DNA of 33,809 bases, taken from positions 1-33,809 of the forward strand of contig JAITLC010000101.1 in NCBI GenBank assembly GCA_031278095.1. Direction: 5' to 3'. Below the pieces are notes generated by a model that was given only the letters and a program-made list of their open reading frames with translations, did not search any database and had not been told where the DNA came from. The stretch's first letter is position 1, and each line of letters begins with the position of its first letter. Shown one piece after another: positions 1-33,809 of the stretch. Made by a program: the position numbers and the translations under genes. The DNA is from Treponema sp. (GTDB taxonomy: Bacteria > Spirochaetota > Spirochaetia > Treponematales > Breznakiellaceae).

Positions 1-12
1 AAGAGGTTCCGG

Positions 13-1488
13 ATGATTAAAAAACTAATCTTTATTGCAGTCATGATCCTGGCCTTGGGGGCCCTGGTACTGATTCTCTTCATCCTGAATAAGGTTCCGG
101 CGGCGGATACTGCTGCCCAGGCTCCGGCCGCGGAAAGAAAGTACATCGTTGACTTTGAAAGCGGCGGGGAAGGGGGCAGTCCCCTGGTTTCCGTGCGTGT
201 GGAAAATTCCGGCGGAGGCTATACGGTTCTCGCGAATGTGCAGGGGCCTATAGTGCCCGGGGAGGATTCCGCGCCGAAACCGGTGCTTTTAGGCTGGGAA
301 GAATTTTCTGCGGATACGTATCTTCTCAACCGGGTGCTGAATGTTTCGAGCCGTATTGAAGAGCGGGGCGTCGCTGCCGAAATGCCGGAGAACCTCGGCG
401 CCTTCGGTCTTGATACGCCGGGGGCCGCGGTCCATATCCGCCCTGTCCGGGGTGAGGAAGTTACCATTCTCGTGGGGAATCCCGCGCCGGATCGGATCAA
501 TCGTTATGTGATGAAGCAGGGCGGCACGGTAGTCTATCTGGCTTACGGCTCCGGCATGGATCTCTTTGACAAAAGCCCCCTGGATTTTCTGGATAAGACA
601 ATAAGTCCCGCGGCGGTGCAGAATGAGTATCAGGAAAATCTTTTTGCCGAGGTAGTCCTGGGGGGCAGTGTCCGTCAGGGTGAGGAGCTTAGCGTCCGCC
701 GCTTTAAAGTGGATCCCTCGGAGTCAAAAATGAGAATTCTTCCCAATACCCTGCGGATGCTGAAGCCGATACAGGCGAATCTCAATATGGACAAGGCCTC
801 CAAGGCATTTGCGGGCCTCTTCGGTCTTAGCGCCGCCCGGATCGCGGGCCGCATCGAAAACCCGGACGATCTTGCAGACTGGGGCCTTGATAAGCCCTAT
901 TCAACCGCAGCGGTAACAGGCATTGAGGGCGAGGGGAATTTCTCCCTCCGGGTTTCCGCTCCCACCGCCGAGGGGAACGTGTACATTCAGAGGGAAGGGC
1001 TCAACCTCGTTTTTGAAATGCCGGCTTCCTCGATCACCTGGCTCACGACGACATGGTTTGACATCATGGACAGGATCATGGTGCTTCCCTTTATTGATCA
1101 TGTGGCGGAAGTGGATGTGATAAGCAGGGAGAAAACCGTTAATTTCAGGCTTTCCGGTGAAGGGGATAATCTCAAGGTCATGGCCGGGGAAACCGAAGTG
1201 GACGAAAGTAATTTCCGCAAGTATTACCAGACCCTGCTCCTGGCCATGTACGACGAACTGTCTCCCGAACAGGAGAAACCGAAAACAAAGCCGGTGCTGG
1301 AGATCGTGTACCGCTACAGGGACGGCAGACCCGGTGACCGGGTGACATTCTGGGAGACCAATTCCCGGCGCTGTCTCTCCTGTCTTAACGGCGGACGGCT
1401 TTACTATACCATGTCGGTCTATGTGGATTCGGTTCTCGCGGATCTGGAACGCGTACTAAAGGGCGAAAAAATCGTTTCGTACATTTGA
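13..1488 (+). CDS. DUF4340 domain-containing membrane-anchored protein
   Basis: The 491-residue protein has one N-terminal membrane helix at about residues 4-26 and a long extracytoplasmic part. Two copies of the DUF4340-type signature are visible, an FGLDTP segment near residue 135 and a WGLDKP segment near residue 294, each followed by a beta-rich stretch; this internal duplication is typical of the family. DUF4340 proteins usually sit beside GldF/GldG-like ABC exporter genes (gliding or auxiliary transport), so this is probably the last gene of such an operon beginning left of the window. An AAGAGG ribosome-binding site lies just before the ATG. The following intergenic region holds hairpin repeats that could end the transcript. 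The family is fairly sure; the biochemical role is unknown. Confidence 0.72.
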   Translation: MIKKLIFIAVMILALGALVLILFILNKVPAADTAAQAPAAERKYIVDFESGGEGGSPLVSVRVENSGGGYTVLANVQGPIVPGEDSAPKPVLLGWEEFSADTYLLNRVLNVSSRIEERGVAAEMPENLGAFGLDTPGAAVHIRPVRGEEVTILVGNPAPDRINRYVMKQGGTVVYLAYGSGMDLFDKSPLDFLDKTISPAAVQNEYQENLFAEVVLGGSVRQGEELSVRRFKVDPSESKMRILPNTLRMLKPIQANLNMDKASKAFAGLFGLSAARIAGRIENPDDLADWGLDKPYSTAAVTGIEGEGNFSLRVSAPTAEGNVYIQREGLNLVFEMPASSITWLTTTWFDIMDRIMVLPFIDHVAEVDVISREKTVNFRLSGEGDNLKVMAGETEVDESNFRKYYQTLLLAMYDELSPEQEKPKTKPVLEIVYRYRDGRPGDRVTFWETNSRRCLSCLNGGRLYYTMSVYVDSVLADLERVLKGEKIVSYI

Positions 1489-1523
1489 GGAAGATGTAAC
1501 ATCGAAGTCCCTCGCGATTCTTA

Positions 1524-1639
1524 GGGAAACGCTGATTAAATGACGCCAATCAGCGTTTTCCTGTGTATGTGCTCATTTTATTGCGCACATACCGCATTAA
1601 AGCAGCGCTGATTTATTCTCGATTGAATAAATCAGCGCT
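1524..1639. repeat. Composite hairpin repeat, family A copy 1
   Basis: Three consecutive inverted repeats fill this stretch. Hairpin 1 (1524-1537 with 1548-1561) has 14-bp arms with one mismatch. Hairpin 2 (1565-1572 with 1585-1592) has perfect 8-bp arms. Hairpin 3 (1604-1618 with 1625-1639) has perfect 15-bp arms around a 6-nt loop. The whole block recurs in reverse orientation at 14590-14743, and hairpin 1 alone recurs at 25322-25367. It lies between the DUF4340 gene and the promoter of the sugar operon, so it may also act as a terminator. It is too small to encode a transposase, so a REP/MITE-like element is the likely class. Confidence 0.85.
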
Positions 1640-1662
1640 TCCTTTTACACCCCTTAAAAAAG

Positions 1663-1691
1663 TTGACAAGCCGCAAGAGCTGGTTTATCAT
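1663..1691 (+). promoter_or_regulatory. Sigma-70 promoter of the fucoside/galactoside operon
   Basis: TTGACA (1663-1668) and TATCAT (1686-1691) are separated by exactly 17 bases, a near-consensus housekeeping promoter. Transcription would start near 1698, leaving only about 12 nt before the ATG at 1710. The leader has no good Shine-Dalgarno sequence. Confidence 0.75.
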
Positions 1692-1709
1692 GATTTCACG
1701 AGCTAATTC

Positions 1710-3290
1710 ATGAAGAAATTCAACGGTTTTACGGTTAAAGGGAAGCCTTTCTTTGCCCTTGGCGCCCAGGTGCATAATTCAAGTTCTTACAGCAGGGAAA
1801 TGTTTGATGAGTCCTGTAAATCGGCGCTGGCGTTAAATTGTAATACTTTGGAAGCGCCTGTTTACTGGGAGAAAATCGAACCAAAGGAAGACGCCTTCAA
1901 TTTCTCCATGATTGACTATATGCTGGAACTTTGCAGGGCCAATAACCTGCGTCTGATCGTATTATGGTTCGGCAGTTGGAAAAACGGCGATCTGAGTTAC
2001 ACGCCGGAGTGGGTTAAAAAAGATCCGCGGCGGTTTCGGCGGGTTTTACGGTCAGACGGAATTCCTGTAGCCGATCTATCCGCTCATTACGAAGAAAATA
2101 TGCGGGCCGATGCAAAAGCCTTTGGCGCGGTTATGGCGTATCTTAAGGAAGTTGACGGCAAAGAACAGACGGTTATCGCCGTACAGGTTGAAAATGAGCC
2201 GGGGTACCTCAGGACCGACAGGGACTATTCTCCACAGGCTTTGGATAATCAAAAGGCGGTTGTACCGGAACAACTCCTGAATTTTCTTGAAAGCTGTCAA
2301 TACTCTCCCGCATATATAAACTGGAAAGAAAAGGGCAAGAAGAAAAATTCCGGATGGGCCGATACCTTCGGATTTCACGGGTATGAATACTGTGAAGCCT
2401 GGCATTTGGCAAAATATATAGACTATGTTGCCGGCAGGGGAAAGGCCGCCTGTGACATTCCGATGTATATCAACGTTTGGCTTTCCGGGGGCGCTCCCTG
2501 GAGCGTTCCGGGCATTGAGTATCCCGGAGGCGGCGCTGTTCCAAGAACATTGCATGTTTGGCAGGCGGCTGTTGAAAATATCGATATTATTGCCCCCGAT
2601 ATTTATGATCAGAATTGTTACCGTTTCGAAAAAATATGCGATACCTACGCCGACGGCGGCAACGCCCTGTTCATTCCGGAGTCGCATAATAATGGGACTA
2701 TTGCCTATAACATGTTTTACGCCATAAGCCGCGGGGCGGTGGGCGTTGCATCGTTTGGCGCGGAGAGCGTTTTGGACGGCGACGGGAACCTTTTGGACGG
2801 GAGTCTCCATGTGGCGGAAAGCAATCTGGCGGTTCTGAACGCGATGCCCATGGTGCTAAAATACAAAAATACCGGAAAAATGTACGGGGTTGTCCGGCAC
2901 ACGGATGAACTTTACGCAAATTTTGAATTTGAAGATTTTCTGGGCAGCGTATCGTTTGCAGGAGGCGAATACGGTTTTACCGATTACAGCACCAAACGGG
3001 TAAAAACTACTCCTGCCGGCAGGGTTCCGAGAGGTCTGATATTTGAGGAAGACAGCCGCACCTTTTACCTCGCCGGATTATTCAACCTCAGGCTGGTCCG
3101 CAAAATGAGCCCGGAAGTTACCGTAATAGCCAACGCCGTGCCGACTCCGGATTTTATAGCCATAGAAGAAGGTCATTTTGACAGTGAGGGGATGTTTTTA
3201 GTTGACAGAATTCGGAACGGCGATGAGGTTTTTTTCGGCGGCTTTTGGGTGACTCCTCAATGTGGAATCGTCCGCATAAGGCTGGTTTAG
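1710..3290 (+). CDS. GH35/GH42-like beta-galactosidase with DUF5597-type C-terminus
   Basis: The 526-residue protein has no signal peptide, so it is probably cytoplasmic. It is a clan GH-A TIM-barrel glycosidase. The acid/base glutamate is predicted at E163 in VENEPG and the nucleophile at E324 in FIPESHN. The N-terminal GKPFFALGAQVHNSS segment matches the start of GH35-type barrels, and residues from about 390 look like the DUF5597 beta-sandwich domain attached to bacterial GH35-like enzymes. The expected reaction is release of terminal beta-D-galactose from imported oligosaccharides. It is the first gene behind a strong promoter, and its stop codon directly abuts the ATG of the next gene, so translation is probably coupled. 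Substrate specificity is inferred; a related beta-glycosidase activity is possible. Confidence 0.78.
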   Translation: MKKFNGFTVKGKPFFALGAQVHNSSSYSREMFDESCKSALALNCNTLEAPVYWEKIEPKEDAFNFSMIDYMLELCRANNLRLIVLWFGSWKNGDLSYTPEWVKKDPRRFRRVLRSDGIPVADLSAHYEENMRADAKAFGAVMAYLKEVDGKEQTVIAVQVENEPGYLRTDRDYSPQALDNQKAVVPEQLLNFLESCQYSPAYINWKEKGKKKNSGWADTFGFHGYEYCEAWHLAKYIDYVAGRGKAACDIPMYINVWLSGGAPWSVPGIEYPGGGAVPRTLHVWQAAVENIDIIAPDIYDQNCYRFEKICDTYADGGNALFIPESHNNGTIAYNMFYAISRGAVGVASFGAESVLDGDGNLLDGSLHVAESNLAVLNAMPMVLKYKNTGKMYGVVRHTDELYANFEFEDFLGSVSFAGGEYGFTDYSTKRVKTTPAGRVPRGLIFEEDSRTFYLAGLFNLRLVRKMSPEVTVIANAVPTPDFIAIEEGHFDSEGMFLVDRIRNGDEVFFGGFWVTPQCGIVRIRLV

Positions 3291-4232
3291 ATGATCCGGC
3301 GTAACTCCTTTTTGGGGCTGTTCTGGAAGCAGCGTTATCTTCAAGTTTTTGCCCTGGCGGGAATCGTTTTTCTTGTGATTTTCAGCTATCTCCCCATGTT
3401 CGGCATTCTTATCGCTTTTAAGGAATACAAAATATCGGGCGGCCTCAAGGGGATTCTTTTCAGCCCTTGGGTGGGTCTCAAATACTTCAGGGAATTTTTC
3501 AGTGATTACAACGCCGGTGTTATCATCCGCAACACCGTGGTAATGAGTATTGTAAAGCTCTTTTTTACCTTCCCCCTGCCGATACTTCTCGCCCTGCTCC
3601 TCAACGAGATACATGTTCCCTGGTTCAAGCGGGCCGTCCAGACCGCAAGCTATCTGCCCTATTTTATCTCCTGGGTCATTGTCGCGGGTTTCTGCCAAAT
3701 CTTTCTCCAGGCCAACGGCGTCATCAATTCCCTGCTCATGGCCCTGGGCCTTACGGACGGCAATATCGCCTTTTATGTTACGCCAAAGTACTTTCTCCCC
3801 ATGGTTGTCATTACTTCCATATGGAAAGATATGGGCTGGTGGGCCATCCTTTTTTTGGCCAGCATTACTTCCATCGATCCGACCCTGTATGAAGCGGCCG
3901 CCATTGACGGAGCGGGCAGGCTCAAACGAATCCTGTACATTACGCTGCCGGGTATTCAGTCTACCATTACGGTTGTCCTTATTATTGCCCTGGGGAACCT
4001 CCTGGGCGGCGGGCTTTCAGGCTCGAACTTTGAGCAGTCTTGGCTTATGGGGACCGGGGGTAACGCCGAAGTTTCGGAGATATTGCAGACTTACCTGATG
4101 AAGATCGGTCTTTCAAAGGGACGGTATTCCTACGCCGCCGCTATGGGGCTCATCCAATCCTGTTTTTCGGTGATTCTGGTACTAACGAGCAACCAGGCGG
4201 CCAAACGGGTCTCCGGCGAGGGGCTTTTCTGA
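3291..4232 (+). CDS. Carbohydrate ABC transporter permease, LplB type
   Basis: This is a 313-residue polytopic inner-membrane permease of the CUT1 family, LplB/YtcP-like branch, with about six helices. The cytoplasmic EAA loop that contacts the ATPase is visible near residue 200 as YEAAAIDGAGRLKRI. The N-terminal YLPMFGILIAFKEY segment is typical of the LplB branch. It starts immediately after the GH35-like stop codon, and its TGA overlaps the ATG of the second permease by one base, so the two are translationally coupled. It would form a heterodimer with the next gene product and pass oligosaccharides delivered by the binding protein at 5242. No ATPase is encoded in the operon; a shared MsmX-type ATPase elsewhere is the usual arrangement. 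Confidence 0.9.
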   Translation: MIRRNSFLGLFWKQRYLQVFALAGIVFLVIFSYLPMFGILIAFKEYKISGGLKGILFSPWVGLKYFREFFSDYNAGVIIRNTVVMSIVKLFFTFPLPILLALLLNEIHVPWFKRAVQTASYLPYFISWVIVAGFCQIFLQANGVINSLLMALGLTDGNIAFYVTPKYFLPMVVITSIWKDMGWWAILFLASITSIDPTLYEAAAIDGAGRLKRILYITLPGIQSTITVVLIIALGNLLGGGLSGSNFEQSWLMGTGGNAEVSEILQTYLMKIGLSKGRYSYAAAMGLIQSCFSVILVLTSNQAAKRVSGEGLF

Positions 4233-5131
4233 TGAAGACAGTGAAACGCCGGGTGGGGCGGACCGCCGAAGACCGGGCCGTAGACATTACCGTCCATGTT
4301 CTGGCGCTCATCATTTTTATCGCGTCCTTCTATCCCTTTTATCTTGCCATAATTCTGGCCTTTAACGAGGGTAAAGACGCCACCTTGGGCGGCATCTTCT
4401 TCTGGCCCCGCAAGCCGACATTTGAAAATTTCAAGCGTCTTCTTGAAGATCCCATCTGGGCCAAAGCCTTCATGGTAACCGTCCTTAGGACTATAATCGG
4501 AACCCTCGCCACAACGCTTTTTACCAGTTTTGTCGCCTACGGTCTTTCATACCGCGAACTTGTAGGGCGCAGAGTTTACATGATAATGATCATTGTCTCA
4601 ATGTACTTTTCCGGAGGCCTTATCCCTTATTTCGCGGTTCTCCGATCCCTTCACCTTATCAACAATTTTCTGGTGTTCATTATACCGGGCATGCTGAACC
4701 TTTTCTTCGTTCTGGTGTCTATTTCGTTTTTCCAAAACATACCCAGAGAGTTGGGAGAGTCCGCCCGCATCGACGGCGCGGGAGAAGGTCAAATTTTCAG
4801 CCGTATTATACTGCCGGTGTCCATGCCCCTTCTGGCCACTATCGCCATATTCACCGCCGTAGGGCACTGGAACTCCTGGTTCGATGTGGCGTTTTTTACC
4901 CAGAGCAAAAACCTGCACACTCTGGGATACGAACTCATGGTTATCATCAACCGGTCAAGTTCCAACATGTCGGCGTCATTGGCGGCCGAAGTCATAGGCA
5001 AATCCCAGACCACGAGCATGTCGGTACAGGTGGCGGCCATGCTTGTCGCTACTCTGCCCATCCTTGTGGTCTACCCCTTCTTTCAGCGTTATTTCATCAG
5101 TGGTCTGACCATCGGGGCCGTCAAAGCTTAA
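4232..5131 (+). CDS. Carbohydrate ABC transporter permease, LplC type
   Basis: This 299-residue permease partners LplB. The EAA loop reads ESARIDGAGEGQIF around residue 180, followed by the LPVSMPL helix start. The motif MYFSGGLIPYF is typical of LplC/YtcP proteins, and the C-terminus YFISGLTIGAVKA matches the family ending. The start is fixed by the one-base TGATG overlap with the upstream permease. It is paralogous to the partial permease at 33114-33809, which shares FSGGLIPYF, the IDGA loop and the YPF.QRYF ending, suggesting two related uptake systems in this region. Confidence 0.9.
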   Translation: MKTVKRRVGRTAEDRAVDITVHVLALIIFIASFYPFYLAIILAFNEGKDATLGGIFFWPRKPTFENFKRLLEDPIWAKAFMVTVLRTIIGTLATTLFTSFVAYGLSYRELVGRRVYMIMIIVSMYFSGGLIPYFAVLRSLHLINNFLVFIIPGMLNLFFVLVSISFFQNIPRELGESARIDGAGEGQIFSRIILPVSMPLLATIAIFTAVGHWNSWFDVAFFTQSKNLHTLGYELMVIINRSSSNMSASLAAEVIGKSQTTSMSVQVAAMLVATLPILVVYPFFQRYFISGLTIGAVKA

Positions 5132-5200
5132 CGGAAGCCGGCGGCGTGAAGGGGAACAAACGGAAATCCATAGTTCATGGATGAGGGTGCATTGCGCCCC

Positions 5201-5221
5201 GCAATTCCGTACAGGAATTGC
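5201..5221 (+). promoter_or_regulatory. Intercistronic stem-loop before the binding-protein gene
   Basis: Perfect 8-bp arms (5201-5208 GCAATTCC, 5214-5221 GGAATTGC) surround a 5-nt loop, 10 nt before the AGGAGGG ribosome-binding site. There is no T-run, so a terminator is unlikely. Such structures often stabilise the downstream message so that the binding protein is made in excess over the permeases; that role is inferred. Confidence 0.5.
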
Positions 5222-5241
5222 ATATTTTACAGGAGGGAAAT

Positions 5242-6762
5242 ATGAAAAGATGGTTTTTTCTGTGGGCCGCGTTTTTTATCGCGGCGTCTCTCGTTTTTGC
5301 CGGCGGCGGCAGACAGGCCGGCAGTTCCGGGGCCTCGGGGCCGGTGAAGCTTTCCATTTTCGTCAACATGTCCTGGTATCCGACGAATTCTTTTACGGGG
5401 ATCATCCCCGAGGAGATAACCAGGCAGACCGGCGTTATCCTTGACCCGACGGTGGCGGTTGACGGCCAGCAGTTGGGCGTCATGATCGCTTCGGGGGAGC
5501 TTCCCGATCTGGTGTACACCGACACTCTTCTGGATCAGATGTCCGACGGCGATATCTGTTACAGCTATGAGGAGCTTATCTCCAGATACAACGTGGACTG
5601 GAAACTGTCGGCCCAGCGGCTGGGTATTGCCCGCAGCAAGTCCCAGGACGGAAAGGCTTATTACACCCCCAACAATCTTTCGGAAAACGCCTCGGACTGG
5701 GTGAACTCTTCGGCGGTTCCCATGGCGGCGTCCCTTATCTACCGGACCGACCTGTATAAGGCCGTAGGCAGCCCGCCCCTTAAAAATTTCGATGATCTTT
5801 TCAATCTTTTTACGGCGGTCAAGCAAAAATACCCCAACATGGGAGCCGTTCTCAAGCTGAACCGGGACTGGAACACTGCGGTGTTCAGGGTCAATATGGG
5901 GCTTCCGGGGATTCCCTATGTCGAGCAGTCCAACGGAACCTACATGTGGCCCCAGCATGACGCGCGGTACAAACAGGCCATCGCCTTCCTGAACAAGTGC
6001 TGGCGGGCCGGGTTTATATCTCCCGACGAGTCTTACTTTGTCGTGGGCAGTGAAGCCATCCCCGATGGCGAATGGTTTGCTTTCTCGGGCTGTACCCAGA
6101 ACCACCTGCCGGATCGTCTGGCGGCGCTCCAGAAAATTAACCCCTCGTATACCGTTGCCGAGATGGTTCCCTTTGATACGGCGAACTATCAGGCTTCCAA
6201 CATCGGCTGGTGCGGTACTTTCATCACGAAGAAAAACAAAAACCCCGAAGCGTCTATCAAATTAATGAAATGGATGTTCTCCGATGAAGGCATCGCCGCC
6301 TGCTACATGGGCCGGAAGGGTGTGGATTACACCCAGGAGCCGGGACAGCTTCCCAAATTCAGCGCCGAATGGAACGCCGCCTTGAATGACGGTACCCTTA
6401 TCCAGAAGTACAACAACTGGTGGTATCTGGGCGGAAACCCCATCGTCGAATCGGAGAGCCGCATCGCCACCACGGACCCCGCACTGGTAAAAGACGCCTA
6501 CTCGAAGATCCGGAGCAAGTACAGCAACGCTCCCTGGATTGCCGCCGCGGCGCCTATTGGGAACAGCGACGAAAAGATTATCGCCGACAAACTGACGGAA
6601 CTCTCCAATACCTACGAGCCCAGGCTTATCATGGCGAAAACCGAGGCCGAGTTTGAGACGATCTTTAAAGAGTTCATAGCCAACGCCGATCAGATCGGCG
6701 CCGCCAAACTTGAGACCTTTGTCAACAACAAAATCAAAGAGATAAAGCCCCGGTATCAGTAA
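5242..6762 (+). CDS. Extracellular solute-binding protein of the sugar ABC transporter
   Basis: The ATG at 5242 is chosen because AGGAGGG ends 4 nt upstream; an earlier in-frame TTG at 5218 has no such site. The 506-residue product has a signal peptide (charged MKR start, hydrophobic FLWAAFFIAASLVFA) and probable cleavage after VFA, before GGGRQ. No lipobox cysteine is visible, so unlike many treponemal binding proteins it may be a soluble periplasmic protein. The rest resembles family 1 oligosaccharide-binding proteins that partner LplB/LplC, with AVKQKYP and a late KLMKWMFSDEG segment characteristic of the hinge/C-lobe. It lies between the permeases and the GH95 fucosidase, so a fucosylated or galactosylated oligosaccharide is the likely ligand. 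Confidence 0.85.
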   Translation: MKRWFFLWAAFFIAASLVFAGGGRQAGSSGASGPVKLSIFVNMSWYPTNSFTGIIPEEITRQTGVILDPTVAVDGQQLGVMIASGELPDLVYTDTLLDQMSDGDICYSYEELISRYNVDWKLSAQRLGIARSKSQDGKAYYTPNNLSENASDWVNSSAVPMAASLIYRTDLYKAVGSPPLKNFDDLFNLFTAVKQKYPNMGAVLKLNRDWNTAVFRVNMGLPGIPYVEQSNGTYMWPQHDARYKQAIAFLNKCWRAGFISPDESYFVVGSEAIPDGEWFAFSGCTQNHLPDRLAALQKINPSYTVAEMVPFDTANYQASNIGWCGTFITKKNKNPEASIKLMKWMFSDEGIAACYMGRKGVDYTQEPGQLPKFSAEWNAALNDGTLIQKYNNWWYLGGNPIVESESRIATTDPALVKDAYSKIRSKYSNAPWIAAAAPIGNSDEKIIADKLTELSNTYEPRLIMAKTEAEFETIFKEFIANADQIGAAKLETFVNNKIKEIKPRYQ

Positions 6763-6778
6763 TGTAAAAGGAAGGATT

Positions 6779-9148
6779 ATGGCGTCTTTCAGGCTAAGGT
6801 ATAACAAGGCCGCCGGGATATGGAACAACGCGATACCCCTCGGCAACGGCAGGCTCGGAGCCATGGTTTACGGCTATACGGGCATCGAAAGGATACAGCT
6901 CAATGAGGACAGCCTCTGGTACGGCGGTTTTCTTGACCGCAACAACGGCGCCGCACGGGGTAAGCTTGCCGAAGTCCGCCGTCTTATCCTCGCCGGAAAC
7001 ATGAAAGACGCCGAATCCCTTCTTATCCGGTACTTCACCGGCGCGCCTTACAGCATGCGCCACTATGAACCCCTGGGAGAATTGGATATCGCCCTGAACC
7101 AGCATACGCCTTTCAAGAGCAGTTGGTTCTGCAACAGCGCAGGAGCCGAAAACTACATCTCGGAACTTGACCTCATGACGGGGGTGCACGCGATAGGCCA
7201 CGAACAGGACGGCGTGTCTTACAAAAGAGAGATGTTCATTAGCTATCCGGCCCAGGTTCTGGCGATAAAACTGACATCTTCCGTAAAAGGCGTTGTCAAT
7301 CTGGACATAAAATTTGACCGGGGGGTTATTTCCGATGAAAAGAGTCCCGACGAAAGACGGCCGGGCTACTTTATGCGTAACGGGCCCTGGCCGGGTTTCC
7401 GGGCGGACGAGTGTCGTACCGGAAATGACGGCGTCCACTACATGAAAGGAAATCTGGCGGGGACCGGTTTTTATACGGCCATAAAACTTGAGACCGACGG
7501 GGTACTTGAAAACCCTGTGAGCCAACTTTACGTCAGGGGTGCATCAGAGGTGTATATTTACCTCGCGGCGTCAACAACGAACCGCGATACGGATCCCGAA
7601 AAGCGTGTCCGGAGCCTCCTTGAATCCGCTGCCTCGGAAGGGTACGGTAAACTGAAGAGCGATCATATTGCGGACTTTGAGCCCCGGATGGAGCGTTGCG
7701 TTCTGGAACTGCCCGGCGGTAATGACGCCGGTTTTACCGGTGAAGACATTGAAAAAGCGGGGGCGGACGACTCTTATCCGGGGTTTCCGGCCCTGGCCGC
7801 CCTGTACTTTACCTTCGGACGTTATCTTCTCCTGTCAGGAGGCAGGGAAAATTCCGCGGCCCTGAACCTCCAGGGCATCTGGAACAAGGATTTTATCCCT
7901 TCCTGGGACAGTAAGTATACCATCAATATCAACACCGAGATGAATTATTGGCCCGCCGAGCTCACCGGGCTGGGGGAGACCCACGAATCACTTTTCAGTC
8001 TGATAAAAACCATGACCGAAAAAGGCCGGGACACGGCGCGGATTATGTATGGGTGCCGGGGAAGTATGTGCCACCACAACACGGATTTTTACGGAGACTG
8101 CGCACCCCAGGACGTGTACATGGCCGCTACGGTGTGGCCTACAGGCGGCGCCTGGATGGCGACCCATATATGGGAGCATTACCGTTTTACCTTGGACAAA
8201 GATTTCCTCCGCAAGTGGTACCCCACGTTGAAAGAACACGCTCTTTTTTTTCTGGACTTTCTTTCGGACGATGGAAAAGGCTACCTCGTGACAAACCCTT
8301 CGCTCTCTCCGGAGAACCGCTATATCCGGGCCGACGGCCGGGATACGCCGATCTGCGCCGGCCCCGCTATGGACAACCAGATACTGCGGTATCTTTTTAA
8401 CGCCTGTATTGAAGCGGATCGCATTTTGGATCTGAATGATCCCATGACTGAGGAATTCAGGATCGCCATGGTAAAACTGCCGCCCAACAGGATCGGTTCG
8501 AAAGGCCGGCTTCTCGAATGGCGGGAGGAAGAAAAAGAGATGACCCCCGGTATGGGCCACATCTCCCATCTCTGGGGCGCCTATCCCGGTGACGAGATCA
8601 ATTGGAAGGATACGCCCGATCTGCTGGAGGCGGCGAAGAAGTCCCTTGCCATCAGGGCCGCCCACGGCGCCGCCGGAGGCGGCTGGCCCCTCGCCTGGTT
8701 CATCTGCCAGGCGGCGAGGCAGGGTAATGGAAGGCTCTCGGGCGAATATATTAACCGCATGGTGAGCCGATCGGGTACCCGGAACTTTTTCAACGGTAAC
8801 CGGGTCTTTCAAATAGACGGAAACCTCGGCGCCGCCGCCGGTATCGGCGAGTGCCTTCTCCAGAGCCACACAGGGATAATCGAACTCTTGCCGGCCTTGC
8901 CGCCCTCCTGGAAGGAAGGCCGTGTAAAGGGCCTTCGGGCGCGGGGAGCCTATACGGTGGATATCGAGTGGTACGAAGGTAAATTGAAAAAAGCCGTCAT
9001 CACCGCCGGAGCGGACGGTGTTGTCGCAGTAAGGGGGGAACTCCTGGCGGTAAGCTCGGACGGCCGCGCCGTGGCGGCGGAAACCACAGCCTACGGTTTT
9101 ACTTTCGTCGTGAAAAAAGACAGCCTCTATACCCTGACGCCGGCCTGA
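6779..9148 (+). CDS. GH95 family alpha-L-fucosidase
   Basis: The 789-residue protein matches GH95 over its whole length: an N-terminal beta-sandwich (start WNNAIPLGNGRLGAMV, then NEDSLWYGG near residue 42), an (alpha/alpha)6 barrel, and a short C-terminal beta domain. By analogy with the characterised Bifidobacterium GH95 enzyme, N383 and N385 in ININTEMNYWPAE correspond to the catalytic asparagines, E512 in SPEN is the probable acid, and D680 in QIDGNLG is the late active-site aspartate. GH95 enzymes remove alpha-1,2-linked L-fucose by inversion; some act on L-galactose. There is no signal peptide, so the enzyme should act on imported substrate in the cytoplasm. A good ribosome-binding site (AAGGAAGG) lies in the 16-nt gap after the binding protein gene. 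It is the last gene of the operon. Confidence 0.9.
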   Translation: MASFRLRYNKAAGIWNNAIPLGNGRLGAMVYGYTGIERIQLNEDSLWYGGFLDRNNGAARGKLAEVRRLILAGNMKDAESLLIRYFTGAPYSMRHYEPLGELDIALNQHTPFKSSWFCNSAGAENYISELDLMTGVHAIGHEQDGVSYKREMFISYPAQVLAIKLTSSVKGVVNLDIKFDRGVISDEKSPDERRPGYFMRNGPWPGFRADECRTGNDGVHYMKGNLAGTGFYTAIKLETDGVLENPVSQLYVRGASEVYIYLAASTTNRDTDPEKRVRSLLESAASEGYGKLKSDHIADFEPRMERCVLELPGGNDAGFTGEDIEKAGADDSYPGFPALAALYFTFGRYLLLSGGRENSAALNLQGIWNKDFIPSWDSKYTININTEMNYWPAELTGLGETHESLFSLIKTMTEKGRDTARIMYGCRGSMCHHNTDFYGDCAPQDVYMAATVWPTGGAWMATHIWEHYRFTLDKDFLRKWYPTLKEHALFFLDFLSDDGKGYLVTNPSLSPENRYIRADGRDTPICAGPAMDNQILRYLFNACIEADRILDLNDPMTEEFRIAMVKLPPNRIGSKGRLLEWREEEKEMTPGMGHISHLWGAYPGDEINWKDTPDLLEAAKKSLAIRAAHGAAGGGWPLAWFICQAARQGNGRLSGEYINRMVSRSGTRNFFNGNRVFQIDGNLGAAAGIGECLLQSHTGIIELLPALPPSWKEGRVKGLRARGAYTVDIEWYEGKLKKAVITAGADGVVAVRGELLAVSSDGRAVAAETTAYGFTFVVKKDSLYTLTPA

Positions 9149-9198
9149 AACTCTTTACCGGCGGCGCCTTGAATCCTTCATTTCACGCGATTCCTCAT

Positions 9199-9513
9199 GT
9201 AAAAATCTAACCGAAGCGGGTAGTGGAATCTCACGGTAAAATCTAACCCTGGAATTCCGGGTACTCAACGGTACGGGGAACACGGTAAACAAAACGGTCA
9301 AGATTTTCAAGAACCGCATCCGGCCTTCTCTGGAGTATGACGATATCCGGAGATTTCTTTTGTTCGATGTGCCGCCTTTCGAGTACCGGGGACATCAGCT
9401 TCCGGCTGTTCGAAAACCCGCCGGAAGGGGGTTTGGGTTCTTTCTCGTAGACCCGCCGTTTTCTCCGGCCCGCCCGGAGTTCGTCGATACCCTATGGTTA
9501 AATTTAACGTGAG
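9199..9513. mobile_element. Decayed IS-like remnant with terminal repeats
   Basis: A GTAAAAATCTAACC-type motif occurs twice in direct orientation at the left (9199-9212 and 9235-9248). Its inverted form, GGTTAAATTTAACGTGAG, lies at 9496-9513 and pairs imperfectly with 9230-9248. Multiple terminal repeats of this sort recall IS21-type ends. Between them one plus-strand frame stays open for 87 codons (9249-9509) and its stop falls inside the right repeat. It has no start codon and no similarity I recognise. The best reading is a deleted insertion sequence or MITE, ending four bases before the next gene's putative start. It fills the 368-base gap between the GH95 gene and the metal permease gene. 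Confidence 0.45.
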
Positions 9514-9516
9514 GCA

Positions 9517-11055
9517 ATGCTGCGGATTGCAAAAAAAAGTATAGCAATATATAGTGTCTGTATGTTCAGCGTATTGATTGAGATGTTTTCATTCACCTTT
9601 CTTGTCCGGGCATTTATTGTGGGCGCCCTTGTTTCCGTCTGCGCCGCGCTTCTCGGGGTAAGTTTGGTATTGAAACGCTATTCGATGATCGGCGACGGGC
9701 TTTCCCATGTTGGCTTCGGGACGCTTGCCCTGGCAACCGCACTGAACGTGGCGCCCCTGACCATTTCCATCCCTGTTGTCATTGCCGCCGCTTTTCTGCT
9801 TCTCCGCCTCAGCGAAAACAGCAAGATCAAGGGCGATGCCGCCATTGCGATTATATCCACGGGTTCGCTGGCCGCAGGTGTAATCGTTATTTCAATGACA
9901 ACGGGATTGAATACCGATGTCTGTAACTATCTTTTCGGCAGTATTCTTGCAATGAGCAGGAATGATGTGTATTTGAGCATCGGTTTGTCGGTAACGGTGC
10001 TTGTCTTGTTTGTGGTGTTTTACAACAAACTGTTTGCGATAACTTTTGATGAAACCTTTGCAAAAGCGGCGGGGGCAAAGGCAGGTCTCTATAACATGCT
10101 CATTGCCGTTTTAACGGCAATCACCATCGTATTGGGCATGCGTATGATGGGAGCCATGCTCATTTCCAGTCTTATTATTTTTCCGGCCCTTGCCTCAATG
10201 CGGATATTCAAAAAATTCAAGACCGTAACGGTTTGTTCCGCCTGCATTTCCGTACTTTGCTTTCTTGCCGGTATAATTGTGTCGTATCTGTATGCAACCC
10301 CGACAGGCGCAAGCGTGGTGATGATAAACATTTTTGTGTTCCTGCTGTTTTGGATACTGTCGGCGCTCAGGCAGTACCTGAAGATCGACACATATGCGAA
10401 AAAACCGGGGCTTCCCGGGGCTGCCGCCGTACTTTCAATACTGCTTGTTTTTTCTTCCGCGGCCTGCAGTAATTACGGCGCGTTTGCCGCTAAAAAAAAT
10501 AAAGCCGGTACTCAGGCGGTAGTTTTACCCGGCGGCAGTTTCTTCGGGGAAAAGAAGGACGACGCTCCGGCGGAAACCGAAATCCTGCCGCCCCCGGCAG
10601 ATCAGGTTCCGGAATATTCAGGCGAATTCCGCAGAAGCGAAGCTGAGCCGGAACAGGGTGCAGGCGAAGCTTCCATTTCGGGTACTGCCCTCATCGAAAT
10701 AAAAGAAAAGATGTTTATAGCCCAGACAAACGACGTTTACCTGAATGCCGAAGACTATTTGGGGAAGACGATCAGGCTCGAAGGGCTCTTTAAAATAGAA
10801 CAGTATGAAGGAAGAGAGGTTCCCTACTGTTTCGTGCTCCGCTACGGCCCCGGTTGCTGCGGGAATGACGGAAACGCCGGGTTTGAAGTGGCCTGGGATT
10901 CCGGTTCCGGAGCCCCCTATCCCGATATTGATGAATGGGTAGAGGCAATGGGGAAGTTGAAATACTACGAGGAAGACGGATACCCATACCTGTATATCGC
11001 ACTGGCCTCCCTCACGGTATTGGAGGAACGTGGAGCCGAATTTGTAACTCAATAA
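9517..11055 (+). CDS. Zn/Mn-type ABC permease fused to lipoprotein-like segment and YcgQ/DUF1980-like domain
   Basis: Residues about 24-285 are a ZnuB/MntB-type (ABC-3) permease with roughly eight helices; KRYSMIGDGLSHVGFG and the MRMMGAMLISSLIIFPALA region are diagnostic. A basic KKPG followed by a hydrophobic stretch and SSAAC (C317) then looks exactly like a lipoprotein signal. A low-complexity linker (330-385) leads to a C-terminal domain (about 395-507) with YLGKTIRLEG, CFVLRYGPGCCG (C447, C448) and a YLYIALASL ending, resembling the YcgQ/DUF1980 C-terminal domain found with zinc-uptake systems. The reading frame is open throughout. An out-of-frame ATG at 10394 beside an A6 run suggests two genes joined by an indel. 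Translation may start at 9562 (MFSVLIEMF), which fits normal permease N-termini better than 9517. The ATPase and binding-protein partners are absent; an IS remnant lies directly upstream. Confidence 0.75.
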   Translation: MLRIAKKSIAIYSVCMFSVLIEMFSFTFLVRAFIVGALVSVCAALLGVSLVLKRYSMIGDGLSHVGFGTLALATALNVAPLTISIPVVIAAAFLLLRLSENSKIKGDAAIAIISTGSLAAGVIVISMTTGLNTDVCNYLFGSILAMSRNDVYLSIGLSVTVLVLFVVFYNKLFAITFDETFAKAAGAKAGLYNMLIAVLTAITIVLGMRMMGAMLISSLIIFPALASMRIFKKFKTVTVCSACISVLCFLAGIIVSYLYATPTGASVVMINIFVFLLFWILSALRQYLKIDTYAKKPGLPGAAAVLSILLVFSSAACSNYGAFAAKKNKAGTQAVVLPGGSFFGEKKDDAPAETEILPPPADQVPEYSGEFRRSEAEPEQGAGEASISGTALIEIKEKMFIAQTNDVYLNAEDYLGKTIRLEGLFKIEQYEGREVPYCFVLRYGPGCCGNDGNAGFEVAWDSGSGAPYPDIDEWVEAMGKLKYYEEDGYPYLYIALASLTVLEERGAEFVTQ

Positions 11056-11069
11056 CCGGCTTGACGACT

Positions 11070-12095
11070 CTAATACGCTACTTCTACCGGCTCCCGTTTT
11101 TCGGCGCTTTCTATGATCGCAAGAATCGCCAGGCTTGCATTAGCGGCGTCTTCAAGGCTCACGATAAAATCGTCCCCGCCGATAAGGCGGTCAATAAAGC
11201 TGCGGATACTCTCATATGCAAAGCCCTTTACCGCACCGTGAACACTGTTGCGCACCAGCACATCGGGCACCGTTGTTGCAGAATCGGTGTACTTCTGAAT
11301 CATGTTATGATGACTGGCGTCGATGGCGATCATGCCCTTGTCCCCAAGAACGGTACATTTAAGATCGTTCACATTTGGATTGCCATTGGGATCGATCCAG
11401 CCGTTCTCCATCTGGGCAATGCAGCCGTTTTCAAATTCCAGGGTGGAGAGGTATGTATCCACCGTATCCACGCCCATGTTTTTCAGTACCCCGCATGAGG
11501 AAACCGCATAGACCCGCTTTACCCTGCTCCCCAGAAGCCATGAGAGCGTATCAATACTGTGGCTCCCCAGAAACCAAAGAATCGAAGAAGAAGCCGACCA
11601 GGAGAGCATGTCTGTTGCAACCCACTTTATGTCATTCAGCCGGAAGTAGCCGGTTTTCAGGTTTCCCAGTTCCCCCGCGTCGATGGCCTGCTTCGCAAGG
11701 GCAAAGGGTGGGCTCCAGCGGTTATGAAGATCCACCATGGCGCGTACATGGTTTACCTCAACCGCTTCCATGATGCGCTTTACATCATCCCTGCTCGTGG
11801 CCAAAGGCTTTTCTATGAGAATATGCTTCCCCGCTTTGGCGCACTTTACCGCAATGTCCGCATGGAGAAAATCGGGAGTTACGATGGAAACGGCGTCGCA
11901 GGGACATTCCGCCAGCATACGGTCTACGGAATCGTATAAACCGTGGATACCGTATTTTTCCGCAACAACGGCAGCCTTATCCCTATTTGTATCGCAGATC
12001 CCCGCCGTTAGCGCCAGGGGATGCTCCCGGAATATTCCGGCATGGGTATCTCCCCAGACACCCGCTCCCACAATCGCCATTCGTACTTTTTCCAT
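11070..12095 (-). CDS. Gfo/Idh/MocA family NAD(P)-dependent oxidoreductase
   Basis: The 341-residue protein has an N-terminal Rossmann fold beginning with AIVGAGVWGDTH (residues 7-18). The family's EKP motif is at residues 95-97, with K96 the expected catalytic or substrate-binding lysine. A C-terminal alpha/beta substrate domain follows, including HNRWSPP near 133 and GSHSIDTLSWLLGS near 177. These enzymes oxidise or epimerise sugars, inositols or sugar acids. The ATG is supported by an AAGGAGGAAT ribosome-binding site. Its 3' end meets the metal permease gene tail to tail with a gap of only 14 bases and no terminator. A hairpin repeat separates it from the J-domain gene upstream on the same strand. 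The sugar substrate cannot be read from the sequence. Confidence 0.88.
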   Translation of the reverse strand: MEKVRMAIVGAGVWGDTHAGIFREHPLALTAGICDTNRDKAAVVAEKYGIHGLYDSVDRMLAECPCDAVSIVTPDFLHADIAVKCAKAGKHILIEKPLATSRDDVKRIMEAVEVNHVRAMVDLHNRWSPPFALAKQAIDAGELGNLKTGYFRLNDIKWVATDMLSWSASSSILWFLGSHSIDTLSWLLGSRVKRVYAVSSCGVLKNMGVDTVDTYLSTLEFENGCIAQMENGWIDPNGNPNVNDLKCTVLGDKGMIAIDASHHNMIQKYTDSATTVPDVLVRNSVHGAVKGFAYESIRSFIDRLIGGDDFIVSLEDAANASLAILAIIESAEKREPVEVAY

Positions 12096-12129
12096 TATTC
12101 CTCCTTGTTTTAATTCTTAACAACCGATC

Positions 12130-12157
12130 TTGTTCCAAAAACTGAAATTTTGGAACA
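12130..12157. repeat. Hairpin repeat, family B copy 1
   Basis: The arms TGTTCCAAAA (12131-12140) and TTTTGGAACA (12148-12157) pair perfectly around a 7-nt loop. Flanking sequence (CTTG before, GCCTCAC after) is shared with other copies at 22302-22348 and 25395-25424. It lies between two minus-strand genes and could end transcription of the J-domain gene. Confidence 0.8.
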
Positions 12158-12168
12158 GCCTCACAAGT

Positions 12169-12699
12169 CTATTGCCCGGAGTACCACTTCTCTATGCGAT
12201 CCCATGCGGCGTTTATCCGGGCGCTTTTTTCGGTAGCCTTCCGCATATTGCCCGTATGCCCCGCATGGCGGTCAGGATGGTGTATCTTTAAGAGTTTTTT
12301 GTAGGCGGTCTTGCATTCTTCCAGGGATGCCCCGGCGTCGAGCCCCAGTTCCGCAAAATCCTGCCGCAGTTCTATGGGAACAGGGCTCTCCTCTTTACCC
12401 GTAGCGCTTTTTTTCCGGCTCCCGGCTCCCCGCCTTGCGGAACTGTAATCCGTCCGGGAATATTCGGTGCGGCTGTAATGCTCCCCGCTCCCGGTTTTCT
12501 TATATTCGGTGTACCTGTATTCGGTACGGCTAAAGCCCGTCCCTTTTTTGCCCAGGAATTCATCCAGCTCTTCAAAGGCGGCGTCAAGATCCGGATCCCC
12601 GCTCCTTTTTACCGTATCCGGCTGCCTCCCGAAAATCGACGCTTCATCATCATTCAGGTAGCTTTTTATAACATCCCCAAGACGGTCAAAAATTCCCAT
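12169..12699 (-). CDS. Small DnaJ-domain protein with C-terminal J domain
   Basis: The start at 12699 (MGIFDRLGDVIK) is preferred because an AGGAGG lies about 10 nt upstream; an in-frame ATG at 12723 lacks one. The product is 176 residues. The J domain is at the C-terminus (about 112-170) with the HPD motif at residues 141-143 (KIHHPDRH), which is required to stimulate Hsp70 ATPase. The middle (about 58-95) is a low-complexity run of repeated TEY/TDY units rich in Tyr, Thr and Arg. There are no G/F or zinc-finger domains, so this is a type III co-chaperone. It may have a specialised client, but neighbouring genes give no clue to it. Confidence 0.85.
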   Translation of the reverse strand: MGIFDRLGDVIKSYLNDDEASIFGRQPDTVKRSGDPDLDAAFEELDEFLGKKGTGFSRTEYRYTEYKKTGSGEHYSRTEYSRTDYSSARRGAGSRKKSATGKEESPVPIELRQDFAELGLDAGASLEECKTAYKKLLKIHHPDRHAGHTGNMRKATEKSARINAAWDRIEKWYSGQ

Positions 12700-12766
12700 G
12701 CGTAAACCGCCTCCTTGCGGCATATCAATTTCCTTATGCTCGTGGCCCGAAGGGACATATAAGGCC

Positions 12767-12791
12767 GTTCCGAAACTTCGAATTTTGGAAC
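12767..12791. repeat. Hairpin repeat, family B copy 2
   Basis: GTTCCGAAA (12767-12775) pairs with TTTTGGAAC (12783-12791) with one G-T wobble. It sits in the divergent intergenic region between the J-domain gene and galM, so it probably is not a terminator here. I found no convincing -35/-10 pair for galM in the rest of that region. Confidence 0.7.
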
Positions 12792-12888
12792 AAGTTTAGT
12801 ATACAACAAAGAGAGGGTATCCGCTACCATTTTTACCATAGCTGTAGTATCATACAGGCACAATCAAAATCCATTTAGGAGTATAGGC

Positions 12889-13941
12889 ATGAAAATAACG
12901 AAAAAAACCTTCGGGATCACCGCTACAGGACAGAAAGTGTACCTTTACACCCTCAAGGCCGGGGATCTCTGCCTCTCGCTTTCCAGCTTCGGGGCCACCT
13001 GGACTTCTCTTTCCATTCCCTCCCGTTCGGGGGCGAAGGATGACATCCTGCTGGGCTACCTTTCCCTGGATCAGTATCTCAACAACAAGCCCTTCATCGG
13101 CGCCACGCCGGGCCGTTTTGCCAACCGTATCGGCAATGCCCGGTTCAACCTCAACGGCAGAACCTATACTCTCAATAAAAACGACGGCGGCCACTCCCTC
13201 CACGGCGGGCGGCGGGGCTTTGACAAGTACAACTGGAAGACCGAAGCCTACGAAGACCGCGACGGGATCTTTGTCCGTTTCCGCCTGGAGAGTCCCGACG
13301 GCGATGAAGGCTATCCGGGTACCCTCAAGGCCGAAGTGTGCTACGGCCTCACCAAGTCCAATGAACTTGTGGCAATCTACGAAGCCAAACTCGACGCGCC
13401 TTCACCGGTAAACCTTACCAACCACAGCTATTTCAACCTTGCGGGGGAAGGGAAGGGGGACATCCTCAACCACGAACTTAAAATTTACGCTTCTTCCATA
13501 GTGGAAGCCGATGACGATCTCATCCCCACGGGGAAACTCGTCCCTGTAGCGGGAGGCCCTTTTGACTTCAGCAAGTCCAAGCCCCTGGGTAGAGATCTTG
13601 CCGCGGCCGGAAAGATCAACAAGGGAGCCGCCGGCGGCTACGATCACTGCTTTGTCGTGGACGGGGAACCGGGAAAGATAAGGTCCTGCGTGGATGTTTA
13701 CGATCCCTCTTCCGGCCGTTCCATGAAGATCTCCACCACCCAGCCCGGAGTGCAGCTCTACACAGGCAACCAGCTCGACGGCGTTCCCGGCAAGGCAGGT
13801 TCGGTTTACGGCAAACACGCGGGTTTCTGTTTGGAAACCCAGCACCTCCCCGATTCGCCCAACCATGCCGATTTCCCGTCCTGCATCTACGGCCCCGGCA
13901 AGGACTACAGCGAAAAAACCATTTTTGCCTTTAGCTGGTAG
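12889..13941 (+). CDS. galM: Aldose 1-epimerase (galactose mutarotase)
   Basis: The 350-residue protein matches GalM along its whole length. Signature segments are GATPGRFANRIGNARF (71-86), NDGGHSLHGG with H102, LTNHSYFNLAG with catalytic-acid candidate H179, and GFCLETQHLPDSPN with the probable general base E316. GalM interconverts alpha and beta anomers of galactose and other aldoses, feeding galactokinase. A TTAGGAG ribosome-binding site lies upstream. It is a single gene on the plus strand, divergent from the J-domain gene. Its presence in the same block as GH35-like and fucosidase genes fits release of beta-galactose from oligosaccharides inside the cell. There is no signal peptide. Confidence 0.93.
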   Translation: MKITKKTFGITATGQKVYLYTLKAGDLCLSLSSFGATWTSLSIPSRSGAKDDILLGYLSLDQYLNNKPFIGATPGRFANRIGNARFNLNGRTYTLNKNDGGHSLHGGRRGFDKYNWKTEAYEDRDGIFVRFRLESPDGDEGYPGTLKAEVCYGLTKSNELVAIYEAKLDAPSPVNLTNHSYFNLAGEGKGDILNHELKIYASSIVEADDDLIPTGKLVPVAGGPFDFSKSKPLGRDLAAAGKINKGAAGGYDHCFVVDGEPGKIRSCVDVYDPSSGRSMKISTTQPGVQLYTGNQLDGVPGKAGSVYGKHAGFCLETQHLPDSPNHADFPSCIYGPGKDYSEKTIFAFSW

Positions 13942-13980
13942 AGGAGGAAGCCAAGGGGGGCCTCTTTCCCTGACGCTCAC

Positions 13981-14051
13981 GCAGACTGCCGCCTTTGTTC
14001 TCCGGACCCCCTGCGGCCGCACTCCGTTGCGGCCTACCCCCAGGCGTCTGC
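13981..14051. other. GC-rich structured sequence downstream of galM
   Basis: GGCCGCA (14015-14021) and TGCGGCC (14028-14034) pair perfectly, and outer GCAGAC (13981-13986) can pair with GTCTGC (14046-14051). No T-run follows. It may be a terminator-like structure for galM or the edge of a lost element. I recognise no RNA family in it. Confidence 0.3.
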
Positions 14052-14123
14052 TTCCGGTGCGCTCCTCAAAATTCAAAAGATGCTATCCCGGCCGCTTTGA
14101 GCGGGGAATGGGACATACGAAAT

Positions 14124-14320
14124 TTACGCTATGGAGTTCTCCCTCATCCTGATATAGTCGATAACCTGTTTGGCGTATCTGTCCATAATGTGTCCGGATC
14201 GAGTCTGCCGGGTTCCGCGGCAAATTCAATACCGTTGTAACCGTATTTTTTCAGCCTCATGCAGCTTGTTTCAATATCCTCATTTCCCGCTATCCACCGG
14301 GTCATCGCAATATGGTACAT
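14124..14320 (-). pseudogene. Remnant of a sugar-phosphate isomerase/epimerase-like TIM-barrel gene
   Basis: Reading leftwards from an ATG at 14320, which has a GGGAGA ribosome-binding site, the first 45 or so codons look like the start of an AP-endonuclease-2/xylose-isomerase-type barrel: MYHIAMTRWIAG, then EDIETSCMRLKKYGYNGIEF. The frame then stops. A second frame gives MDRYAKQVIDYIRM and a short tail to TAA at 14124-14126, which looks like the final helix of such a protein. Normal members have about 250-300 residues. The sequence therefore seems to keep both ends of a gene after a large internal deletion and frame change. Its length, 197 nt, is not a multiple of three. Confidence 0.55.
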
Positions 14321-14339
14321 AATATTCTCCCTGTTAATG

Positions 14340-14358
14340 CATGAAACCCCGTTTCATG
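14340..14358. promoter_or_regulatory. Operator-like palindrome upstream of the isomerase remnant
   Basis: CATGAAAC (14340-14347) and GTTTCATG (14351-14358) form a perfect 8-bp inverted repeat with a 3-bp centre, 19 bp before the remnant's ATG. The size and symmetry fit a dimeric repressor site (LacI, GntR or similar). No regulator gene is present in the window. Confidence 0.4.
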
Positions 14359-14589
14359 TTCGATTCGGTTTTTAAGCGTAACATCAATCTTCCCGGTGTT
14401 CCGTTACTATTCCCGCGGTGAAATTTAAAAGGCATCTCATGTTCACGGCGGCGCCCATCTTACTTGCTCTCAGCTATTCTCGGTTTAAGACAGCCGCGAA
14501 CCGCTCGAACAGAAGAGAATTCAGGTAAAAAATAAAGGACGTCGAAGAAACGTTAGTGTCTGTTTGTGCCGTTCATGGTAAACTAAGCA
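14359..14589. other. Intergenic stretch with no recognisable feature
   Basis: About 230 bases between the operator-like palindrome and repeat A2. I see no open frame of convincing composition, no RNA family and no clear promoter. It may be the eroded upstream region of the deleted isomerase gene. Confidence 0.4.
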
Positions 14590-14743
14590 AGCACTGATTT
14601 ATTCAATCGAGAATAAATCAGTGCTGCTTTAATGCGGTATGTGCGCAATGAAATGAGCGCATATACAGGGAAACGCTGATTCGCAGGCCTGGGTTCATAC
14701 CCCGGAGCTTGCTCCTGGGTTCTTCATTTAATCAGCGTTTCCC
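14590..14743. repeat. Composite hairpin repeat, family A copy 2 (inverted)
   Basis: This is the reverse complement of the block at 1524-1639. It contains a perfect 15-bp hairpin (14590-14604 with 14611-14625), a central GTATGTGC hairpin, and perfect 14-bp arms at 14668-14681 and 14730-14743. The last loop has grown to 48 nt: it carries a small GGAGC/GCTCC hairpin (14704-14715) and a 9-bp direct repeat CCTGGGTTC (14688-14696 and 14714-14722). It lies just before the V-ATPase promoter. Confidence 0.85.
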
Positions 14744-14754
14744 TAAGAATTTCT

Positions 14755-14773
14755 GGTTTTGGAACAGGTTCAC
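14755..14773. repeat. Half copy of repeat family B
   Basis: GGTTTTGGAACAGGTTCAC matches the right arm of the full copy at 22302-22348, but the left arm is missing. It directly adjoins the -35 box of the V-ATPase promoter. Confidence 0.55.
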
Positions 14774-14801
14774 TTGAAAATATTTTTCATTCACTTATAA
14801 T
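14774..14801 (+). promoter_or_regulatory. Sigma-70 promoter of the V-ATPase operon
   Basis: TTGAAA (14774-14779) and a perfect TATAAT (14796-14801) are spaced by 16 bases in AT-rich sequence, about 50 nt before the atpE start codon. Confidence 0.72.
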
Positions 14802-14850
14802 AAAAACATACGTATCATGCGGCCGGAGGCCGTCTGCACAAGGGGAAATC

Positions 14851-15462
14851 ATGGATATCCAACTACAGGAACTCATTGATAAAATCAAAAAGGATGCAAT
14901 AGAGTCCGGCTCTGCCGAGGCCGCCCGGATCAGGAAGGCGGCGGAGGGAGAAGCAAAGTCTATCGTTGAAAATGCGAAAAAAGAAGCCGAAGGGATCGTT
15001 TCCAGGGCCAAAATGGATGCCGAAAGGTCGGAAAAGGCCGGAAACGCGGCTCTGGAACAGGCTTCCCGCAATCTGGTGCTGGCCTTCAAGGGCGAAATTC
15101 AGGCCCTTCTGGACAAAATCATCGAAGAGGGTCTCTCTTCCTCCTACGGTGAAGACACCCTCAGGCAGGTTCTCCCCGAAATTCTTAAAACCTGGGCAGC
15201 CAAAGGCTCCGACAGTCTTGATCTTGTACTCGCCGAGGCCGATCTCAAGAAACTGGAAGGCTGCTTCAGGGAGAAACTGGCGGCGGAACTCAAAAAAGGC
15301 GTGGAGCTCAAGAGTGACCGGAACCTTGCGTCCGGTTTCAGGATTGTCAACAAGGACGGTTCGGCTTACTACGATTTTTCCGCAGAAGCGGTGGCGGAAC
15401 TGCTCTCCGCATATCTCAATCCCAGGCTCGCCGGAATACTCAAGACAGCGGCAAAGGGTTAA
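14851..15462 (+). CDS. atpE: V-type ATP synthase subunit E
   Basis: The 203-residue protein has the peripheral-stalk subunit E pattern. A long charged alpha-helix (about residues 1-85) is rich in A, E and K, including ARIRKAAEGEAKSIVENA and AKKEAEGIVSRAK. A globular C-terminal part follows, ending in AVAELLSAYLNPRLAGIL. Subunit E holds the A3B3 head stationary against the membrane part. The ATG follows an AAGGGGAA site. It is the first gene of the operon behind a good promoter, and the next gene starts 3 nt after its stop. No separate subunit G/H partner, normally paired with E in the stalk, is found in the operon. Confidence 0.9.
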   Translation: MDIQLQELIDKIKKDAIESGSAEAARIRKAAEGEAKSIVENAKKEAEGIVSRAKMDAERSEKAGNAALEQASRNLVLAFKGEIQALLDKIIEEGLSSSYGEDTLRQVLPEILKTWAAKGSDSLDLVLAEADLKKLEGCFREKLAAELKKGVELKSDRNLASGFRIVNKDGSAYYDFSAEAVAELLSAYLNPRLAGILKTAAKG

Positions 15463-15465
15463 GCC

Positions 15466-15999
15466 GTGGCCTATTATTTCCTCATGGCACAGCTCCCCAG
15501 CCTCATTTATGGGCAGAATCCTCCTATGAGTTCAGTCCGGTTTCGGGATCTGGCGGAGACGGGTCTGAGCAAGGCCGATGCGGCTGTTCTTCCCTATTGC
15601 AGTCTCAAGCCCCGGGTTATTCCCGGGAAGCTTAACTGCCCCTTCATTTCCGCCTGGTATGAATGGGAAAGCAGCCTTCGTCTCAACCTTGCCCGTTACC
15701 GGGCAGCCAAATTGAAGCGGGAAGGGCCCTCAAATGTCCGGTCCTGCCCTCAGGATGCCGCAGCGGCGGCAAAAGCCGCTTCTTCTCTGGAATCGCCTCT
15801 GGAAGCGGAGTTCCTTCTCGATGAGTTCCGCTGGAAGGCCATCGAATATTTCCAGGGAATTCAATATTTTGACCGTAATACCGTCTATGCCTATCTTCTT
15901 AAGCTCCAGCTCATGGAACGGCGGAGTAGCTTCCGTGCAGAAGAAGGTTTTAATGAATACAAAGGGCTCTATGCCGCCGTAATGGGAGAAAATAAATGA
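15466..15999 (+). CDS. DUF2764 family V-ATPase-associated protein
   Basis: This 177-residue protein lies between subunits E and A, the position of the DUF2764 protein in spirochaetal and related V-ATPase operons. The GTG start at 15466 gives MAYYFLMAQLPSLIYG, the usual family beginning (a hydrophobic YY.L...LP motif); the ATG at 15484 would lose it. The rest is mainly helical, including FRWKAIEYFQGIQYFD and YAYLLKLQLMERR. It overlaps atpA by ATGA, so translation is coupled. The function is unknown. Because these operons lack a recognisable subunit C, a role as a rotor-to-membrane connector has to be considered, but this is inference. Confidence 0.8.
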   Translation: MAYYFLMAQLPSLIYGQNPPMSSVRFRDLAETGLSKADAAVLPYCSLKPRVIPGKLNCPFISAWYEWESSLRLNLARYRAAKLKREGPSNVRSCPQDAAAAAKAASSLESPLEAEFLLDEFRWKAIEYFQGIQYFDRNTVYAYLLKLQLMERRSSFRAEEGFNEYKGLYAAVMGENK

Positions 16000-17756
16000 C
16001 CGGAACAAAGGGTAAAGTGGTAGCCGTAAACGGCAATATGGTGAGTGTCCGTTTCGACGGCGCTGTTTCCATGAATGAAGTGGGTTATGTCAAGGTTGCG
16101 GATAAGCAGCTTAAATGCGAAGTAATCCGGATTCGGGGTGATATTTCCCAGGTTCAAGTCTTTGAAATGACCAAAGGTATCGCCGTAGGGGACGATGTGG
16201 AGTATACAGGCGATCTTCTGGCCGTTGAAGTCGGCCCCGGCCTTCTCGGCCAGGTCTACGACGGCCTTCAGAACCCTCTGCCTAAACTCGCGGAAACCGC
16301 CGGTAACTTCCTGGAACGGGGCGTCTACCTGGAAGCCCTCTCCGTCAAACAGAAATGGGACTTTAGCCCTGTTGCCGGGCCCGGGGACACGGTTGAAAGG
16401 GCCGATACTCTGGGTACGGTGCCGGAAGGCGCCTTTATCCACCGGATCATGGTGCCTTTTGGTCTTCCGGGTTCTTATATCGTTTCTTCGGTAAAGCCTG
16501 CCGGTTCTTACACGATCAGGGAGACAATTGCCGAGCTTAAAGATGAAAAAGGTAACATCATTCCTGTTTCGATGAGTTTCCGCTGGCCTGTCAAACGGCC
16601 CATAACCTGTTACGAAGAACGTCTCAAGCCCTCCGAACCCATGGTTACCAGAGTCCGGCTTATTGATACCTTCTTCCCCGTGGCCAGGGGCGGCACCTAC
16701 TGTATTCCCGGTCCCTTCGGAGCGGGCAAAACCGTACTGCAGCAGATAACCAGCCGCCATGCGGACGTGGACATCGTGATCCTTGCGGCCTGCGGTGAGC
16801 GGGCCGGCGAGGTTGTCGAAACCCTCAAGGAATTCCCCGAACTCACCGATCCCCGGACAGGCCGTTCCCTTATGGAACGGACCGTAATCATCTGTAACAC
16901 CTCTTCCATGCCTGTCGCCGCCCGTGAAGCTTCCGTGTATACCGCGGTAACCCTGGCGGAATACTACAGGCAGATGGGTCTTAATGTCCTCCTTCTTGCC
17001 GATTCCACAAGCCGCTGGGCCCAGGCCATGCGTGAAATGTCCGGTCGTCTTGAGGAGATTCCCGGCGAAGAAGCCTTCCCCGCATACCTTGAGTCCACCA
17101 TTGCCAGTTTCTACGAACGGGCCGGCATCGTGCGGCTTCGGGACGGCTCTGTAGGTTCGGTAACCATCGGCGGAACGGTCAGTCCCGCGGGCGGTAACTT
17201 TGAAGAACCGGTTACCCAGGCAACCCTCAAGGTTGTTGGCGCCTTCCACGGTCTCTCCCGTGAACGTTCCGATGCCCGTAAATTCCCCGCCATTCATCCT
17301 CTGGATTCATGGTCGAAATATTCGGGTATCATACCGGCTGAAAAGGTTGCCTACGCCCACGGTTTCATGAGGCGGGGCAGTGAAGTCGAGCAGATGATGA
17401 AGGTTGTCGGCGAAGAAGGCACCAGCATTGACGATTATATCATCTACCTCAAGGGTGAACTTATCGATTCAGTTTACTTTCAACAGAACTCCTTCGATGC
17501 GGTAGACGCCGCGGTAAGCCCCGAACGGCAAGCCCACACCTTTGGCATCCTGCTTTCCATCATGGCATCCAAATTCAGCTTCCCCGACAAGAACGAAGCT
17601 CGTACCTGGTTCAACCGGCTGCGCCAGAAATTCCTGGATTACAACGGCTCCGAATGGCAGAATGAACGTTTCGTTTCTCTGGAAAAGGAAATAAAGGAAA
17701 CGGTTTCCTCAAAGGCCGAGGGAACAGACCCCGCAGCGGCAAAATTCCTGGTATAG
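15996..17756 (+). CDS. atpA: V-type ATP synthase subunit A (catalytic)
   Basis: The 586-residue protein has the normal length for subunit A. It has an N-terminal beta-barrel (TKGKVVAVNGNMVSVRF), the A-type bulge region, and the catalytic nucleotide-binding domain with a Walker A GPFGAGKT at residues 239-246. ERAGEV follows near 270 and LADSTSRWAQAMRE near 335. It binds and hydrolyses or makes ATP at the A/B interface of the cytoplasmic A3B3 head. The start overlaps the DUF2764 stop by 4 nt. The next gene, atpB, starts 16 nt after its stop. Confidence 0.97.
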   Translation: MTGTKGKVVAVNGNMVSVRFDGAVSMNEVGYVKVADKQLKCEVIRIRGDISQVQVFEMTKGIAVGDDVEYTGDLLAVEVGPGLLGQVYDGLQNPLPKLAETAGNFLERGVYLEALSVKQKWDFSPVAGPGDTVERADTLGTVPEGAFIHRIMVPFGLPGSYIVSSVKPAGSYTIRETIAELKDEKGNIIPVSMSFRWPVKRPITCYEERLKPSEPMVTRVRLIDTFFPVARGGTYCIPGPFGAGKTVLQQITSRHADVDIVILAACGERAGEVVETLKEFPELTDPRTGRSLMERTVIICNTSSMPVAAREASVYTAVTLAEYYRQMGLNVLLLADSTSRWAQAMREMSGRLEEIPGEEAFPAYLESTIASFYERAGIVRLRDGSVGSVTIGGTVSPAGGNFEEPVTQATLKVVGAFHGLSRERSDARKFPAIHPLDSWSKYSGIIPAEKVAYAHGFMRRGSEVEQMMKVVGEEGTSIDDYIIYLKGELIDSVYFQQNSFDAVDAAVSPERQAHTFGILLSIMASKFSFPDKNEARTWFNRLRQKFLDYNGSEWQNERFVSLEKEIKETVSSKAEGTDPAAAKFLV

Positions 17757-17772
17757 GATAAGGATGTAAATC

Positions 17773-19074
17773 ATGAAAAAGGTATATAGCAAGATAGAAT
17801 CCATTACGGGAAGCGTTATCACTGTCCGGGCCGAAGATGTCCGTTACGGCGACCTTGCCGAGGTGGATACCGTATTCGGCACTTCCCTTGCGGAGGTGAA
17901 CCGCCTTGAGAACGACCTCGTTTCCCTGCAGGTCTTTGCCGGCGGCCGGGGCATCTCCACAGGCGACACGGTACGCTTTCTCGGCCATCCCATGCAGATC
18001 TCTTTTTCGGAAAACCTCATGGGCCGGGTCTTCTCCGGTTCAGGAAAGCCCCGCGATAAGGGGCCCGGCCTTCATGAAAACCTGATTTCCATCGGCGGGC
18101 CTTCCGTTAACCCGGCCCGGCGCATCATACCCCGGCGCATGATCCGTACCGGTATCCCCATGATCGACCTCTTCAATACCCTTGTGGTAAGCCAGAAACT
18201 TCCGATCTTCTCGGTTTCCGGGGAACCGTACAACGAACTTCTGGCCCGCATCGCCATGCAGGCTGAAGTTGACGTTATCATTCTGGGGGGCATGGGTCTT
18301 AAATACGACGACTACCTCTTCTTCAAAGATACCCTGGAGGAAGGAGGAGCCCTCTCCCGTACGGTAATGTTCGTCCATACCGCCAGCGACCCCACGGTCG
18401 AATGCCTCATGATCCCCGATATGTCCCTTGCGGTAGCGGAACAGTTCGCCCTGCAAGGCAAGGATGTGCTGGTTCTTCTTACCGATATGACCAACTTTTC
18501 CGATGCAATGAAGGAAATTTCGATTATCCAGGAGCAGGTGCCTTCAAACCGCGGTTACCCCGGCGACCTCTACAGTCAGCTTGCCAGCCGTTACGAAAAG
18601 GCCGTTGACTTTGATACCGCAGGCTCCATCACGATCCTCGGAGTTACCACCATGCCCGGTGACGATGTAACCCACCCGGTACCGGACAACACGGGTTACA
18701 TTACGGAAGGCCAGTACTACCTCAAGAACGGCCGCATCGAGCCTTTTGGTTCCCTGTCCCGGCTTAAGCAGCAGGTTAACGGCAAGACCAGGGCCGATCA
18801 CCGTGCCCTGATGGACGGCATGATCAAACTCTACTCCGCATACAAGGATACCATGGAAAAGAAGGCCATGGGCTTTATCATGACCCCTTGGGACGGGAAG
18901 CTCCTCAAGTACGGAGATATGTTTGAAAAGCAGATGATGGATCTTTCGGTGAATATTCCCCTGGAACGGGCGCTGGACTTGGGCTGGGAGATCCTTGCCG
19001 AATGTTTCAGCCCCGAAGAAACGGGCCTGAGGACAGAGCTTATCAGCAAGTTCTGGCCTGAGAAAAAAGCGTAG
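17773..19074 (+). CDS. atpB: V-type ATP synthase subunit B (regulatory)
   Basis: The 433-residue protein is a standard subunit B. It has the [19 protein letters not shown] barrel start, then a P-loop position that reads VSGEPYNEL, the degenerate non-catalytic form, then [16 protein letters not shown] and [15 protein letters not shown]. It alternates with subunit A in the head and supplies the arginine-containing interface. It lies between atpA and a 60-nt gap that contains a stem-loop (19087-19111). Confidence 0.97.
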
Positions 19075-19086
19075 TTTTTTTCTCTC

Positions 19087-19111
19087 GGAGTTTGTGCGAA
19101 GCAAAAACTCC
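19087..19111 (+). promoter_or_regulatory. Intercistronic stem-loop between atpB and atpD
   Basis: GGAGTTTGTGC (19087-19097) and GCAAAAACTCC (19101-19111) form an 11-bp stem with one mismatch and a GAA triloop. It is preceded, not followed, by a T-run, so it is more likely a processing or stability element than a terminator. It separates head genes from stalk and membrane genes. Confidence 0.45.
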
Positions 19112-19134
19112 ATATATTTTGTGTATGAGGAACC

Positions 19135-19749
19135 ATGGCAAAGATACGGCTCACCAAAAACGAGCTTAAAAAACAGAAAGACTCCCTCAAGATGTACCAG
19201 CGGTATCTGCCTACCCTGATGCTCAAGAAGCAGCAGCTTCAGGCGGAGATACGTCTTACGGAGATACGGATCAAGGAACTTCTCGAGGAGAAGGAGCGTG
19301 TCGATCAGTCTTTCAAGGCCTGGATTGCCGTGTACGGCGAAAAGGGTGTTTTCTATCCGGGGCTGGTAAAGATAGCGAATCTGAAAATCGCCCAGGGAAA
19401 CATAGCCGGCGTGGCGATTCCCGTTTTTGAAGGCGCCGAATTTGCCGTGGAAAACTACGACCTTGTCGCCACTCCCCTCTGGCTGGATGCGGCGGTGGAA
19501 AAGATGCAGCAGGTTTTGCTTCTGGATCTTGAAGCCGGTATCGTTGAGGAGCAGCGCAAGAGGCTGGATCATGAATTGCGGATTACAACCCAGCGGGTCA
19601 ACCTCTTTGAAAAGATCAAGATTCCGGAAACCATAGGAAACATCAAGAAGATCCAGGTATACCTGGGCGACCAGCAGACTTCTGCTGTAGTACGGGGTAA
19701 AATCGCCAAACGGGGCCTTGCCAGGGCGGAACAGGGGAGCGCCGAATGA
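19135..19749 (+). CDS. atpD: V-type ATP synthase subunit D (central rotor stalk)
   Basis: The 204-residue protein has the subunit D pattern: two long antiparallel helices, with LTKNELKKQKDSLKMYQRYLPTLMLKK at the start and VNLFEKIKIPETIGNIKKIQ near the end. It is the coiled-coil rotor shaft inside the A3B3 head, equivalent in role to gamma in F-ATPases. GAGGAA lies just before the ATG. The usual rotor partner, subunit F, is not found in this operon. Confidence 0.95.
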   Translation: MAKIRLTKNELKKQKDSLKMYQRYLPTLMLKKQQLQAEIRLTEIRIKELLEEKERVDQSFKAWIAVYGEKGVFYPGLVKIANLKIAQGNIAGVAIPVFEGAEFAVENYDLVATPLWLDAAVEKMQQVLLLDLEAGIVEEQRKRLDHELRITTQRVNLFEKIKIPETIGNIKKIQVYLGDQQTSAVVRGKIAKRGLARAEQGSAE

Positions 19750-19794
19750 TAACATTAATACAACGCGGCCGCATGGCAGCGCAGTCAAACCGAA

Positions 19795-19813
19795 CATGGA
19801 GGGAAACTCCATG
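19795..19813 (+). promoter_or_regulatory. Hairpin covering the atpI ribosome-binding site and start codon
   Basis: CATGGAG (19795-19801) and CTCCATG (19807-19813) pair perfectly around GGAAA. The first arm and loop contain the GGAGGG Shine-Dalgarno sequence and the second arm contains the start codon. Folding would block initiation unless translation of atpD or a factor opened it. Confidence 0.5.
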
Positions 19814-21769
19814 ATTGTACCTATGAAGAAACTCACCATTGTGGTGATGAATAAATACCGGGAAACCTCCCTCAAGATCCTCCGGGAACTGGGAGTGCTG
19901 CACCTGGAACGCAAAACCGTTTCTTCCGAACACTTGAGCAGGCTTCTCGACAAGAAAAACCGTATCGATAATGCCCTGGGGCTTCTTCTGCCCTATGTTT
20001 CGGCTAAAAAAAAGGAGGAGAATGAAGTTCCGGCCCCCGTTGCAAATCCTGCTCACCGCAGAAGTGAAGATCACGCAGCGGAATTCTACTCCGCCGATGC
20101 GGTGGATGCGGAAAACCGGACGGATCTGGTAACTCATATCCTCAATCTGGGAGAGGAACGGAAGAATCTCCAGGAGCGTTTTGCCGCCGAAGGCCGGGAA
20201 CGGAGCCGCATAGAGCCCTGGGGTGAATTCGATCCTGCCGGCTTTGCCTATCTGGAAGGACAGGGCCTTAAACTCTATCCCTACGAGCTTTCCTGGAAAA
20301 CCTATGAAAGCCTTAAAGACGATGTAAAGCTCATCGTTCTGGGAAAAGAAAAAACCGTCGTCTATGCACTGGCGGCAGGGGATCCCATTCCGGGAGAGAG
20401 TCCCTTTGCCTTGCCCGGATGTTCTCTTTCGGAACTGGATAGATCCATGGCGGAGATTCAGGATCATCTGGCGGAGATAGAGCGGCAGTTTGAAAGGCTT
20501 TCCAGGCGTAAGGCGGTACTGGAAAAGGAAAGGGCTGAAAACGAGTCTCGTATCGAGTTTGAGACCGCCGCTTCCGGCATGGAAAAGATCAATACGGATG
20601 ATATGGAGTCTCCGCTGGCGGATGAACTCACGGTTTCCTGGATTAGCGGTTACCTTCCCACAGAGGATCTGGGACTGGTAAAACGGGCTGCGGCGGAGCA
20701 TGGCTGGGCCTTCATGGCCGACGATCCTTTGCCGGATGACGATGTGCCTACAAAGCTCAAGAACAACAAACTGGTAAGCCTTATCAATCCCCTTACGGGT
20801 TTTCTGGAAGTGGTGCCCGGTTACAATGAAGTGGATATTTCAGGCTGGTTCCTCTTCTTCTTTGTCATTTTTTTCGGAATGATTTTTGGCGATGCTTTCT
20901 ACGGCGCTCTGATTTTACTCGCCGGCATCGCGGGTGTCATCAAGACAGCCAAAAAAGGCGTTCCCCCGGTATTCAAGCTGCTCCTTCTCCTGGGTTTTTC
21001 CAATTTTGTGTGGGGCGTGCTGACCTGTTCCTGGTTCGGCCTTGAAATAGAAAAGCTTCCGCTTTTTTTACAGAACATATCCCTGCCGCTAATTTCCAAT
21101 GCAAAGGCCGTTCAGGCTGAGTTGGCCGGTCAGACTGCTCTGGCTGCCCGGCACAGAGGCATCGTTCAGCAAAATCTGATGATTTTCTGTTTTTCCCTTG
21201 CCCTGCTGCAACTTTCCATAGGACACATCCTTGCGATCATCAGGGTGAAGAGCCTTAAAGCCCTGGGGGATATAGGTTCCATGGCTATGCTGGCGGGAAT
21301 GTACTTTATAGTGCTTTCCCTGATAGCCAGCAATGAATACCGGCGCATTCCTCTTGTTATGCCGGCCGTGTATGTCTTTGCGGGCGGTTTTTTGTTGAAC
21401 TTTCTATTCGCCAACTACGGGGGGAGTTTCGGACGTTCGGTTTTGGAGAGTTGCAAGAATTTTATTTCGGTAGTACTCGGCATTGCCAATGTGTTTTCCG
21501 ATATTATGTCCTATATCAGGCTTTGGGCGGTCGGCCTTGCGGGAGCGGCAATCGCCTCGACGGTAGACACTATGGCCGGGCCCATGCTGGGGCATTTCAT
21601 CCTGTTCATCTTCGGGATAATTCTCCTGGTGTTCGGTCACGGCCTTAACCTCGTCCTGAATGTATTGTCCGTACTGGTACATGCTGTCCGCCTGAATACC
21701 CTGGAGTTTTCCGGCCATGCCGGACTTACGTGGGCCGGTCATGCGTATAAACCGTTTGCTAAAAAGTAG
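19811..21769 (+). CDS. atpI: V-type ATP synthase subunit I (membrane stator)
   Basis: The start at 19811 (MIVPMKKLTIVVM) is chosen because GGAGGG precedes it by 7 nt and because subunit I proteins begin with this MKKL..V segment; in-frame ATGs upstream, including 19796, lack support. The product is 652 residues. Residues 1 to about 350 are a soluble cytoplasmic domain with coiled coils, including MAEIQDHLAEIERQFERLSRRK. The C-terminal half has about seven to eight helices, including a conserved GMIFGDAFYG segment and DIMSYIRLWAVGLAGAAIA, whose arginine is the expected half-channel residue facing the proteolipid glutamate. It forms the ion path with subunit K and anchors the peripheral stalk. 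Confidence 0.95.
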   Translation: MIVPMKKLTIVVMNKYRETSLKILRELGVLHLERKTVSSEHLSRLLDKKNRIDNALGLLLPYVSAKKKEENEVPAPVANPAHRRSEDHAAEFYSADAVDAENRTDLVTHILNLGEERKNLQERFAAEGRERSRIEPWGEFDPAGFAYLEGQGLKLYPYELSWKTYESLKDDVKLIVLGKEKTVVYALAAGDPIPGESPFALPGCSLSELDRSMAEIQDHLAEIERQFERLSRRKAVLEKERAENESRIEFETAASGMEKINTDDMESPLADELTVSWISGYLPTEDLGLVKRAAAEHGWAFMADDPLPDDDVPTKLKNNKLVSLINPLTGFLEVVPGYNEVDISGWFLFFFVIFFGMIFGDAFYGALILLAGIAGVIKTAKKGVPPVFKLLLLLGFSNFVWGVLTCSWFGLEIEKLPLFLQNISLPLISNAKAVQAELAGQTALAARHRGIVQQNLMIFCFSLALLQLSIGHILAIIRVKSLKALGDIGSMAMLAGMYFIVLSLIASNEYRRIPLVMPAVYVFAGGFLLNFLFANYGGSFGRSVLESCKNFISVVLGIANVFSDIMSYIRLWAVGLAGAAIASTVDTMAGPMLGHFILFIFGIILLVFGHGLNLVLNVLSVLVHAVRLNTLEFSGHAGLTWAGHAYKPFAKK

Positions 21770-21793
21770 TTCGCAGGCGCGAATTATTAAGGA

Positions 21794-21808
21794 GTTTCCT
21801 GTGGAAAC
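21794..21808 (+). promoter_or_regulatory. Small stem-loop between atpI and atpK
   Basis: GTTTCC (21794-21799) and GGAAAC (21803-21808) pair perfectly around TGT. A second small hairpin, TTCGC/GCGAA, lies at 21770-21783. A strong AGAGGAG site then precedes atpK, which fits a need for extra proteolipid subunits. Confidence 0.35.
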
Positions 21809-21842
21809 CCCATTTTAAATTAAGAATTCAGAGGAGAATGGT

Positions 21843-22280
21843 ATGAACTTAGGCTTATTAGGTGCAGGTCTTGTGATGGGTATTTCCGCGGTGGGCTCGG
21901 CAACCGGAATCGGTATTGCCGGTCAGGCTGTAATCGGCGCATGGAAAAAATGCTATATCAATAATAAACCGTCGCCGATGACCCTGCTTGCCTTTGGCGG
22001 AGCGCCCTTAACCCAGACCTTCTACGGTTTTATATTGGGTTTGCTCTTTATGAAACCCGCTGCACTTGCCAATCCTGAAAACGGAGCTCTCTACCTCGGT
22101 ATGGGTCTTGCCTCGGGCTTTGCCATTGCTTTCTCCGCCATTGCCCAGGGTAAGGCGGGAGCGGCCGGCGCCGACGCTGCCGGTGAAACCGGTAAGGGTT
22201 TTGTCAATTACATGATGATAGTCGGTATCTGCGAAACCGTCGCCATTTTCGCGATGGTTCTCTCGATGATCAGTCTTTGA
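21843..22280 (+). CDS. atpK: V-type ATP synthase subunit K (proteolipid, probable Na+ type)
   Basis: The 145-residue protein has four membrane helices arranged as two tandem c-type hairpins, the NtpK-like double-hairpin form. The second hairpin carries the ion-binding E131 in ICETVAIF. T57 and Q58 in LTQTFYGF and Q102 in IAQGKAGAAG line up with the Thr, Gln and Gln that coordinate Na+ in the Enterococcus hirae ring. Na+ coupling is therefore more likely than H+ coupling; this is inferred from ligands, not measured. An AGAGGAG ribosome-binding site precedes the ATG. It is the last gene of the operon, and its stop codon lies inside a tandem TTGATCGA repeat. Confidence 0.95.
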   Translation: MNLGLLGAGLVMGISAVGSATGIGIAGQAVIGAWKKCYINNKPSPMTLLAFGGAPLTQTFYGFILGLLFMKPAALANPENGALYLGMGLASGFAIAFSAIAQGKAGAAGADAAGETGKGFVNYMMIVGICETVAIFAMVLSMISL

Positions 22281-22300
22281 TCGATTGATCGATTGATCGA
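22277..22300. repeat. Three tandem TTGATCGA units overlapping the atpK stop codon
   Basis: Three perfect 8-bp units run from 22277 to 22300. The atpK TGA stop (22278-22280) lies in the first. Each unit contains GATC and the run is strongly self-complementary. Confidence 0.85.
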
Positions 22301-22301
22301 T

Positions 22302-22348
22302 ACGTGAGCTTGTTCCAAAACCCGGTTGGTTTTGAAACAGGCTCACGT
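22302..22348. terminator. Large hairpin after the V-ATPase operon, full-length family B repeat
   Basis: Arms of 20 bp (22302-22321 and 22329-22348) begin ACGTGAGC and end GCTCACGT, with two mismatches and a 7-nt loop. It is the most complete family B copy in the window. It lies 22 nt after the atpK stop and probably ends or protects the operon transcript, though no T-run follows. Confidence 0.7.
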
Positions 22349-22487
22349 AAAGAAGAATTTAACTACGAAGTCACGCAAAGTCGAAGAAGAAGGAGTCTGG
22401 GGATGTTCAGAATTTGGCCGCTTTCCGGTCAGTCCTTGTATGCGCTTCCGTTTCGTCGAAATGGTATGTAAATGCCGCAGTAAAGAA

Positions 22488-22536
22488 GCTGTCCGAACAG
22501 GTTTTTTTCATCTTTTCGGACAGCCCCTGTTTTTTG
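22488..22536 (+). terminator. Stem-loop with following T-run (family C-like repeat)
   Basis: GCTGTCCGA (22488-22496) pairs perfectly with TCGGACAGC (22516-22524), followed by CCCTGTTTTTT to 22536. The CTGTCCG core matches the repeats at 29506 and 31588. It may serve as a rho-independent terminator upstream of ispG. The bases between 22349 and 22487 hold nothing I can recognise. Confidence 0.5.
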
Positions 22537-22543
22537 GCGCTTG

Positions 22544-22571
22544 TTGTTCAAAAACTGAAGTTTCTGAACAA
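22544..22571. repeat. Hairpin repeat, family B variant
   Basis: TTGTTCAAAAAC (22544-22555) pairs with GTTTCTGAACAA (22560-22571) with one mismatch. It is a diverged family B unit (TTGTTC..AAAAAC) immediately upstream of ispG. Confidence 0.6.
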
Positions 22572-22604
22572 TTCTATTATTTTTGTGTTTATCTGGTTTA
22601 GCAG

Positions 22605-23741
22605 GTGTCCGGCAGCACACACGTAATCAAAATTGGCGGGTTTGAACATGTAGAACCTGTCATTATCGGAGGCGATCATCCCGTGGTTATACAGACCATG
22701 TGGAAAGACCGTCTCTCTTTTTCGGATCTTGAAGGCGAAGCCGCTAAAATTCTGATTGCGCGGATCGACGCCCTTGCCGCCATGGGTTGCGGTCTACTCC
22801 GTTTTGCCGTTCCGGACATGGAAAGCGCCGGGATTCTGGGGCGCCTTTCTTCCATGGTTTCCCTGCCTTTTACGGCGGACATTCATTTTGATTATAAGAT
22901 TGCCCTCCGCTGTCTCGATTTTCCTATTGCAAAGATCCGCATCAATCCCGGTAACATAGGCGGCGCGGATAAGGTCCGCCGGGTACTGGAAAAGGCGGCG
23001 GCCAAGGGAGTGCCTATCCGCATCGGAGTGAATGCGGGAAGTCTTCCCCTGGATCTGAGGCAGCCTGTTGATTCAGGCAGCCTCGATCCTGCGGCGGCCT
23101 TGGTAGAAGCCGCGGAACGTGAACTTGCCGTATTTGATCAATTTGGCTTTACCGCTGTTCTGGTATCCATGAAGGCTTCCTCGGCTGCCCAGACCATGAA
23201 GGCGAACCGGCTTTTTGCCTCCCGCCGCAATGTCCCCCTCCATATAGGTGTTACCGAGGCGGGTCCCCTGATAGCCGGGGTAGTCCGCAATACGGCGGCC
23301 CTCCTCCCCCTGCTCAGTGAGGGCACGGGGGACACGATCCGGATCTCTCTTTCCGATACGCCTGAAAACGAAGTTATCGCCGCCAAAGAGATCCTTGCCT
23401 CAGCCGCTGAAATTGCCGTTGCGGAGAGCAGGGAAGGCGCCGCAAACCGTCTCAGGCAGTCTATGGTTACCATTATTTCCTGTCCCCGCTGCGGAAGGCA
23501 CAGTTTCGATACCCATGTTTTTACGGAACGCTGGATGCCCAGGCTGTACAGCATGAAAAAGAGTCTTACCCTTGCGATCATGGGCTGTGCGGTTAACGGT
23601 CCCGGCGAGGCCCGTCATGCAGACCTTGGTATCACCGGGGCGGGGGACAGGGTTCTTATTTTCCGCCATGGAAAAGTTGTCCGTACCATTGATGCCGAAG
23701 ATGCCGATACTGTATTTGCAGAGGAATTGAATGGCGGATAG
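22605..23741 (+). CDS. ispG: 4-hydroxy-3-methylbut-2-enyl diphosphate synthase
   Basis: The 378-residue protein is IspG (GcpE), which converts methylerythritol cyclodiphosphate to HMBPP in the non-mevalonate isoprenoid pathway. The N-terminal TIM barrel contains IGGDHPVVIQTMWKDR and LPFTADIHFDYKIAL. The C-terminal [4Fe-4S] domain has SCPRCGR (C293, C296) and MGCAVNGPGEARHADLGI (C328, with E335 as the fourth ligand). The GTG start at 22605 gives a normal N-terminus; no upstream ATG fits, and the ribosome-binding site is weak (GCAGG). The gene overlaps the following one by 11 nt. It is the short bacterial form without the extra insertion domain of plants and chlamydiae. Confidence 0.95.
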   Translation: MSGSTHVIKIGGFEHVEPVIIGGDHPVVIQTMWKDRLSFSDLEGEAAKILIARIDALAAMGCGLLRFAVPDMESAGILGRLSSMVSLPFTADIHFDYKIALRCLDFPIAKIRINPGNIGGADKVRRVLEKAAAKGVPIRIGVNAGSLPLDLRQPVDSGSLDPAAALVEAAERELAVFDQFGFTAVLVSMKASSAAQTMKANRLFASRRNVPLHIGVTEAGPLIAGVVRNTAALLPLLSEGTGDTIRISLSDTPENEVIAAKEILASAAEIAVAESREGAANRLRQSMVTIISCPRCGRHSFDTHVFTERWMPRLYSMKKSLTLAIMGCAVNGPGEARHADLGITGAGDRVLIFRHGKVVRTIDAEDADTVFAEELNGG

Positions 23742-24897
23742 ACTAAGCGTAAAAAACAAGCGAATTCTTTTTTCCATCGTTATATTTTCTTTAGTTTCCG
23801 GCTTTATACATGCCCAGAGGCAGGTTGAGCAGCCCTGGTGGTATACCCTTGAACAGGGAAAACATGCCTTCCGCTCCGCCTCTTACGGGGACGCCCTTCT
23901 GAGCTTTGAAGACGCCCGCAGGCAGAGACGGCAGATGTATACCCGCCTGGAGACCGAGTTTATCACTCTCCTTTCCCTCCCCGAAGTCCGCCGTCTGGGG
24001 GATTCCCTGGAACTGGTTGAACGATTTATCGAAGACAGAAACTACAGTGAAGCCGGAGAGGCCCTTCGGGAACTGTACTACAGGGTTCCCCGTTCCGGCC
24101 TCAACAATTCCGTGCAGGCTGCCCTGACCGGGCTCAGCGGGCTCAAAGACTATCCCGAGGCGGAATACTGGATCGGGGAAACCTATCGTAGCGAGGGAGA
24201 GTTGGGAATAGCCATCAATCAGTACCAGAAGGCTCTTGTCCAGCGTCATCTTTTTGAAAATTCAGGTCTTGAACTGGAGCTTCTTTACAAAATTGCCGAA
24301 CTGCGCCGTGTGCGGAGAGAGTATCCCGAAATGGAAAAAGTGCTTCTGGGCATCCTTTCCGGCATTCCTGCCGGCGGAGAAACGGCCCGGGACAGCCTCT
24401 GGAATCAGGATTCCGGAACTTTTGCCAAACAGGCCATGATGCGTACACTGGAACGGGACGGCTTCAGCCGCTTTTTGACCCTTTACCGCTACAATAACCG
24501 GGATGTGGAAAAGGCTCACCGGCTTCTGGGCCTCTTCTTCTACAGTTCCGGCAGGCATAATTCAGCCCCGGATCACCTGATGTTTGCCTTTTTGATTCAG
24601 AATTCCCTCATCATGGAAGAACTTATCCGTAACCGCTTTGACTTTAGCTTTAGCTCCCTTGATGATCTTATGGCGGAACTGAAAACCCGTCCCAATCTTC
24701 TCCACTACATTGAAGAAATCGAATACTACAAAACTGCCTATTACCTGGCCGCCTCCCTCTATGCCGCAGGGAAAACCGTCCCCGCACGGGAACTGTGGAC
24801 TTTCCTTTCCCGGCAGGCTGATGCAGGAGAGTGGGCCGTCCGTTCCGCGGGTCAGTTGGAAAAACCCTACATAGAACGATCACAGGAAAACTGGTGA
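23731..24897 (+). CDS. Secreted helical-repeat (TPR-like) protein of unknown function
   Basis: The 388-residue protein starts inside the end of ispG (11-nt overlap), so the two are co-translated. An N-terminal signal peptide is clear: basic KNKR, hydrophobic ILFSIVIFSLVSGFI, then HAQ with likely cleavage before RQVEQPWW. The mature part is nearly all helical with TPR-like spacing of small and aromatic residues, for example AFRSASYGDALLSFEDA, RNYSEAGEALREL and GELGIAINQYQKAL near 150-170. That suggests a periplasmic or surface scaffold for protein contacts. I do not recognise a named family. A hairpin without a T-run follows the stop. Confidence 0.75.
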   Translation: MADRLSVKNKRILFSIVIFSLVSGFIHAQRQVEQPWWYTLEQGKHAFRSASYGDALLSFEDARRQRRQMYTRLETEFITLLSLPEVRRLGDSLELVERFIEDRNYSEAGEALRELYYRVPRSGLNNSVQAALTGLSGLKDYPEAEYWIGETYRSEGELGIAINQYQKALVQRHLFENSGLELELLYKIAELRRVRREYPEMEKVLLGILSGIPAGGETARDSLWNQDSGTFAKQAMMRTLERDGFSRFLTLYRYNNRDVEKAHRLLGLFFYSSGRHNSAPDHLMFAFLIQNSLIMEELIRNRFDFSFSSLDDLMAELKTRPNLLHYIEEIEYYKTAYYLAASLYAAGKTVPARELWTFLSRQADAGEWAVRSAGQLEKPYIERSQENW

Positions 24898-24901
24898 TTG
24901 G

Positions 24902-24920
24902 AGGGCCGGGGCACGGCCCT
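24902..24920 (+). terminator. GC-rich stem-loop after the TPR-like gene
   Basis: AGGGCCG (24902-24908) and CGGCCCT (24914-24920) pair perfectly around a 5-nt loop, 4 nt after the stop codon. There is no T-run, so factor-independent termination is uncertain. The stretch from 24921 to 25025 holds nothing else I can support. Confidence 0.45.
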
Positions 24921-25025
24921 AAGAACCCGCTCACCGTTTAGTATGATTAGATCCCTGGTCCGGCCGATGGAAGCCCATGAAGAACCGGAGGCAGAAAAAG
25001 TAAATGCTGTTGTCCCGTAACTCAA

Positions 25026-25054
25026 TTGACATCGATATACATATATAGTATCTT
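25026..25054 (+). promoter_or_regulatory. Probable promoter of the small zinc-ribbon gene
   Basis: A perfect TTGACA (25026-25031) is followed after 17 bases by TATCTT (25049-25054), in very AT-rich sequence (ATATACATATATAG). The leader would be about 80 nt. Confidence 0.55.
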
Positions 25055-25139
25055 GTGTTTACTGAATCGGCAAAACGGAAGGCGTTGCTTTCCCTCCGGT
25101 TTTATGCGCCGCTATACGCGGCAGATAGAGGAGTAAGCC

Positions 25140-25310
25140 ATGGCCCAGGCCAGTAAAAACTCACGTACTTCCAGCGCCACCCAGAAATTCTTTTGTTCCT
25201 GCGGCGGAGAAGTCAGGATGAAGACCCTTTTTGAAAACGGAAAGGTCAAAAATATAGCCGAATGCGATAAATGCAAGCGTACGGAACGCCGTCCTTCGGA
25301 TTTTAAGTGA
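25140..25310 (+). CDS. Small zinc-ribbon protein, 56 residues
   Basis: This short frame starts at an ATG preceded by GAGGAG (8 nt spacing) and has its own promoter. It encodes a 56-residue basic protein with a Cys-X-Cys (C19, C21) and a Cys-X2-Cys (C42, C45) about 20 residues apart, a zinc-ribbon or rubredoxin-knuckle pattern. The first 15 residues are Ser/Thr/Lys-rich, and the tail is KRTERRPSDFK. Size, charge and position just before the S20 gene suggest a ribosome- or RNA-associated protein, but no family is recognised. A repeat A3 hairpin follows 12 nt after the stop and may act as terminator. Confidence 0.7.
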   Translation: MAQASKNSRTSSATQKFFCSCGGEVRMKTLFENGKVKNIAECDKCKRTERRPSDFK

Positions 25311-25321
25311 GACCTTGTTTA

Positions 25322-25367
25322 TCCGGGGAAGCACTGATTGGCGTCAATTAATCAGCGTTTCCCCGGA
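25322..25367. terminator. Hairpin after the zinc-ribbon gene, family A copy 3 (single hairpin)
   Basis: The outer arms TCCGGGGAA and TTCCCCGGA continue into CACTGATT/AATCAGCG, giving a long stem with two mismatches and a 10-nt loop. It corresponds to hairpin 1 of the composite repeat at 1524-1639 and keeps the loop core GGCGTCA. It may have been adopted as a terminator. Confidence 0.7.
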
Positions 25368-25394
25368 GTCTGTCTATAATATGGACACATGAGG

Positions 25395-25424
25395 CTGTTT
25401 CATAAACTTCAGTTTTTGGAACAG
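25395..25424. repeat. Hairpin repeat, family B copy
   Basis: CTGTTTCATAAAC (25395-25407) pairs with GTTTTTGGAACAG (25412-25424) with two mismatches. A shorter copy follows at 25450-25467 and overlaps the S20 promoter. Confidence 0.7.
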
Positions 25425-25449
25425 TTTCCTTGAATTTAGTGGAAAAACC

Positions 25450-25483
25450 GGGCTTTGGAACAAGCCCATTTGATTTATATAAT
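25450..25483 (+). promoter_or_regulatory. Promoter of rpsT inside a repeat unit
   Basis: TTGGAA (25455-25460) and TATAAT (25478-25483) are spaced by exactly 17 bases. The -35 box lies inside a small hairpin (GGGCTT 25450-25455, AAGCCC 25462-25467) with the family B core TTGGAACA. Transcription would start near 25490, only about 7 nt before the TTG start, so the leader would be nearly absent. Confidence 0.55.
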
Positions 25484-25496
25484 TTTGGGGGTTATT

Positions 25497-25769
25497 TTGG
25501 CGGCTAAAAAGAGTTCTGCTGAAAAGCGTCACCGGCAAAGTGAGGAACGCCGGCTCAGGAACAAGGCGGTAAAAAGTGCCGTCAGGACGAGTGTAAAAAA
25601 ATTCGCGGCTTCCGCCCGGAAGAAAGATACGGGGGAAGCTGAAGCGGCATTGAAGGATATGATCAAGCGGATCGATACTGCTGCCAGGAAGGGCATTATT
25701 AAGAAGAATTCGGCGGCCCGTAAAAAATCCAGAATGCAGCGGCTTTTTAATTCCATAAAGACAGCATAA
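25497..25769 (+). CDS. rpsT: 30S ribosomal protein S20
   Basis: The start is taken as TTG at 25497, giving MAAKKSSAEKRHRQSEERR, the standard S20 beginning, with GGGGG 5-10 nt upstream. An ATG 42 nt earlier would add a hydrophobic MEQAHLIYIILGVI extension not found in S20. The product has 90 residues and is a very basic three-helix bundle: RRLRNKAVKSAVRTSVKKF, then LKDMIKRIDTAARKGIIKKNSAARKKSRM. S20 binds 16S rRNA early in 30S assembly. TTG starts are known for S20 genes in other bacteria and can allow feedback control. It leads into the HU gene 18 nt downstream. Confidence 0.93.
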   Translation: MAAKKSSAEKRHRQSEERRLRNKAVKSAVRTSVKKFAASARKKDTGEAEAALKDMIKRIDTAARKGIIKKNSAARKKSRMQRLFNSIKTA

Positions 25770-25787
25770 TATCCACCGGAGGCCTCT

Positions 25788-26213
25788 GTGGCGGCGGGAA
25801 AGTATACCAAAGCGGAAATTGTTGATTCAATTTATGACAAAACCGGTATAAACCGCAGCGAGATACGAACCGTCATCGATCTTTTTATTGATGGGGTAAA
25901 AGAGGCTCTCACGCGGCGCCGGGTAATTGAATTACGGAAATTCGGTACTTTTGAAGTCAGGGTGCGCAAGGGCCGCAAGGAAGCGAGAAATCCCAAAACC
26001 GGGGAACTTTTTACCGTTCATTCTCATGGCATTGTTTCTTTCAGGCCCGGACAGGAATTGAAACAGGAAGTGTGGAATTTGGTGCCCGAATATCCTGACA
26101 ACGAGTTTGTGTCTGAGGCCGCGGAACCGGTTTCAGATTATGTCTCTTCCAAATCCGCTTCGGGAAGACAGGTACAAGACTATTCGGATAAAGCTAAAAA
26201 TGCACGCCGGTAA
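25788..26213 (+). CDS. HU/IHF family DNA-binding protein with C-terminal extension
   Basis: The GTG start at 25788 follows GGAGG. Residues 1-92 are a complete HU/IHF fold: YTKAEIVDSIYDKTGINRS, then VKEALTRRRVIELRKFGTFEV, the DNA-binding arm RKGRKEARNPKTGE near 66-80, and FRPGQELKQ. A further 45 residues or so form an acidic and then Ser/Lys-rich tail ending DKAKNARR, which is unusual for HU. It compacts and bends DNA. The 3' end overlaps the lnt start by 14 nt, indicating translational coupling. Confidence 0.92.
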   Translation: MAAGKYTKAEIVDSIYDKTGINRSEIRTVIDLFIDGVKEALTRRRVIELRKFGTFEVRVRKGRKEARNPKTGELFTVHSHGIVSFRPGQELKQEVWNLVPEYPDNEFVSEAAEPVSDYVSSKSASGRQVQDYSDKAKNARR

Positions 26214-27876
26214 AAGACACAGTTTCCTTATAGCTCAGCTTGTCAATCTGGCGCTTATGGCCGCCGCTTCTCTCCTTTTTGCGGCCTCATTCCCCAATCT
26301 TTTCGCCGAAAAGGGTATTCCTCTGTTGGCCTGGATTGCCTATGCGCCGGTTTTTCTTCTGATAAGCCGGGTAGGGCCGGGCGCCGCTATCCTCTGGGGC
26401 GCTCTCTACGGTTACAGCGCCTATGGTCTCTTTAATTACTGGCTCAGCGTCTTTCATCCTATGGCAGGGCTTATCGTGGGCCTCATATACCTGGTGTATC
26501 TGGCCCTGCTCTTCGGTTTTCTCAAGCTGGCGGAGATGTTTTTTGACAAAAAAGCCTGGCTTGTCCAGTTTTTTGTCTGGCTTGCCTATGAGTACCTCCG
26601 GACAAAAGGTTTTTTGGGTTATCCTTACGGCATTACGGGTTACTCTCAGTGGACCGTCATCCCTCTGATTCAGATTGCCGCTGTCTTTGGGGTATGGGGG
26701 GTCTCCGCTTTGGTGGTTTTCCCCTCCGTGTGGCTGGGCGGAGCCCTTAAAACATGGAATTTTGAAGGCGGTTTTGCCGGATTTTACGGTTCCCTGAGGG
26801 AATTTTTCCTCCGGGAATGGATTACCGCTTCCCTGTGGGCCTTGTTCCTTGCGGCGGCTCTGGTCTACGGTTTTACGAAACCTGCGGATTTTTCGTCGTA
26901 TCCTCAAGTCAATATTGCGCTGGTGCAGCATAACACCGATCCCTGGCGGGGCGGCATTGAAGAGTACAGGCAGAACTACCAGGTTCTCCGCCGCCTTTCC
27001 GACGAGGCCCTTTCCGCAGAGCCGAAGCCTGACCTTGTGGTATGGTCCGAAACCGCCTTTGTTCCCCGGATCTACTGGCATGAGACCTATAGGGACGATC
27101 CCTCTTCCTGGGATCTGATAAAAGAGCTTTTGAATTATCTTGTAGGGCAGGATGTTCCCTTCCTTATCGGTAACGACGATGCGGTTAAGGATCCTGTACT
27201 CAACCCCAGGGCAGAAGAGGACTACCGGGTGGATTACAACGGAGTGCTCCTCTTTGAGGGGGGGAAGCTTACCACGCGTTACCGGAAACTCCATCTGGTG
27301 CCCTTTACCGAGTATTTTCCCTATGAAAGGCAACTCCCCTGGATCTACAATGCCCTGATAAATGCCGATACCCATTTCTGGGAGAAGGGGAAAGAGGCCA
27401 CGGTTTTTTCCATTCCCGCAAGAGGGGAGAGGCCCGGCTTTACCTTTTCAAGTCCGATCTGTTTTGAGGATACCTTCGGCTACCTCTCCCGGCTCTTTGT
27501 GCGGGGCGGCGCGGATCTAATCGTAAACCTCTCCAACGACGCATGGTCCGCCAGCCTTCCGGCCCAGAATCAGCATCTTTCCATGGCGGTGTTCCGGGCG
27601 GTGGAAAACCGGCGTTCCATGGCCCGTTCAACCGCTTCCGGCCAGACCTGCGGCCTGGATCCTTCGGGCAGAATCCTGGCAATGGCGCCTCCTTTTGAAG
27701 AAGCCTGGATTACCGTTTCCCTGCCCCTGGTCAATGATAAAGACACCTTCTATACCCTGTACGGGGACTATCTGGGAATCTTTTTTATGGGTATAGCCCT
27801 GATCCTGTTGACCATCGGGCTGTTCCGTCGTATACTGTCTCTAAATATGAAAATTTTTCCCCTCTCACGATCTTAG
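26200..27876 (+). CDS. lnt: Apolipoprotein N-acyltransferase
   Basis: The ATG at 26200 gives MHAGKRHSFLIAQLVNLALM, a normal positive-inside start; an upstream in-frame ATG at 26107 would lie deep inside HU. The product is 558 residues. Residues 1 to about 220 contain six or so membrane helices. Residues 235-510 are a nitrilase-type periplasmic domain with the E-K-C triad: E284 in VVWSETAF, K363 in RYRKLHLVPFTEYFP and C421 in SPICFEDTF. A final helix returns to the membrane. Lnt adds the third acyl chain to the N-terminal cysteine of lipoproteins, which are abundant in spirochaetes. It overlaps the HU gene, and the next gene starts about 15 nt after its stop. Confidence 0.95.
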   Translation: MHAGKRHSFLIAQLVNLALMAAASLLFAASFPNLFAEKGIPLLAWIAYAPVFLLISRVGPGAAILWGALYGYSAYGLFNYWLSVFHPMAGLIVGLIYLVYLALLFGFLKLAEMFFDKKAWLVQFFVWLAYEYLRTKGFLGYPYGITGYSQWTVIPLIQIAAVFGVWGVSALVVFPSVWLGGALKTWNFEGGFAGFYGSLREFFLREWITASLWALFLAAALVYGFTKPADFSSYPQVNIALVQHNTDPWRGGIEEYRQNYQVLRRLSDEALSAEPKPDLVVWSETAFVPRIYWHETYRDDPSSWDLIKELLNYLVGQDVPFLIGNDDAVKDPVLNPRAEEDYRVDYNGVLLFEGGKLTTRYRKLHLVPFTEYFPYERQLPWIYNALINADTHFWEKGKEATVFSIPARGERPGFTFSSPICFEDTFGYLSRLFVRGGADLIVNLSNDAWSASLPAQNQHLSMAVFRAVENRRSMARSTASGQTCGLDPSGRILAMAPPFEEAWITVSLPLVNDKDTFYTLYGDYLGIFFMGIALILLTIGLFRRILSLNMKIFPLSRS

Positions 27877-27891
27877 GCAAGGATGGATGTG

Positions 27892-28599
27892 ATGGATATC
27901 CGAAAGAAGATACTCATAGTGGATGATGAAAAGCTCAACCTTGAGTTCTTCGAAGTTATGCTTTCCAAATTGGGCTTCACTGTTGAAGAGGCGAAGGATG
28001 GTGTAGAGGCTCTGGAGAGCCTCAAGCGTTTCTATCCGGATTTGATACTTCTCGATAATATTATGCCCCGAATGTCCGGTTGGGAACTGACTAAAATTCT
28101 GAAAAACGACGAAAAATACGCTTCGATTCCCATCATCATGTTTTCCGCCATGGATGATGTAAAGGATAAGGTTGCCGGTTTTGAACTGGGTATTGACGAC
28201 TATATCACCAAGCCTTTTAACTTTTCCGAAGTTTTGGCGCGGATCAAGGCGGTAATGCGGAACCGGGAACTTTTTGCCCAGATTGCGGTGCGGGAATCCA
28301 GGCTTTCCCTGGCGGAAGAACTCAATACCGATATAAAAAATGCCCTGGTACGTTTTATGAAGAGTATCGACAGCCTTGATGAACTTATCATCGTGGTAAA
28401 AGATAATCCCGAGGCCATAAAGGAACGGGTAGAGCAGATTTCGGAAAAGACCCGGACGGTGCGCAAGCATATTGCGGAACTGGATGCCCGGATAGAAAAG
28501 ACCATCTCCGAGTGGGAGGATCTTAAAAAGAACGAGACCAGCCTTACGGTACTTGAGACCCAAATACGGAAATTCCTCCATCAGGGAGAGGTTCAGTAG
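27892..28599 (+). CDS. Response regulator with receiver domain and coiled-coil C-terminus
   Basis: Starting at ATG 27892 (AAGGA about 9 nt upstream; the ATG at 27883 has no room for a site) the product is 235 residues. Residues 4-120 form a CheY-like receiver: acidic pair D11/D12, phospho-acceptor D55 in LLDNIMP, S85 and K107 in DDYITKPF. Residues about 135-230 form a long helical, coiled-coil region with no helix-turn-helix, GGDEF or other output domain. It probably acts through protein contacts, perhaps with its neighbour the bactofilin. No histidine kinase gene is nearby. Confidence 0.88.
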   Translation: MDIRKKILIVDDEKLNLEFFEVMLSKLGFTVEEAKDGVEALESLKRFYPDLILLDNIMPRMSGWELTKILKNDEKYASIPIIMFSAMDDVKDKVAGFELGIDDYITKPFNFSEVLARIKAVMRNRELFAQIAVRESRLSLAEELNTDIKNALVRFMKSIDSLDELIIVVKDNPEAIKERVEQISEKTRTVRKHIAELDARIEKTISEWEDLKKNETSLTVLETQIRKFLHQGEVQ

Positions 28600-28603
28600 C
28601 TTA

Positions 28604-29035
28604 ATGGTAATGACCGAAAAGAAAGACAGAAAAGGTGAAAATTCCCCGGTGGTGATCCTGGGAAATACTACCAATTTTGACGGAGTGCTCCGTTTTAAGG
28701 AGACATTGCGGATTCAGGGCAGATTCCGGGGGAGCATTGAAGCCACCGGCGCCCTTATTGTGGATAAGGGAGCCTATGTGGAGGCAAGTCCTATTTCGGT
28801 AAGTTCTCTTACCGTTTACGGGACGGTGATAGGCGCTGTTCATGCGGTTGACAAGATTGATATGATGAGCGGCGCAGTAGTACACGGCGATGTAAAGGCG
28901 GCCCGGCTTCGTATAGCCGACGGGGTGCAGTTTGACGGTCAATGCAGTATGACGGGTTTGGATCGGACTGAGGTAGAAATTTTTTCAAGACCTACGGCAG
29001 AAATAAAGGCGGAATTGCAGAGAAACCATGGATAA
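28604..29035 (+). CDS. Bactofilin family (polymer-forming cytoskeletal) protein
   Basis: The 143-residue protein is a bactofilin (DUF583). A disordered charged N-terminus (TEKKDRKGENSP) is followed by a right-handed beta-helix of short repeats: RFKETLRIQGRFRGSIEATG, then IVDKGAYVEA, VYGTVIGAVHAVDKIDM and VHGDVKAARLRI. Bactofilins polymerise without nucleotide into filaments that affect cell shape, motility or envelope assembly. The start at 28604 lies 5 nt after the response-regulator stop; a TTG at 28553 would overlap that gene and adds no family sequence. It overlaps pncC by 8 nt. Confidence 0.9.
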   Translation: MVMTEKKDRKGENSPVVILGNTTNFDGVLRFKETLRIQGRFRGSIEATGALIVDKGAYVEASPISVSSLTVYGTVIGAVHAVDKIDMMSGAVVHGDVKAARLRIADGVQFDGQCSMTGLDRTEVEIFSRPTAEIKAELQRNHG

Positions 29036-29498
29036 TGCGGTCGAGCTGGTGAAACGGCTCACTGCTCTATCCTTGCGGGCGGCCCTGGCTGAATCCTGTA
29101 CCGCAGGTCTTGTTGCAAATTTGATTGCAGAAGTTCCCGGAGCTTCAAAGGTGTTCTGGGGTTCTTTTGTAACGTATACGGTGGAAGCAAAGGCCCGGAT
29201 GCTGGGTCTTGATATAAAAAAAATTAATGCAAATGGTGCGGTTAGCCGGGAAACAGCCCTGGCCATGGCGGAAGGCGCTCTTGCGGAAAGCGGAGCGGAT
29301 CTGGCTGCGGCGGTGACAGGTCTCGCCGGCCCCGACGGCGACGGTTCGGCAACGCCGGTAGGCACCATATGGATTGCTACTGCCCTGCGGGACGAGGGAA
29401 ACATCGCTTCGGTTTTCCATTTTGCCGGAGACCGGAATGCTGTCCGTTCCGCAGCCGCAGAAGAAGTAATCCGGGCATTGTTGGCTCGCATAGAATGA
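29028..29498 (+). CDS. pncC: Nicotinamide-nucleotide amidohydrolase (CinA C-terminal domain)
   Basis: The 156-residue protein is the stand-alone CinA C-terminal domain. The signature ESCTAGL is at residues 22-28, followed by FWGSFVTYTVEAK, GAVSRETALAMAEGAL and GLAGPDGDGSATPVGT. It hydrolyses nicotinamide mononucleotide to nicotinic acid mononucleotide in pyridine-nucleotide salvage; the N-terminal CinA domain is absent, as in E. coli PncC. The start overlaps the bactofilin gene by 8 nt. A repeat C hairpin follows shortly after its stop. Confidence 0.93.
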   Translation: MDNAVELVKRLTALSLRAALAESCTAGLVANLIAEVPGASKVFWGSFVTYTVEAKARMLGLDIKKINANGAVSRETALAMAEGALAESGADLAAAVTGLAGPDGDGSATPVGTIWIATALRDEGNIASVFHFAGDRNAVRSAAAEEVIRALLARIE

Positions 29499-29505
29499 AA
29501 AAGTT

Positions 29506-29536
29506 CTGTCCGCAAAGTAACCGGTTTTATGGACAG
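29506..29536. repeat. Hairpin repeat, family C copy 1
   Basis: CTGTCCGCAAAGTAACC (29506-29522) faces TTTATGGACAG (29526-29536); CTGTCC and GGACAG pair, with weaker pairing inside. The same left arm occurs at 31588-31604. It lies between pncC and rho, 8 nt after the pncC stop. Confidence 0.65.
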
Positions 29537-29568
29537 ACACTATCTAATAATCCATAGGTGGTTCATGA

Positions 29569-31167
29569 ATGGCATTAGTCAAGAAGGGCAGAAAGCCCAA
29601 GATTCAAATGAGTGAAGAAATGTTGGATTTTGAACAGGAAAAAGAAGGAACTGTTCAATCAATGGCGGAATCGCAGGAAGAAAACGACCCCAACAAGGCT
29701 GTAGTCCGTGTCTACCGCGGCCAGGGGCGTCCCCGGCATTACAATTCCCAGGAGGGAGGGGAAAGCCAAGCGGCGGCGGTTCATCAGTCCGCAGCCTCGT
29801 CCATGTCCTCAATGCCGCCGGTGCATCTGCCTTCCATGCCGGATATCTACGGTCGTCCCGAGCCCCGGCCCGGAGAAGATTCCGGCAAACCCCGGCTGGT
29901 TATCAATGAATTGATTAGGCTCAATATGGTAGACCTTCGGGAGCTTGCCGCGGCTTACAACATTTCCCATGAGGATATGGTAGCCCTCAAAAAACAGGAG
30001 ATTGTCTTTTCGATTCTCAAGGCCCATACGGAACGGGGAGGCATTATCTATGCCTATGGTTCACTGGAAATCCTTCCAGACGGCTATGGTTTCCTGCGGA
30101 GTCCCCAGAATTCCTACCTTCCCGGCCCTGACGACATCTACATAAGTCCCAGCCAGATACGGCTTTTTGCCCTCAAAACCGGGGATACCGTTTACGGCCA
30201 GATCCGGAGCCCTAAGGAACAGGAACGTTTCTTCGCCATGCTCCGGGTGGAAACGGTAAACTATGACGATCCGACGGTAGCCCAGAACCGTATTCCGTTT
30301 GACAATCTTACCCCCCTGTACCCCAACCGGATACTCGATCTGGAAACCGTCACGGAGGGCGTGTCCGAGCGGATCATCAACCTCTTCTGCCCCATCGGTA
30401 AGGGCCAGCGGGCCCTGATAGTGGCGCCTCCCCGCACGGGAAAGACGATTATGATGCAGAAGATAGCCAACGCAATCACCAAGAATCATCCTGAGGTGTA
30501 CCTTATCGTGCTCCTCATCGACGAGCGGCCCGAGGAAGTAACCGATATGGAACGGACTGTCCGGGCGGAGGTGATTTCTTCAACCTTTGATGAGCAGGCC
30601 GCAAGGCATGTGCAGGTTACCGAAATGGTTTTGGAAAAGGCCAAGCGCCTCGTTGAACACAGGAAAGACGTGGTGATCCTTCTTGACTCCATCACCCGGC
30701 TGGCCCGGGCCTATAACCAGACCGTGCCCACCAGCGGCAAGATCCTCTCAGGGGGTGTCGATTCCAATGCCCTCCACAAGCCCAAGCGTTTCTTCGGTGC
30801 AGCCAGGAATATTGAGGAGGGCGGCAGTCTGACGATTATTTCCACCGCGCTCATTGAGACCGGCAGCCGTATGGATGAAGTTATCTTTGAAGAATTCAAG
30901 GGTACGGGCAACCTGGAAATCAACCTTGACCGGCGTATTTCCGACCGCAGGCTCTTTCCGTCTATCAACATCAAGAAGTCGGGTACCCGGAAAGAGGAAC
31001 TTCTCCTTCCGGAGAAAGAACTGCAGAAGATCTGGATACTCCGCAAGGTTATTAACCCCATGGACGACATCGAGATCATCGAACTTCTGGTTGACAAGAT
31101 GAAGAAATCCAAGAATAATGAAGCATTCCTGAATTCAATGAATACCGGTTCAGCGGGTATAGAGTAA
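29569..31167 (+). CDS. rho: Transcription termination factor Rho
   Basis: The 532-residue protein is a complete Rho with an extended N-terminus. Residues 1 to about 105 are a disordered, Gln/Ser/Pro-rich extension with a basic KKGRKPK start. The Rho N-domain ([21 protein letters not shown]) begins near 112, followed by the RNA-binding cold-shock-like domain ([16 protein letters not shown]). The ATPase domain has Walker A APPRTGKT at 286-293 and [13 protein letters not shown]. The last part contains the Q/R-loop region and ends in [16 protein letters not shown]-like sequence. It binds C-rich RNA and unwinds the transcript from RNA polymerase. AGGTGG lies upstream of the ATG. The 3' end is partly duplicated after the stop. 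Confidence 0.97.
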
Positions 31168-31208
31168 GGAATGCATTCCCGAATTCAATGAAGACCGGTA
31201 TAGATTAA
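31123..31208 (+). repeat. Tandem duplication of the rho 3' end
   Basis: The last 45 nt of rho including the stop (31123-31167) recur at 31173-31208 with a 9-nt deletion and three substitutions; both copies contain GAATTCAATGAA.ACCGG and end in TATAGA.TAA. The second copy is non-coding and fills the gap to rpmE. Confidence 0.85.
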
Positions 31209-31219
31209 ACGGAGTTTTT

Positions 31220-31423
31220 ATGAGAGAGAAGATTCATCCCAGATACGAAATGTCCAAAATTACCTGCGCCTGCGGGAATGTTATCGAGACCCGATCTACC
31301 GTCAAGGATATTAAAGTGGAAATTTGTTCTGCCTGCCACCCTTTCTTTACCGGTAAGCAGAAACTCGTTGACACAGCCGGCCGGATCGAGCGTTTCAGAA
31401 AAAAGTACAATATCAAGGACTAG
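31220..31423 (+). CDS. rpmE: 50S ribosomal protein L31 (zinc-binding form)
   Basis: The 67-residue protein is bacterial L31. [19 protein letters not shown] at the start and [15 protein letters not shown] near 35-49 are diagnostic. Four cysteines (C16, C18, C36, C39) form the zinc site, so this is the zinc-containing form rather than the zinc-free paralogue. GGAG precedes the ATG. The rho-rpmE pairing is conserved in treponemes as far as I recall. Confidence 0.97.
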
Positions 31424-31531
31424 GCGCCGGTCCTACGGAAAGAAAACCTCCAAGGCGAAGAAGTAAAATAGGTAATCCCCGGTTTTGCCGGAGGATTCAC
31501 GGACTTTGGCAATTCCGCAAGTATAAAATAA

Positions 31532-31573
31532 CCTCCTGTCCACTGAACCCGCTTAAAGTTCAAAGACAGGAGG
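31532..31573 (+). terminator. Two-part stem-loop downstream of rpmE
   Basis: CCTCCTGTC (31532-31540) pairs perfectly with GACAGGAGG (31565-31573), and inner TGAAC/GTTCA pairs stack inside it. A weaker AATCC...GGATT hairpin lies at 31474-31497. Neither has a T-run, but together they probably mark the end of the rpsT-rpmE transcription unit. Confidence 0.5.
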
Positions 31574-31587
31574 CATGAATGCAAGGT

Positions 31588-31619
31588 CTGTCCGCAAAGT
31601 AACCTTACTTTGTGGACAG
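31588..31619. repeat. Hairpin repeat, family C copy 2
   Basis: CTGTCCGCAAAGTAA (31588-31602) pairs over 15 bp, with one G-T, with TTACTTTGTGGACAG (31605-31619), leaving only CC between the arms. This near-perfect palindrome lies in the convergent gap between rpmE and the GH29 gene. Confidence 0.8.
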
Positions 31620-31840
31620 GCATCAATTACTAAGCGGTTCCATTCCAAAATCCGGTGTACTGCTGGGCAAAAATCACCTTTCAAAACGGATTTGTCCCCT
31701 CCCCCAAACATACCCTCAGGCAAACCTCCCTCTCCTTTCCCCGCGTCGATATCAAAATTTTCGGCCTCCGCTGTTATGCACCGCGCGGCCCGGTGCCGGT
31801 TCATGATTTTCTTCACCCGGCTGCCAATGCCGCCGAATTT
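31620..31840. other. Gap between repeat C2 and the GH29 gene
   Basis: About 220 bases. One minus-strand frame is open from a GTG at 31816 into the repeat and could be a gene remnant, but its product matches nothing I recognise and no ribosome-binding site is evident. Confidence 0.3.
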
Positions 31841-33076
31841 TCAGTAATAGTAAGAAGCTTCAGGCGTCCCTTCCACTTCAAGATCAATCACCACGGTCCA
31901 CGGCCCCGGCTTTGTAAGGGGCAGGCCGCCGATGAATACCCTCCTCCCGTCCCGCCGTACCGTAAGTTTTTCGCCGTTTGCCAAAAGCCGGGCGGAGAGG
32001 ATATTGTTTTTTATCGTTGTCAAAATCTCTACCCCTTCTTTGGGCCAATCGGTTAGACACAGGTACACATGGTTCTTTTTGGTTAGTACGCTACCATGGC
32101 CGGAATAATTCCACCAGTTGGGAATCACGCGGTCCGTTCCGTAAACGGCCTCCCCGTTGGCTTTAAGCCAGAGCCCCACCTGGTAAAGCCTGTCCGCGGA
32201 TTCCTGGGGGATGCGCCCTTCGCGATCGGGCCCCACGTTCAAGAGGTAGTTGCAGCCCCTGGAGGCGCAGGTCGTCAACTGTGAAATAATCTCCTGCGTG
32301 CTTTTCCAGTTATGATCGCCTTCGCGGTATCCCCAGGAATGGTTCATGGTTACGCAGGCTTCGTACATCCGGTCCATGTCTTCCACAGTATGGGGAATTT
32401 GATTTTCCGGCGTTCCGTAATCTTCCGGTTCTCCCGATCGGTTGTTTATCAGAATACCGGGCTGGAGTTTCCTTACCTGTTCGTTCAGCTCTTTTGAGCG
32501 CCACACTTCGGAAGCGCTCTTATTACCCCAATGCCCCCTAAAGTTGGCGTCATCGGAACAGTCGTAAAAAAGAATATCTATTTTTCCGTAATTGGACATC
32601 AACTCCAGCGTTTGGTTGTGAAAATGCCGCACAATTTCCTCAAAACCGCCGCTGTCGGCCTCCGGACCGCGGAAATAGGCGGGAAAATCCCAATCTTTGA
32701 CGGAGAAATAAACGCCCACCCCAAGCCCTTCTTCGCGGCAGGCATCGGCGTATTCCCGCACAAAATCCCTTTTCGCCGCGGTTTTTACGGAAGTAAAATC
32801 CGTGTATTTACTGTCAAAAAGGCAGAACCCGTCGTGGTGTTTTGCGGTGAATACCATGTACCGCATGCCGGCGTCTTTGGCAAGACGCGCCCATTCCCCG
32901 GGGCGGAAAAAACGGGGATTAAATTTCCCCGCCAAGGCGCGGTATTCCTCCGGGGGAACGGCCTCGTGATAACGGTGCCATTCACCCTTTGCGGGGATGG
33001 AATACAATCCCCAATGGATAAACATCCCAAAACGCCGCTCGTTGAACCAGCGCAGGCGGTCTTTGCTACCCGGCAT
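31841..33076 (-). CDS. GH29 family alpha-L-fucosidase
   Basis: The 411-residue protein is a GH29 fucosidase. RRFGMFIHWGLYSIPAKGEW (residues 14-33), FTAKHHDGFCLFDSKYTDF (near 76-94) and NVGPDREGRIP are family hallmarks. The nucleophile aspartate is predicted at D172 in DILFYDCSD, where most members have WFDG. Retaining hydrolysis of alpha-L-fucosides is expected. The barrel is followed by a short beta domain. There is no signal peptide, so it is probably cytoplasmic. GGAGG lies before the ATG. It follows an LplC-type permease on the same strand by 37 nt, so it probably belongs to a second fucoside-uptake operon that starts outside the window. Confidence 0.92.
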   Translation of the reverse strand: MPGSKDRLRWFNERRFGMFIHWGLYSIPAKGEWHRYHEAVPPEEYRALAGKFNPRFFRPGEWARLAKDAGMRYMVFTAKHHDGFCLFDSKYTDFTSVKTAAKRDFVREYADACREEGLGVGVYFSVKDWDFPAYFRGPEADSGGFEEIVRHFHNQTLELMSNYGKIDILFYDCSDDANFRGHWGNKSASEVWRSKELNEQVRKLQPGILINNRSGEPEDYGTPENQIPHTVEDMDRMYEACVTMNHSWGYREGDHNWKSTQEIISQLTTCASRGCNYLLNVGPDREGRIPQESADRLYQVGLWLKANGEAVYGTDRVIPNWWNYSGHGSVLTKKNHVYLCLTDWPKEGVEILTTIKNNILSARLLANGEKLTVRRDGRRVFIGGLPLTKPGPWTVVIDLEVEGTPEASYYY

Positions 33077-33113
33077 ATTTTCCTCCGTAATTTAATTTAA
33101 GGCTGTTTCATCC

Positions 33114-33809
33114 TCAGCCCTTAATCGAACCTATCATGATCCCCTTGACGAAATACCGCTGGAGAAAGGGGTAAACCAGCAGAATGGGGACCGCGGAAAC
33201 CACGATGATCGCCGCCTTAACCGATTCCTGGTAGTAGGTTATGGTTCTGGATGCCATGGCCGCGGCGGTGGCGTCGGACAGCACCTTGGTGATATTCACA
33301 ATGGCCTCCCTAAGCACCAGTTGGAGGGGGTACTTGGCGGTATCGTTGATAAAGATCATGGCGTGCCACCACTCGTTCCAGCGGTCCACCGCGTAGAACA
33401 GGGCGATGGTGGCGATGATGGGGGCCGATACCGGCACGATGATCCTGGCCAGGATGACGATCTCGTTGGCCCCGTCGATCTTCGCCGACTCCTCCAACTC
33501 CAGAGGAATGGAGGACAGGAAATTTTTCATCAGCACCAGGTTAAAGGTGTTTATCATCACGGGGATCACCATCACCAGGATATTATTAGCCAGGGCCAGC
33601 TTCTGGACCGTCAGGAAATAGGGGATAAGGCCCCCGCTGAAAAACATGGTCAGGATGATGCCGTTCATGATAAGGTTCCGGCCCGGCATGGTCTTCTTGG
33701 TCAGGGCGTAGGCCCCGGCGGTGGTGACCGTAAGACTCAAAAAAGTCCCCAGGACGGTGATGAACAAGGTCACCCCCGCCCCCCGGACCATCTTGCCTTC
33801 CTCGATAAG
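33114..33809 (-). CDS. Carbohydrate ABC transporter permease, LplC type (partial)
   Basis: The gene runs off the right edge; the frame stays open to the last base (LIEEGKMVRGAGV), so the N-terminus is missing. About 231 residues are visible. The segments MFFSGGLIPYFLTVQKL, EESAKIDGANEIVI (EAA loop) and the C-terminal YPFLQRYFVKGIMIGSIKG identify an LplC/YtcP permease, a paralogue of the one at 4232-5131. It would work with an LplB partner and a binding protein lying beyond the window, and feed the GH29 fucosidase downstream. Confidence 0.92.
   Translation of the reverse strand, partial: LIEEGKMVRGAGVTLFITVLGTFLSLTVTTAGAYALTKKTMPGRNLIMNGIILTMFFSGGLIPYFLTVQKLALANNILVMVIPVMINTFNLVLMKNFLSSIPLELEESAKIDGANEIVILARIIVPVSAPIIATIALFYAVDRWNEWWHAMIFINDTAKYPLQLVLREAIVNITKVLSDATAAAMASRTITYYQESVKAAIIVVSAVPILLVYPFLQRYFVKGIMIGSIKG

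Follow-up and report, generated by a model that had tools for sequence, protein, structure and literature searches.

Two matched hairpins and the repeat that carries them

The 33,809-nt stretch of DNA analyzed here (the window, contig C94 of the 3.05-Mb draft genome G000, which consists of 157 contigs and is 92% complete) contains two 36-nt hairpins whose stems differ by a single base pair, G-C in one and A-T in the other. The question that they raise is whether such a matched change reflects selection for the folded form (RNA or cruciform) or correction of one arm by the other, as the original prediction had proposed. Both hairpins are as described, with 15 of 15 Watson-Crick pairs each: positions 1604-1639 read AGCGCTGATTTATTC/TCGATT/GAATAAATCAGCGCT and positions 14590-14625 read AGCACTGATTTATTC/AATCGA/GAATAAATCAGTGCT. 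The 6-nt loop, said to be kept, is the same when both copies are oriented alike; on the forward strand, the two loops are reverse complements of each other because the second copy lies on the minus strand. When the whole window was scanned for stems of at least 10 bp with loops of 3 to 12 nt, the matches were both hairpins, a further hairpin of the same repeat (H1) and one other palindrome. DNA folding of the two hairpins was also far better than that of shuffled sequences (z, -7.3 and -9.1), and on these grounds a chance origin was rejected.

The 15-bp stem is therefore real, but its hairpin makes up only one-third of a larger unit. It is the right end (H3, stem of 15 bp) of a dispersed, three-hairpin repeat of ~124 nt whose other stems measure 14 bp (H1) and 8 bp (H2) (Table 1). 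Both terminal inverted repeats are outer arms of hairpins, the left one belonging to H1 and the right one to H3 (in copy 1, the hairpin at 1604..1639). The left end reads GG[ACT]AACGCTGATT and the right end GGAAGCACTGATT, and the flanks are NTAR, mostly YTAR.

Table 1 Features of the repeat in the window
Feature	Position	Strand	Description
Copy 1, MITE core between flanking 4-mers	1525..1642	+	Part of ~124-nt repeat
Copy 1, flanks	left 1521-1524, right 1643-1646	+	TTAG (left), TTTT (right); right-side duplication not visible
Copy 1, H1	1524..1561	+	14-bp stem, 10-nt loop; outer arm forms the left terminal inverted repeat
Copy 1, H2	1565..1592	+	8-bp stem; outside the terminal repeats
Copy 1, H3	1604..1639	+	15-bp stem, loop TCGATT, position 4 G-C
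Copy 2	14587..14742	-	CTAA duplicated exactly (4 bp), at 14583-14586 and at 14743-14746
Copy 2, H3	14590..14625	-	15-bp stem, position 4 A-T (majority state)
Copy 2, H1	14668..14743	-	~40 nt of further dispersed repeat in place of the loop
Solo H1-like palindrome	25326..25363	.	Consists of two back-to-back terminal repeats; H2 and H3 absent

Copy 1 lies between genes for a DUF4340 protein (13-1488) and a GH35-like beta-galactosidase (1710-3290), and relatives carry different DNA downstream of the first of them. Many places in genomes G001 to G004 match the ~50-nt module at 14677-14730 in the H1 loop of copy 2; the module is thus another dispersed repeat. Solo H1 palindromes, with two end repeats ~10 nt apart, also occur at loci L266, L276, and L279; they are possibly minimal elements.

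A mobile element related to IS5

The repeat is short, noncoding, multicopy, and mobile. A palindromic H3 pattern allowing up to 3 mismatches found ~60 hairpins in the genome (none with the reversed control), and a covariance model gave 141 matches at an E value of ≤0.1, reverse-strand and partial ones included. The distribution of the model matches was patchy, with 33 of 98 family genomes and 24 of 56 genera represented. A scan with the exact pattern found one match among genome contigs and none among viral contigs. A match is also carried by the "Treponema sp." MAG record JAIRXN010000083.1 and by the same-genus relative G002; the host is accordingly a Treponema-like spirochaete. None of the 35 own-genome copies examined for context fell within an open reading frame of at least 150 amino acids; copies were often close to gene ends, and both orientations occurred. 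At locus L080, the element is absent from the orthologous site in all three relatives that have the locus (G001, G003, and G004), with flanks ~91% identical, and these empty sites also lack ~40 nt of other sequence beside the element. G001 lacks the repeat-bearing stretch of the second window site as well, within a larger difference; at the first window site, no clean empty site was found in relatives, in which the downstream stretch differs.

Insertion produced duplications of 4 bp. The 4-mers on the two sides matched exactly in 20 of 48 own copies (shuffled mean, 8.5) and in 35 of 55 copies from relatives (shuffled, 14.9), values reached in none of 5,000 shuffles in either case. The first flank base alone agreed in 38 of the 48 own copies (shuffled, 23.5; again 0 of 5,000), and targets not starting with Y were duplicated as well (ATAG/ATAG, GTAG/GTAG). 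A bias was also visible in the flanks, with C for T at the second base of the left duplication in 9 of 48 own copies and G for A at the third base of the right one in 10 of 48; both correspond to a T-to-C change in YTAGG, read on one strand or the other, which recalls very-short-patch repair.

YTAR is the target duplication of the IS5 group. The 4-bp length seen here is that of this group, for which a published table has 4-bp target duplication entries (PMC3281130), and the terminal inverted repeats are shared with an IS5-family element. Six transposase loci were found in family genomes using a G016 protein as the query. In five of them (L182, L183, L185, L186, and L187), YTA[AG] next to GG[AC]A[AG]C[AG]CTGA adjoins the transposase gene, this end motif being missing at L184. 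Two IS5-type elements of G016 show both ends, one such end with a one-base change. The protein pieces matched DUF772 and DDE_Tnp_1 above the cutoff and NCBIfam IS5_4 below it, as expected for fragments.

No matching transposase was found in G000 itself at an E value of ≤1e-5, in a draft that is 92% complete and in 157 contigs, and insertion sequence copies often break assemblies; a search for PF01609 gave two weak matches, neither bounded by the ends of the repeat. The autonomous partner is for this reason inferred from relatives, and mobilization in trans by an IS5-type transposase appears probable. The repeat is a mobile, IS5-derived MITE.

Stem changes within the genome

A comparison of two copies is by itself insufficient to carry a claim of selection for folding. 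We therefore turn to the 48 own-genome H3 copies, defined as those with up to 9 substitutions from the consensus and preceded by the linker (other places were left out of the count). Of these, 16 were perfect, and 32 had at least one non-Watson-Crick pair. Of the changes in the 720 H3 cells, 62 affected one arm (28 G·U, 20 A·C, and 14 transversions) and 10 affected both arms; 8 of the latter left a Watson-Crick pair (shuffled, 3.6; p, 0.011). Many uncompensated arm changes, which the original prediction had named as evidence against itself, are thus what this genome contains (62 one-arm versus 8 compensated). Covariation was weak in an alignment of 36 own copies (0.090 versus 0.080) and 0.144 versus 0.091 in a set of 49 rows with more divergent copies. 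In H2, a two-state pair (G-C/T-A) was mismatched in 11 of 36 copies.

As for the pair that distinguishes the two window hairpins, stem position 4 was A-T in 36 of the 48 copies, G-T in 7, G-C in 4, and A-C in 1, and the reconstructed tree root was also A-T. Given this majority and this root, the copy at 1604 (G-C) is more likely the derived one, and the polarity originally proposed, from G-C to A-T, is probably the opposite. Outside H3, the copies closest to that copy are A-T copies. On the tree, there were several separate changes from A-T to G-C at this position, some via G-T or A-C, and the G-T intermediates in the own genome suggest ordinary stepwise change there.

Covariation across genera

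The picture changes across the family, where the stems do covary, so that the proposal of selection or arm-to-arm correction holds between genomes and is contradicted by the mostly one-arm changes within one. In 75 copies from relatives (out of 90 loci; 15 that were cut off, ragged, or low scoring were dropped, which favors well-paired copies), the covariation score was 0.253, compared with 0.070 for shuffled alignments and 0.056 for the best slid control. Both sides had changed in 26 of 37 pairs, and 96.6% of cells were paired (85.8% when shuffled), the copies having been collected with a structure-scoring model that also favors well-paired ones. There were sixteen different perfect arms for H3 (among them CTGATTTATTC, CTGAAAAACTC, CTGATTAATCC, and CTGAATAATTC) and eleven for H1 (among them GGGAAAC, GGGCAAC, GGGTAAC, GGGCGGC, and GGGTGCC), each with its complement.

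In the covariation check called for at the outset, only 6 of 37 pairs passed a phylogeny-aware null at an E value of <0.05, one in H1, three in H2, and two in H3; this test used parsimony, with substitutions replayed on a tree of 123 closely related copies built from the same columns (one partial own row was dropped beforehand). Scores as high as those of helix pairs also came from some non-helix column pairs within H2 or near it, which points to subfamily structure. The ratio of Watson-Crick double changes to one-arm changes was 39:47 on internal branches and 47:156 at the tips (p, 2e-4; p values for tree counts were computed from the means, after rounding, of 20 parsimony reconstructions and assume independent events). 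Since doubles are relatively more common on internal branches, lineages keep the stems paired and single inserted copies lose the pairing.

What may keep the stems paired

The one-arm changes on the tree were G·U in ~80 cases and A·C in 72 (p, 0.63). Paired changes comprised 33 transitions and 52 transversions (52 of 85), while one-arm changes comprised 152 transitions and 52 transversions (52 of 204; p, 1e-8), a few hot columns driving part of the transversion count. Given this lack of a G·U bias and the richness of paired changes in transversions, we prefer a process acting on DNA to selection on a one-strand RNA. Of the forms originally put forward, the latter finds no backing in the G·U counts, and a DNA-level process that includes arm-to-arm correction fits better, although it is unproven.

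The account that we consider likely is that of an IS5-family MITE of ~124 nt with three hairpins that an IS5-type transposase would mobilize in trans, whose active source copies would hold their stems paired at the DNA level and whose inserted copies would then decay. Template switching during replication may copy one arm onto the other, and/or copies with paired (palindromic) ends may transpose or survive better; we hold such DNA-level maintenance, through arm copying together with better survival or movement of paired copies, with moderate confidence. Template switching favors transversions in bacteria, according to work cited in PMC8604942, and it predicts matched arm changes and loop inversion (PMC8794818, PMC8604942). 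It fits the transversion-rich paired changes because arm copying can place any base. A single inverted loop was present among the 88 H3 loops tabulated, at L053 (G000 contig C89, 1498-1621), where the loop is AATCGA instead of TCGATT in a copy otherwise normally oriented. Under this account, the G-C/A-T difference between the window hairpins would be one variant of stems kept paired in active copies, present in several genera. We give little credence to the further step that the DDE (IS5-type) element needs paired hairpin ends, with the transposase or a replication-linked step acting on folded single strands or cruciforms. If hairpin ends were required, active lineages would be selected to keep three DNA hairpins by compensation.

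Selection on RNA is the main rival, although an unlikely one. It would have active copies transcribed, by read-through or as a small RNA of their own, with selection seeing a three-hairpin RNA that acts, e.g., as an mRNA stabilizer or terminator. The RNA fold is indeed very stable on both strands (z, -9.9 and -9.0), copies are intergenic and often near gene ends, and MITE transcripts form stable stem-loops, as stated in a review (PMC10969869). Against it, G·U is not preferred over A·C among one-arm changes, many of the paired changes are of the transversion type, which has no G·U intermediate, and no Rfam family matched at the gathering score in the whole window. Copies occur in both orientations, however, and if RNAs of both strands were selected, the pattern would likewise be symmetric. 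An RNA element or riboswitch was rejected on the Rfam result and the lack of a G·U preference.

Quite unlikely, too, is the absence of any pressure, with a few early perfect-palindrome subfamilies spreading by inheritance and whole-hairpin exchange. Such exchange between subfamilies would also change both arms at once and mimic doubles, variation in the own genome is mostly one-armed, and the two-state H2 pair and the high-scoring non-helix pairs are what subfamily structure gives. Yet matched arms must have arisen repeatedly to give the sixteen H3 and eleven H1 arms, position 4 shows its several separate changes from A-T to G-C, and six pairs exceed the tree null.

Comparison with known elements

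As a kind, an IS5-related MITE is ordinary and already known. ERIC, RUP, and Correia-type MITEs are intergenic, palindromic elements of ~100-150 nt that are IS630-like and duplicate TA; they are similar to the repeat, whose 4-bp duplication sets it apart from them as they are generally described. REPIN/RAYT systems are not known to produce a target duplication, whereas the repeat has one of 4 bp. It is very unlikely that the repeat depends on other machinery, whether of the IS630 type or an HUH transposase acting on hairpins (REPIN/RAYT, IS200/IS605): TA does stand at the center of the YTAR target, and REPINs are hairpin miniature elements with compensatory changes (PMC3116915), but the duplication extends to 4 bp, as the agreement of the first base and the duplicated non-Y targets indicate and as disfavors IS630-type TA duplication, and the terminal repeats match IS5-type ends.

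The closest likeness is to the IS5-family MITEs of Porphyromonas gingivalis, described as short, without a transposase, and with IS5-family terminal repeats and possible predicted stem-loops (PMC4596501). In contrast to BrickBuilt of that species, for which variable target duplications and internal repeats are reported (PMC4596501), the repeat studied here combines YTAR duplications of 4 bp with three hairpins and covaries across genera. REPINs, as described in PMC3116915, resemble it as high-copy miniature DNA with hairpins in single-stranded DNA or RNA and compensatory hairpin changes; they differ in depending on RAYT tyrosine transposases, the element here having a 4-bp target duplication and IS5-type ends. 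Quasipalindrome correction is described in rRNA and microRNA stems and in yeast genes (PMC8794818, PMC8604942), while here it is inferred only from patterns in a mobile repeat. No earlier description of the repeat family, its hairpin ends, or its covariation was found in the open-licence literature searched.

Two features are unusual: the end repeats are each contained in a separate hairpin, and many natural copies, spread over about two dozen genera, preserve a record of how the arms stay matched. The family therefore offers natural material for asking whether selection or template switching lies behind compensatory change in short stems and whether DDE elements use hairpin ends.

Neighboring repeats

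A second palindromic repeat family, of the GTTCCAAAAACTGAAATTTTGGAACA type, occurs in the window at 12131-12157, 12767-12792, 22545-22570, and 25398-25423, and members of it sit inside the MITE copies L056, L041, and L058. A 22-nt repeat with GTCTGTCCGCAAAGTAACC is located at 29501-29522 and 31583-31604, and similar stretches with GTCTGTCCATAAAGT adjoin some MITE copies.
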